A stretch of 64,000 nucleotides of DNA from positions 1,631,521 through 1,695,520 of the forward strand of contig JAJEKV010000008.1 in the NCBI GenBank assembly GCA_021234155.1. The letters are read 5' to 3'. The number at the start of each line of letters is the position of its first letter. Position 1 is the first letter of the stretch. The position numbers and the translations under genes were made by a program. The notes below the pieces were generated by a model. The model was given only the letters and a program-made list of their open reading frames with translations, had not been told where the DNA came from and searched no databases. The DNA is from Isoetes taiwanensis (lineage: Eukaryota > Streptophyta > Lycopodiopsida > Isoetales > Isoetaceae). Of this stretch, positions 1 to 64,000 are shown in pieces.

Positions 1-2110
1 TCGTCAAGGGGGATGTCATAACATTTCATATTGCATGTGTCTTGATGGCTAAGCATGCTGAGTCATCATGTTGATAACATGGCATATATAAGCTATAGTC
101 GCGCTAATTTCTTTTGGTTGGTTCTCTCAGAGTTCTGGTTTAGGCGCTTATACCTACTGTTGTAGTTGTCTTTTTCATCCTATATAGCATTCTCCAATAG
201 AGCTCTTCAACTCTCGACTTTAATAGTAGACACTTACTGTTTCTTGAGATAACTCCTTGTCTGCTAGCATGCCTCTCAAGATTCCAAAGCAATAATCTTT
301 TCAAATTCTGAGTGAGGCCCATTAATTCTGAAATGGATTAAATCTGGTAGTGACCATGTTCCCCAATGGCACTTTCAGGACAGTCAGTAAAGGAAACCTT
401 GTATGTGTCTAGATATGTGCAGATAGTGAAGAGTGGTGCTCTTGAGGCCTTAGCATGGGAATTAATAAGTCAAACTTAAATAACAAAAGAAAGAATTACC
501 AATACAATCTCTAGTTATCAAATGCCATGACAACTCAAACTTACATTTCCACCCGTAGATTCCTTCTTTACATCTTGAGACACATCATTCAATGCTTTTA
601 CTTGGCGTTTCACTTCACCTGTGAAACTAACCTAGTCAGTCACAAATCTTTACAGCAGAAAAATCCAGCACATTTCATAAATGCAGAACTTCATGATAAG
701 AACCATCATCATGACTGCAAACATAAAGATGCCTAAAGCATCATCTGGGGCAGATGCTTTAATTCTCAAAGTCAGTCAACCAGAAAAAGAGTGGGCCAAT
801 AACGAACTTCGTACTCCCAAATAATCAGGTAGAAAATTAAGTAGGTGCACAGACAGAAAAATACCAAGTACTACAATGATTCATTCATTGTTAATATTAG
901 ATAAACTGCTCATTCAGATAAAGAGGACATGAATGCAAGTTGCAGCCAATTGAATAGCAATCTAGCAGTCAGCAATCTAGCTTAGAAGCATGGGACATGA
1001 ATCATTCGCAACGTAATCAAATGGCATATAGACCTTGAATGATGGCATGCATGCTGAGATGCTATGCATCCTCTCGAAAGGAAAAAATTCAATCCCTATC
1101 TCAAAGGATCAGAGAGGTCATTGCCATATGAGAACAAAAGAAAATATGCTTGAAATGTCTAAACAAAATGAACAAAATGTTTGCAGAACGTGCATACATC
1201 ATCGATATGACATGCAAAGTTGTTGGAGCAAGCTAGACCAAGGCATAACAATGTCAAGTACCATATACGCTAGATTGATGTAACCAGCAAGCACCTAGAA
1301 GAAAATATCATCAAAAGAAATTAAGAACACTAACCTTTTAATGAAAAGCCATGGTGCCATTGCTAATTCTTGCTCTTACACAGCTAAACTCCAGATACTC
1401 TGGAATAAAGAAAATAGGCTGCCTTGTGTAAGCTTAGTCGTTGTAGATGGGAGGATGCACTGCAAACAGAACACAACAGGCAAAAACGTCAATGATGTGC
1501 ATCCATGAATAGAAATAAGTTAAAAAGTGAATATGTTAAATTCACAAACGCAGAGATTAATTCTGAGGAGCCTACTATACGCACATTCAAACTTCACAAC
1601 AACAGAGATTGATCAGAAGCCTGCTATCTGCATATTCACCTAAATGTCAAAAATTCAAACTTTCCCTAACTGCACTTTTTTTTTTTTCCAAATGAACTTC
1701 TCCAAACGAAGTAGAGTACCGTCAATTGGATCTATCCTTGCAATTAAGTGTCGCGCATGCATGGAAAATTTTGGTCTTCTTGTGAAAACACAAAGGAGAG
1801 CAAGCTAGTATTATTTAAACATGAAAGTCTAGAACAATCCTCTATATGTAGTGCATCCAGTAACATTCTAGATTGTAATCTAGAGACTATAAGTGAAAAT
1901 CACCAAAAGGACTATCTATACCTCTTAAATAACCTGCATGACTTGTCTTGCAAAGCGGTCCCTATAAAATTTGGTGCTCTTATCACTCAAGAAAAAAAGA
2001 ATTAGAAAACAATCAATACATATGGGCCTAGCAAAAATTACAATGGCATGTCTACCATCACTTTACGATAATGGGAAATCTTGGCAAGCATATAACAAAA
2101 TCAAATTAAC
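1..2110. other. Unassigned AT-rich stretch
   Basis: No reading frame here resembles a known protein. Open frames are short and lack codon-like composition. It may hold introns or the 3' part of the minus-strand gene whose possible exon lies at 2,111-2,228, since several GT and AG dinucleotides sit in plausible splice contexts (for example near 1,340 and 1,465 on the minus strand), but the sequence between them has stops in all frames. Confidence 0.4.
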
Positions 2111-2228
2111 CTTCAGGAAGCATAAACCCTAAATGCTTCACACCTTCCTCAAATGATTTGATCAACTCGATCCTCGGACTGATCCCTCGCATGGCTTGGG
2201 GTAAAAGCATGAGGACCACTTTTGGAAC
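2111..2228 (-). CDS. Possible internal exon, mTERF-like
   Basis: A minus-strand open segment is bounded by a TTTTGCAG acceptor and a GAAG|GTTAAT donor. It encodes about 39 residues starting VPKVVLMLLPQAM and continuing through PRIELIKSFEEG to KHLGF. The proline-initiated helix pair followed by a short leucine-rich helix resembles one mTERF repeat; plant mTERF proteins are organellar transcription or RNA-processing factors. I did not find a convincing neighbouring exon on either side. The exon call rests on splice signals and amphipathic composition, and the family name is a weak guess. It could equally be an exon of an unrelated helical-repeat protein or an isolated captured exon. Confidence 0.3.
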
Positions 2229-4193
2229 CTGCAAAAGTACATACACTAGGCATGTACTTTCTCTTTGCTTTTCATTAAAAGCCATACAAAAATCCAAAAT
2301 AAAAGTCAAGGACATGGTAATATTCAAAGTTAAGGTAAAAAATGCTATCGGAGACCAATATATATATAAAAAGTTCTAAAACATACCTTATATTGAGATA
2401 TTATTATCCCCCCAGTGATACCTTTTAGGTACCTTTTTAGTCACTAAATAATACTTTTTAAGGGACACCCTAACATGCTTTTACCCCTTGAGGAATCGTG
2501 GCATGGATTCTCTTTGCCATAAAAAGCCATAAAACACATAAGGAAAATCGAAATTTTTCACGTATCCAAGCTGGCAGATGATTAACCGGTGCTAGAAATT
2601 TTTCCCTTAGGCGTCTTCTTCCGCTCGGGCAAATGATTAAAATTTTAAAATCTGGTCTGCAGAGGATCGTCAGCTATAATCTATGTGGCAGATGCTTGAA
2701 ATCGGATGGATATAGGATCATTCGACACCTTTGTAGTTTCCAATCGTGGAGCAAGGCGGATGAGACTGCCCACGAAAGCAAAAAGCCCTTCAAAATGACA
2801 TCATAAACTTGCCCCGATTTTTGGAAGGACGGAAATATTTCCCGGCACCGAAAACCCACGAAATCTTAGGAAATCAATTAAAAAAAATCCAAAAATATTT
2901 TCCACCATACCGGAAAATCCCAAATTAACAAGATTGATCATTCTTTATTATGTGTTATTCAAAGCAATTCAACTTCTTACATATTTTCGTCCTTTGTGTT
3001 TTACCCAAATCTCTTGCAGCTTCGCCTGTATTTTCTCGGCAAAGGGCCCTTGCTATATCCAAGCTCCTTGATACTTCCACCCTTTGGACTCCTTGTATAT
3101 TCATTTACGCTTGAATATCAATGTGAACAAGACAATGGTAAAAAGACACAAATAAGACACAAATAAGACAAGAGCAAATATAACCAACAAAAAGCAAGCC
3201 GTTCCAAATCTGGTATCATCGGAGAAAATTTTCAGGCATCGATTGTTCCTATTCACAACCAAATCGACCTCAAATCAGCCCGCTCCCTGAAATTTCAACC
3301 ACATCCAGCCCAAATTCGACATATTCCCCACAAGATTCATGCTTCTTCTCTTCCTTCCAAGTATCTCAACCATAGCTCAAAAGCTTACACACAAATACTA
3401 CTATATCATAGGAAACTTAACCTTTGATCCACTTTTCAATTCAACTATAGCATGCTTGAATCTGATCACAGTCTATGAAATCACAAATAGATCGGTGAAA
3501 AACCCCACCTGACAGAAAACACTTGATGCTGATCTTCATGCGGTCTCCAAGGCCTTGCATGCTCGGTGTCTCCAATCCAATCCTTCCTGCAAAAACTTGC
3601 TCCCAAAAAGCTCTCTCTCTTATCCAAAAGTTTGCTCTTAAAAAGCCTTAAAATTCCCAAAAAGCTTTTCCAAATGTCCTCTTTAATTAGCACAACCTTC
3701 AAAAATCTATTTCTAATAAAAAGGCAAAACGCTTGCTTATATGAGGCCTACATTGTATGCATGTCAAGCATGATAATAATAAATAAGTACATTGGCCCAT
3801 CAAGTGGCCAGGACCATTACAACAATTGGCCGTGAAAAACCACCCAATGGGAATACGCATAAACTAAATCACATCCTAGTGGACGCGTGACATCATCTGT
3901 ACAGAAAGAATGCTAGATACACGAGTTCTAAGGGCACATGCCCAATAGCTCACCGTCCCAATTTTTTGCGTTTGCCATGACACCGAAAGCAGAACCCAAA
4001 TTTGGTTGCCATTCCAATTGACTAACCTGGAAAGCTCAGAACAAAGGACAATCCTTCACAAATTCTAGCAAGGCAGCAGTTTCTGTTACTAATGGCGACG
4101 TGCCAGGAGTTCCAAAGGAAGAGAGCCATGTCATCAAATCTCAGCATTTAGAAATTTAGGAATGTAATGGGAAAACGATTTTTTTGTAGAGAA
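2229..4193. other. Unassigned AT-rich stretch with a dispersed repeat end
   Basis: No protein family is recognisable. Around 2,915-2,940 the sequence AATCCCAAATTAACAAGA recurs at about 57,030-57,050, with looser similarity upstream of both, so part of this stretch belongs to a dispersed repeat. Open frames at 3,481-3,835 overlap antisense to each other and look like chance. Confidence 0.35.
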
Positions 4194-4211
4194 ATTTATA
4201 AAAATGCCCCT
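4194..4211. repeat. LINE target-site duplication, left copy
   Basis: Eighteen bases (ATTTATAAAAATGCCCCT) immediately before the LINE body recur with one mismatch at 4,599-4,616 right after its tail. Confidence 0.85.
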
Positions 4212-4598
4212 GGCGCCATTGAGGATGAATGTCATGTCCTCCAGATCTGCCCAGCGTTTGCCCATATCCGAGAGCGATATGTTCGATTAGTAGTGCCTGG
4301 CCAGCCGTTGCATCAATTATTGACTACGACGTCAGTGGGTTTGTTGAGGTCATACCTCCAGGAGGTTATGGATGCACGGCCTCAGTTGTGTCCTCCAGGA
4401 CGGTATTGAACTGTCCTATACAATTGTACAGCATGCCAGCATACTTATTAATGCTAAGGTTTTTTCCTCGAAAACCCTTCGGGGCGGGGTTTTTTTAATC
4501 ATGTCAGTAATACGCTTGCTGCTCTCTTTTTTGTTTGGGTCCCATAGGCCAATTGGTCTCCATGGACGCTAAAAAATCTATTCTATTCTATTCTATAT
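4212..4598 (+). mobile_element. 5'-truncated non-LTR retrotransposon (LINE copy C)
   Basis: This is a short LINE 3' end. It keeps the C-terminal zinc-knuckle-like region (EDECHVLQICPAFAHIRERY) followed by VPGQPLHQLL, then a 3' UTR with a hairpin near 4,470-4,490 whose core is CCCTTCGGGG. It finishes with GGTCCCATAGGCC, GGACGCTAAAAAA and a (TATTC)n tail. An 18-bp near-perfect target duplication flanks it. The 5' truncation, long duplication and short-repeat tail together are the classic product of target-primed reverse transcription. The same 3' end occurs at 8.94-9.06, 21.8-21.95 and 44.5-44.61 kb. This copy looks the youngest because its duplication is nearly intact. Confidence 0.9.
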
Positions 4599-4616
4599 AT
4601 TTATGAAAATGCCCCT
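4599..4616. repeat. LINE target-site duplication, right copy
   Basis: ATTTATGAAAATGCCCCT, one mismatch from the left copy at 4,194-4,211. Confidence 0.85.
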
Positions 4617-7600
4617 ATATTTTCTTAATTTGTTAAAATGACTCTATTTATTGTCTACTTTCCTTATTTCTGGCATGCGAAGATCCATCAAGGCCATCCA
4701 AGGAAGACGATTCCGGCCAGAGATCAATCTGCATTTAAGAACTCCACGCCCATTTCAAAGAGTATCTGTCGGGATATAGGTTCGTTGCTTCCAGTTTAAC
4801 AGAGATTTAGGTCTATTCCAGAATTAACCTGATTTAGGTCTCCAAATTAAGCAAAACTCCAGGAAAGCTTCTTTGGCTGGCAGCTTCAACCATATCTTGA
4901 ATAAAAAGCAAACAAAGTAAATGTTTTCTACTAGGGTTTGAGGTAGCAAAATGGGCAACTAGTATTTGTAAATTGATTACATTTTACACAGATCTTTGTC
5001 ACTACTGTATCTTTTAATCAATGCATGCTACTTGCACATAAGAAAAAATTTCTGCAGCATTTAGAGCATATCTATAGGTAATTGTGCATCTGTGTTGAAG
5101 GAAGACCTCTGTAACCAGTCTTTATGGTTCTAGTTGCCCTCTTCTACTAATTCCAAAATCTTTTACTTCTTGGAGAAAGAACGTGCAAAGCAATAATCAA
5201 TTCTTATTTTGAAGCATTCACCATTCAAGCAAGTTGCAACATCTGAGAAATAGTGATGGTAGTTTGCAGGAAAAAGGCATATGCACATTTTGCATCAAAT
5301 CTATGCAAATTGTTGATTAGTGGCTTCGTGGAGCCATTTGACTTTTCGACAGTTAGCTATTTGAATGTTGACAATAAGCTTTGACAACAAAGTCAGAGCT
5401 TTATAAACAGTGTCAACAGAATCGGCCTGAAGGATTGATCAAATGACCAGTTCTATGCCAAGGGGTTAGGAAAGAGGAGCTCAAAACTTGACTTGAATAC
5501 CAACTCAACTCTATCTAGATGCTTCGAGCTCGTGCTGCCTCATTCCCTGGCTCTTCGTTTATTTGGTTGCAGTAGAAAAGGGAAACATATGCTTATTCTT
5601 GTTGTACAAAAATGTACGGGCATTTATACAAACTACAAAAAAAAGGGCATTGTAATAATTTTTTTCATAAAATATAGGGGCCACACCAGTGGGCCGCCTA
5701 TCAATGTTGCACCTCTACCTCAGCAAAATATGAAGTGGCTTTAATCTACACCATTAAAACACCAGTTTTATAAATCTAAGGGTTAGTAAAATTACAAAAT
5801 GGCAAGAAAATACAACGAAGATGGAGGAGGCACAAACTGAGGTCTTTCGTAGCTCTCACGTTAGCAATGGCATGCAAAGGTAAGGGCAGAAAGTTAAGCC
5901 TTGTACCCATAGTTTTCAAAACCAGCATTTCAGGGCGGCCATTGTCACCGCAAAGAATTGTCGGGTCGGATCAAGCCTCGTAAGGCAAAGAAAAGTTCAT
6001 TTTGAAATTATAGGTTGTGTGTCATCTTGACGTTATGCAGCAAATCCTTGAAGAAGTGGCAAGGAAGGAGAAAGAAGAACAAGATCGGGCAGAGGAGGAA
6101 GAGCAGAAGAAGCAGGAACAAGATCAAGTGGCCGAGGAACATGAAGAGCAGAGGCAGCCGACTCCCGAGCCAACCATCGAAGAGCATCCAGTTTCAGATC
6201 ACGCATTATATTGCTAAATGCAAGCCATATACATGAAGATGCAATTTTCAGATGCTGCCTTTATTATCCAAATGCAGGCACAAATGTATGGTTGGAAGAA
6301 ACAAGGCGAAAAACTTCGGAATTAGCGAGAAAGGCTTCGAAGAAACGAAATTGTTGAGCAGAATTTGGGATTTGAAGGCCGATTTGAAGGCCGCTTCCGG
6401 CAAGATTAATGAGGAAGAAACATAAAGAAAAGAAAAGTGAAGGGGCCTTATCTGGAAGCAGGTGCAGATCCAGCGCACCTAACGCATCCGAAGAAAAAAG
6501 AAAACAAAGAAGACAGAAACAGGGGCATAGAAACAGAGTTCAAATAGGACGTAGAAACAAATCGTAAGCTTGAAGAAAAACTTGAAAATCCCAGCCAAAT
6601 CCTACTCTCGCTGAAGAATGAATAGGGCAGCGCCAGAGCTCCAACGCCCAACACCATTAGGGGTGGCCACATGCGCGATCTTTTCTCATACTCCGGCCCA
6701 GATATGAATTTCACACGAGAGGGATACGAGAGAGGGCAAGAGTGGCTAAAGGGAGGGGAAGAATCATGGAAGAGAGGAAGAACAGCCAGATTAGACTAAA
6801 TTTTTTGGGTGCTCCCCCTTCCGGAATGGAACATTCAAAATTGGCCTCCGACCTCAAACGGAGGCCTGCACCTTCATCTTGACATCAAAATCAGAGAAAA
6901 ATTGATCATGTGGCCAGCCCTATTGCCACCCACCACCGAGACCAACTCCAAAAAAAAAAAATGGGGGGCAAATTGCTCTCGACGGTCAACACATTCCGTG
7001 TGGCGGTGACCCTCCCCCCCGCCGGTCACGCGGGCCCCACTGATCCACACTAGAATGTGCTCGTGGTGGGCATCCCATACAAAAACTTCAAAAATCCCTA
7101 TAACACACACCATTATTGTGCAGGCCGTCATTTGAAATACTTTGCCATACACTGGAGTGTGCTTTCATGCCATATCTAGTTCATATCAAGAGTTATGGAC
7201 ATAAGGTATCTAGGGTGGTTAAAGGTCATCAGATTCAAGTATTTTTATTGTTTGCGTGAGATTCTGAACCTTTTTGGTAATATTGGATTGATATTAAGGA
7301 AATTATAAAGCATCGTACAAACAAAGGTCGGTTTCAGCTCGGTTTCAGCTGGATATAAAAGGTGGCTGGATTTGACTTTCACATGCAAGCCACCAAATCC
7401 GATTAGCAGTGGTTCTGTGGATGCCGATCAGAGAAAGATGCCAGTAAACCATTTTGTTAGGTAAACCATATTCTTTCAACAAAGCTTGCAACCTAGTAAT
7501 CTGAGCAATTTTTTTCTACATTGTGTTTTTATTGATCATACCCTCAAATTTTTTAAAGCTGAGATAACCCATTGTGCATTATATATGCGCGTCTTTAATT

Positions 7601-8231
7601 TTGCCTCCCGTTGGAATGCATAGAACTCCTACTTAATGGATCTCCACAATTAAACAATTTAGCACATAAGGTTAGCAGTATATACAAACTGACAAGTTTT
7701 CACACAGATGGAGCTTCGCGTTAGTCATTCTATCATTGTTTAGGTTGTCATGTTTTTCCCAGGACATCAAATTTGCAGCTTAAGAATATTATACAGTCAC
7801 AGACCTCCATGAGAGTTCTTCCATTGATACAAGAAGATAACTTGCAGCTATGAACATGCTTGCAATAAGTTCCTTGGGTTTGTCCTACAGGACTTGCTAT
7901 GTCTTCCTTCTTAAAGTTGCTTGTGCTCGATCACCCTTCCTCGGTCCATTCTCCAAGGTATCTTTGTTTGAATCAACTGCTCCTGGGTCCTGGAATTAAA
8001 AAAAGGGTGCTCAATCTACTTAAGTTTTATCAATTTGGCCTGTATGGACAATTGATAATGCCAAATCCTGTTTTTTATATAAGGAAAATCAAAGAAGTAA
8101 TTTGTAGATAATTTCCTTGGCACTGTGAAGGATCAATATAGAAATCCCATTCTTCAAAGAGATACTGCAAGCTAACATAATCATAATCTACATTTAATCT
8201 GCAGAGCATGAGACAAGTAAATAGGACAGGT
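4617..8231. other. Unassigned stretch between LINE C and the DUF962 gene
   Basis: Apart from a glutamate-rich open frame at 6,035-6,217 I recognise no protein. The block near 5,706-5,830 (CACCTCTACCTCAGCAAAA, then ATTACAAAATGGCAAGAAAA) is repeated in diverged form at 15,550-15,665, so it is a dispersed repeat. A direct duplication of TCGGTTTCAGC lies at about 7,328-7,350. The GC-richer part at 6,800-7,060 contains homopolymer A and C runs and no gene signal. Confidence 0.35.
6035..6217 (+). CDS. Glu/Gln-rich coiled-coil open frame, hypothetical
   Basis: A 60-codon frame from an ATG to a TAA is strongly enriched in Glu, Gln, Lys and Arg (RKEKEEQDRAEEEEQKKQEQ) and then turns proline-rich (PTPEPT). 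The composition predicts a highly charged coiled coil. Similar segments occur in retroelement Gag proteins and in many unrelated nuclear proteins, so no function is assigned. Purine-rich DNA produces such frames easily, and an alternative frame across the same bases is also open, which argues for caution. Confidence 0.2.
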   Translation: MQQILEEVARKEKEEQDRAEEEEQKKQEQDQVAEEHEEQRQPTPEPTIEEHPVSDHALYC

Positions 8232-8582
8232 TCAATAAACCTGAGAGATTGGCCTCTTTCCCAAACGCTTGATTTCTTTGTCCATACGACCTGTTAACAT
8301 GAGACCAAACATCTTACAGTCGCAAAGAAATGACCAAAGCGGATGTCCAAAAGTCGCAGGACGATTTCCTTCCACAAAAAAATGGCTGTACCACGCTAAT
8401 CCATAGCCAACAATAGGAGCAAAGAAAAACAGCCACCACTTGATCAAAAGAGCTGATAGTACGAAAGCTGTTGCCAGACTTGTACCACAGAAGTGCCAGC
8501 GCCTTGTAGAGGGCTTGGAATGCTGATTCATGTAATAAAGCCAGAATTCCTCAAAGTTCCGGAAATGCATTGCCATATGCAC
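8232..8582 (-). CDS. DUF962 / Mpo1-like membrane protein
   Basis: This is a complete 116-codon frame in a single block on the minus strand. The product carries the plant DUF962 signature in order: FRNFEEFWLYYMNQHSKPSTRRWHF-type N-terminus (residues ~7-31), two hydrophobic segments (~34-50 and ~51-66), GYGLAWYSHFFVEGN (~59-73), RPATFGHPLWSF (~74-85) and KMFGLMLTGRMDKEIKRLGKRP at the C-terminus. Length matches plant members, which are ER-membrane proteins. Yeast Mpo1 of the same family is an iron-dependent dioxygenase in sphingoid-base alpha-oxidation and relies on conserved histidines; equivalents here are His20, His30, His67 and His80. Three ATGs lie within five codons; MHFRNFEEFW probably corresponds to the usual start, four codons inside. 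It has no frameshifts, unlike everything around it, so it is probably functional. The reaction in plants is inferred. Confidence 0.82.
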   Translation of the reverse strand: MHMAMHFRNFEEFWLYYMNQHSKPSTRRWHFCGTSLATAFVLSALLIKWWLFFFAPIVGYGLAWYSHFFVEGNRPATFGHPLWSFLCDCKMFGLMLTGRMDKEIKRLGKRPISQVY

Positions 8583-8943
8583 AGACTACACACTTGAGCT
8601 GCCATAACCAACAAAAGAAATCACCTTCCTACACTAAATCAATTCTGCAGCTTAATTTTTGTTTCAGAAATGATTTAACAGAATATTCAAGACGGACCTG
8701 GACAAATCCGTTACAGAATTATCGAGTAAGAAATGGAAGCCGTCCATCTGCAGCAGTACTGATCCATAGTCCGGCGCTTGCCCTAGAACTCCCTTGCTCT
8801 ACACAGAAAAAGGGCACACGAGTTGTGGACGGTCTAGATCTCACAATTCTGGCAGCTGTTTCATGACTCTCGCGTGACGATAAAATGAAGAATGTTGCAA
8901 CTTGAGGAAAGGAAAAAAATCAATCGAAGGGAAAATAAACTAC
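8583..8943. other. Upstream flank of the DUF962 gene
   Basis: This is probably the promoter and 5' UTR of the minus-strand DUF962 gene. No clear TATA box or upstream intron is obvious. The LINE tail begins at about 8,944, only ~360 bases from the start codon. Confidence 0.4.
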
Positions 8944-11470
8944 ATAGAATTGAATTAAATTTTATCGTCCACGGACCAAAAGAGGGAGCGCAACAGATTT
9001 ATTACTGCCCGAGTTAAAGAAACCCCACCCCGAAAAATTTTCGAGGAAAAACCGTGGCAGTAATACGAATGCTGTCAAATTGTACAAGTATACATATATA
9101 CAGATTCAAGTCATGTGTGTATCCGGGAACAGAGTTAGTCTTGCAAATCCATTATCTCCCGAAGGTATGATTCCAGCATCCGAACTGAGCCGCGCTGAGT
9201 ATCACATATAGCGGTTGGCGAGACCTGACCAACTCAGCATAGCGCGCCAGGATTTGGTCATGCGCCAGACATCCCAGTAGGGTATGACATTCATCTTCAA
9301 CGGCCCCATTTGATAATATCTACAGAGCATGTCCTGCCATGGTTCCCCAATCCATCTTCTTGTCTTAATGCGGAGACGGTATGCACCTGTGTGGATTGAA
9401 GCAATGTAGGCAGATGGGTATGTAAGCAACGTTCCGGGCCCCGCTCCAATGAGGGATTCACGTGGCGTTGGTAATGTGATGTCTTGACCTGTTTAAGAGT
9501 GCATGCATCCCAGAGCTTGCTTAGGAAGCAGACATCGAGGTACTGTCTCGGGCAATGGCAATCTGCCTTTATTTGCACCTGTGCTCCTGCACATTCCATC
9601 TGACGAGCCACTGAGCTTATTATTCCGTCCAACAAGCCTTGAGGCATTGCCAGGCTAGGGAGGCGGGCATCGTCCATAGTGACCACCTACTTAAAATAGA
9701 CGATGTGCCGATCCAGGGCTGCCCTCTGAAGAGGTAAGAAGCCTATCTCCTGCAGCAGGATCTGAATTGGAACCATGGACTTTACTCCCAGGGCTCGGGC
9801 CAAAAAGAATTTATGTACTTGCTCCAAATTATTCTAGGTAGCGAGGGACAACATGGGGCCCCAGACCTTAACCCTGTATAAAAGGACTGGCTCCACCAAG
9901 ATCCTGAACAGGTGCGACTGATGGGCCCAGTTATATAACTCTGCTCTATGATTGTTGTTCTGCATGGCATACAGTACCTTCCAGCCCACTGTCGCCCATA
10001 GATGGATGGAAGCATTCCACTGCATACTAGAGGGGAACTCCACTTCCAAATGCTTGTAAGTGGATGCCACTTTCACATTTTCCCTGTTAACTAAAGAAGG
10101 GGACACGTGGCCGACGTGAGGATGATATGAGGACCACCTTAGTCTTGGCCAGGTTGACTCGCATGGTAGTCGCCTGGCAGAATGTATCCAGAGCGCAAAG
10201 ATGGCATTGCATGTTTGCCGGAGTGTAAGCAAGGAGGTCCACATCATCAGCATGTATGAGCTGCCTAACATTTTGGTACAAAAGGTGAGCTCTCATTTTC
10301 AGCAAGCCAACTCTCCAACTAGTCAATGTAGAGTCCAAACAATGTAGGAGACAGAGGGCACCCTTGAGGAACACCGATACTGCTATCGGCTGGCTTCTGA
10401 ACATCTCTCACAGTCTTTACAATGCATTCTGCAAATCTGTAGGGACCCCTAAGTCTTGCAATTTCGCCCACAGCTTTTCCTGAGGCACCCTGTCAAAAGC
10501 CTTTGCGAAGCCCAAAAGCAACAATACAAGTCTCGTCGTCAGTTCCTATTGTCTTCAACCAGGGTTCGCAGTATGAAGATGCGATCAATGGTTGAGTGTC
10601 ACGACCTGAATCTTGCCTGTGTGAGGGCCTAGACATCTGTTGCCTCTGCCTAGGACGTCAAGTTCTGCTCTAGAATGCCGGCAAGTAGTTTTGCGAACAC
10701 CGAGCTGACCATGATTGTTCGGTAATTGGCTGGGCAGTGCATGTCACTTGCCTTGTATATGGGACAACTCGGCTAGCGGTCCACTGTAGGGGAAAACCAT
10801 TTTGTAGTGCCCTGTTGAATATGGCAATCAATACCGGTACTATGGATGGTCATATCCACTTGAACAACTCCACCTCCATACCATTCAGGTCAAGCGGTTT
10901 TTCATTGGCTAGACGTTATAGGGTCTGGTCTACATCTGCCTCTGTGATTTCCAGTGTTGGATCATGCTGTGGGGGTACCGTCACCTGTGCTCTTTGAGGA
11001 TCATAAACCTACTGCAAGTATTGTCCCTACTACTCGGATGTGAGTTCCCTATAGGTTGTACTAGCTTTTTGAGCACCCTTTGCCAGAAGGTCCTGGGATG
11101 ACAGTCCAGGAGGAAGAACATTTTTTGCTGATGCGCCACAATGTACCTAGCCTTCTTAGCCTTAAGGAGAAGGCGGTTATTGTCTGACCACGCGTGTGGG
11201 CAAAGAGCAGGATCTATGACCTGGCGGAGCTAGCATTTGTGTTCCTTGTGGAAGGTCAATGCCCCCGTGGTCCATCAGGGATGGCTTCTTCCAAAGCACC
11301 TTGCTATCACCGCGCCAAGGACGTCAATCAATCTATTTGCCTGTTGCTTTAGCATAGAAGATAATGAAAGGCGTGTGGTGGTTACTATAGTGGTTCCTCT
11401 TGAACCCGGAAGACGACCGCTTGGTTTCACATTTACGAGTAATCTAGTTGACGGTCCTTCGGAGACGAGG
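8944..11470 (-). mobile_element. 5'-truncated LINE (copy D)
   Basis: On the minus strand this copy runs from a linker region (near 11,100-11,270, with KKARYIVAHQQKMFFLLDCH) through reverse transcriptase to the 3' UTR. Recognisable pieces are RT motifs around 10,900-10,450 (VVPYTR and QGCPLSPTLFGLYIDQLE equivalents in shifting frames), the catalytic box HADDVDLLAYTP near 10,240, VNLAKTKVVLISSSRR after it, and YKHLEVEF near 10,050. The C-terminal part follows at 9,430-9,200. The 3' end shows the family hairpin (9,020-9,060) and an AATTC-type tail at 8,944-8,965. The upstream endonuclease is missing. Many frameshifts make it a dead copy, although both catalytic aspartates of the xADD box remain. 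Confidence 0.85.
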
Positions 11471-11966
11471 AGCTAGCTTTGCTTTCTTTTGCAAAGAAAC
11501 AAGAACATCTAGCTAATCCGGCAATGATTTCATTGGTGGTTCAACGTTCATAATGAGTTTTGTGTAAATTTTAAATTTACACAAAAAGTTATAAGTTTTG
11601 AGCCTTCAAACTTAGGGCATAAAGGCTCATTTGATTTTGATTTTCCATCTATCTAGCAAGTAATGCCTTAGAATCGGATCTACCAAAAGGATAAATGAAG
11701 TTGACTTTATTGATTGTGAAGGCCTCTACTTTTGCTCAAATAAATTCATACCAACATTATATTATTGAATCTACATATGCCATTATTTATCTCCATGTCA
11801 ACATTATATCTCTTGTACATTTAGAGGTTTTAGAAATAGCCATGGAGTTGCCATTGTATGTGACCATTACTAAACATTGTACTACATTGATTTGAATGCC
11901 AACTAGGAGCCAAGTGCTTCAATTGCTTATAATTGTATGATTTTGCATCTTACGTGTGTTATTTTG
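11471..11966. other. Unassigned AT-rich spacer
   Basis: Nothing recognisable; it separates LINE D from the inverted-repeat element. A 13-bp near-direct repeat AATTTACACAAAA/TTTTGTGTAAATTT forms a small palindrome at about 11,560-11,586. Confidence 0.35.
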
Positions 11967-12074
11967 ATAATATTAATAAACAACACATAATATTAATGCA
12001 AAAATAAACCATTGCATTCCAACACATTTAAATTAAATTCCCTAAAACCCCCTTTGGTTTGGGTGCATATTCAC
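11967..12074 (+). repeat. Left terminal inverted repeat
   Basis: Inverted partner of 13,174-13,281 with only small differences (for example one C in CCCTAAAACC and one T in CCCCCTTTGG). Confidence 0.9.
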
Positions 12075-12579
12075 ATGGGTCGCAACAGAGCCGCTGGATA
12101 GGCATATTCACCCCTTATTCCTTAATCTACACCGCACGCAAAGTTCCTCGCTTGTGGGGTATGCAAGTACAAAATTTTGCCCATGGATTGCCGCAGGATA
12201 ACATCCATCCGCGGATCGGTATTGGGAGGGTCATCCGCCGTGGGAGTTTTTAGGGATCGATTTGCCTTCTACTGACATTCTGGGACTTGGGCCGAATTGC
12301 TAATGCTATTCCATTGCAGCTTGTCCTCCTCAAGTCAATCGCGTTTGGATAGTGGACTTGATGCATCTCGGTTGTAGCATCGGCTTATGGGCTTCTAGGC
12401 CAGACACATTGCCGCTTCTGGATAAGTGGTCACTTAAGCTTCCGTGGAGTAAGTGGCCCGCCATGTGGAAGTGGGCGGAATACATTGCCTCCTCCTAAAA
12501 AACTGCACTCTTCTATGGCGATCTTGCACCGTAGCCTCGGGGGTGAATGTCCCGGAAACATGTGTTCAAGCCCTCGTGT

Positions 12580-13037
12580 AGCGTAAAACATGCCCTCTAT
12601 GGGAGGAGGCCGAGAGACCATTGAGCATCGCTTTGTCCTATGCACGAGGTAGGGGCAGCTTGGTCCCGGGTGAGAGCCCCTTTGTCTTCACCGCGCGGCC
12701 GTAGCTTCTCATGGGAGTCTTTCCTAGCTGGTCGCTGGCCAAGCAAAGAAGCGCTCCATTTATGCAGAGCTTGGCTTCGTGGTTGATTTGGAAAGACTCG
12801 AGAGCCAAGGTCTTCCGAATGCAGTGCTTAGCCCTTTCGTTGGTTCCGATCTTGAGGCATAAGTTGTGGCAGCTTACCAAGTCTCAAGCTTGTCCGCACG
12901 CTTAAGCTGAAATTTGGTCGACATTCCTACAGATTGTGAATCATGATGGGCACTTCATTTCTTAGCACCACACTTATCATTGTACTTTCATCACATTCTA
13001 GTGGTTTAATATATTCCTATATTCTTCAAAAAAAAAA
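12580..13037 (+). pseudogene. L1-type LINE 3' fragment inside the inverted-repeat element
   Basis: In shifting plus-strand frames this encodes the zinc-binding C-terminus typical of plant L1 LINEs: GRETIEHRFVLCTR (12,609-12,650), then SLASWLIWKDSRAKVFR (12,770-12,822). The 3' UTR ends TTTAATATATT, then ATTCTTC and ten adenines. The copy at 30.97-31.69 kb ends with the same TTAATATATT and TTCTTCAAAAAA signature, so both belong to one family. The 5' limit is uncertain and could extend to 12,075. Confidence 0.7.
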
Positions 13038-13173
13038 GTACAAAATTTGCTATAATTGTATAATAAGATTCACAAAATACTATAAGATTTCAAGTTTAAA
13101 TACTATATGGTGTTGATTTTTACGTGCAAAAAATACAATTATGAGGGCTCATGTCCCTACGCCACCCCTCGCG

Positions 13174-13281
13174 GTGAATATGCACCCAAACCAAGGGGGT
13201 TTTAGGGGAATTTAATTTAAATGTGTTGGAATGCAATGGTTTATTTTTGCATTAATATTATGTGTTGTTTATTAATATTAT
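13174..13281 (-). repeat. Right terminal inverted repeat
   Basis: Inverted copy of 11,967-12,074. A compact palindrome GGGCCCTTCGGGCCC lies ~25 bases outside it at 13,307-13,321. Confidence 0.9.
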
Positions 13282-16200
13282 GTGTTGTTATGTTGGGAAA
13301 TTTTTTGGGCCCTTCGGGCCCTAATAAAGGGCTTTGAGCACTAAGCAAGGCATATATGCACAAAGAAGAACTACATGCAAAAGCAGAATTAAAACAATTT
13401 AAAAGTAGAATTAGGAAATGCTGAGTAATATATATTTTCGTGGCCACAATACATGGGAATAAGTGTAGTTATCATATGTTATGAAGTTTCGCCAACCTTC
13501 AATTGCAAACCTTAATCACATAATTATGAAATCTATTAATATCATCAGAGTAAGGAATTATATTATGTAATCAAATTCAATCATTCACCAAATGACAAGA
13601 AATAAAACTGCAGCCTAATGATAGCCTTTTCAAGTTCTTATTTCATAACTGCCAACCCTAGTGACTGCACAAAAACCCTTGTAAGCACGTAAGCACGATA
13701 TTCAACATTTTCGCATTCCATCTTATCTACTTTCAGGCCTGAAAGTGCAACTTCAAGAACCTTAAAGCCAACTAGTAAGGTCTGTAGAAATTATGTGATG
13801 CCATGGTAAATTAATGACTATAGCATCCTGCATAGCCTGGTAGGCAGCCTCCATAGCTCTGGCAGCCATTTCCTCACATATTCTCCAGTGGGATCAATCT
13901 CATAGCTTTCATCCTCACCATTCACATTCTATGCTATTGTCTGCAATGGTGATATGCAACAAGCCTTGTCTTGCAGGGCGCATTCTGCTAACAGATAAAT
14001 ACTCATGAAATAAGATCCGCCAGTAAAGGTATTGCCAAAGTTGCAGCCCCTGCACATGTGGCAAATTGCGCATCTCTTATTATCGTATGCAAAATCCTTT
14101 TATATCCGCTTTAAGCCGACTTCAACTAACAAGGATGCATTGTGTTGAGGCGGCCTAATATTGTAGCATAAGAAAACAAATGTTCAATTCCACGACACGC
14201 TTTGCAAAGTGAGCAAGCTCCACGACACCTAGTTATATTTTAATTATTTACGCCATTTTCGCGAATGCTTACAAGCCGCTTTGTTCATTGAGCTGCCATG
14301 CAGTGAGCAAGCTCCACGACCTGCAAGAGAAGATAAACACCATGATATGTAAAAGGAATACAAGAACAAACAACAGGTTTAGTTTAGGGCGGATGGACAA
14401 ACAAATGGTACAGATCCGGGAGGAGCGTACCACGACTTCTACCGGATTTGCATCCATATTTCGTCCAAGCATTTCTAGTTTGCCGTCATGCCATGCTCTG
14501 CGCCGTGATTGAATGGTTGCTTTAGGGCAAAGAATGCCCTAAAATCCTATCCACGAGGCTTGCATGTTTTGCCCTAAAATAAAAAGAGGGCTTTTGTTGT
14601 GAGCCCTTGGATGTTGGACCATTGGAAAAAAAACGCTAAATCAACGACTAAGAAATGGTGCACTCTAGATGTACGCATTAGTACATCCATTCGAATACGC
14701 CATGAAATCTTAAGAAAACCTTTGTGAAAAGCGTACAAAAACACAAAGAAAACCCCCTGTTATTATGCTACATATTCATATGAGGCATCCATCGATTGGC
14801 TTGGACCATTGATTTGGAATTTACAATCCAGAGCGCGACCCGTAAAAGTGTAGAACGATATCTGTTGTTGTTGCATATGACTGTTTTCCAATGGTTAGAC
14901 TATAATTTTCATTATATATAATTATATATAGCCGGGCATCTTGTTCGAACATGCACCAAGGCCACAGTAATAAAATTTCAAGCCTCTAAAAAAGTGGCCT
15001 TGGTAGGGCTCAAAATAGAAGTGTTTTTTGATGCATCATATTATTAATAGATGTGTATGGTTTGGGAATGGTGGTTTGCAACATATAGCATAGAAGACAA
15101 CATTGTTTTAAACTATAGATAGATTAATGATTAGAATAGAATAGAATAATGGACACAACTAGAAGTTTAAAATAAACATTATATGTTTGGAAACATATAC
15201 ACACTTTTAATGAATGAACATAACACATCTTTATTACATATTCTAAACAAGATGCATCTGGGCTACTTCGATCATCAGATCCGTTGATCCTATGGCGACA
15301 GTCGAGGCCTCTGAGCGCCTCTTATTTTGATTATGGTTGTTTATGATTGAGGGTGCCTATGATTTTGAAATATAAGATACTAGTGCCCCTCTAAAATTTT
15401 GAAATATGAAATACAGAGACTCGAACCTCTACCAAAACAATTCAATATTCTAATAAGAACCTCTACCAAATGATTATTTTCAATTCTATTCTCTTTTTGC
15501 CCTACTGGGCTTACAACTTTTCTTGCAATTCTAACATATCTGCACAGCACTTCCACCTCAGCAAAACTGATGTGGCATGAGACTACATCATTGGATCTTC
15601 AGTTTTACAAATCAACAACTAGGGAAATTACAAAATGGCCAAGAAAATAACACAGAGATACTAGGCGGCGTCTTTTTTGCTTCTTCCTACATTGCAGATG
15701 AGAGCTTTGTATTACATCTAATATACTTCTATGGGGTACTTATGAGTGTCAGGAATTTTCTCCTCTGGGATGCCTGTTTGGTTTATTTTTTCTTTTTGGC
15801 TCACAGGCCTTGATTTGGGAGTTGAGTTTCCCTTTAGATTCAATCTAACCTCTTATATTCGGGCTAACATGTTGTACCATAAGTTCTTCTATTCCAGTTT
15901 CAAGGTCTAGTGGTTTTTGCACTAACTTTTGGTTATTAACCAATTATTCTCTATCAACGTCATGCCTAGGACTAAAAATAGCTTTAATTTACATTCTATC
16001 CTTCGTTTATGATAACACAAAAATAATTTTATAGATCTGATTCCTTTATCTGCATCAAGGATTGATGATGCAAAAAGGAGCATTCTTTCTTTACCATTTG
16101 CAGACCACCATATGGCCCCTAGTACATGCTATAACTTTTAGAGAAGGAGATGGAGATGAGGAAGATAGAGCAAAGTATAGATCTGTGCAAGGGAGATAGC

Positions 16201-17690
16201 AGTAAATGTGGCAAGTTCTGAAATGACTAACCTGTTTTTCCTTTTTCTTTTTTCTTTTGGTATCTTTGATTGCATCAAATCCAACAAATTTGAAGAGTAG
16301 GTCGTTGAAATAAAAAGGTTTACTAGATCTCTTTCTTCTTTTGATCTTGTTGCATTCTTGATTGAGTAAAAACCACTTATATTACATTCTGCCTCCTGGT
16401 CTAATCATGTGTTGACATGTGGCAATTGATTCTTTTTAGTAGATTTTGCATTCAATATTTTTAGACATTTAGCCAACATTCTACACATTTACTTAACATT
16501 CTGCTCACAAGTGGTTTTCACGTAACAAAAATGTCACTTTAGGCGACATTCTCATATGTCGACAATACCTAAGTGCCTCCGCGCATCGATAATGTTTCCA
16601 CATAAGAATGTCATCTTGTATACGCGTTGGCAAAACAACTTGATTTGGAGCTCTAGAATATGATTCAAATCTCCACAAGAACCTGGTTTCATCTTCGAAG
16701 GTTGCAAAAAGACAAGCCAAGTTTACTTTATAGTTTTAATAAAGGGCCAAGGTTATTTGAAGAAATAAATATTTACTTTTTAAAAAGGCCAAGTCTATAA
16801 AAAGAAATGCCAAGTTTGAAAGATCATGCATTACTCGGTGATCAGTGATTGTTGAAAATCAGTTATCTTGTGGCATCAATTTAGAATTTGCATAAACTAT
16901 GTATACCAGAACATAATGTTCAGTTATAAATTGGAATATCCATCTAGTCATATGTGACTCAAAACTTCTATAGACGATTTTGAGAGGAATGCGACGACAT
17001 AGTAACTGAAACCTTGAGACCATTGCAAAAATGCATGTCCTTTCTAAAGGCAAAGCTAAGCGATGAGCAAGTTTCTTGAGGAATTAAAAAAAGAAGGATA
17101 GTCTTCACATATACCGATGTTGCCATCACAAATGTCAAATATAGATAAAAAAGCTTCTTCATGTTGGGCATAGTGAAAGACTGGCTATAGCCTTTGCACT
17201 CCTTTATACACCACCAAGAACTGTCGTAAGGGCGACAAAGAAATTACAAATGTGTTGTGATTGTCATGAGGTAATGAAATTGATATCAAAATGTGTACAT
17301 TGGAAGACTATACTAAGATGTGCATATTGCATTCATAAATTCAAGGTGGAATTTGTCTTGTGGAGAAATATAATGTGCCGGTATCATAACTCTTAATGAT
17401 AACGAGATTTCTATGATGATAAAACTTTAGAAGCCTAGTTAAAACACACAATGTGCGACTTAACAATATGTTGTGAAGTCAAAACTTAAAGTTAAGTTTC
17501 TCTATGTTTTGCAGACATTTGAAAAGCGTAAACTCAGGTGAGGAATGCAACCATTATTCATTTATTTTGGGATTCTCAATTTTGGGACGAATTTTGGATT
17601 GAAGTTTTTTCCAAGTTAAAGTATTTTGCATATGTTATTCCATTTTGCAATTAAACACAGAATCACAAATAGAATTATGTGTAGCCAACA

Positions 17691-17691
<1 letters not shown>
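13282..17691. other. Unassigned AT-rich stretch
   Basis: No protein family is recognisable in 4.4 kb. Small features are a GGGCCCTTCGGGCCC hairpin (13,307-13,321), a GAATA microsatellite (15,133-15,150) resembling the LINE tail in reverse but with no LINE body beside it, and at 15,550-15,665 a diverged copy of the dispersed repeat seen at 5,706-5,830. Confidence 0.35.

Positions 17692-17731
<40 letters not shown>
17692..17731 (+). repeat. Uninterrupted A(40) tract
   Basis: Forty consecutive adenines flanked by CCAACAC and TATCGGGG. Such a tract is typical of a recent retroposed tail on the plus strand, but no SINE or LINE body is recognisable upstream. Confidence 0.9.
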
Positions 17732-17734
<3 letters not shown>

Positions 17735-18271
17735 CGGGGTATTTATATAATGATATAAGCTCACATCACAAACTAATATAAATGAACTTAATACATTTTG
17801 AGTCACTTCGCAGGGATGATCCCCAAGGATATCATAGCTTTCTTCCGAACATCAAGAGGGATTGCGACCCTTGAATTTCTCATTGGAGTTTTGGTTGGAA
17901 CCCATGAAAATAATATGAAGGATGAAGGCTATCTCAAGCCACATATCTGGCCTCTACTTCTTTGTCCAACAATCTGTATATCTTCTTTATCCTGCACATT
18001 GGTCAACTAGTGTACAGGACACCACAACTCCATTTGCGCTGTATTCAAATTACGACCACTTGTTTCCGTGCAAATATCTGAGATGGTGTATCCCATCGAC
18101 ACAAGGAAGGTCTCCATACTCTCTCTTTTACAAGGACGAATTGATGACAATCCACGCCAAGATATTTAGATCTATCTTTCCTTGGACCAACATAATGTTT
18201 ATCAGCAAGGGGAGGTGTCATTGACTTATGTATGCTACTAATGTCATCATCAACAACATCTGCTTTTACCA
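17732..18271. other. Unassigned stretch upstream of LINE A
   Basis: Both strands have moderately long open frames. The minus strand at 18,045-18,272 reads like coding sequence (SKYLGVDCHQFVLVKERVW) but matches nothing I recognise. It may be a remnant into which LINE A was inserted. Confidence 0.3.
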
Positions 18272-21200
18272 AGCACTTTTGCTTGGTGACTTTAATGCAC
18301 GCACAGGAGCCGAGCAGGTCCCAAAATTTGAGCCCCGATGAGGACGTCTTCCGTTGAACGCAGAGGTGGCTTGGTCAAGGGTGTCGACGACAACCATATT
18401 TCGCGCTATGGTAGGCGTTGTTGTTCTTTGGGTAGTATCTTCGACCGCTTATTTGTAATGGGTTGGCACAATGGCCATCTTCCAGCCGCTACACTTGTAG
18501 ACGGAGAGAACCAAGGGGCGGCTCCATTGTCGTGGATTATCTGGCTGGTGGAGGAACGGGATCGCACTGGTTACCCATTTTTCCATTGGAACAGACACTT
18601 TCGACGACAGGAAGTGAACTCGGACCACCATCCCTCGCAGGCATCTCCATTGGCAAGCTCCCGCGGCATCTCGCCTCAACACCCGGTGTGCCCCAAGTGC
18701 TGGACCGATCACGTCGGAGGTTCCTATGCCCGGTTGCTTGAGCATGACCTGGCGGGACCATTGCAACTCCCCACACTTCAACAACAATTGCTGGCTGACT
18801 CACCCGCTTCCGACAAAGAAATGAGATGCTTTGAAAGAGGCCGCCACGGCTTAACCTTGGGCGCTACCACCTTCCCCCACAACGGAAGGTTTGATGGAAA
18901 GTGTCGGGAGCTCAAGCGCGACACTTCGGTAAGTCATCGATCCCACCTCCCGCCCACGGGCCATCGGTCAATACCGCCCTTCCTCAAGAACAAGAAAGCC
19001 GGATACCTCGCAGAGCATCAGCATGCAGATGTTTGGTCTCCTAGATCGACGCCCCAAGATAGTGGAGAAGGGTCTTGAGCAAGACCGCAGCCCGACAAAG
19101 AACATCACCTCTGAGCAATGGGTACAAGATTTGCAACAGCTTTTACATTTCGGGGCCAAACACCAATTCCTCCACAGATAGGCATGGCTCTGGTCATCAC
19201 AGAGGGGGATGTCATCATGGGCCTACAACGTCTAGCTAATGGGAAGGCAGCAGATTTAGATGGCATGTGGGCAGAACTTCTGAAATGGGCTGGGCCTCCA
19301 CTGGTGCCTGTTCTCATGGTGTTCTTCAACAAAGCATTGCAAGAAGGCTTCCCTCCGCAGTGGACCACTAGTAGAGTTGTGCCCATATACAAGGTAGGGG
19401 ACCCTCAATGTCCGGCCAACTATCGTACTATTATGGTCAGCTCTCTCTTTGCAAAACTGTTGGCTGGCATCCTTGAGCAGCGGCTGACAATATGGGCAGA
19501 GGAGGCAGATGTGCGAGCTCTCACACAGGCAGGTTTTCGGCGCAGGCATTCCACCATTGATCATATCTTCACTCTGCGCACATTGATTGAGGATAGCAGG
19601 AATCACCGACAAAACCTGTACTATTGTTTCATGGATTTCACAAAAGCTTTTGACACAGTGCCCCGGAACAGGTTATGGGACAGACTGCGGCAGCTAGGGT
19701 GGGGACTCCCCTTCACTTGCAGAATCACGATTGTATAGGCTATATGAGACATGCAAAAGCCGTATCACATCGTCAGGACAGCCGGTAATCAAGAGTATTA
19801 GAGTGCGTCAAGGTTGCCCTCTCCCCACACTCTTTGGCCTATACATTGACCAGCTGGAAGATTGGCTCTCTGAGCATGGAGGTGCGGGCGCCATCTCATG
19901 CATCACACAATCCCGCAACTCATATATGCCGGCGATGTCAACCTCCCTGGCCTATACTCCGGAGGACATGCAACGCCACTGGATGCTCTTGACACTTTTG
20001 CCGATTCATCGCATGCGAAGTTAACTTGGCCAAAACTAGGGTGCCGCTAGTTTCATCATCCCGTCGACCAAGGCTTCCCTCATTCACTTACCGAGGGACG
20101 GGATGTAGAGGTGGCTCCGACCTACAAGTACTTGGGGATCGAAGTTCTCTAATACCACCCATTGGGATGTCGCCATCGGGGTTGCGGGTCATGGCAGGTT
20201 GGAAAGCATTATATGCCATGCGGAACAATAGCCACAAAGGCAGAGTTGTATGTTTGGGGCCACGGTCCACACTTATTTGGAGGGCATTGGTCGAGCGGTT
20301 CTTTTGTATGGGGCAGAGTGTGGGGTCCGGTGATATCCTCAACGGAATGACCCGGAAGTGAAAGCCTTCTTGACCGAGCAAGGTAGCCCTTAAGGACTAA
20401 AGTTAAGCCAAAATGCTATTTTTAATCGAGAAATTTTGACACTATGGTTTAGTAGGACCCGTTATAGATGAAAAAAATTAAATTAGCCAACTTTTCTACA
20501 AACAAATCTCACTCCACTTGAAAATTCGCCACATCCATTAAGCGTCATAACTATGGATTCGCCTTATCCTCTACCCTCCTTCTCGAAGATTTCTTATGGA
20601 ATCGCCTAATATTCTAGGCTTTCTTTATAACCTAATCTATTCTCCATATCCATATAGGTACATATGATAATTTTAAGAGTTATTTTTGTAGCTATTGTGT
20701 TTCAAATACTTCAAAGGATGCACTTGAGAGCATTTTTTTACAGACCTCCCTTTTGTTGTTTATCTACAAGGATAAGCCACGTTCTCATTTGCAAAGGTTA
20801 AGTTGTGGTATTGCATCATGCAACTACAATTATAATGTGTTTGTGTCCTTGATTAAATATGGATCTTTGGTGAATAAAATTTTAGGACAATTGCACTTGA
20901 AAAATAAAGACACTTAAATCTTGGCAAAATAATATTGGCCATAATTAAGCCCTAGATTTCTATAAAAAAAACATTCATGTGTAGAAAACATTCGCCCAAG
21001 ATAACTAATCTTGCAACTCTATTATGCCTTCTAAATTATGCTTAGACAAATTTGGCCTTAAGGGCAACCACGGACTACGAGCCCTTGGGGTAAAGTCCAT
21101 AGTTCCATACGGATCCTACTCGGAAAGGCGGGTTTTCTACCACTTCAGCGAGGCCGCATTGGAGCGCCATATCATTTACTTCAAAAGATGGTGGTTATGG

Positions 21201-21948
21201 GTGATACCGTTTGCCCAACCTTGCTTTTGGCCATAGCGATGGGTCTCCAGCGCTTTGAAAGCCTTTGGAAGGACAAGCAAGCTTCGGTGGACCGTATATG
21301 TAAGGACAAAGAAGGATCACAAGGCATTTAAGTTGTACCTAGATGCTACTTTCCTTAAAAAGCTCGGGATGAGATGCTCGGACGCCACGTTAAGGCGGCA
21401 CACTATCATCGAAGTCAATCGTGGAGAGGCCCATACCGACTTGTACACCGGTTGCCCATGAAGAAGCGGACTTATAGCTTCCATTCGCGCGGGTGCACAT
21501 CGCCTCCGCATTGAGACGGGGCATTGGGCTCGGGAAGCGCGAGCAAAGGCTTTGCGGTGTTGCCACCGAGCCATTGAGGATGAATGTCATGCCCTCTAGA
21601 TCTGCCCAGCGTTTGCCAATATCAGAGAGCGATATGTCCGATTACTAGTGCCTGGACAACCGTTGCATGAGTTATTGAATACACGGCGTCGGTGGGTTTG
21701 TTGGGGTCATACCTCAGGAGGTTATGGATGGATGCGGACTTCGGTTGTGTCTTCGGGGCGGATTGAACCGTCTCTACACAATTGTATAAACATGCCGGCA
21801 GACTTATTATGCTTCGTGTTTTTCCCTCGAAAACCCTTGAGGGAGGTTTTTAATCATGTCGATGAATACGGCTTGCTGCTCTCTTTTTGTTTGGGTCCCA
21901 TAGGCCGGTCGGTCTTGGGGCGCTAAAATCTATTCTATTCTATTCTTT
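18272..21948 (+). mobile_element. Degenerate LINE with endonuclease and reverse transcriptase (copy A)
   Basis: The plus-strand order is EEP endonuclease remnant (LLGDFNART at ~18,280; NSDHHP active-site motif at ~18,617), then a linker, then reverse transcriptase at 19,190-20,060. RT motifs are LANGKAADLDGM, NYRTIMVSSLFAKLL, AGFRRRHSTIDHIFTLR, CFMDFTKAFDTVPR and VRQGCPLPTLFGLYIDQLE. In the catalytic box the YADD equivalent reads YAGD in its frame, so one metal-binding aspartate is lost. The C-terminal zinc-knuckle region sits at 21,560-21,640, and the 3' end carries the family hairpin and a (TATTC)n tail at 21,926-21,946. A 686-bp MITE-like insertion interrupts it at 20,383. Multiple frameshifts make it non-functional. 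Clade unassigned: the short-repeat tail and RT motifs differ from the L1-type copies here. Confidence 0.88.
20383..21068. mobile_element. MITE-like insertion within LINE A
   Basis: This AT-rich block has short terminal inverted repeats (GTAGCCCTTAAGG at the left, the reverse complement of GTTGCCCTTAAGG at the right, 12 of 13 matching). It is exactly missing from the paralogous LINE copy B, where the sequence runs CTTGACC then ACGAGCCCTTGGGG at about 43,680-43,700. No open frame inside is coding-like. A clean target duplication is not visible. Confidence 0.7.
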
Positions 21949-24077
21949 AGATAGCCAACCACCTTTAGGTTCATCACAAGACGTATCCACTTCTCCCAGC
22001 AACTGATGCACCTTTTTTGAATAATCAATCAGTGCACTATTTGTGTCATCAAGTCTACTGTTCCAATGCTTGATGTAGTCATTGATACTATCCCTTGTTC
22101 TCTCCAAATGCTCCACTTCAGAGTATGGCTTTAGGGTTTTTGGTTGACCATTGGATATCTTCGGTAACTTGGGGTCATTCTCATCCCTTTTCCAAATTTT
22201 TGATCCTCCAAGAGGTCTCCAACAATCATCTGAATGTCTCATCTTCCATTAGAATTTTGAAATCCCTTCCTCATCATAGAATGTGAATTGTAGAGGTCTA
22301 ATGTAACCCTTAAGATCTAATGCATAATCCTCTACAAAGGCCTTCCAATCAGGCACTTCTTGTGTGAGCAACGCTATAGGAGGAGGAGAAGTGCATTGAG
22401 CAAAAAGTTCCATTACCCTTGGTAGATTTGTCACAATCTATTGTTTCTACGTGACTATACTTCCCAACCAATGCATCCACATCTTCATGCGTATATCCAG
22501 GCATTAAGAAAACCAAGTTTACTCTCTCAAAGATACTAACAGCTGTCAAATATGATAAAAATGAAAACATCCATCTATTTTTATTTTGACCAGCATAGTT
22601 GTCAAGATGCAAGAGAAATCTTCTACGTAACTCTCGAGGTTTAGGACGTGAACTTGAAGCTTCAACATGTTCACTAATATATGTTCATCTAAACCTTGCT
22701 TTATTGACCTTCTTAACATTATTAGGATGCCCATCCAACAAAGCATCAAGCAATGGCGGGATAGCTCCTTGGTTGTGGAGGTCTCCAGTATAACCATTCT
22801 CAAAGTTTCTCAGACATCTCATTACACTACTGATATGAAAGTCTAGACCATCATTCCACCACTCTAGATTAAAATAGCTATAGTAAGCTGGAGCATGCCC
22901 GTGCAAAATTGCCCCTGTCGTGGATAGTTGTAGAGGGTAAGCTCTTCCACACATTTTTGGTATATAACTATATTGTGGAAGACATGTCTTATGCTGGTCC
23001 ATCTTATTCATCATCATGTATAATGAAAAGATAGTTTTCTAGTTCCATTGTAAATAATGTCCTCCACATCCAATAAGTAGATCTACATGAAGTTGGTCGG
23101 TCAAATGATCCTTTATTTTCTCCCTTATTTTAGCCCTTAGACTTGGTTGCTTTGTCTTCTCCAGGTTCTTCAATTTAGCACACAAGTTGCACTTTGCAAA
23201 GCTGTTTGAAGTATCTACAATGACATGCTTAAAATGCTTGCTCGATAGCCTACTGAAGCTTGGTTGCAAAATAGGATTCACTTTAAGCTCACGAAAAAGT
23301 GTGTTTATTTCCTCCAAAATGTTTTTTTTTTTGGTACAACAACCCATTAAAAGATCGATAGCTCGGTGATAGAATGCTTGACTTGCAAGCAAGTGGTCTT
23401 GGATTCAATCCCTAACCTGCCCATCCAAAAGGCTCATTTCTCAACACTCCTCTCATGACAAGTGTATTCTTGGTAAATTGCTCGTGATTCAATCAATTGG
23501 TCAATATTAAAGAATAATACACATTTATTCCAGCAACATTCCATTCCTCTAACCTTTACAGAGACTCATGTGAGCAATTACCATCTGCCTTGCACCTTTT
23601 GGTAATGTGTGACCGAGTGTGCCTTCTTATTTGACCATATGCTTCTGCATGTCAAAGGAGTTGCATCAACACCCTGATTGTCAGCCACAAATTTAGAATC
23701 TGGGAAGAGGTAGTTGTCTATAAATCTAGTGCAATATATAGGCAATGGCATTAAAGTTAGAACATCCAAAGTTCTTGTACAAGCAATATATTTCTTGTCA
23801 CCTGCCCCATTCTCCTTACAATGGTCCACAAACTTGTTAATTGCACAACTATTCTGCTTGAATAAGATCAGCTAGAAGAATAATTCCTTCCCCTACTAGC
23901 TCCTTGTTGCATTGGTGTATGAGCTCCACCTTCTTGTTTCTCCAATTCACCCTCCTCTGGAGAACAATTGACTTTTTGAAACTTTTTTAGGATCACCGGC
24001 ATTCCTAGCATCATCAACTTTCCTAGGTTGGTTGATCTGGACCATATAAATATACACAGATAAGTATCTAGATACAA
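21949..24077 (-). pseudogene. Broken DUF7869-type transposase-like gene
   Basis: Consecutive minus-strand frames make one degenerate protein. From the N-terminal side they are: a charged region (23,868-24,000); a segment with DATPLTCRSIWSNKKAH (23,578-23,829); KHFKHVIVDTSNSFAKCNLC (23,150-23,250), a zinc-binding-like patch; DQHKTCLPQYSYIPK and STTGAILHGHAPAYYSYFN (22,880-23,005); then the signature LDNYAGQNKNRWMFSFL with PGYTHEDVDALVGKYS (22,440-22,610); and a C-terminal part to 21,950. DNxxGQNKN is the hallmark of the DUF7869 family, whose members look like RNase H-fold transposases. Frameshifts separate the blocks, and a tRNA-like SINE head interrupts it near 23,330-23,430. The last ~390 bp are duplicated at 44,613-45,010. 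Confidence 0.7.
23351..23423 (+). ncRNA. tRNA-Ala(TGC)-like SINE head
   Basis: A pol III A box (ATAGCTCGGTGATAGA, 23,358-23,373) and B box (GGATTCAATCC, 23,401-23,411) lie 27 bases apart, as in tRNA genes. The anticodon arm CTTGA-CTTGCAA-GCAAG places TGC in the anticodon position with four of five stem pairs. The acceptor and T stems are mostly unpaired, so this is not a functional tRNA. A T-run precedes it, and it interrupts the DUF7869 reading frame, which fits a decayed tRNA-derived SINE. Confidence 0.55.
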
Positions 24078-24339
24078 TTTTACAATACCCTATTTTTCTA
24101 GATTAAATTTTACAATTTCCAGTACATGCCCCACCTTGGGATTATTGGCATTGCCAACATCACCAATTTTTCCATTTAATTCACCTGGAATATAAGAATG
24201 ATATATTTAGTTAATTAGTGATAGACTGAATTGCTTCTTCTTTGGAGCCCCTTGTCCCGACCCCCACTTGGAGGGAGATATCCTCCAAGCCCAAGCTCAG
24301 GGCCAAACCCAATCAGCTGCCTAGGCATGCCCACAAGCT

Positions 24340-25955
24340 GCTAAACCCATGCATCAGAGCCCGCCTGGGACAACCAAGATGAGGGGCTACCATGGAAACG
24401 GCCTCGACCAGACATCACAGACAAGGGAGAGGCCTCTTCCATGAAGAGGGAGGTACGGGCCAAAGCCCAATCAACAAGACCGGCCCAACAAGCTGAGAGT
24501 CTTTGGAGCCATCTCAAGGCCGACATTGAGAATAACAATGCACGCATTGCAGGCCTGACAACAGAGATCTGGTCCTCCGGTACTCCATGTGCAAAGGTCC
24601 ATAGGGGCCACGGCCGAGCCACACCAGCCACGTACCGGGATGACGCGCAGGACACACTTGCGCTACTAGCGAGACCAGCACTACCACCACACCACCACCA
24701 AGCCACCCCGTGCCACCACCATCGGCGGCAGGCTGCAGCCCCACACGACATTGACCCACAGGCCACATGCTTTGGCGGCCGCAGGGCAGAGGCATCCGCG
24801 GTCGAGGGGGAGTCGCGGGACTAGTCGGCGGGGATGTGCATTTTAAGCCCACCAAATGTGCTACAAACCCTCAAGGCTACTCATTCTTTGCCCCAACTCC
24901 GGTTGATCCCGCTCCTACCCGGCCGGCTCCGGCTCCACCACTCATCACGCTCCCTTAGTGGCCATTGCCCCTCAATCATATGCTACCTCTGCTCCCATTG
25001 CTTCCCCTCCCCCCCCCCCCCCCCACCTACGCTCCCGCTCTTTCTCCATAACCCGGTTTGCCTATGTAACTGCTGCGACAAATAGAAAATGTGCCTTCGG
25101 GTGGTCTCCTAGAACTGTCGGAATTCCCATGGCAGAAGGGAAATAGTCTCAACTCCGTGGCTGCAGCAATGGATCTCATCTTCCTCATGGAGACATGGGA
25201 ACATGGAGGGCATAGGCTACTCGATCTTCCGGGATACCATCATTTTTCAGTATTCAATAGCTGCACAGGAAAGAAGGGATACAGGGAGGGTTGCCTATTA
25301 TTACCGGATATCTTTGATGCAGCCAATCTCTTTACACAAGACAGACAGACATAACCGGTACCTGTGGGTCCGCGTGCATAATTGTAGTGGCAGCCCTAGT
25401 CTCTTCCTGGTCGCCTGCTACTTCCCTCATGCAGAGAGCAACTTCTATCACAGCCACTCAGATGTGGATAGGATGAATCCTTATGTCGATTTGTATGATG
25501 ACATCCAGCAACACAAGCAGTTGGGTAGTGTCGTACTCCTTGGAGATTTCAATGCTCGAATAGGAGTGAAGCGACCCAGGAGACTTGACCCCCTGGCAGA
25601 TGATGTGCTGCAGCTATGTCATGCAGAGGCAACTTGGTTACGAACATCAGATGACAACTAGGTCATGCGCTTTGGTAGGTAGTTGCTTCTGCTATGCGGT
25701 ATCTTTGACTTGGTGATTTGAATGGCCTGATACAGTGGCCCTCTTCCTGCAAATGCACTTGTAGACAGGAGAACTAGAGCGGAAATGGTGGATTATCTCT
25801 TAGTGGTTGAGTAGGATATGCCTATCATCAATCACTTTCAAGTAGGTACAGATACTTGAGACGAGGAGGCTGACTCAGATCGCCTTCCACTCTACCTGAA
25901 GCTGGCCTTGCAGGTAGTCAGAACTCCCTCAATGGCAGCTTCTCGCCAACCTCAG
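24340..25955 (+). mobile_element. LINE 5' part with EEP endonuclease (copy E)
   Basis: A GC-rich leader (24,340-25,085, including a C14 run at 25,009-25,022) is followed by an endonuclease-like frame. It has LVACYFPHAESNFYH at ~25,408, then VVLLGDFNARIGVKRP at ~25,530-25,575, an EEP nuclease active-site block homologous to the one in copy A. The region also reads DLIFLMETWEHGGHR in another frame at ~25,167, corresponding to the catalytic glutamate motif. Reading is lost after 25,950 and no RT follows, so it is 3'-truncated. The leader has proline- and histidine-rich antisense frames that I regard as shadows. Confidence 0.75.
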
Positions 25956-26862
25956 TTGCGACTGTATTACGAACAGGCAGAGAGGCTTACGCCGAAATGC
26001 TCACAGATGACTGGCAAGAATTTTGCAAGCCACCATGCTAGAGCAGCGTATCACTATTTTGCCGATAATTTTATATTCGAAACTTTTTGGAAGGCGATAA
26101 GTTTTGCATATTTAAGAATTTATATAGTGCATATGGCGACAAATGTTAATCACTAACGTATTTTGTGTCGTACTTGTAAGGATGTCTAAAATCCTACCAT
26201 AGCATTGTTGCCGTGACGCCAACATAATGATACACCTAAGTGCCACTAACTAATGTTGCAAGCTCCCATTTTGTTTTGATGATCGTATAGAGTAGTATTT
26301 TTTTTAATATGGTTGCACCCCATTGTAAAGACACCAAAATTGCTTTATTACATTCTGTAGATATTTAAGGCATAGTTATGGCACAAAGAAAATTCAAAAC
26401 CTTCACCTCTATACTCCCTGGCTATATGGAATTGGTAACTCTATGGTTTCTAAGTAGGCGATCTGTGTGAGATTCAAGAATTGAGATTGTTGATAAAGAG
26501 GCGAAAAAACTCCTTCATTAAGTTCATATAGTTGGCGAATGTGGTAGAAGATGGAAGGCTTCTCTACAAAAATTTGGCGAATTAATCTCATTATTTTACT
26601 GACGGAAACCTACTAAACATAGTGGCAATTTTTTTAAAAATTCAAAAATATAACAATTTTGCGATAAGTAGCCACTAAAATCAACATTGTGCTTCATGAT
26701 TGCGTTTTAGTTGACGTGGGAAGTAATTCCGAAAAACAAAAAGCTTCCTTAATATAGCTATTATGTACATACTGAAAAAACGGATATGTATTTGAAATGT
26801 GATACATCTCTTACTCTACATTTGGCCAAATGTAGGACACCCTAGCTTTCTTTTACCCACCA
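25956..26862. other. Unassigned AT-rich spacer
   Basis: Nothing recognisable between the LINE endonuclease and the first Gag codons. A 5' LTR of the gypsy element would be expected here but I do not see one, so the element is probably truncated. Confidence 0.4.
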
Positions 26863-29437
26863 ATGGCTCAAGCTAACAAAAGCCATTGGAAACAAAATTG
26901 GCAGGACATGAAGGCAGCATTCCTAGCCCACTATAGTTCTTCTGATGACGACCAACAACTACTGAAACAACTCAATGAGCTCCAACAACAAACCACAGAG
27001 TCTGCCAGAGACTTTGCTGAGCACTTGATTATTCTTGTCAACAAACTCAAAGAGTATCTTACGCAGAGCTAGATTTTAGTATGGTTCCTGCAAGGTTTGC
27101 CTCCAGCTATTCGTCTCATGACATAATATTTGCGTCCCAAGTCCTTAGATCACGCTATAGAATTGATGAATCATTCGGTCAATGTGTCTTTCCATAGGTT
27201 CCCCTTGTCGGACCTCCCTTTTATGCCACCTGCTCTGATTTCTCATCACCAACAGACCTCCTCATTGCAAATACTATAATATGTGCAATCGTGCCATGGA
27301 AGAATACACGCGTGCTAACCCCATGTCCTTCCACCAAAAACTTGTCTTCCAAGTCCAAACCACGTCTATGCACTTTCAGTCAACTTCACAGTCTCAACAA
27401 ACCTAGCCACAATGTGGACATTCTTCACCGCAACCTCTTAGTGTTATCATTGTAGAGAATGGGACCACACCACTACTATATGCCCTCAACTTCCTCAAGT
27501 TCAAGTTCTGCTACCTGGTACCAACCAGGCTGCTTCAGTCCGCCTTATTATGTATCAACTTTGGGTAGCGAATGGCGAACAAGGTCCACGGCCTATGCTA
27601 AACCACCACGTGCTCCCCAGCAGCAACATCAACCTACACAAGCTACCCCTCAGGCTACATTGGATCAACAGGCTTAGGAAGAGATCTATCAAGCTTTGAA
27701 TCCTTTGGTTCAACAATCCAATTGGGTTGGTTTAGTGTCACGCCAAGCCCATGGTACTCATCCCTATCATCTCACACCTCAGGACACACGGCCTGCCTTT
27801 GCAGTTACTACTGTCCCTCAGGACTCTACCACCAAAATGGCTAATTTTAAGCCAGATCTTGCCTCAGGTCATGTCCAAAGTTCGCTAGAGTATCCTTCGT
27901 CTCATGCAAGCAGCTGAAGGATGCATGCTCACCAATGTTCATGCCACCACTCAAGCTCAACAACGGGCGGCTGACCCCTCTGTCTCCATGCCAACTCCAC
28001 GCACTTGGACATATCCAAACATTGCTGCTGAAGTAGAGCGCTTAAAGGAAGTATCCACTTCCTTACCCATGGATCCAGCACCTCTTGACACGGCTAGTGC
28101 AAGGACACAAGTTTTTTTGGAGTTACAAGAGGAACTTGCAAAAATAAAGATTCCTCTTAATCTGTCCACGATCTTTAAACTTTGTCATGCTCTTTGGGAA
28201 CAATTGCTTTTGCCTACTCTTTTTGTTGGTGCAGTGGCCACTTCCACACCCATGGTTATACTCAGACCAATGGAGGTAGTGCAATCAATCTCATCACGGA
28301 TAAACTTCGCCAACAACTAGGCATCAAGCAATTATATCACGTTTTTTATGATATCAAACTTGCCAATGGTCACATCACGCGTCAACAAGATATTATTCCT
28401 CAGCTGACAATTAACATTGGCGATCTCAATTTTCCTCTGGAATTTGGTGAAGATCTGAGTGACTATGAAATGTTTGTTGGATGTCCCTTCCGTCGACAGG
28501 CTAAGAGCATACATTATTGGGCCACATGCCAACTTGTTATCACAGATGGTCATTTAAATGCTACTATAGATTTAGAAATGAGGCAAATCATCACGGTTGA
28601 GCATGTTGAACCATCTCGGTCAGATAGCGACTCTGATGATGTTTAAAGTACTTATCAAGTCCAAGCTCCTGCTGCTGAGTTGCTCTATCTACCTAATCCT
28701 GAGTATGTTGATCCTTGGGGAGACATGAATCTCGATCAGGATCATGCGATTGCTATCTTGCTTGATCTTTATCTTGTGCCTTGTAATCAGGTCAACTTAA
28801 TAGATTCCTATAAGAAGCCAGAATGACCTCCTTCTCCGTGGATACTGCAACCATCATGAACAAATCCCTTGTTGATCCAAAACAGTTGCCTCTGTTCTTC
28901 ACCACCCCTAGTGCATCATTCTTCACCACTACTAGTGCATCACTATTGGTTCTTCTACACCCACCAGCCCATATGGTAACGGATGCTAATTTTTCCGCAC
29001 ATCCAAACTCCTAAAATGGAGATCCTTGAATTAGGACAAAATCAACCCATTCGATTAGCAATTGGTCTCTTTCCATTTTAGAGAAAAAGTTGTCTGCCTT
29101 TTCAAGAAATTTGAGCATATTTTTGCGTGGAGCTACACAGATTTAAGAGGCATTAACAAAGAGTTAGATGAGCTTACTACACCCACCAAACCTGACTCTT
29201 GCCCCATCTAGCAACGACAATATCGGCTCAACCCAAATTATCGTGACCGTGTGAAAGCTGAAATCGATAAACTTCTGGTAGCAAGTCTTATTTACGAAGT
29301 CAAATATCAGAATGGGTGAGCCATATTGTTATTGCTCGTAAGCACAATGGTAAGATCCGCGTTTGCGTGGACTACATCAGGCTACAGAGCATGACCATTT
29401 TCCACTACCTGTCATGAATCAAGTTCTTGAAGAAGTG
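26863..29437 (+). pseudogene. Ty3/gypsy retrotransposon, Gag-protease-RT N-terminal part
   Basis: This is the left half of a degenerate gypsy element. Gag is represented at 26,863-27,072 and onward (WKQNWQDMKAAFLAHYSS, ARDFAEHLI), followed by a proline/glutamine-rich nucleocapsid-like region. A retropepsin-like domain lies at 28,220-28,500: GGSAINLITDKLRQQLGI, then LANGHI and DYEMFVGCPF. The catalytic Asp position reads Asn (TNGGSA), so it would be inactive. The N-terminus of reverse transcriptase begins near 29,215 (YRLNPNYRDRVKAEIDKLL) and continues to PVMNQVLEEV, where the frame stops at the insertion point at 29,437. The continuing codons are found 17.8 kb away at 47,247. In-frame stops occur throughout, so it is inactive. 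Confidence 0.88.
29433..29437. repeat. Target-site duplication AAGTG, left
   Basis: AAGTG precedes a TG dinucleotide that starts the 17.8-kb insertion. The same five bases follow its CA end at 47,242-47,246. Confidence 0.8.
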
Positions 29438-29495
29438 TGTTTGGGGTCTGGGTTTGGGAACTCCTGCAAGACAGCCCTATGTGAGGACCCTTGAA
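29438..29495 (-). repeat. 3' LTR terminus of the nested element
   Basis: Read in reverse this ends with the same bases as the host gypsy LTR end at 49,075-49,130, including GACAG and CCCAAAC blocks. Beyond about 60 bases similarity fades, so the LTR is truncated or highly diverged. Confidence 0.6.
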
Positions 29496-29816
29496 CAAGG
29501 TGACGGTGCAAACGCACTAATGACCTGTGGTGCAATTGCAGATTCCTTTTTCAAAAAAACATAAATTCGACAGTTTTGACCATTTAAAAAAAACAACTAC
29601 CAAAAAATAAAGTTGCATTCCAAATATGGCCAATTTTAAAAGTGGGCGACAGATTTTGTGTTAAGACACACTAAGAAGTGCACTTTCTTACGACACAAAA
29701 ATACAAAGGGAAGGAAGAAAGTCTATGCGCACATAGACAACAAAGTTATATTTCAATAATTTAATACAATAATATAGGCACTTAAAAAAATGTCCTTTTT
29801 TTTAGCACACATTAAA

Positions 29817-30960
29817 TATCAAGAGGAGGTTCCTTGTCAACAAGTTCGTCATCAGAATCTGCAGGAGGGAGAACCTTAGTAGAGTACATCGGGATTAACT
29901 TCCTCGATTAATGCGGCATCCTTCTCTTCCACAACCTTTTGAAGCTCTTCCACGGGGAACAAGCTCGGCGAACTTCGGCGGATCGTTGGTGTTTCAGGTG
30001 AGTGGAAAGCAAAGGCTCGAGCTTGAAGCTGCGGGATTACCATCCTTATCCTTAAGGCCAACCTCCCGCTTTTTCATCCGGGTGTCGCGCGAGAGAACTT
30101 ATTCGATTTTATATAAACCACGTAATCCTTATCAAAATCAATTGCAAAGGCAGTTGCGACCCTTTTTTAAAGCACAAGCCAAGGTGGTCCACGACCACGA
30201 AGGCATCGGCGACCCGGTCACTGGGCGTGAAAACATCTCTAAAAGGGTATTAATAAGGCATTGAGGCTTTCGATAAGGATTGACTATACGACCACGTATC
30301 TGGGTGCATTAATTTCGAATGATCTGGCGGGAATTGAAACGATTACACAAATCCATTCCGGCGGTATTATAGTGCAAAATGCTTCTGCGCCCACCAATCT
30401 TTGTGGTAACCAATGTGCATCCGTTCCCAAACATTTACAAGCCTTGCACCACCGCCATTTCCTCTTACATTCGTCTTCAACCTGCAACCGCAACCAATGA
30501 GTTATTGTGCTGCTATGCATAGCAAAAGAAATAACTTATCAAATGGTTTTGCCAGAATAACCCGACTTTAAGTGCTCTCTCATTGACTTGTACCATACCC
30601 TTTGATTACTTGAATGAAAAACTACTATCCTCCAAAGCGGTGCAGTATTTATTTTGACGAAACGTCTTAAGAAAGAATCAAATTCAGCATAAGTAAAAGG
30701 AGAATCATCTCCTCGACTATCAGGTAGCTTGAACCCATAAGGAATATCGCCAATACACAACGAATAATTGCCGATTTCAACGTATGGTCAAGTTTGACAC
30801 AATTTCCATGATATATCTGGTATAAACAATTTTGGCCAAACATGTCAAACCTTTCAAATTCTGTTGGTACAAAACTTTGCTCAGCTTCTTCCTTCTTCTT
30901 AAGCTTGGCGCGCTCTTCCTTGGCAAGTCTAACCATGTTAAGAAACCCTGGCGGCATCGG
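29817..30960 (-). pseudogene. Beta-class DNA methyltransferase (N6-adenine or N4-cytosine), frameshifted
   Basis: The minus strand encodes a methyltransferase in several frames. Order from the N-terminus: a basic helix (EERAKLKKKEEAEQ, ~30,910); LYQIYHGNCVKL (~30,800), like the YxGDxxxxL lead-in; LCIGDIPYGFKLP (~30,750), equivalent to motif IV DPPY but with Ile for the first Pro; WRIVVFHSSNQ (~30,620); CKRKWRWCKACKC (~30,460), a cysteine patch; NPYRKPQCLINTLLEMFSRP (~30,270-30,215); DRVADAF in the next frame (~30,220), equivalent to DPFxGxG; and LACALKKGRNC (~30,140). An acidic tail ends at a stop at ~29,818. Motif IV before motif I with NPxxKP defines the N6_N4_Mtase family. Such enzymes methylate DNA bases and are common in bacteria and rare in plants. 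At least three frameshifts make this copy dead. Confidence 0.72.
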
Positions 30961-30963
30961 GTC

Positions 30964-31690
30964 CTTCTTTTTCTTTTTTTCTTTTTTTGAAGAACCGTGG
31001 TCGACAATATATTAAAAGAATGGTAATGTTACAAAGCAAGTGAGGAGGAAGGAGGCGCCCAAAAGAGACAGTGATACCTCGACACTCCACAACAACCGCA
31101 ACTCTACCGCCAGACAAAAGACCATCACCATCTACCACACCCAAGAAGTCCCGCCAAATGGAAAACTTCCGCTCTACTAATCCGGGAACACCAAAAAGCT
31201 TTGAAATAGCTTGTACCGAAGTCGAGGAATCGAGAGGTCGCAGGCTTGCTGAATCCCCCGAAAGATCCACAACCGCCGCTTCCAAATCAACCACACCAAC
31301 CAAGGCACGCCGACGGATGCAAGGCTTGCTGCCCGTGACGAGCGCCAAACACCGGGATACACATGAAGCAAGCAATTGTTGGCTATTCAATCTCACCAAA
31401 ATGAGCCCCGACCCAATCCCCGGACAACCCGTAGAATGAGGGCATAAAACCGCATAATGCTCCACGCCTCACGATGAAGGCCACAACAAGGGCAAAGAGG
31501 GCTCACACCTGGCCTAAACCGACTCACAAGGACATTCACCCCGTCATGGTGATTGCACCACCCGCCCACATAAGCACCCCGAACCTTCGGTGGGAAGTGA
31601 GCTCCATGTCCACGTCCAAACCGAGCGCCATCGAGAACCCGGAAGCTGCAGAGACCACTTGCCTGAAGGGGGCAGAGTGTCTAAAACCAC
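30964..31690 (-). mobile_element. L1-type LINE 3' fragment
   Basis: Minus-strand frames encode the C-terminal zinc region of a plant L1 element (RFRPGVSPLCPCCGLHREAW near 31,500) and then PWLVWLIWKRRLWIFRG (~31,280-31,230). The 3' UTR ends TTTTAATATATT, then TTCTTC followed by an A-rich tail (plus-strand T-rich 30,964-30,991). The same terminal signature marks the copy at 12.6-13.04 kb. It interrupts the region upstream of the methyltransferase, separating it from the palindromic array and possibly from its own N-terminus. Confidence 0.75.
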
Positions 31691-31705
31691 AGAACACAGC
31701 TTTAG

Positions 31706-32048
31706 TAAGAACAAGAAGACTAAAGTTCAAAGTGTCTTCCTATGCGCCAAGATAGCAACATAGTAACAGACTTCTTGTGGTGCTATGTCCGCAGATAGAC
31801 ACAAACGAAAGCGACTTTAGTAAGAAGAAAAAATAGAAGTTCCGAGTGTTAGCCTATGCGCGCATAGCACCACAGTAACAGACTTCTTGTAGCGCGAACG
31901 CGCGCATAGCCACACAACAAGAAAACATCTTTAATAAGAAGAAAAAACAGAAGTTCCGAGTGTTAGCCTATGCGCGCATAGCACCACAGTAACAGACTTC
32001 TTGTAGTGCTATGCGCGCATAGGCGTGTACACAACAAGATAAGTACGG
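31706..32048. repeat. Tandem array of ~115-bp units containing CTATGCGCGCATAG
   Basis: Three units start at 31,706, 31,821 and 31,935 (spacing 115 and 114). Each carries TAAGAA(C/G)AA, AAGTTC..AGTGT, the palindrome CTATGCGCGCATAG or a decayed version, and CAGTAACAGACTTCTTGT. Units 2 and 3 are almost identical. The same palindrome builds a different array at 39.86-40.15 kb. Confidence 0.88.
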
Positions 32049-32099
32049 GAACAACAAATTTTGCCGGTTCAGTAAAATTGAGCGTATTGGTTTATCTTT

Positions 32100-32459
32100 T
32101 CATCGGAGCGACCATGTAGGGTATAATTCTTTAACTTTTTCCTGTGTGTCACGGTTAAGGTGGACCATGAGTTTTCTGCCGACAGAGTGCACAATCCTTT
32201 TGGGCGAAAAAGTAAGGAGTGTTAAAAACTCGGAACGTAAACTACCGGCAAGAACCGTCTTTGAAACGTAAACTACTTGTTTGAATTCACCGTGCATCTC
32301 TTCCAAGCTAAAGTGGCCATTCACCACCTTCTGCAGCACCTCACAATCTTTTTCTGTATTTTTTAGACCTTGCATTTCCCTCCAGACCATGATACCCATG
32401 TCCTTCTGTTTTGCTTTTTGGATCCTTCACCTTTCCTTTGGATTTCAGTGTACCCTCAG
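32100..32459 (-). pseudogene. Unidentified coding remnant upstream of the methyltransferase
   Basis: A minus-strand frame of about 100 codons reads like a real protein (EEMHGEFKQVVYVSKTVLAG, SEFLTLLTFSPKRIVHSVGR, LNRDTQEKVKELYPTWSL). I do not recognise the family. It lies upstream of, and on the same strand as, the methyltransferase blocks, separated only by the palindromic array and the L1 insertion. It may be the N-terminal domain of the same gene. Confidence 0.5.
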
Positions 32460-32548
32460 CAAACATATCAAACTTTACTTTTCTCTTGGATGAAGCTTGA
32501 AGTCCGGTAAGTGCCACCTTTTTTTTTTTTTTTTTTTTTGATCAAGTT

Positions 32549-32720
32549 CATCTACGGGCCTTTTTTGTGCCTTTGTATTTTTAAAAACGGATGGTATATA
32601 GGCCTTAGTGCCTTCATTTGATCTCACCCCCTTGTTGATCTCACCCCCTTGTGAAACAGGCCTTAGTGCCTTTGGTTGTAATGGCCTTGTGCCTCTTTGA
32701 ATATCTTCTTTTTTAAAAAG
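32549..32720 (+). repeat. Dispersed repeat GGCCTTAGTGCC, left copy
   Basis: GGCCTTAGTGCCTTTGGTTGTAATGGCC and GCCTCTTTGAATATCTTCT-type segments recur at 36,716-36,925. An internal duplication of GATCTCACCCCCTTGT lies at 32,620-32,653. The two copies bracket the 32.7-36.7 kb stretch that ends with a Helitron terminus. Confidence 0.65.
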
Positions 32721-32743
32721 GCAAGGGGTTGGGAAATGTGCCT

Positions 32744-32777
32744 GGAACGCCGCATGTAACGCCGCATGCGGCGTTCC
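32744..32777. repeat. Perfect palindrome AACGCCGCATGCGGCGTT
   Basis: The 18-bp palindrome at 32,758-32,775 is embedded in a second inverted pair (GGAACGCCGCATG and CATGCGGCGTTCC), so two alternative strong hairpins can form. It could be a terminator-like structure of an unidentified mobile element. Confidence 0.8.
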
Positions 32778-35700
32778 CTTGCCCCCTTGCGGGACGCTAG
32801 CTATTAAATACGAATTTTGAAATTTCGGGAGGCTTATTGAATACGAATTTTGCCTTCTCTCTTTTAGCCTTCACTCCCAGACAGTCCGCTCGCCCATCTC
32901 TTGCCGGAAAACCAGTCTCCTCCATAGAGCATTTGAAGTTCATGATCGGGAAGCCTGGAGCCTGGGTATTTGAAGTTTATGATCTGGAAGACTGGAGCCT
33001 GCCAGAGTTGAGCTGTTTGATTTTCTTATCTTCATCATTTTCTTTGGTTGTAAGATCTGACCATGTTCATTAGCAGCTTGGGGTCGTTGGCCTTCTCTTG
33101 CGACCAGGAGCACATCACATGCAGAATCATTGCTTACTTTTAGCAGGAGCTGGAGCTTTGCGTGGCATTTTTTGCTGGAGGTTTGTAAAACAGTAGGTTT
33201 TTATTTTCAGCCTTTGCATGCATGGCCAGAGATGTATTCGGCTACCAGAAAAACATCAAGGTAATTTTTTTCTTCAGATGTATCTGTTTCTTCCGACATT
33301 TTTCTTCAGAGGTTTCATTTATCTAAGAGGCATTTTCAGAGTAAGCTTGAAGAGTAAGCGAGTTCGGCAAAAGGATATATTTGTTGTCCCCTTCTTCCGG
33401 CCCCATTCCTTCACGCCCATTTCTTCAAAGCCATGCACTGTTCACAAATCCCGATTTCATCTGTTCAAGAAACAAAACGAAGATCTTCATTGTTGTTTCG
33501 GCAGCCAGCATGCATTATGTTTCGGACTTTTCAGGGTTCCAGCGTTTTGGCCAATTCTAGGGCAAGAGGATCGAATTTCCGTGGGCATCAGTCTGTGCAT
33601 TTCGTTTTTTGCTCTTTCTTGATTATTTGGCAATATTATTGGTTTTCTTGCAGTGCAAATAATGTAAGACGGTGGCGCCCAGAAATTGATAGCTCGGTAT
33701 AGCCGTTCTGGCCAGTGCAAGCGAGAAAAAAGGGAAGCGAAGCAACCAGGCATGTTCATTTTGACATTGGATGCTTCGGCCATGGCTTCTCACAATTTAT
33801 CTGTAGTGGCATTCCAGGCACAGGTTTTCCATCACCTCTAAATCTTATGACATTCCCTGTACTTTCTTAGATTCTTTCGTATATTTAAAATCATGCATGG
33901 ACTCTGAAATGTGTTTCCTACAGTATACAAAGTTTTGGACTTGACACATCCCTGAAATTTCTTGCAAGACAAGGTACTGTTACAGAACTTCCCTTTCTGC
34001 CTTTACAATTTCTATCATTTGTTTCGTTCATATTTCAAAATCGTGTAAGCATTCTTTGATTCTTTGTATGCAATCATCATTCAGAATAATTGTAATAGAT
34101 TCATTGTGCTTTGCTCTTACTTTGTTTTACTCTTCCTCTGCGTAAGATTTGATTGAAACTATTAGCATATGTGCATTAGTTTGAATCCTTTTGACTATTC
34201 TGAAGTGTAGTTGTATAACATAATTTATGTTTTCTGACTGGAAAATATTGCCTTATGTAAGGTTTTCCAGCTTGCATGTAAAAGTAAGATATAGCTTAGA
34301 AAGTGAGTATCAGCCATGTTTAATGCAATTGATCGCATAACCCTTTCAGCTTCGCATCTTTTAGCATTTACTACAAAAACATGCATGATATGTCATGTTA
34401 ATGTGTACAAATTCCTTTAGAAAGTTTTGGGGGTTTGTGCTTTAAAAAACCTTCCTCCAGTCTGAACATTCACTCTTAAGAAGAATTGCATTTGAGCTAA
34501 CAAATGATGTTGCTTTGTTATAAGCAATGATTTTTCTCCTCTTTAATGTTCCTGATTTTACTTGATGCAGCTACGATGTCGGGCATTTTGTTCTCTGTTT
34601 ATCCGCTTATTCTTTTTTACCTATTACTCTATTCTCTATTACCTATATTACTTCTCACCTACTCTACACTGGGCAGTTCTCAAACAGAAGATGATGCTAT
34701 TCTTTAACGGCCCTTTTTGTATGCTGATATCTCATAGTCATTTGGCATAAGCCCTATCGCATAACCAATCTTTACAATAAGTTTCGTTTTTTTCTTTGTT
34801 TTCTAGGATCTGAATATCAAGCAGTTTTCCAGAAAGTGATCATAGATCTAAAGTGAGCTTAGATCTGTGGTGGTTGTTAGAAAAGCGGTTGAAAAACAAG
34901 GATAAGTTCAGACAAGTTCAAGTCTTTATCAAGCGTATGTGTTGTTGATGCATTGTCGAGCAGATTTTTCCAAGCGTATTCAGCACAGCCTCTCACAAGC
35001 AGAAGTATGTGGTTCAGAAAATAAAGGGAAGCATATGGAAAGCTTGCATCAAGCATGGAGAACATGTCATAATTTGGTGTTAGATAGGACTGATGGAATG
35101 CAAATATGCATGACCTTTGAATGCCCACTCATATTGGACATCACTGTACCAAGAACGTTCACATGTATATAGTCTCCACTACAGATGCTTCATTCATAAG
35201 ACTCTGAGCATTTTGTCTCTTCTATCATTTCTAGACATGCATTGAGAACATCCGCAATTGTTATTCAACGTATTACCCAATGAGCACTGTATGGAGCTTA
35301 ATATATGATTTTCAGTCTCCTCCTTGGTTTTGGTAATAAATGATGCAAATTCATGCATTATTTGGTTGCTCTAACTATGCGGCAAGGTGACTAACATTAT
35401 TAGAATGGGAGTAGTTTATTGTGAATCAAGGATTACAGTCATACTCACTATCCCATATGTTATTAAAGTTCTTCTGCATGCACTTACCCATTTTATGTCC
35501 AGTTTACAGTCAAATATTTATTAAAATGGGAGCAAGTTATTGCGAAACTTAAAGGATTAAAGTCATATTCACTATCCCATATGTTTAATATTAAAGTTCC
35601 TTTGATTGCACTTGCCCATTTTAGGTCCACTTACAGATCGCTACATGTCATCCTCACCCAACATATGCCAGCATATGTTCTCTATGATGACGAAGATCAC

Positions 35701-36675
35701 AATAGACTCTAGACAATGAGATGTTCATTTGTCATTTTCTATGATACAGGATAGCAAAACTCTGGAGAACAAGAAACGCATGTTCATTCATCATTTTTTA
35801 ATGGCAATTTCAGGAATCGGTAGACAGATCTGCACCTTCCATGCCAAAACCTGTCGCCTGTGTTTTTTAACCTACCATAAACACAACATGGATTCGGCGA
35901 GGGAAAACCATCCCGCCAGATGCTCTCAATCTGCTCAAAAGTCCACACATCTGCCCTAAACTGGCATCTCAAGAGACCTATCCAAGATAGCGAGATCCGC
36001 CATGTGCGCATCGTGCATCCTTTCTATTTCCATACCATGCAGGCATCGACCATAGAAGTTGAAACTGAAGCCAAAAAAGGCTTTTTTACGACTAATTGCC
36101 AACAAACTTCTCAAAATTGCGAAAACATAGGGATGCCTATATAATACACCACAGAAATTTTGGCCAAACCATGTTAGAAAACCCCTCCACAAATACAAAA
36201 TGCAAATATTGCAAGCTTATGTCATCTTTCAAAGGAACCAACCTTTAATGTTCTCATCATAGACACCTTCAAGATAGAATAGAATACAATAGAATAGAAT
36301 AGATACCTTCAGAGGAACAGATATAGATACCTTTAGAGTTAGTCTTCCTCGATGCACCATTATTTCGAATATGACTCTAAATAAACAATTCTCTTCATAT
36401 TCTCCACCTTTCAACAATGATATACAATGTTTTGGCATTGAGCATCCATTTTCAAGTGTAAGATGAGGCATTCAACATTGCACAGAGTAGGGAGGTTGTT
36501 ACAAGCTAGGTTGGAATCGATGCAATTGAACGGATCATCCCATTTCAACATTAATCATGCAAACTAAACTTCACATCTTCACACTTTGATCCATCTCTAA
36601 ACATGGCAAATCTATAACATTTCGTTCCATTTACAAACTCCATTACATCCACCCATGACACAAGCCCACGACTAA
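32778..36675. other. Unassigned stretch ending at a Helitron 3' terminus
   Basis: T-rich segments with splice-like acceptors (33,279 TTTTTTTCTTCAG; 34,570 TTGATGCAG; 34,807 TTTTCTAG) suggest untranslated exons and introns of a captured or host transcript, but I recognise no encoded protein. A diverged ~106-bp tandem duplication lies at 35,404-35,636. A GAATA-type microsatellite lies at 36,274-36,303. The stretch may be the body of the Helitron that ends at 36,705. Confidence 0.35.
35404..35636. repeat. Diverged tandem duplication
   Basis: Two units (35,404-35,509 and 35,525-35,636) both begin AATGGGAG, contain TCACTATCCCATATGTT and TATTAAAGTTC, and end CCCATTTTA(T/G)GTCCA...TTACAG. A 15-base spacer separates them. 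Confidence 0.85.
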
Positions 36676-36705
36676 TGCCCGGCATCGCCGGGCACACGTT
36701 CCTAG
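36676..36705 (+). mobile_element. Helitron 3' terminus
   Basis: An 8-bp GC hairpin (TGCCCGGC-ATC-GCCGGGCA, 36,676-36,694) is followed by seven bases and the terminal CTAG at 36,702-36,705, then T. Helitrons end with a short hairpin ~7-12 bases before CTRR and insert between A and T, so this fits a plus-strand Helitron end. A matching 5' TC end was not identified with certainty. Confidence 0.75.
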
Positions 36706-36715
36706 TATGATGTAA

Positions 36716-36925
36716 TATATGATGGCCTTAGTGCCTTTTTGAATATATTATGGCCTTGTGCCTTTTTGAATCTGAGTATCTTCTGTTTTTGAAGTATTCT
36801 GGTATTTTCTATTTTAAACTGTAATCCAGGCTTTGTGCCTTTTGTTTAATCTAGGCCTCAGTGCCTTTAATTGTAATGGCTTTGTGTCTTGTGTAAATTT
36901 GTGCCTTGTGTAAATTTCTAATTCT
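36716..36925 (+). repeat. Dispersed repeat GGCCTTAGTGCC, right copy
   Basis: This carries GGCCTTAGTGCCTTTTTGAATAT, GGCCTTGTGCCTTTTTGAAT and GGCCTCAGTGCC...TTGTAATGG segments shared with 32,549-32,720. It begins ~10 bases after the Helitron CTAG end, so the Helitron appears to have landed within this repeat. Confidence 0.6.
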
Positions 36926-37600
36926 GTTTTAACTTGGAATTCATTCAACATTCGAGTACAAATTTCTGTAACTGAAGCATAAAAAATGAGAATGCAAAAC
37001 AGAAACTTCTTTATATTCATAAAAGTAGCTTATCTAAACATATGTTGACAAGATTTTAGGAGTCTGCACGTGATTCTAATCTTCTCAGGGTGGTCTTTAT
37101 TGTATTCTAACATTTTGAGTAATGGGATTTCTGGTTAGTGAAATGGATTCAGTGATGACTACTTTCAATAGATTCTATAGGCATTTATGTCTGAAAGATG
37201 GATTGTTCTACAACGATGATTGCCCTATTATGCTCAAGACTGACTATTGTATAGCATTGAGCAAAGGGTTCTAGAAGAGAGGTGGTGATATACTATGGCA
37301 TGTGGCAGATCGAAAGTAATTTTGGAGAAGGTATTGGGACATGTTGGCATCAGGTTTACTAACCCATTGGCGGAAGGATAAGGCACGGTGTGGAATTCAA
37401 CTGTTTATTCAAATATAAATGTGCAAGTCAGGAGAAATAATTTTACAAATGTTTCAATCTTATCATTTTTGTTGTTGAAACATTTCGAGGCTAATCTGTC
37501 TCACCGCTTAATAATAAGGTTTCTCTACCCAAGCGGAACCTGCGATAAAGATGCAAAGCTAGGGCATTACTCAAAGGCTTGAATAATGTTCTATCTCTTA
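36926..37600. other. Unassigned spacer
   Basis: No gene or repeat recognised. It lies between the dispersed repeat and the C-terminal end of the minus-strand transposase-like gene. Confidence 0.35.
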
Positions 37601-39740
37601 ATGATTAGTACCCTTTACACAATTGCTCTTTCCACTATTCCAACAACGTGGAAAGCCTCTCTAGAATATCTTCTTCTTCTTTGGCACTTAGAGTGTAAAC
37701 CACTCCCCGCTTAACAACGTGCTTTGCTTTGAACCAACGACTTTGTTCTTTGCAACTTGAGTGGCATAAACAATTGCTTTATTTCCTCTACAAAACTTGT
37801 AGCTGGATTTACAATTCACCAACTTCTCATAGTATGTCCCTTCTATGACCTCATCCCATTTCACAAACTTACGCCCCTTGCATATCTACAAAGTCTTCTA
37901 ACACCAAGTACTTAGCTTTGGTACATAGGATAAGGTAGAATTTCACATTCTCGTGATTGTTATTTGGAGCTACCAGCGCAAAAGACATCACCTATAGATA
38001 CTTGCATGCTACATAAGTCAGTACGCTTAATATATGCTTCTTCTCCTTCATCATGTACTTCTTCTTCAACAATAGCTTTGATGGGTATTGCCACAACTAG
38101 TTCAAACTTCTTAGTATATGATACATTGGGGCAAGATTCCCAATTCAAATCTAAACAATATGTGCAAAAAAGCAAGAGAGGTTTGACGACGTAAATGTGT
38201 CATGTGATTTGAACACCCATGGAAACAATGAAGGTTTCTAGGACCTTCAATAGGACGTGCTTCCCGCTGATTTTTTCCGGTCCACTTGTCCTATTTCAAC
38301 CTCTCAAAAAGTTCTACTTACAGTTTGAATCTTCTTTTTTATATGTTGTGGGTGCTTCTTTGTTGACATATGCTTTAGCCATTCCACCACCTCGTGTGCA
38401 TTGGTCATCTTGCTGCCCTTCAATTGTCTTTGCTCTCAAAGCCCTCTTTATTCTTGCTCCGCACCATCATGTTCCCCCCTTCCCATGGCCGAGCACCAAA
38501 AGTTCCACATCATGTCTAAACTCGTTAAAGATTTGAATCTAGCATCAAAGTAAAATGATTTTTTACCTTTGAACCAGGAGGTCGCACCATCCGAGAAGAC
38601 ATAATGCTTCTTCAAAGTGATTTCCTTCTCTTGCATCAAATGATTGTGTAAGAGAAAGCAATCTTTACACAAACAAAGAATCATGTTTTCTCGTCATCGG
38701 ATATATAAAAATGTTCTTCCTTGATCATTTTTGTCTCAGAATCCCTTCTATATGTGAGGTACACAAGAATAGTGATTCGCTCATTATGCCAATGCTTGTT
38801 GGACTTCATTTGCTCCTTGAAAGAGTAATTCTCTGCAAAGTCAACCACCGATACAATAGTATCATCAGAAAACCGTTCGATGGTTGTCTAAACATGGCTT
38901 GGTCGCCATTTATACCTGAAATTATGTGTCACAAACTCCTTTGCTTTAGATCTGAAGGTTTCCATCAAAACATTGGGAGAAGTCGTAAATATTGATGCTC
39001 AATTCTTTTTTTTGGGTTTGCCATTTTATCCTTACCAATTTCAATGTAGTCTATGTTCTCCCAAGTGATTTTTGAGGTAATTGTCCTTTGTTTCTTCTTT
39101 TGGACACCTTTCCATTTTGTCCACACCACATTTCTTTGCAGTTCCTCGACAAGCATGCTTCATTGTGCCACTCCTCACCTTAGGGCTTTGGGCAAACCAT
39201 GCTTCTCCACATGTCATTGTTAGACTGCCAAACATGTCTTGCTAAGCAAAACCTATGATGTCTTAGACCAAACACGTTGGTAAAGTCTTCTCGTGCAGTA
39301 AAATAACACTTACAATTTTACTCTTCATTCTTGCCTGAATGTAGCCTTGCATATCTTCTGGAGAAGACAAGCTCAGCTTAAAAAATGAACTATCCACAGA
39401 ATATACATGTTCACTGCCCTTGGTGGTGGTTGTGCACTTGATGTGGAACATACCAAACAGATCAACATCTATAAGCCTGCCACATCTTCTGAAGCTTTCT
39501 AGGTCTTGTGTTTGCTTGCCGGTCTCAGAACAAATGTATAATTATAAAAAATGTGCAGTTGCTGGATCACCGGTACCCTTGACAAGCAACCACTGCTGAT
39601 CCTTACAAAAATAGGAGCCATCTTCCTCCACGAAATTGTCGGGCTGACTTGGAGCGGAACATCCTTGGATCCTTGATTGTCCTCTTCTTCTGCCGCCTTT
39701 GGGAGGATCCACCTGCATCATCCTGGCTACCCCGTGCAAG
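37601..39740 (-). pseudogene. RNase H-fold transposase-like gene, degenerate
   Basis: Successive minus-strand frames form one protein. N-terminal blocks: PDNFVEEDGSYFCKDQQWLL (~39,640) and FHIKCTTTTKGSEHVYSVDS (~39,430). A basic middle lies at 38,965-39,235. Next come frames resembling a DFAENY-type block (~38,850) and a conserved core LMQEKEITLKKHYVFSDGAT, WFKGKKSFYFDA, MMWNFWCSAMGRGEHDGA at 38,448-38,640. Beyond, a VSRTFWEVEIGQVDR-like segment (~38,310) and a tail to ~37,600 are broken by stops. The FSDGxxxxFKG...HGKGEHDGAG pattern is one I associate with a plant and protist family of putative DDE transposases; the family name is not certain. It lies directly beside the palindromic array at 39.86 kb. 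Confidence 0.6.
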
Positions 39741-39854
39741 GCTTCTCTTCTTACTGAAATATTAAGAACAGTAAAGTATTAAGACATCATTTGCCTATGC
39801 GCGCATAGCCAACCAATTCAAAAAATCTTGATCCCAATAGTGACAGGCATACTA

Positions 39855-40154
39855 CAAAAGAAAAGCTTTGAGCCCATGCGCGCATAGTCAAGCTTAAGAA
39901 AAAAGCTTTGTGTCTATGCGCGCATAGGGAAAGCATAAGAAAAAAAGCTTTGTGTCTATGCGCGCATGGGCAAAGCTTAAGAAAAAAGATTTGTGTCTAT
40001 GCGGGCATAGGAAAAGCTTAAGAAAAAAAGCTTTGTGTCTATGCGCGCATAGGGAAAGCTTAAGAAAAAAAGCTTTGTCTATGCGTGCATAGGCAAAGCT
40101 TAAGAAAAAAAACTTTGTGTCCATGCGCGCATTTTGTGTCTATCTTGGCGCATA
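39855..40154. repeat. Tandem array of ~42-bp units containing CTATGCGCGCATAG
   Basis: About seven units read AAGAAAAAAAGCTTTGTGT, then the palindrome CTATGCGCGCATAG, then GGAAAGCTT. Units differ at single positions (ATGCGGGCAT, ATGCGTGCAT). A further unit lies at 40,797-40,885 beyond an inserted element. The minus strand is open across the array and would give a repeating Phe/Leu-rich peptide (AFFLKLSLCAHRHK), which I regard as incidental. Confidence 0.88.
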
Positions 40155-40156
40155 GG

Positions 40157-40790
40157 AAGGAAGGAAGGAAGGAAAAATTTTAACGCCCACGGAACCCAAT
40201 CGGGTTATGGGACCAAGTACATAAGGGACGAAGTCACGGACCGAAGTCCAAACAAGAACATGGGGAAGCCCTTAAACCAAAGCACAACGTGAGCTAGAAC
40301 ACAACCATCATGACCGGGATTAAAACCCACAGGAAAAAACCGTTGCGGGATGACTATGGCTGCTCACGATCCAAAATCCATGTTGTTGCACAAGCAACAA
40401 AAGCCTGCTCATACCTCCAGCGGGCAAAGCTTCACCAAGCAACTCAGAACCCGTAACCTCTTCTGGCGGGTGTGCTGGAAAGCGGGCGCCCCAGCGCCAA
40501 TCGCCCAGAACCTGCCGCGGGGAAAGGCGGCGCTCAGAAAAGCTTCCTTCGGGGAAATGCATTCGGAGTGCCTCCTCACCCATCCACAGGCCTGGCGCCA
40601 AAGCGGCTTTGGTACACCCTTGGCCGGACCTCCCTCGAGCGCACACCGCGGTAGCCATCCTTCCTTGCCGCTACTCCGCGCCATCCATCAGCGCATCCGC
40701 TTTCAGGCGAACCCGGTGAGCGGCGCCAGAGGCGGCGCCGAACACCGAGCGCCAGGAGGAGAAGCGAGGGAAGCGGGAGGGAAAACAGAA
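40157..40790 (-). mobile_element. Non-autonomous retroelement sharing the LINE 3' end
   Basis: On the minus strand this GC-rich ~630-bp block ends GGTCCCATAACCCGATTGGG, then TTCCGTGGGCGTTAAAA and a (TTCC)n tail (plus strand 40,156-40,173). The A/C/D LINE copies end GGTCCCATAGGCCAATTGG, then CTCCATGGACGCTAAAA with (TATTC)n. The matched 3' ends imply mobilisation by the same kind of reverse transcriptase. The 5' part matches nothing else here and has no clear protein. It sits inside the palindromic array, so it is younger than the array. Confidence 0.65.
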
Positions 40791-40796
40791 AAAAAA

Positions 40797-40885
40797 AAAA
40801 GCTTTGTCTATGCGCGCATAGGCAAAGCAAGGACAAGCACTAAAAAAAACCAGTGTTTCCATGCGAGCATAGACAAACCCAATCA
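40797..40885. repeat. Continuation of the 42-bp palindromic array
   Basis: Two units (AAAGCTTTGTCTATGCGCGC and a diverged CCATGCGAGCATAG) resume after the inserted retroelement. Confidence 0.8.
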
Positions 40886-42029
40886 GAAAAAAGATCTAAA
40901 GCAAACAAAACATACCTAGAACACAGGAAGAAGACCAGAAATACTTAAGAAATTGACATTTTTAATCGTTTTGGAGGCAGCCTAATTAAGCAAATAATGC
41001 ACAAAAATCGTTTAAAAGTGAACTAATTAAGTAGCAGCTAAGATCTTGACGTACCTTCCACCTGCCATTTGCCGCGTGTCTATGCAGCTTCTTATAGAAT
41101 TCGATATGTAAAAAAAGTGGAGTGAGTGTGAAGGCGGAGGTCGGTCGCCCGGGAGCTTTTATTCTGCGTATGCGAAATGTGCCGCCCTTTTTTCCCTATT
41201 TATTGTCTACGTTAATACTTGGATATTTTCTATGAGATTTTGCATACAAAGTCCTTTATGGATTTCTCATGCGATCCTTTATGGACACAAAGTCTCTTCG
41301 TATTTCCCGCTCTTTCTTTACAATTGTTTATCTTATCTTGTCTTCCTTCGCTTGAGCTATAGACTTTATTATTACGTCTTCCCTGTGCTCAAGTAGGTAA
41401 CAGGCTTATCTCTCACGTAATTTATGATATCTTGTCTATGCCGCATGGGCAATGAGAGTTCATCTTACACCCGGGCTATGCGCTCATAAGCAAGCTGCTA
41501 TTAATACTATTTTAATTAGTTAGTGTACTTCCTTACTTAGTACATGCCGCGAGGCGTGGTGCATGTCGTTTTGATTACATGTCTTTGTCCATTTCTAGGA
41601 TGGACGGTGACCACTCAAGAAAAATTTTTATCTCCGCTCGCGAATCTTTCATTATTGCCTCGAAGGCGGGTTCAAGACACCCACACAAAGCGGTGAAGAC
41701 AAAGATTTTACGTGATAGTCCATCACGGAAGCTTTGTTTCTCCGCCGCCAATCTGATTATTGCTTGTTGGTCTACCTCCTTTCAAACTCCTTCACCAACA
41801 CACGTTCTCTGGCGTTCCACCGTGTTTAGAACACCATCTCCCTCACTCCCGGCAAGGCGTTTCCTCGGCCTCACCTACTCACCACACGACCCACTCAATT
41901 TTTGAAACTCCTTCACCTCTACGGGGAATTGCACCGTTCCTTGCAAAAGCGTAATTGATTACGTAGAGACCTCTTCGGCGTGAAAAAGGCCCCTCGTTTA
42001 ACCCAAAGGGGTGTGAGGATGACCTACAA
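40886..42029. other. Unassigned stretch with decayed palindromes
   Basis: Two decayed palindrome units occur near 41,435-41,500 (CTATGCCGCATGG; CTATGCGCTCATA). A Ser/Pro-rich plus frame at 41,579-41,905 does not resemble a known protein. Confidence 0.35.
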
Positions 42030-44612
42030 ATGTTAAGGAGGAAGTCTAGAACATTGTTTGCATGTTCCTCGGTTGAGGCGAGAAGGTTAACGACACAACT
42101 ATTGAAGACGAAGTGTTTGTACTCGGAAGACCTATTGTAGGCTCCGGCCGAACAGCCGACCCTGAGGCTTTCGACTTCGAGAGAAATCCATACTGGCGGT
42201 GCAAAGAGATTTAAGAGGGACCCTACGGTGGGGGCATTTAGGACAGTTTTGCAGAAATCGGTTAATGGGACTAACTTACATGAGCGGATACAGCATGAGC
42301 ATCGTGCATGAGATGTTTGGTCTCACAGGCAGCGCCCCAAGATATTATGCGGAGAAGGGTCTTGAGCAAGGCTGCCGCGACCCACAAAGAACATCACCTG
42401 GGCAATGGGTGCAGTACTTTGCAACACTTCACGACCAGCAGGGGCGGAACACCAATTCCTCCACAGATAGGCAATAATGGGTCATCACAAAGGGGATGTC
42501 ATCATGGGCCTACAGCGTCTAGCTAATGGGAAGGCGGCAGATTTAGATGGCATGTGGGGCGAGAACGAAATGAGTACGGGCCTCCAGCAATTTACTTTGT
42601 TCTCCGGCGTTATTCAACAAAGATTGCAAGAAGGCTTCCCCTCATGAGTGGACCACTAGTAGAGTTGTGCCCATATACAAGGCGGGGGACCCTCAATGGC
42701 CAACTAACTATCATTACTATTATGGTAGCAGCTCTCTCTTTGCAAAAGCTGGTTGGTGGCATCCTTGGCGGTCGTGACAATATACCGGCGGGGGAGAGGA
42801 GGATGTCGAGCTGTATCACACAGGCGGGGTTTCGGTCTTTGGGTTTTGGGCATTCCACCATTGATCATATCTTCATCTGCGCACATTGATTGAGGATAGC
42901 GGGAATCGACAAAACCACATACTATTGTTTCATGGATTTTACAAAAGCTTTTGACCACAGTGCCGAAGCAGGTTATGGGAGACCGCTAAGTAGGGGACTC
43001 CTTCACTTGCGAGAATCACGGTGTATAGGCTATCTGAGGCATGCTCGGCCGTATCACATCGTCGGGACGCCGTGGTAATCCAGGTAGTATTGGAGTCGTC
43101 AAAGGTTGCCCCCTCTCCCCCACACTCTTTGGCCTATACATTGACCATTTGGAAGATTGGCTCTCACGAGCATGGAGGTGCGGAAGCCATCTCATGCATC
43201 ACACACATCCGGCAACTCATATATCGTGATGTCAACCTCTGGCCTATACTCCGAGAAGACATGCTGGCGTCACTGGATGCTCTTGACACTTTTGCCGATT
43301 CACGGCATGCTTGGCGTTAACTTGGCCAAAACTAGGGTCTGCGCTAGTTTCATCATCCCGTCGACCAAGGCTTCCCTCATTCACTTACCGGGGGCGGGGA
43401 TGTAGAGGTGGCTCCAGACCTACAAGTACTTGGGGATCGAGTTCTCTAATACCACCCATTGGGATCTTTTGCCATCCGGGTTGCGGGTCATGGCGGGGTT
43501 GGAAAGCACTATATGCCATGAGAACAATAGCCACAAAGGCGAGTTGTATGCACGGGGCCACCCGGTCCACACTTATTTCGGGCATTGGTCGAGCCGGTTC
43601 TTTTGTATGGGGTAGAAGTGTGGGGTCCGGTGATATCCCTCAACACACAGGAATGACCTCGGCGGTCGCGAGAAAGCCTTCTTGACCACGAGCCCTTGGG
43701 GTAAAGTCCCGCGATTCCATACCGGATCCTACTCCGAGAGGCGGGTTTTCTACCACTTCAGCGGGCTGCATTGGAGCGCCATATCATTTACTTCGGAAGG
43801 TGGTGGTTATGGGTGATACACGTTTGCCCAACCTTGCTTTGGCCATAGCGATGGGTCTCAAGCGCTGAAAAGCTTCTTTGGAAGGACAAAGCAAGCTTCG
43901 ATGGTTCTCCGCGGCTGGGGTGTACATGCAAAAGTCGTGTTATATGTAAGGACAAAGAAGGATCACAAGGCATTTTAAGTTGTACCTAGATGCTACTTTC
44001 CTTCGCAAACTTCACGGGATCGCGGATGCTTTCACGGCCTTGCGTTAAGGCGGCACACTATCGGCGGACAAGTCAATCGAGGCTGGGGAGGCCCATACCG
44101 ATTGCTTGTACACCCGGTTGCCCATGAAAAGCGCATTTATAGCTTCCATTACGCCGCAGGTGCACATTGCCTCTGCATTGAGGCGGGGCATTGGGCTCGG
44201 GAAGCACGAGCAAAGGCTTTGCCGGTTTGCCACCCGAGCCATTTGGGATGAATGTCATGCCCTCCGGATCGCCCGGCGTTTGCCCATATCGAGGAGAGTG
44301 ATATGTCCGAGATTACTAGTGCACGGACAACCGTTTGCATGAGTTATTGAATCTGGCGTCCGGTGGGTTTGTTGGGGTCATACCTCGAGGAGGTTATGGA
44401 TGCACGGACTTCGGTTATTGTCTTAGGGGACGGTATTGAACGTCCTACACAATTATGCGACATGCCGGCGGACTTATTATCGCTTTCGGGTTTTCCCTCG
44501 AAAACCCGCCGGTGGGGTTTTTTAATCTGTCAGTAATACACTTGCTGCTCTCTTTTTGTTTGGGTCCCATAGGCCAGCCGGTCTCCGGGACGCTAAAAAT
44601 CTATTTTATTCT
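42030..44612 (+). mobile_element. Degenerate LINE (copy B), paralogue of copy A
   Basis: It is collinear with 18.96-21.95 kb but lacks the MITE-like insertion. It starts in the linker between endonuclease and RT (RDLRGTLRWGHLGQFCRNRL near 42,203), then RT (AGFR, HSTIDHIF, CFMDFTKAFDH at ~42,830-42,960; CPLSPTLFGLYIDHLEDWL at ~43,115). The catalytic box has lost codons (YRDVNL instead of YADDVNL). The C-terminal part lies at 43,700-44,300 and the 3' hairpin and short-repeat tail at 44,495-44,612. It has many small insertions and clustered changes relative to copy A, although the adjoining DUF7869 segment is almost unchanged. Non-functional. Confidence 0.85.
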
Positions 44613-45010
44613 ATTCTTTAGAAAGCCAACCACCTTTAGGTTCATCACAAGACGTATCCACTTCTCCCAGCAACTAATGCACCTTTCTTGAATAATCAAT
44701 CAGTGCACTATTTGTGTCATCAAGTCTACTGTTCCAATGCTTGATGTAGTCATTGATACTATCCCTTGTTCTCTCCAAATGCTCCACTTCAGAGTATGGC
44801 TTTAGGGCTTTTGGTTGACCATTGGATATCTTCGGTAACTTGGGGTCATTCTCATCCCTTTTCCAAATTTTTGATCCTCCAAGAGGTCTCCAACAATCAT
44901 CTGAAGGTCTCATCTTCCATTAGAATTTTGAAATCCCTTCCTCATCATAGAATGTGAATTGTAGAGGTCTAAAATAACCCTTAAGATCTAATGCATAATC
45001 CTCTACAAAC
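44613..45010 (-). pseudogene. Duplicated 3' part of the DUF7869-type gene
   Basis: This is nearly identical to 21,949-22,340 (only a handful of substitutions over ~390 bp) and joined to the LINE tail in the same way as there. Homology stops at about 45,010 (CTCTACAAA then diverges). It encodes the C-terminal region (WRPLGGSKIWKRDENDPK, SEVEHLERTRDSINDYIKHW) without the GQNKN core. Confidence 0.9.
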
Positions 45011-46930
45011 ATAGACTGAGGGACAAACATCTCAGCGGCAAACATCAACTAGTATAGATGTCTTAACCTTCCCTTGCGCTGCAACAACAAAATACATTTA
45101 ACTAACAGATAAACTGGACGTGGATGGATCCGTCCAGTGATCCCATCTCAATTTATAGGAGGAGCCAACTGCACCAGTCATGTATCATAAATAATTGGAA
45201 CTGCCAACTTTCACAAGATTTTAATTTCTCATTACTCAAGTTACAACAACATATTTTCCTCCAATAATACCTTGCAGCATTCCGATAAGAACAGTGGGCA
45301 TCCGAAGCCTATGAAATCTTTCTATCTCAATTGTAGCAGCTAGAGTGAAAGGCCAAGTGGTTATCCTTAAGCATTTGGGCAATGTAGATGAATGATTCAA
45401 TCAAGCTTACCACCAAGGCAAAAAAGTTTTTCTTTTGGCTCAATTCAAGGTATCATGATCTGTGAAGAAACTTTTTGTGTCAACATGGTTGACCCAGAGA
45501 ATCACTTATTTTGCATGTTTGGGCTAATAAAGCAGGTGTAATTGTAGAATAGAGAGACATGCACAAGTGCTCTATAAATTCACTTCTATGTTGTTAAATA
45601 CATATGCTTCAATGATCATCACATCTCATCTCATGTGGTTGTCCTGTTGAATTGCTGTAAACTGATCAAGTGCGTAGTTGAGAAGCCAGAATTCTCAATA
45701 GTTTCAACCATTTCTGATGTCACACTTGTATGGCAGTCCTTTTCACAGCCTCTTCACACATCTCCCTACAGATCAACTCTGGCTTGTATGGTAGTCCTTT
45801 TCACAGGATACAACAGCACAACGCATTATTTAATGTATTAAATTATCTAGAAGCTATTAAGCCTGGGATGAAACCAAATCTCAATCTTCTTCACGCGTCT
45901 CCCTACAGATCAACTGTGGCTATTAAATTCCTGCAATACAACAAGATGTAGAGTTAATGTTACTCTTAAGAGGTTATAAAACACAAAGTTGAAATAACTA
46001 AGAGAGGAATTATCTCATACAAGATAACAGATATGCTTACCGAGATTGTTGTTGTTGCCTCTTTGGAAGCTACTTCAACATTTTCTACATCTTCTAAACC
46101 CTCCAAAAAGAGGCAAAATGCAGTTCTCTAGGTACTAACGAAAAAAACACATGCTTGGCTTGAGAATTACCTTCAATGCCTTTGTCACATCGGGAATGCT
46201 TGTGTCTAGAACTGTACCTTCTGCCTAGATACAAAGACCTAATTGTTTCAACATAAACAATCTAAAGAGGGCCATTGAACTCAAGATATCTATGTAATCA
46301 GAGATGAATCTCTACCTTGAGAAGCATGAGCATGCTTTGGTTAGGATCGTATGAAACGACATCGGATGTCTCAGGCTCTACTTTAACCATAGCCCTAGTT
46401 ATGCATGTTGTGCCCTGCATTTCCATATGATTTCGCACCAATTTATAATGCCATTGCCTATTATGAAGCAGGGCCTAGAACCAAAGTAATCCTAGCATCG
46501 AAGGAATCCTCACGCAACTCCATCCATAATTTTCAGATATAATCGACTCCGCCCTCCCACAAACTGGCCAAAAGAAAATGATTCATCCGGGACATGGGAA
46601 AGCTTCAATTCAAATCCAAAGGGCAACCGCTTTTCAAAAAAGTTTCGCAGCAAAGAAATCGAACTGGTTCTGAAGCATGCCAAGGTCATTGCTGGCTATA
46701 GAAGCCTAATGCATTTGTACTCAATAATGAAGGCGGAGCAGAACGTCCTCTCTAATTGCTTTAGCTGCACGATTCTTGCCGTTCAATATAAGCCCTAATT
46801 AAAGGGTCCACAATGGAAGTTAACGGGTGCACAAAGAAAATAGCTCTAAACATCTCGACCATCCATTCGATCCAATGGTTAAAAATAGAAATTAATGACA
46901 TACACTCAAAATCCCATTAGTATAAAGAGA
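45011..46930. other. Unassigned AT-rich stretch
   Basis: No protein recognised. A local duplication at 45,728-45,920 repeats TGTATGG(C/T)AGTCCTTTTCA and TCTCCCTACAGATCAACT. It ends at a junction that cuts the nested LTR. Confidence 0.35.
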
Positions 46931-47241
46931 TAGTACAATGGCCTCTAGCCCAATATAGATAGTCCGGCGGATCTATGTGCGACTCTTGAAGGAGGCCTGA
47001 TTTCTGGGAATCTTTGGCGGTGCCTCTTGAAGTGCACGGAATCAAGCCGTGTGGCCGATGCTCATGGGGCGTCATTTATGCTTTTTACGCCTCTTCTTTG
47101 GCCCGACTCTTGGGCGTGACCTTCTGCGTGGTCTTCTGCTGGGCTCTTGATGACTGACCTTGACCTGGATTTGGCGCCTTGTTCTTGGTCTGGTCAGTGG
47201 TGTGCATGAATAGTCCTGTACCAGGACGTACAGGACTAACA
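46931..47241 (-). repeat. 5' LTR part of the nested element
   Basis: Read on the minus strand it starts TGTTAGTCC, with a perfect 11-bp inverted repeat right at the terminus (47,211-47,221 with 47,228-47,238). It runs to TTGGGCTAGAGGCCATTGTA (46,934-46,954), matching the pre-TATA region of the host gypsy LTR (48,784-48,804). At 46,931 the LTR is cut, apparently by another insertion. Confidence 0.65.
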
Positions 47242-47246
47242 AAGTG
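47242..47246. repeat. Target-site duplication AAGTG, right
   Basis: Partner of 29,433-29,437. Confidence 0.8.
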
Positions 47247-48660
47247 GCTGGCCATGAAATGCATTCCTTTATGGATGGCTATTCTGGCTACAATCAAATC
47301 TCCATCTGCTCAGAAGATCAACTGAAGACCACATTTACTACGCCGTGGGGCATCTTTGTCTACAAAGTGGTACCGTTTGGTTTCAGTCTCTTAAATTCTC
47401 CATCTACTTTTCAACGCATTATGCTTTCAGTTTTCCAAGATTGCATAAAAAAGAATGCTTTTCTTCAAGTCTTTCAAGATGATTTCTCGGCTTACAATAT
47501 GGACGAGGATCACCTTCCAAAATAGAGCTAGTTTTTCAGAAATGTGACGAATCTGGCGTCAGTCTCAATCCTAAAATGTACATTCTGCATCACTTCTGAA
47601 GTCGTTCTTGGTCATGATGTCAGCAAGCAAGGCGTCAGTACTGATCCAACAAAAATCAACTACGTTCTCAAAGCTCAGCCCCCTATCAATATTAAGGAGA
47701 CCAAATCCTTTCTTGGCCAAGTCAATCACTATGCTACTTTCATTCCCGAGTTGGTTGAGAAAGCTGATTCTATTCAAAAACTTATGAGAGATAAATTTAA
47801 TTGGGCTTGGAATTTCCAAGCAGAGGCGGCCTTTCAACAGTTAAAGATTTTACTCACTCAAGCCCCGGATCTTGTACCCCCTCAGTGGGACAAACCCTAA
47901 ACTCAACCTTGTGGAAAAAAAGATTTTGCCATGGAATGTGAAACTCTAGGTCTCATTTTTTGTGTCCAGCATTTCTGCCACTATCTTTTGGATAGCCAGA
48001 TCAAGTTTTTTGCTGACCATCATGCTCTTTTGTACTTGATCAGCAAGACCACGTCCACGGGACGCATTGCACGCTGGATTCTCATTTTACAGGAGTTTGC
48101 TCCTTTTGTCCACAAAACTGGAAAATCTCATACTGTACCGGATTACCTCTCATGCATCCATATGGATGATCAGTCTTCGAGTGTTTCAGACACTTTTCCT
48201 GATGCTCAACTTTTTCTGGTCATGACCACGCCTCATTGGTTCTACGATATCAACAGTATTTGTTATCAGCCACTTTTCCTCCTGCCGATCCCACACTTTC
48301 TCCTGAACGCCTGCGCATACAATGACAACAATTTCTTTGAGAAGTCCAGGACTACACGACGGTTGCTGGGCATCTTTATAAATGAAGTAAGGATATGATC
48401 TTATGTCGGCACATTCTTCCTCAGGAAATTCCAAATATTGCTCGCCAAGCACATGAAGGCTTGGGGAATGATCATTACAGTGGCGATGAACTTGAGAAAT
48501 TCCCTCCACCAGAAATCGTGCCTATTTTTCTTTCCTGAGCCCAAAGGCAAGGGCCTTGCATCCACGCCAGGAGTCAAGACCACGCCACCAAAGAAGAAGA
48601 AACCACGAGAATCCATGGCATGAAGAATCTACGGCATGACGAAGCGTGAGCCTGGGAGCC
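47247..48660 (+). pseudogene. Ty3/gypsy retrotransposon, RT core to integrase N-terminus
   Basis: The RT core resumes in frame with the left half: HEMHSFMDGYSGYNQ, TTPWGIFVYKVVPFGF and the catalytic box FQDDFSAY (both aspartates kept, ~47,485). Then come GHDVSKQGVSTDPTKI and FLGQVNHYATFIPELVEKAD (47,600-47,760) and the RNase H region (DFAMECETLGLIFCVQHFCHYLL, FFADHHALLYLISK, VPDYLS; 47,925-48,155). An integrase zinc-binding start is visible in another frame (QEIPNIARQAHEG, ~48,425), but the DDE core is absent: sequence passes directly to a Pro/Lys-rich C-terminal tail (PPEIVPIF, TTPPKKKKPR) ending at 48,623. A purine-rich tract precedes the LTR. Two or more frameshifts are present. Confidence 0.88.
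48648..48660 (+). promoter_or_regulatory. Polypurine-like tract before the 3' LTR
   Basis: GAGCCTGGGAGCC immediately precedes the LTR start TGTCACAT; it is only loosely purine-rich, so the priming role is inferred from position. Confidence 0.4.
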
Positions 48661-49130
48661 TGTCACATACAACACGAATCACGGCAATTATGACTCCAGA
48701 TATTATGACAGATTCTCCCGTGCTGTCAGCAGAGATTTTGGGATTAGGTAACTGAGATGTGAGACGGCAGTCTTTTTTCTATTTTGGGCCCAAGGCCATT
48801 CTACTATATATATCAGAAGCTTAGACTTAGAAGCTTAAACAAGTCTTAGTATTTTCTAGTTGTCTCATCTCCGTGTTCTATAATAGTATTTTCTAGTTGT
48901 CTCATCTCCGTGTACTATAGACTTCATATATCTTTCTTGATCATTTCAAGGGATTCTTATCTTGGCATATTGTTTCTCTTGTTCTTCCTCTTGATTGTCT
49001 GTTCTTAGTTCCTAGTTTCTTCTTTCAGCAAATCGAGTGTGACACTCTATTACTTAGGATTCGTCTGTTTGACATAAAGATCCTTACGGAGGACTGTCTT
49101 ACGAACTATCCTGAACCCAAACCCTAAACA
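48661..49130 (+). repeat. 3' LTR of the host gypsy element
   Basis: 470 bp starting TGTCACATAC and ending CCCTAAACA. It has a TATA-like TATATATAT (48,805-48,813) and an internal direct repeat of TATTTTCTAGTTGTCTCATC (48,851 and 48,889). No matching 5' LTR is visible upstream of 26.86 kb in this window. Confidence 0.75.
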
Positions 49131-49199
49131 ATCGGCAAATAGCATAGAATAGTTGGGAAAACAACTTAAAAATCTCAGGCGGGGCATTTAAAGTGGTAC
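49131..49199. other. Flank of the gypsy 3' LTR
   Basis: ATCGG follows the LTR end and would be the right target duplication, but its left partner cannot be found because the 5' end of the element is missing. Confidence 0.4.
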
Positions 49200-49938
49200 C
49201 GAATCAACTAACACCTATGTGATGGAGTTTTTTAACGGTCTAAATTTGGCCACCCCTAAAGAAAAATTCGGTACATCCAGAATCCATGTCATTGATATAC
49301 TTAATTTTGCATTTAATGGGAGCCCCTTTAGCCTTGATTTTCTCAATGATTTCGATCTGTCACTTGAATTCTCCTCTTATAGATGTACATTAGCATTCTT
49401 AGGATCATTTTGCAGAGACATCCTAGAGTCTCTCATTTGCTGGAGTAAAAGATTTTTCTCAGCCAATTTAGCTTTATAAAGCTGGTTAGACCAAGTTTTT
49501 ATCCATGCTTTGGAAGATTTAATATTGGAGTAGAAATTCTTCATGAAATGGTGATCTTGGACTCTAGGCAGATTGGTATAGAAAGTCTTGGATTGATCAC
49601 AAAAGTTTTCACATTGAAGTAGATTATAATTGAATTTGTAAGGAACATTTCTAGTTCTAGAGATTAAGGTTTGATGATTGATGCAAAGGAAATGATGTTG
49701 GTAACCAGAGGTAGAGATAGACTCATCACTAAGTCACAAAAACATTATCCGAAAAGGTTATATCAGCGGCATTAAGGTAAAATTTGTCCAAGACACAGTA
49801 AACTCTTGACTCTCCTTTTCTTTTGATAGACCAAGAATATTTGGCAGTGGATGAAGGAATCAGAATCATAGAATTCTCATCAAAGAGGTTATTCCAATTT
49901 ATTTTTTTATGCTTAGTCATGTTGATCTTAGTTCCCAA
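49200..49938 (-). pseudogene. Unidentified coding remnant next to the gypsy LTR
   Basis: Minus-strand frames read like one protein with frameshifts: a clean segment at 49,729-49,938 (SSTAKYSWSIKRKGESRVYC, DKFYLNAADITFSDN) and a following frame with NVPYKFNYNLLQCENFCDQ (~49,640) and SSKAWIKTWSNQLYKAKLAE (~49,500). I do not recognise it with confidence. The pattern of a compact basic sheet-rich domain followed by a helical tail could suit an old pararetrovirus-like or transposon-encoded protein. It abuts the 3' LTR and may be the site into which the gypsy element inserted. Confidence 0.4.
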
Positions 49939-50012
49939 CTTCTGGTTCTAGGTAGGAGTGTTATTATAATCCCCCAAGAATTCAATCATTGATATCTTGG
50001 TTCTTAAACCAA

Positions 50013-50040
50013 CTAGTAATGGTGCCCGGCGTTGCCGGGC
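50013..50040 (-). mobile_element. Helitron 3' terminus (minus strand)
   Basis: Read on the minus strand: hairpin GCCCGGC-AAC-GCCGGGC (50,040-50,024), seven bases, then CTAG (50,016-50,013) followed by T. It closely matches the Helitron end at 36,676-36,705 in hairpin sequence, so both belong to one family in opposite orientations. The body would extend to higher coordinates. Confidence 0.75.
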
Positions 50041-53000
50041 TTTAGCTACAACATGTTATTTTGAAGGTGACTTTGTATATGGTCAAATTATAGTTATTAT
50101 TCAAATTATATTAAGACCAAAGTTGTTTAGATGGGATAATGTTACAGCCATCTCATGTTAGAGATGGGTTGTAGGCATTGGCTAGTGTTTTTATGTTGTG
50201 ATTACATTGGTTTTATTCCTGAAATTTTAGAAAAGTCTTAGAATTAGTCGGTGATGGTTTATGGAGGAGTTATGTAACAGTAAGTTCGTTTGTGGTTTGG
50301 TCAACATAATGTAAGTTATCTGCTGGTCATTTTTCTCTAAGAGATACGGCTCATTCTCAATAACCTTCATGCTACGAACAATTTGTATTTATACATGCCA
50401 CTCTTGAGTCATGTAATAGTAGGAAGAGTAGGATACTTTAGAAAGCAATTCAAACTATTTGTATCCAAATGAGTGAACCACAAACATTCTGATAAAATAG
50501 GGTAACATATTTTAAGGCGCACTATAGCTATTGGTTCAAACCATTTGTGTGAAAATGAGTGAAATACAAACATTATGAGGAAACATAACCTTATTCTTGA
50601 TAGATTCTGATGTCCTAATAAACGATGGAAAAAGATTCTAAGCTATGCAAGGAGTCATTGATTAGAAGCGCTAAAGAATATGATTTTTAAACTTGTGCAT
50701 TACCATTAGTTGCATCTGTAATTTGTTATGGTTTAGGTATCTCAACCATGCACAATAGCTTGGACTTAGATTTGCGTCCTTTAACAATCCATATTATTGT
50801 TCATGTTTTGGCCATATCACCCCACAATCAACATGAATCAACTTGTCAAACAAAGTGTGTGTTTTTATTTTGTCAAGATCAAGTTAAGATTCCCCACATT
50901 GACTATAGAAAGGCACAGATTATTCTTAAAACGGAAAGGTTTAAAATATTTAATGCAAGGAAATGGTAAGATAGGTTGGAAAATCGGAGCACCATTTGAA
51001 ATAATTCAGAACTGTCAATTCAATTGTTGTTTTTACTATGTGCAAGCTCACACTGAACTTAAACCATGAAAACACGTGTAAAAAGTTCACTGCTTATATG
51101 CAGCATTTGCAGTTGCAATAAATCTCATATAGGTGATTTGAAGTTGCAACAAACGCAATACTAAATGTAGCGAAGTGAGCGAATGGCAAATGTACGTGAC
51201 TACATTATAAGGTAAAAGCATGAAACGAAGTTTTGGAATAGCATTATGTATAGAAATATCTTTGGAATATTAGTTCTTGAACGTGTCAGAATACTTGTTA
51301 GAATATGATGTTTGACAAAATAGATTACTCACGAAAATTGTCCTACATAATACATACAAAACAAAGTATGCTTAATCTAGATTCAAAAATATCAAAGGGA
51401 ATACCTAGAAAGAAAAATAATTTGTTGACAGACAAACTTTGATAATCCGTTGTGCACTACACTCATAAACAAATGTGATGTCATCAATGCACTGAAGATG
51501 CATCCGCAAAAATATGAGTTTTGCAAATGCTGGAAATATAGAGTGCATGTCCAACTAATATCAATTGTTCTCCATGTCCAAAATTCGGCCATTAGTATCT
51601 CTGCCATATGCTCATAGATGAAAGGGATAAGCTATAATCCATGCATAAGAACTTTCTCTTGATGAGCTTGCCATATATTCATTGTTCCAATTACATGGGC
51701 TGCCAGACTTTAGATATCTAAGCAGAGAGTTTGTATCTTTCATCGTTTTGACATCCTCATATCTGGTTTTTTGTTAATCAAAAGGATCAAACTTGTAGTG
51801 TATATCTAATGGAAACATGTTGCGCTAAGTGAAAGGATCTAACTTGTAGTGCATGCAAAAAATATGAGCAAAAAATTGAGGCAATTGCTTGAATCTAAAA
51901 TAGCTAGGATTTTTAAAGTAGCAATTCCAATAATTACGTCCGTAATTTTGTTCGTGTTTATGATGCATGTTGTGGGGCCATAGAAATTACCATGTAAGGA
52001 AATCCTGTATGATTTAAATATATTTGATTAATACATCAAGGAAGCAATTCCAATGCATATTATAAAACATATTTTAACATATAGAAACATGTCTTGCACT
52101 GAAGGACAATCCATCAAACTTTTGGAGTTCCATAGAAACATACAAATACATGCGTAACACAGCTGAATAGTTTAATGCCAAACCGAGGATTGCATACAAA
52201 ATCCATACCCAAAAGAGTCAATATAGGCATACGATGTACATATTCGGGAACATTTCAAAAAATGATACATCTCAAATGCTACATAGGTTTGGTGCTCAAT
52301 AAACATAACCAACCTCTGCCTCCCCAAAAGTGGTTTTATATATTCTTAGCCAAGCAGAGCGCTTTTAACATTTCGAAACAAAATGACGAAAGAGATGAAG
52401 CATCTACCATACTAATCTTTATCGCGGCAGAACTCTCGCGCTCTCAATGGCCTTAAAAATTTAGACATAATAATGCTTCTAAGAAGGTTTCGCTTCGTGC
52501 CATCCCCGTCTAAGCATATGTCCCGATTTTCATGCCTGGACTTCACTTATCAACTTAACTCAATGATGATATGACAACGAAATTGGACCATTTTAGCTTC
52601 CCTTCAGAAATTGGACCATTCAAGTTGCTGGGCATGCCGTCACATATAGTGTACCTTGCGATTAATAAGCAAACAAAAACAAATAATTTCATATGCCAAT
52701 GGCAATGTTACGAATAGCTTACCAGCTAAATGTTATAGGACCTGCTAAATTTACATGCAGGTTATAATGATAGTCTTCTTGAGATAGGCAACTTACCAGT
52801 AAATGAAGTGCATCCATGTTGGACTAAAACTGCCCAATTTTCATGTGCGTCAATCCTCATAAACGTATCAACAAAGCACCAAAAAAATCTTTGCTACATG
52901 TAATGTACACGTCAATAAGCGTACATAAGTTGTGCTATTTGCAATAAATTTATTACAATAATAAAGTACAATGAAGAAACTTAATGATAAATATACAATT

Positions 53001-56000
53001 AAAAAAACCCAATGATCTCTTGTGTTGTTTAAATACTCGATCCTTCCAAAACAAAGCAAGATATGGAAGGGAAGAATGTTGCACAATGAAAGAAGACCGT
53101 TTGAGACCTTGCAAGATAAGGCTTGCAATAACAAACAACCCGCTAATAGGAAGTAGCTACAATCATACAATCAATCCAACTATTGACCTCGGATATGCAA
53201 CATACCTTTAAAATGTGGCTATTATCCAATCATCCAAACATTTACCACGAAATCCTCCCTTTACCTAGCAGCTACATACAAAGTGTAGACTTACAACCGG
53301 GTAGCTAATTTACAATGTGGCATGCATGAAGTTATATGATCTACAAACTAACAAATCAACCTAATCTAGGGGAGATTGTATAAGAGCGGATGTTGGATAT
53401 GCTCCGGATGAAGTACCGAGATCTTCGTTGGACCACCACTCCGGGATATAGAGAGAAGCTTATCGTTGTAAATCTTTGCTATTAGCAAATGAATGAAAAA
53501 TTAAGTGTTAAATTTTCAAACAAACTGGTTGGCGAGAGACACGTGTTCCAAAATACCCATGACTTTATTCCACCACAACTGCGGCTTAAACCGCACAATG
53601 GAACCGGAAATCAAGAATTACAAATGCAGCTCACTAATGGCTATAGATGGCAAGGCCATCCCTAGGGTAAATAGCAATTGCCCAATAGGAGCATGTCACA
53701 ATTATATAAACTTAAAAGCAATTTAAAACGGAAGCACAAATGAAATAGGAAATGTAAATGTTGCCTCTTACAACAAATCGCATATTCTAAGCAGCCTATA
53801 TAGTCTCGCACTCCTTATTTAAACTACCTTTGAAAAATATATAAACTTGAAAAAGAGGAGCATTCTTGAGACTACGTAAATACTGAGATCAGTATGTGAT
53901 TCATGTAAGAGATGGATTATTCGACATCGTTTGTTAATTGTTCCTTTAATTGGTCATGATTCTTGTTTACGTGGATTAGACAGGTCACAAAATACATCTA
54001 AGAGGCATACATCTTAAATAGCCTAGAAGTCTCATGACGGAAGACATTACCTACCGGAGAAGCCATAGTTTCATATTAAGTAAAGAAGAGACCAATTTTC
54101 AGGTTTTTATACAACCGAGTCCGATCTAACAAAATGATCTAAGGAAGTAAACATTACACGACAAATAGAAAAGGACAATTTGATGCAATGGATGAGTTAT
54201 AAGACATGCCATGAATAGAAATGAATTTTCTTCCCAAAAACATGGTGCTTTTGTTTGCAACCTGTATGTATATGGATCAAAAGAAAGAAAACAAATGCAA
54301 ATCAAATCTAGCGGAATACTAATAAGAAGGTATACCTTGTCCATATTGCTCCTGAAGCCAAATGGAACAATTGTTTGAAGAAATCTCCAAGAAATCTCTA
54401 AATGTTGACCAATCCTAAAACAGAGAAACCATAATGAATTCAAAGCTACTTGTATATAAGTGACGAATTTGACAACATGAGCTTACGCGGAAGAACTGTT
54501 TGAACAAATTTACTAAATGGTAGTCAAAGAATATATCGTAACAAATCTAATGGAAATCTAGAACCTTTACCAACAATAACGGTTTGATCTGTTCGACCCA
54601 AGTCTCTACATGCAATACATTCGGTTGAGCAAACGACACTCTGGATGGATGTCCGCCTATAAAGGCAAGTTATGAAAACATTCATCATCCCTCACCTTCC
54701 ATTGAGTCTCATTCCATCAAAAGTCTCTCGTGAATGATACCATAAGTTAGTGTTGGTAAAGAACACATCATAATTGCAGTTAGAAGAACTCAACATACAA
54801 TTTAGCGTGATATATTCTGCAGGAAACAAATCCATCTAGCTCCGCAAATGCCACCATACGTCTGAGCCTTCTACGACTGCAGATTATGACATGCAATGGG
54901 AATTATGCATCGCAAAGTATGTCTACGTCATTTATGAAAAAATGGAGAACCCATGAGATCATGCGTATTGCATATTTTGCAGGCCCATGAACAAAAGAAA
55001 TGACCGTTTGGCACATGAGCCTATTTGCATGTACTGGATGGAATCCTTCAAAACCCTGTTATAAGTCCTTGCCTAAAAATCAGAAGCATAGATGATAAAA
55101 TCAATTTGACAACAGGGCAAACATTCATGCACTAATTTTGAATCTAACCGCGTAAAGAGCGCAGCTCTCATGAAAATATCAAGGCGAATCCGGTGGTAAG
55201 GACTGCTTTGTAAACCAAAAGCCATGTCAAAAAAGCAGCTCAAGGACTAATAAAACTAATCATGAATGTCAATCTCTAAAATATTCGTTACTATCACCTC
55301 ACATGCACATGCACATGCACATGCACATGCACATGCACATGCACATGCACAAAAAATAGAGCTTGCTTTTGTAAGTTATCTTCCTCATTGGTTGTGAATC
55401 TGTGGCAGTAGATGTATCTCCTTGATTTGAGATATTTATCCTAAGTATTTCCAAAACTAACCTACCAATATAACTTCCTTTCTATAAGGCTTCCAATGAA
55501 TCCTCTTGCACAATAAAGAAGGCTTGCTTTTGGGAATTGTATGCAAGTTCTATGCTGCTATAAGAGTGCGAAGTAGTTCACTTGCCATTACACACTAAAT
55601 TTGTGCTTACATGGATGCTCAGAAGCAATAGAAGGAATGTAGTTATGGGTGTAAAGCAAGTATGGAGTTCCTAGTACATGCAAGATCTTGCCTTTCTTGG
55701 TAACAGATGATAGTCTACAACCTCAGCATGAGCTATCTGCTACATCCTAGCAACAAAACAAATTAAATTCATTCAGCTAGTCACAAAGAAAATACTCTTC
55801 AATACAAATGCACACTACAAAAGACAAACTAAAGAAGCCCTGACAAAAGGAGTAATGTTGCATCTATAAAAGACACTGAAACAACAAACTTTGCACTTAA
55901 GCCACCACCTATCAAAGATATCCATACCGCAAAGAGCGATAAAATCCAATTTTGTGTTGAGCAAGCCGTATCTAGAAAGATGTTTTCCGCAACAATATAT

Positions 56001-56400
56001 GTTTGAAGCTCTTATATGGGTTTGACTCATCCAAAATATAGTAAATCCTTGCCTGAATATCTGCATCCAAAGTTTTTATTTGGCATTCTTGAGCATCACA
56101 ATAGCTTTATGATACAAAGCTACATGCGGATCATAGACATGGATATTATTCAATAGAAATTTGTAATCTGATTATCCACATGGTCATTAATATACAACGG
56201 GTGCCTAATTTGGCGAAGAAAGTCTCTCACCGAGAATCGCAAGCATTCATAAATTTTCCTTCCGCCGATGCATCCGGAGCTACATGAATCTACACATCTC
56301 AACATCCCAACCGTATGCAACCAACGAAAAGAAAAAAAAAAAATTGAGCTAAGTTTTGGACCCGAAAAATAGAAGAGCGTGGATGCGGACGATAAACCTA
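50041..56400. other. Long AT-rich stretch without recognisable genes
   Basis: No protein family is recognised in 6.3 kb. It probably includes the body of the minus-strand Helitron ending at 50,013. TCTACCATACTAATCTTTAT at 52,402 resembles a plant Helitron 5' end in the plus orientation. A hexanucleotide repeat lies at 55,300-55,350. Confidence 0.35.
55300..55350. repeat. (CACATG)8.5 hexanucleotide repeat
   Basis: Fifty-one bases of perfect CACATG repeat. Every step alternates pyrimidine and purine, the pattern that favours Z-DNA. Confidence 0.95.
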
Positions 56401-57039
56401 CTTATGGTAGATAGATACGAAATATAGAGTCGAGCGGATAGAAAGATAAAGAGCCATGGACGCCTTTGTTTTTTGCCTCTTCAAGAACTTTCCGGATGCT
56501 ATAGATGCAAAGTGCTATCCAGGAAGAAAAGGATAGAAGACAACAATTGCTTTCCAAAGACCTCTCTCGTGGCATGGAAAACTTGCTCTTCTCAGAGACC
56601 CATCGAATAAAATTTGAGCCTTCCAAACATTTTAGGAGAATCGAACCTTTGTATTTGCTAGAGATGAAGGCCATATCCGGAATTTGGGAACAAAGACCAT
56701 AGCCTTTATTCATTCGCCAAGAATTGGGCTGGAATAACATGGACATCGAAGCGCACCCGACTTGTAAATCCCTCCGAAAATATTTGCGCCAATCGAGATG
56801 CCGTGTCCCCTGAATAGGGTGAAAAATCGATCGGACATGTCCACCTGAATAAGGTGAAATTCCTCTATATGTGTGGCATGTGATAAGGCCATGTCGACCT
56901 AAATGGGAAAACGCGAGAGCTTTTTACGATTTTAGGAGAATCGTGAAGTTTTTCCGCGAGAAATTTAATAATTAAAATCATAGGAAATTTACTTAAAACA
57001 AATTCCAAAAACAATTTTAGCCAAACCTGAAAATCCCAA
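56401..57039. other. Unassigned stretch containing a dispersed repeat
   Basis: Antisense-overlapping open frames at 56,402-56,746 do not resemble known proteins. From about 56,890 the sequence loosely resembles 2,820-2,945 and shares AATCCCAAATTAACAAGA near 57,035. Confidence 0.35.
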
Positions 57040-57366
57040 ATTAACAAGATTGATTGATTGATTAACAATATCTACCCAAAAGGCTTCTCTCTCTTTAGGA
57101 TTAGTAGAAGCATAGATATTAATCAGTCCAAAGTCTTTGTATTGAAATTTGAAGATAGTCACTTGCCACGTTCTACATGGACTATTATAATAGAAAACAG
57201 TTTGCATATCTTTCCAAATCATGCAGATACCACCTGAAGTACCATTAGCTTCAATCCATATTGAGGAGCTACCCGGAATAATCCAATCACCTAGATTTGC
57301 ACACTCAAATTTTTGCAACTTTGAAATAAGGACTTTGCTCTGCAGTAAGAAGTCCATCATACCCAA
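57040..57366 (-). pseudogene. L1-type LINE endonuclease fragment
   Basis: A clean minus frame encodes the middle of an EEP endonuclease: SKLQKFECANLGDWIIPGSS, ANGTSGGICMIWKD, then QVTIFKFQYKDFGLINIYAS followed by NPKEREAFW. The SGGICMIW and NIYA blocks are typical of plant L1 elements. It lies downstream of the RT fragment on the same strand, the reverse of the normal endonuclease-RT order. Confidence 0.7.
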
Positions 57367-58615
57367 ACCACCTGCCCATTTTGGAAGGATGCATTTCGGT
57401 CAAGCCACCTTAATCACAACACCTTCCTCAGTACCTGCCCATATAAAGTTTCAGACTATTACAATGAGCCCACGTCCTTTGATCTGTGGGGCTAGTAGTA
57501 AGGATGCCATATAGATATGGGTACTACGAAGGACTGACTTGGCCACTGTAATGCGACCCGCCGTGGACCACTAGAACAAGTGCTTCTCCAAACCCATAAT
57601 GATCTCCTCCCATGCAGCTCCAGCAATAACATGGATGCCAATTGAGATCCCCAGCAACTTGATGGCCTATCCATGAGCAAGTAGTTTCCATGGATAATCA
57701 TGAACAAGCTAGAATCGGAGTATCCAACGTCCATAAAGTTGTACACTTCTGCCACCAGGACACTGGAAGCCAGTGAAAATATGTCTTAAGAGCAATTTGG
57801 CAGCTTCTAGATTCTCAGCATTAATGATAATGAAGAGGAATATGTCGTATGCATATTGATTGCAAACCTCTTGTGTGTCATCCTCCATTGCGAGACCATG
57901 GAGAAGTCCCTCTGTGGTTGCAATGTTGAATAACTGTGACAAAGCCTCTGCAACAATTGTGAAAAGCAATGGCGCTAAAGGGTATCCCTTGCGAATACCA
58001 TGACCAAGTGAGGTGACCTCTGATGGTTCAGCATGAAATATAACAGTCGCCTGAGTAGAGACATACAGCTTCATAATGTCTGATGTGAATTGTTCCCCAA
58101 ATTCCAGTCTTAGCATACATCGACGCATGAACTCCTAGCTAACACTGTCGTAAGCCTTCGCAAAGTCAAGCTTAAGGTACATAATTGGAAGGTTTTGCTT
58201 ACATGCCTAATAGATTCCTTCATAGGCTGCAACAACATTGTTCATAATGCATTATTTTGGAAGAAAGCCTGATTAGGTTGTCGAGATGGACTCTGTCAAG
58301 ATGTCCTTCACCCGCTCTGTAACAATCTTGGTAAAGATCTTATATACAGATGACAATAAGGTGATGGGTCTCCAGTCTGAAATAGCTTGAGGATCTTTGA
58401 CCTTGGGGATGAGCGAAATGACACCCGTATTTAGAATTCTATCCAAAGCAGTAGACCGCCGAAAGTCACAAAAAGCATCACACATATTGGCTCAGGCCTT
58501 CCCAATACTCCTGGAAGAACTCAATTGGAAAACCATCCAAACCTGGGCATTTGCCTCGTTTTAATTCAAAGACTACCGAACTTAAATCATCAGTTGTCAT
58601 AGCCGCCTTTATTGA
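57367..58615 (-). pseudogene. L1-type LINE reverse transcriptase fragment
   Basis: Minus-strand RT in several frames: ELKRGKCPGLDGFPIEFFQE (~58,555); NTGVISLIPKVKDPQAISDW, RPITLLSSVYKIFTKIVTER (58,300-58,440); the finger/palm part MKLYVSTQATVIFHAEPSEV, GIRKGYPLAPLLFTIVAEAL (57,940-58,080); and the catalytic box, which reads YAYD instead of YADD (~57,850). Post-RT sequence ends at PKWAGGLG (~57,370). The missing aspartate and several frameshifts make it inactive. Confidence 0.82.
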
Positions 58616-61288
58616 TACGTGCTACTTGCCAGAGATGATGGGACATCATTGATCATTATGCTTTATTTGTAAGATAATAATCTAAGCATTCAATGCAAAT
58701 GCAGGCGTGAAACCCTCCAATTATTATCATATATTCTTTCGATATATACGCTGTGGTGTGTGGGATAATAGATAAATCCAATTTTCTACATCATGTGGTT
58801 GACTATCCCATCACTAATATATGATACTTATTCAAATTTATTTAAGCTTTGCAAACTTAACATGTGCCAATAGAACTAAGGGGAGATTGGGTCTCTTAGA
58901 TTATCATTGATCACCAATTATATCCTTAAATTTACTTGAAGCATTGCCCTGGCAAATGTGCAAGTGCTAAAACTTTACACATGGTATCATCAAGTAGATT
59001 CAGCTTTCACAAGCATTCCTAAAGAAGATGGATTTTATTCTTGCAATTGTGTGGTAGTTTCTAAGGATTTATGTTAAGCAAAAGTTGTTGTACGCAGACC
59101 CGTGCTTCACATTATTCTATATTTCAAATGGGCAAACTGAAGCAATGCACTGGAAAATTTGCCTAACATTTGCGAGTGCTAAAAAATGACACATGATATC
59201 ACCAAGGAGATTTGAGTTCACTAGTTGTAGCTGCCACTGGCTTCTAAAGAAGATGGATGCAATTTTATTGTAGATGCCAAGGATTTATATTAACCAGAAG
59301 GACTCTAATATACCAGGAGTATTTGTTCCTTGTACATCTTCATTAGCATATGCAATTTGCAGGAGATTGAGCAAAAGTAGAAGCCATTCATAGGCTTTGC
59401 GTTTAGGAGGGCCATTGAAACATTGACTATCATAAACCTTAAATTGCAATACAACTCCTCAATTAGATTCTACTCTTGTAATTCCACCCCCCATCGAAAA
59501 TATGCCGGAAATCCAAAAACATGGAGTAAAAACAAGAAAAAGTGCTACAATGAAAGAAAAACCCCAACAAATTGCCAAAAAACAGCCAAAATTTGGCTTT
59601 TTAGCGTTTTTTCGACGGGGGAAGGAGCCTACTATGTTGATGGGACGTGCACTCTCAAGAGATTGAGCAAATATACAAGCCATTCATGGAAGGCTTTGTA
59701 ATCTGATAGAATAATACTTCAGGTAGACAAGATTTTGGAATCAAACCTATTCCAGATTTTTGTGTCCAACCTTATTTGTCTCCAAAACAAGATGCCCTGA
59801 TGATAAAAAGAAAGCACGAAGGAAAAAGAATGGGAAAAAAGATGAGGGAAAAACCCTGTCCTTTTTTTAAGACCCGAGAGAAGCCGAGGAATTTTCTAGC
59901 ACTTTGTAAATTAACAAGTTGTAGATCTCAAAAATAGCATATCTAATGGACAATAAACATTTTTGCTCTCACTAATGTGGATGTCCATGGGGATAAACTA
60001 GAATGGTAGGAATTTTTGTAGGGAAAAATACAAGCCCGCTACTCCGCCCTAAGAAATAAAATTAAAAAAAGAAAAATAAAAAAAGAGAAAACTACCAAAA
60101 TACCCTGAGAAGTTTATGTAATTACCAAGATGCCCATATGAGTTTTAAAATTACCAAAATTCCCTTGAATCAAATAAATACATTATAAAACAAACATACA
60201 AACAAATTACAACTTTATCTCTACACATCAAACTTAATTACCAAAATACCCCTGCACACCAAAGTTAGTTACCTAAATACCATTACATAACAACTACACC
60301 AAACTTAATCAATCTACACCAAACTTAATGACGAAAATGCCCTACACACCAAATTTAATTATCGTAACCAAATTTAATTTCCGACGATTTCAGGCCTTGT
60401 TTTTTTCAGGTGATTTTGGGATCGAGATTTCTAGCACCGGGTTTAGCCACCGTGTTTTTCTTAGGACTGTGATCAGGTCCCTCCGCCTGATGAAGGACCT
60501 CTCTTCTGTAAGCTTTTGTTGTAAGTTTTGTTGGGATGAAGGACGCCCTCACGAAAGCTCTGAAGCTTTGTTCCGGGCCTAAGTCAGGGTAAGCTTTAGT
60601 GTAAGCTTTGTAAGCTTTGATCTCTGAAACAAACTACTTTATGCCATGTGCCATAGCCGGAAGCTTTGCAAGCTTTGTTCCGGTAAAGTAGCATGAATGG
60701 CTGATCTTCAGCTAAAGAATCTTGAAACCTACATAAATGAGAAGAGAAACAACAGATTAAGCGGCCTTTCACAGCAGTTCTTCTCAGGGTAGTTCAAGAA
60801 TGAGGAAATTTTTTGGGTTAGATTTGAATAATGATATGAAACCTACGCCATCAAGGTTCTCAGATACAAAATACCCATACACACCAAACTTAATGACCAA
60901 AATGCTCTTAAATACCAATCTTACTCAATCTACAATAATTTCTCAAAAATAGAAGTTTGAATTCAACAAAGAGATCACAGACGTCACAATCATCACTAAA
61001 TTAGAGCCCTACAACTGTGGGCATTGTGTCCCTTTCCATGACACCAAGAAAAAAGAATTGATTCCTGAATGGGAAAACTTACCTCTACTTTTCAATTTTG
61101 TTGCATACCTTTACTTCCCAATTTCGCTGCTAATATATCCATAGACAAAGCTGTGTGGAAATGTCGCAAATACTTCTGGCCACATCCATAACCAGAGCCT
61201 CCAAAGTTTTTTTAGCTCGATTTTGTGAATGTGCCGTTGGAGTCATATTTGGTATTTGGTACATACTAGTGTAGGGGCAGTTTGGAAG
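58616..61288. other. Unassigned AT-rich stretch with local duplications
   Basis: Two diverged units near 58,935-59,092 and 59,135-59,300 share GAGTGCTAAAA, ACACATG.TATCA and CTAAAGAAGATGGAT blocks, indicating an old tandem duplication. GATTGAGCAAA...AGCCATTCAT recurs at 59,367 and 59,660. An AAGCTTTG-rich patch lies at 60,500-60,690. No gene recognised. Confidence 0.4.
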
Positions 61289-61421
61289 GGGAAACTTCCG
61301 GGAGCAGGAAGTTTCTGGGAGAAGCTTGCCCTGGCAGCGCCACCGAGAGCAGCGGCAACCGCAAGCAGCGCCGCCGCCAGGGCAAGTTTCTCCCAGAAAG
61401 CCTTTGCGACCGAAGTTTCCC
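61289..61421. mobile_element. 133-bp foldback element
   Basis: Two arms (61,289-61,335 and 61,376-61,421) are inverted copies. GGGAAACTTC marks the outer ends and TTTCTGGGAGAA(G/A)CTTGCCC the inner half, with one mismatch in the inner 24 bases. The 40-base loop is GC-rich. This fits a very short MITE or an exapted hairpin; no target duplication is evident. Confidence 0.75.
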
Positions 61422-62880
61422 TCCATAACCTTAACGGACCCTCAAATTTCTTCAGCCTTCCTTTAATTCGGCTTTCCCTGTAATAAGTTCTTATCTGGAT
61501 CTGTTAGGCAAACGAGAAGTATGGGCATTGGAACATGGATTGGCAGAGTTTTTCCAGATTTAGGTGATGGTGTTGGCAAACAAACAACGTGCAAATGTCG
61601 AAGTTCCGGAAATGAAAAAAGGCAAGATCTAGCATGAAAGAGGATTTTTGCTATGAAGCTCCTTCCAAGGGAAGCTTTGATCCGATGAAGCTCCAACGAT
61701 CTCTAGCCTAAAGCAATCTCTAGAAATAGAGTATTAGTCGCTCACAATCTCTGCCAGGCCTTGATCTGGAACCGTCAAAGAAACAAACATAAAACAGAAG
61801 CAGGGCGCAGACCTTGGCGGAGCGCACCACGTCGCCACTAGAAACTGTGACTCTAAAAGTTACCTTAAAAAAAAAACGTCTGAAACCTTAGGAAATTTAA
61901 GGCTCCCAAAGGTTACGGTAAATTAATTATCATATCACCTACTATACACAGGGGCATTTTAGGGGCATTTTAGTAATTACATAATAAACGTTAGCTTGAA
62001 ATTACTGTTAAATTCTGTTTATTTATAGAGCAGAAAATCTTCCAGGTTTCACGGAGTGGCACCCCAACAAAACTTTCATGCTCCTGTCGCGAGCACATCC
62101 CTGCTTTGAAAGCAACACTCTGCTTTGATTCCGGCACTACTCTCACAATTTTGGCTTCTTCAATCGAAGACGATGTTGCAGTTTCGTTGCCTCCCACAAA
62201 TGGGTTTTTCTAGATCTGCCAATCATCCTTCTCTGCTCCAACCCCAAATATTGAGACAGAGCGTTTACCATTACTGGAATAGCTCCTTAGTGCAATGCTG
62301 GATTTTTCTCACCATTTGTTCCCAAAGATCTAAGACATTTAGAGCCTCTTGAGACAGTTTTTACAAGGAGAATGTTCTGTAAATCGGAATTGATTTTCTC
62401 AATGCTTGCCCTATCATAAATCTGCCCTGTGCTTAAAGTTACACGCTCTCGCATAAGCTCCAACCTTCGGCATTGGAAATACTACGAGATTCTTCGGCCA
62501 TAGCTGAACCGAGCGATCCAAAAACATAGAAGCAAGTTTTCCTTGTCATCGCCCGCCATAGCCATTCAACAGGATCCGCCATTCAACAAAATCCTTCGTC
62601 GAAAAAATTTCTCCCTTACGTAATTTCAGCTAACATTTATTAAGTTTGATTTTTCAGGCGGTCGGGATTCCGTCTGAAAATTGTTTGGCGGCCCCGCCAG
62701 CCTCGGCGGAGCACTCGCCTAAAAATTATAGGGTTGATAGTTTTCCCTAAAAAAATAAGAGGCGAGAAATCACATATTGCATTTTGCACTGTGAAAGGAC
62801 ATCGATGCGCATGGCTATGGCGATGCTAGCTGGTCAGTACTCACATTTGTTTTGCTAAAACGATGTAGCGATTAACCTCT
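61422..62880. other. Upstream flank of the DDAH-like gene
   Basis: No protein family recognised. It probably includes the promoter of the plus-strand gene starting at 62,881. GGCGGCCCCGCCAGCC at ~62,690 is a small GC hairpin. Confidence 0.35.
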
Positions 62881-63248
62881 ATGAATTCAACTCGTACAGC
62901 TAGCACTCTGGAAGTAGCAGCATCTCCTAAGCCACGGTTCGCAATAGTGCGAGGTGTGCCCGAAACATTTCCTCAATGTCTTACTATAAACAAACCGCAT
63001 TCCCCCATTAGTGTGAATATTGCCAAACAGCAACATTCTGCCTACATTCGCATTTTAAAAGGTATGTCTTCTGAAATATCAATTCAAGCTTATCTCCTTC
63101 GGTTAAATGGCTTATTCTATTTTACTCATTCCCCACAGATTTGGTGCAGGAAATTATCCATATACCTGCAGATGATGCGTATCCTGATTGTCCTTTTGTG
63201 GAGGACGCTGCCATTGTTTTGGGTTCCAGAGCTCTGATTACACGGCCA
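62881..63248 (+). CDS. Dimethylarginine dimethylaminohydrolase-like gene, exons 1-2
   Basis: Exon 1 (62,881-63,061) encodes 60 residues with RFAIVRGVPETFPQ and SVNIAKQQHSAYIRILK. A 77-bp GT-AG intron (63,062-63,138) splits a codon. Exon 2 (63,139-63,248) encodes 37 residues with HIPADDAYPDCPFVEDAAIV and SRALITRP, ending at a consensus GTATGT donor. The PDCxFVED...ALITRP block is diagnostic of DDAH, a guanidino-modifying enzyme that hydrolyses asymmetric dimethylarginine to citrulline and dimethylamine; Glu and Asp of FVED contact substrate. The catalytic His and Cys lie in later exons beyond the window. The start is the first ATG with a clean frame; an upstream exon with a targeting peptide cannot be excluded. 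No frameshift is seen, so it is probably live. Confidence 0.82.
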
Positions 63249-64000
63249 GTATGTTGTTTAGCGTAGTATTTTATATTCTCTAAAAAGTGTATGTCTTTAT
63301 TGTCATAAGCACATGTTCTTTGATATATTATCCCAGGGCATGCACCCATCAGTTGCATGTTTGTATGCGTGATCACTCAGAATAGCATATTCTTAGAGAA
63401 ACCGTCACAAAAGAACCAAGTACCACTTTCCTATATTGGCATGGTAAAGTAAGCTTTGGAGGCATCATCATTTCTGCTAAACCACCCCATCACAGTCATC
63501 TTGATTATTTCAAAATTCTTTGTTGCCTTGCCTTGGAGGAGAGTTGTTGGGTGAAGGTAATATTATTCAGTCACAAATGCCATATAAAGGCTGGGGTACC
63601 TGTGTGTGTTCTCTGATAAAAGTTTAGAAATATAATTACTGGTCAGCTCTTTTAGTAGAATAAGCCAATTCAACACGCTTGGCTTCTTACAGCTTTGGAA
63701 CTTAGTTTGGCAGGTAGCTATTGTGCTTCGTTAAGAAGCCTTCTTGTTCTTATGTAATGCACAATTGGTATATAGGTAGGAAATGTACTCTGATAGCTAA
63801 ATTTATCGGCAGACTCAGGAAAGTTATGATGGTATTCTTCCAGTTGTATGGTACTCACCAAAGATCAGTAGATAATCAATATAAGGAAGTTGGACAAAAC
63901 AAGTTATTGTAAGATGCTTCATATAAGAAGAGAGCACCTAAAGGGATTAGGCGACATATGAGATTTAGGTTGAAGTTTCTGGACCAGGTTTTCTACCTAG
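63249..64000 (+). other. Intron 2 of the DDAH-like gene, continuing past the window
   Basis: It starts with GTATGT and is T-rich. No exon continuing RP-G with the expected family sequence is visible to the window end, so intron 2 is at least ~750 bp. Confidence 0.5.

Follow-up and report, generated by a model that had tools for sequence, protein, structure and literature searches.

The methyltransferase remnant in the window

The minus strand of the window (the whole stretch of 64,000 nucleotides of Isoetes taiwanensis DNA that was analysed) carries, at 29,812-32,472, a decayed beta-class DNA amino-methyltransferase gene that is spread over three reading frames, with GDIPYGF in frame 0, NPYRKP..EMFSRP and LACALKKGRN in frame 2, and DRVADAF in frame 1. 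Motif IV (GDIPYGF) precedes motif I (DRVADAF), which is the permuted order of the beta class. A preliminary description made from the letters of this DNA had read the motifs as those of a frameshifted, permuted N6_N4 methyltransferase on the minus strand, and this reading is borne out by the frames of the window and by the PF01555 matches of its relatives. Within the window itself, a stitched 72-residue C-terminal piece matches PF01555 at E=7e-4 with 20 bits, which is under the curated cut-off of 26.7. A stitched 283-residue reading has no Pfam match, and the stitched protein has no homologue among 5.8 billion proteins at E<=0.01, nor any at E<=10. With exons of intact relatives as queries, the window is matched at E=9e-26, 8e-15 and 4e-9; exon HMMs built from the E family (see below) match the same places, exon 1 and the ParB exon excepted; and the nearest family copies are 86-90% identical to the window at the DNA level downstream of 30,974. 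Because the relatives' exons find the window and the family copies share this level of identity, the remnant is not a chance match.

Table 1. Features of the window copy, in window coordinates, with the basis for each assignment.
Feature	Position	Strand	Basis
Terminal 54 bp of the element, downstream end relative to the methyltransferase gene: AGGAATCT...GCACCGTCACCTTGTT	29494..29547	-	Family alignment ends; end sequence before different flanks
TATGCGCACATA, a single palindrome with one mismatch, 3' part	29724..29735	.	Palindrome scan; 9 sites past methyltransferase exon 2 in family copies
Methyltransferase exon 2 (motif I, SAM-binding side), with frameshifts and stops	29812..30483	-	Frames, relatives' exons, family alignment
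Shortened palindrome CTATGCATAG, intron between both methyltransferase exons	30513..30522	.	Exact TATGCGCGCATA there in 8/11 family copies (family position 1750)
Methyltransferase exon 1, motif IV GDIPYGF; frame switch near 30,775-30,772	30557..30981	-	Frames, relatives' exons, family alignment
705-bp insertion, A-rich at one end	30975..31679	-	Alignment breakpoints: flanking window positions adjacent (1295-1297) in family copies
Tandem array with TATGCGCGCATA at 31855, 31969 and 32010; intron before methyltransferase exon 1	31691..32021	.	Repeat and palindrome scans
Exon 4 (linker), broken	32067..32177	-	Exon HMM, family alignment
Exon 3 (linker), broken	32277..32472	-	E=1.6e-26 to family exon
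Exon 1-like stretch, ~6.8 kb from exon 3	39320..39613	-	E=4.4e-7 to L026 exon 1; E=0.012 to E23 exon 1
Palindrome array of 42-bp period, made of TATGCGCGCATA and variants with one or two mismatches	39796..40133	.	Precedes the exon 1-like stretch, like the promoter arrays of the E family
Isolated exact palindrome TATGCGCGCATA	40809..40820	.	Weaker sites at 40860 and 41477

Two details of the preliminary description take on a different meaning in the light of the relatives. The cysteine patch that it reported, CKRKWRWCKACKC, is an artefact of reading in frame 0 DNA that codes in frame 1 (RLKTNVRGNGGGARL), and the region at 32,100-32,459, offered as a possible N-terminal domain of unknown type, corresponds to two linker exons, 3 and 4, which lie in this gene between the ParB-like and methyltransferase parts. 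The insertion listed in Table 1 is possibly a LINE fragment. The exon 1-like stretch, which neither the E-family exon-1 HMM nor Ginkgo exon 1 (at E<=0.05) picked up, probably belongs to the same gene as the methyltransferase. Seven exact palindrome sites lie in the window, between 31,855 and 40,820.

A ParB exon would be expected between the exon 1-like stretch and exon 3, but none was matched in the window at E<=0.05 with the window family's own ParB exon as query, and a search of the window for the second (left) terminus of the element found none. A ParB candidate at 38,878-38,711 (E=0.21) was dismissed, as it reads like part of another coding remnant. Given the frameshifts and stops in both methyltransferase exons, the 705-bp insertion, and a search that found neither a ParB exon nor a second end, the window copy is a dead fossil of a DNA transposon.

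Copies and families in the genome

The genome assembly (1,658,258,908 bases in 1110 contigs) was searched in two ways, and the copy counts from both searches, with 150 places scored in each, are lower bounds. PF01555 gave 1443 first-look candidates, and 150/150 scored places were over the curated cut-off. The profile check suggested in the preliminary description thus divides, with the relatives above the cut-off and the window itself below it. The search with the motif IV region of the window gave 1414 candidates, among which the window ranked first, followed by 11 fetched copies of 83-86% identity whose match is free of stops; more distant families, at 46-75% protein identity, are also among its matches. 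Copies with open exons do therefore exist in the same genome, as the preliminary description had anticipated.

Loci were compared at the DNA level as an E family (19 loci) and a window family (L033-L043), with L026 set apart; the window-family copies were chosen as the 11 top-ranked matches below the window itself and are not a random sample. Ten of the 11 align as far as the element end at window position 29,494, seven of them ending exactly there, L041 ending at 29,493, and L033 and L039 running 6 and 12 bases past it; L040 stops at 29,750. One locus, L016, was considered as the bearer of a divergent ParB (45%), which would have counted against a pairing of ParB with palindrome. It is a frameshifted E-family copy whose DNA is 94% identical to L015 and L017, and the objection was dropped. 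One scan of viral contigs (alignment A2) yielded 48 pattern matches and no relative.

The transposon

Intact relatives sit in DNA transposons of roughly 7.5-9 kb with inverted ends. E23 (8,084 bases) and E13 (7,475 bases) lie between imperfect inverted ends, the left end of E23 being AACAAGATTGCATATTAAACGGGAG, and are the sole two copies with both ends read; they are accompanied by the 4-bp duplications ATAT and CTAA. In the Sola superfamily outside Sola2, target-site duplications are 4 bp long. For Sola2, a 4-bp duplication is given in the accessible part of a published account (PMC3627910). The strand of E23 opposite the methyltransferase encodes a protein with DUF7869 (E=1e-52), which from its position is the putative transposase of the E family. 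A predicted structure of the DUF7869 ORF had a pLDDT of 34 and was not used, and the term DUF7869 was not found in the literature searched, whose coverage mostly excludes subscription papers.

In the window family, the outer 26 bp of the end form the terminal inverted repeat. This sequence has 445 matches genome-wide with up to 3 mismatches, while its reversed control has 0. End pairs were analysed at 51 of 100 listed places (those on contigs with several) together with nearby methyltransferase matches. Among the 100 places listed there are 19 inward pairs closer than 30 kb, of which 12 enclose a window-family methyltransferase, nine of these 12 spanning 8.0-9.2 kb. Six inward pairs of 2.1-3.0 kb, which look like non-autonomous derivatives, have no methyltransferase match, and nor does one 19-kb pair.

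The preliminary description had placed the gene in mobile DNA and had called such an enzyme unexpected in a plant. A similar end sequence standing before different flanks in separate copies, and the inverted pairs around the gene, confirm this setting. The same architecture is also present in Ginkgo-style gene models, which would fit a view of the window gene as a pseudogene of a non-mobile host methyltransferase; set against the common end sequence, the inverted pairs and at least 150 scored copies, that view is scarcely credible.

Architecture of the gene

In the E copies, the exons stand in the order exon 1, ParB exon, exon 3, exon 4, methyltransferase exon 1 (ADLPYGF) and methyltransferase exon 2 (DAFSGSGTT), although not all copies are intact, E24 being without the PYGF of motif IV. 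From their order and homology, these exons are probably joined into one gene, and they would encode one protein in this plant as they do in Ginkgo-style gene models, where the single protein is seen. A spliced relative used as query against the 5.8 billion proteins had 8 matches at E<=0.001, three of which carry Ginkgo-style gene ids, and two of these three models (P0001 and P0003) hold the ParB-like and methyltransferase parts in one protein. At the expected catalytic site, P0001 has DIPH and P0002 has DISQ, while P0003 is without that stretch, so these three models may be defective.

Evidence for the methyltransferase part came from profiles, motifs and solved structures. Methyltransferase exon 2 of the relatives matches PF01555 at E=5.7e-19 and an L033 exon does so at E=2.6e-15, and ADIPYGF or ADLPYGF is followed by DAFSGSGTT. 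Among solved structures, the closest to the spliced relative is CcrM (PDB 6pbd; E=5e-12 over query residues 51-297), followed by MboIIA and RsrI. All nine solved-structure matches are titled DNA modification methylases or plain “Methyltransferase”, which argues against the unrelated RNA-modifying or housekeeping enzyme that the preliminary description had named as the result that would overturn it. A host or RNA methyltransferase identity was rejected on the copy numbers, the open copies and these structure matches. By convention, from which the motif names are also taken, motif IV of the beta class is DPPY. The D[IL]PY of the relatives and CcrM as their closest match make N6-adenine a more likely predicted product than N4-cytosine, with the lean to adenine resting on convention rather than proof.

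The ParB-like character of one exon is supported by domain matches (profile or fold). The structure model of this exon is of moderate quality: the best of five has a pLDDT of 69 (the other four 51-54) and a pTM of 0.63, with 8 similar sequences. Foldseek with this model returned no match at E<=0.001; KorB, a transcriptional repressor by its entry title, is among the fold matches. Residues 170-211 have a pLDDT below 50, so the model does not cover any further part, outside the ParB fold, that might read DNA. Taken alone, neither the L026 nor the L033 ParB exon matches a ParB profile.

The exon order, methyltransferase homology, inverted ends and high copy number indicate that the feature is an accessory gene of a transposon, probably coding for both a ParB-like domain and a beta-class DNA amino-methyltransferase.

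Selection on the protein

Codon-position counts indicate purifying selection on the protein, which is conserved where silent sites are heavily changed. For methyltransferase exon 2 of the E family, the median differences at codon positions 1, 2 and 3 are 0.070, 0.028 and 0.428 (136 pairs, 17 copies), and for methyltransferase exon 1 they are 0.182, 0.091 and 0.567 (78 pairs, 13 copies), with L026 and the partly out-of-frame L027 left out of these counts. Exon 1 of the window family gives 0.021, 0.014 and 0.103 (45 pairs). Constraint is weaker in methyltransferase exon 2 of the window family, where the median dN/dS is 0.37 and the maximum 1.12. The dN/dS comparisons used 20, 106, 3, 42 and 27 of 91, 153, 15, 45 and 28 possible pairs of stop-free copies; since the other pairs were lost to saturation or to dS<=0.02, the codon-position counts are the better evidence.

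Family-specific palindromes

The three families have three different palindromes: TATTCCGGAATA in the E family, TATGCGCGCATA in the window family and TATGAATTCATA in L026. Only these three have been read, TATGAATTCATA from a single locus with 7 sites (<=1 mismatch). With up to one mismatch, TATTCCGGAATA, which lies inside AAAGTGTATTCCGGAATACACTTT, occurs in 19/19 E loci with 1 to 21 sites each. There are 235 E sites in 124,671 element bases and 0 in 95,329 flank bases, counting all sites as inside for L010 and L011, which are without a right end by pattern, and counting as inside from the first base the loci without a known left end. The window family has 81 TATGCGCGCATA sites in 31,006 element bases and 0 in 4,403 flank bases. 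A single L026-type site, within the 220 kb of E loci, is the sole cross-family match. On a stricter count of exact repeats in 3,219 bases, window-family copies score 2 to 8 and 17 E copies score 1 to 5, three of the 17 being at 1 (no repeated palindrome). Among 32 equally long control pieces, 31 lack a repeated exact palindrome and one holds a palindrome three times.

The sites of the E and window families lie, with one exception, outside the exons of the gene. For this count, exons were taken to be all sequence that matched the exon queries, six for the E family and five for the window family, which came from the ParB-methyltransferase gene only, and none of the 235 E sites falls within the 39,196 bases so matched; in the window family, 80 sites are outside exon matches and one is inside. 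The largest group of E sites (101) precedes exon 1. A further 81 fall in the interval from exon 3 to exon 4, 33 in that separating the two methyltransferase exons and 15 in that from the ParB exon to exon 3; the remaining 5 precede exon 4 in loci without a match to an earlier exon.

Arrays within transposons can bind transposase. It is therefore conceivable that the palindromes are bound by the transposase or a host factor, and that the ParB-methyltransferase has another job, such as methylation during transposition. The E element does have a second gene, that with DUF7869, and the window family has sites near the element end (the 9 in its 3' part). The E23 sites, unlike end-bound sites, span positions 3585-6994 of 8084, leaving both the transposase-side gene, whose 5' end is at 3534, and the final 1.09 kb free of sites, and the one E13 site just inside the stop-to-stop frame of the transposase-side gene (3402, frame end 3443) is probably upstream of that gene's start. 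Overall, we consider this explanation unlikely.

The arrays could also be functionless minisatellites with chance palindromes, spread by replication slippage. Their tandem structure with a 41-42 bp period would fit, as would the control piece that holds a palindrome three times, and the near-invariance of the other ten E-site positions outside the central CpG is partly built in, because sites were picked with up to two mismatches. Slippage does not readily account for a motif that recurs ahead of exon 1 as well as in three separate E-gene introns, or for its persistence in diverged copies: 64% of exon 1 third positions differ between L010 and L014, yet the palindrome is kept in both (7 and 18 sites). 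We regard a minisatellite origin as quite improbable. The family palindromes look like self-recognition tags; they could be read by the other element protein or by host factors.

Decay of the sites carries a trace of host methylation. Among 274 E sites with <=2 mismatches, the central CpG accounts for 140 C>T or G>A substitutions, whereas the change ranking second was counted 13 times. This is the decay that host CG methylation leaves, so the E sites have not always been free of 5mC, a point that counts against the anti-silencing function proposed below.

Relation to known systems

Transposons that encode ParB-methyltransferase proteins are described for algae, with Sola1-1_Ec32 of Ectocarpus as the example and similar proteins reported to occur in green and red algae in the accessible part of the account (PMC12477816). 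In Sola1-1_Ec32, too, a single protein combines a ParB-like domain with a DNA methyltransferase (predicted product 4mC or 6mA), and its gene runs opposite to that of the transposase (PMC12477816). Taking its exons as a single gene and its DUF7869 gene as the transposase, E23 belongs to this class, with both domains in one gene, on the opposite strand, inside a transposon. The Isoetes taiwanensis gene, in contrast, belongs to a vascular plant and has relatives in Ginkgo-style gene models; the elements there are about 7.5-9 kb long as against 21.5 kb for the algal element (PMC12477816), the other strand of the E family carries DUF7869, and the Isoetes elements have family-specific palindromes, of which the consulted portion of the algal account makes no mention (PMC12477816). 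The preliminary description had contained neither the ParB-like domain nor the inverted ends, the palindrome arrays or the algal precedent.

The layout of the palindromes has an analogue in the VANDAL transposons of Arabidopsis, whose VANC proteins bind short family-specific motifs and remove silencing marks (PMC5735166, PMC10398659). VANDAL motifs are arrayed in introns, intergenic DNA and terminal non-coding DNA, and the arrays change by tandem repetition (PMC5735166). The likeness, family-specific motif arrays in the non-coding parts of an element, is one of layout and not of homology. In the part of the source that was accessible, VANC is not described as a methyltransferase or as ParB-like, and VANDAL motifs have one orientation and are non-palindromic (PMC5735166).

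The methyltransferase itself shares its catalytic core and motif order with CcrM and other beta-class N6-adenine methylases, from which the Isoetes gene differs in having D[IL]PY for DPPY, ParB-like and linker exons, and introns. A further parallel is the bdelloid rotifer N4CMT, a bacterial-type N6_N4 methyltransferase in a eukaryote that is linked to transposons, as far as the accessible text goes (PMC8885841). N4CMT, which has SPPY as well as a chromodomain, acts as an enzyme captured by its host (PMC8885841), whereas the Isoetes enzyme is transposon-borne, with D[IL]PY and ParB. The Isoetes relatives lack SPPY, and Pfam scans found no chromodomain.

Proposed function

We infer a reader, a writer and an outcome by analogy with these systems. 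Like ParB on parS, the ParB-like part would recognise its own family's palindromes and would bring the methyltransferase, as writer, to the promoter and introns of the element. The mark, or the binding itself, might then keep the element active against silencing by host cytosine methylation, as VANC does for VANDAL. That the gene is a transposon accessory ParB-methyltransferase which reads its own palindromes, marks its element and counters silencing is the account we favour, with modest confidence.

A second possibility is self-repression, in which ParB at the promoter and intron palindromes would limit the element's own transcription (copy-number control) and methylation would be a repressive mark. 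Sites cluster between the two divergent genes, ahead of exon 1, and within introns of the gene itself; KorB is a repressor by title; and rotifer N4CMT puts 4mC at transposons in a silencing context, according to the available part of that report (PMC8885841). While these observations are consistent with self-repression, both the high copy number and the strength of purifying selection suit a protein that promotes the element's spread, and we judge self-repression to be rather improbable. A VANC-like layout with an attached base-modifying enzyme makes anti-silencing the first reading and self-repression the second.

A more specific form of the anti-silencing reading, which we put forward tentatively as possible though doubtful, is that vascular-plant transposons carry a self-addressed writer. 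Here, a palindrome-reading ParB-methyltransferase would put 6mA or 4mC on its own promoter and introns against host 5mC silencing, and palindrome and reader would diversify together, such that sibling families would not cross-activate.

Significance

The class and the basic idea of a transposon ParB-methyltransferase are already in print for algae (PMC12477816). In the literature searched, where subscription papers were mostly outside coverage, no report was found of ParB-methyltransferase transposons in land or vascular plants, or of family palindromes. Adenine and N4-cytosine methylation in land-plant DNA are disputed. A high-copy gene family under purifying selection leads here to a prediction at the level of individual sites, namely that any mark would lie at or near TATTCCGGAATA, TATGCGCGCATA and TATGAATTCATA within the elements. 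The Isoetes elements are possibly a second, independent case of the VANC-like principle, in which a transposon protects itself through family-specific repeat motifs.

Terminal hairpins and probable short derivatives

The right ends of E-family transposon copies carry a 28-bp hairpin (AAACGGGAGTGCTGC...), perfect or near-perfect, immediately inside the terminus. A weaker counterpart is present in L026, a separate locus, and in the window family, the closest relatives of the window copy. Six pairs of inward-facing window-family ends, 2.1-3.0 kb in length, have no methyltransferase match between them. These pairs lie on contigs C933, C952 (two pairs), C970, C1034 and C1056 of the genome that holds the window (G000) and probably represent non-autonomous elements derived from that family.

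Related proteins and other coding remnants

Three related proteins are represented by gene models Gb_37443 (P0001), Gb_17912 (P0002) and Gb_10123 (P0003); from the Gb_ prefix, we infer that the source species is Ginkgo. The catalytic motif IV reads DIPH in the first and DISQ in the second, and is absent from the third.

Within the window, three adjoining open pieces look like another DUF7869 protein, a transposase-like relic. Two of the pieces match DUF7869 (E=4e-16 and 0.015), the third has no DUF7869 match, and the strand and position of the relic do not fit a partner of the methyltransferase gene. The two plus-strand frames are probably retrotransposon remains; the Exo_endo_phos match of the endonuclease-like frame (E=0.0064) is below the profile's cut-off. 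The VDFAENYSFKE... remnant appears to belong to a further mobile-element protein.

Coordinates of hairpin, coding and palindromic features
Feature	Location	Strand or end	Remark
Hairpin, example	E23 15,986-16,013	right end
DUF7869-like relic	window 22349-23404	minus	DUF7869 match in two of the three adjoining pieces
Endonuclease-like open frame	window 25113-25661	plus	Exo_endo_phos match
Retropepsin-like open frame	window 28179-28646	plus	recognized by eye
Coding-like remnant, VDFAENYSFKE...	window ~38,280-38,900	minus	between exon 1-like stretch and exon 3
Palindrome GACTCGCGAGTC, four copies	L040 3021-3213	gene orientation	spacing ~61 bp; past end of L040-window match
Palindrome GTCGCATGCGAC, three copies	L020 7251-7567	gene orientation	outside L020 element

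Further repeated palindromes

Two other palindromes are repeated, one at the window-family locus L040 and one at locus L020, and these repeats may mark additional element families of this kind.
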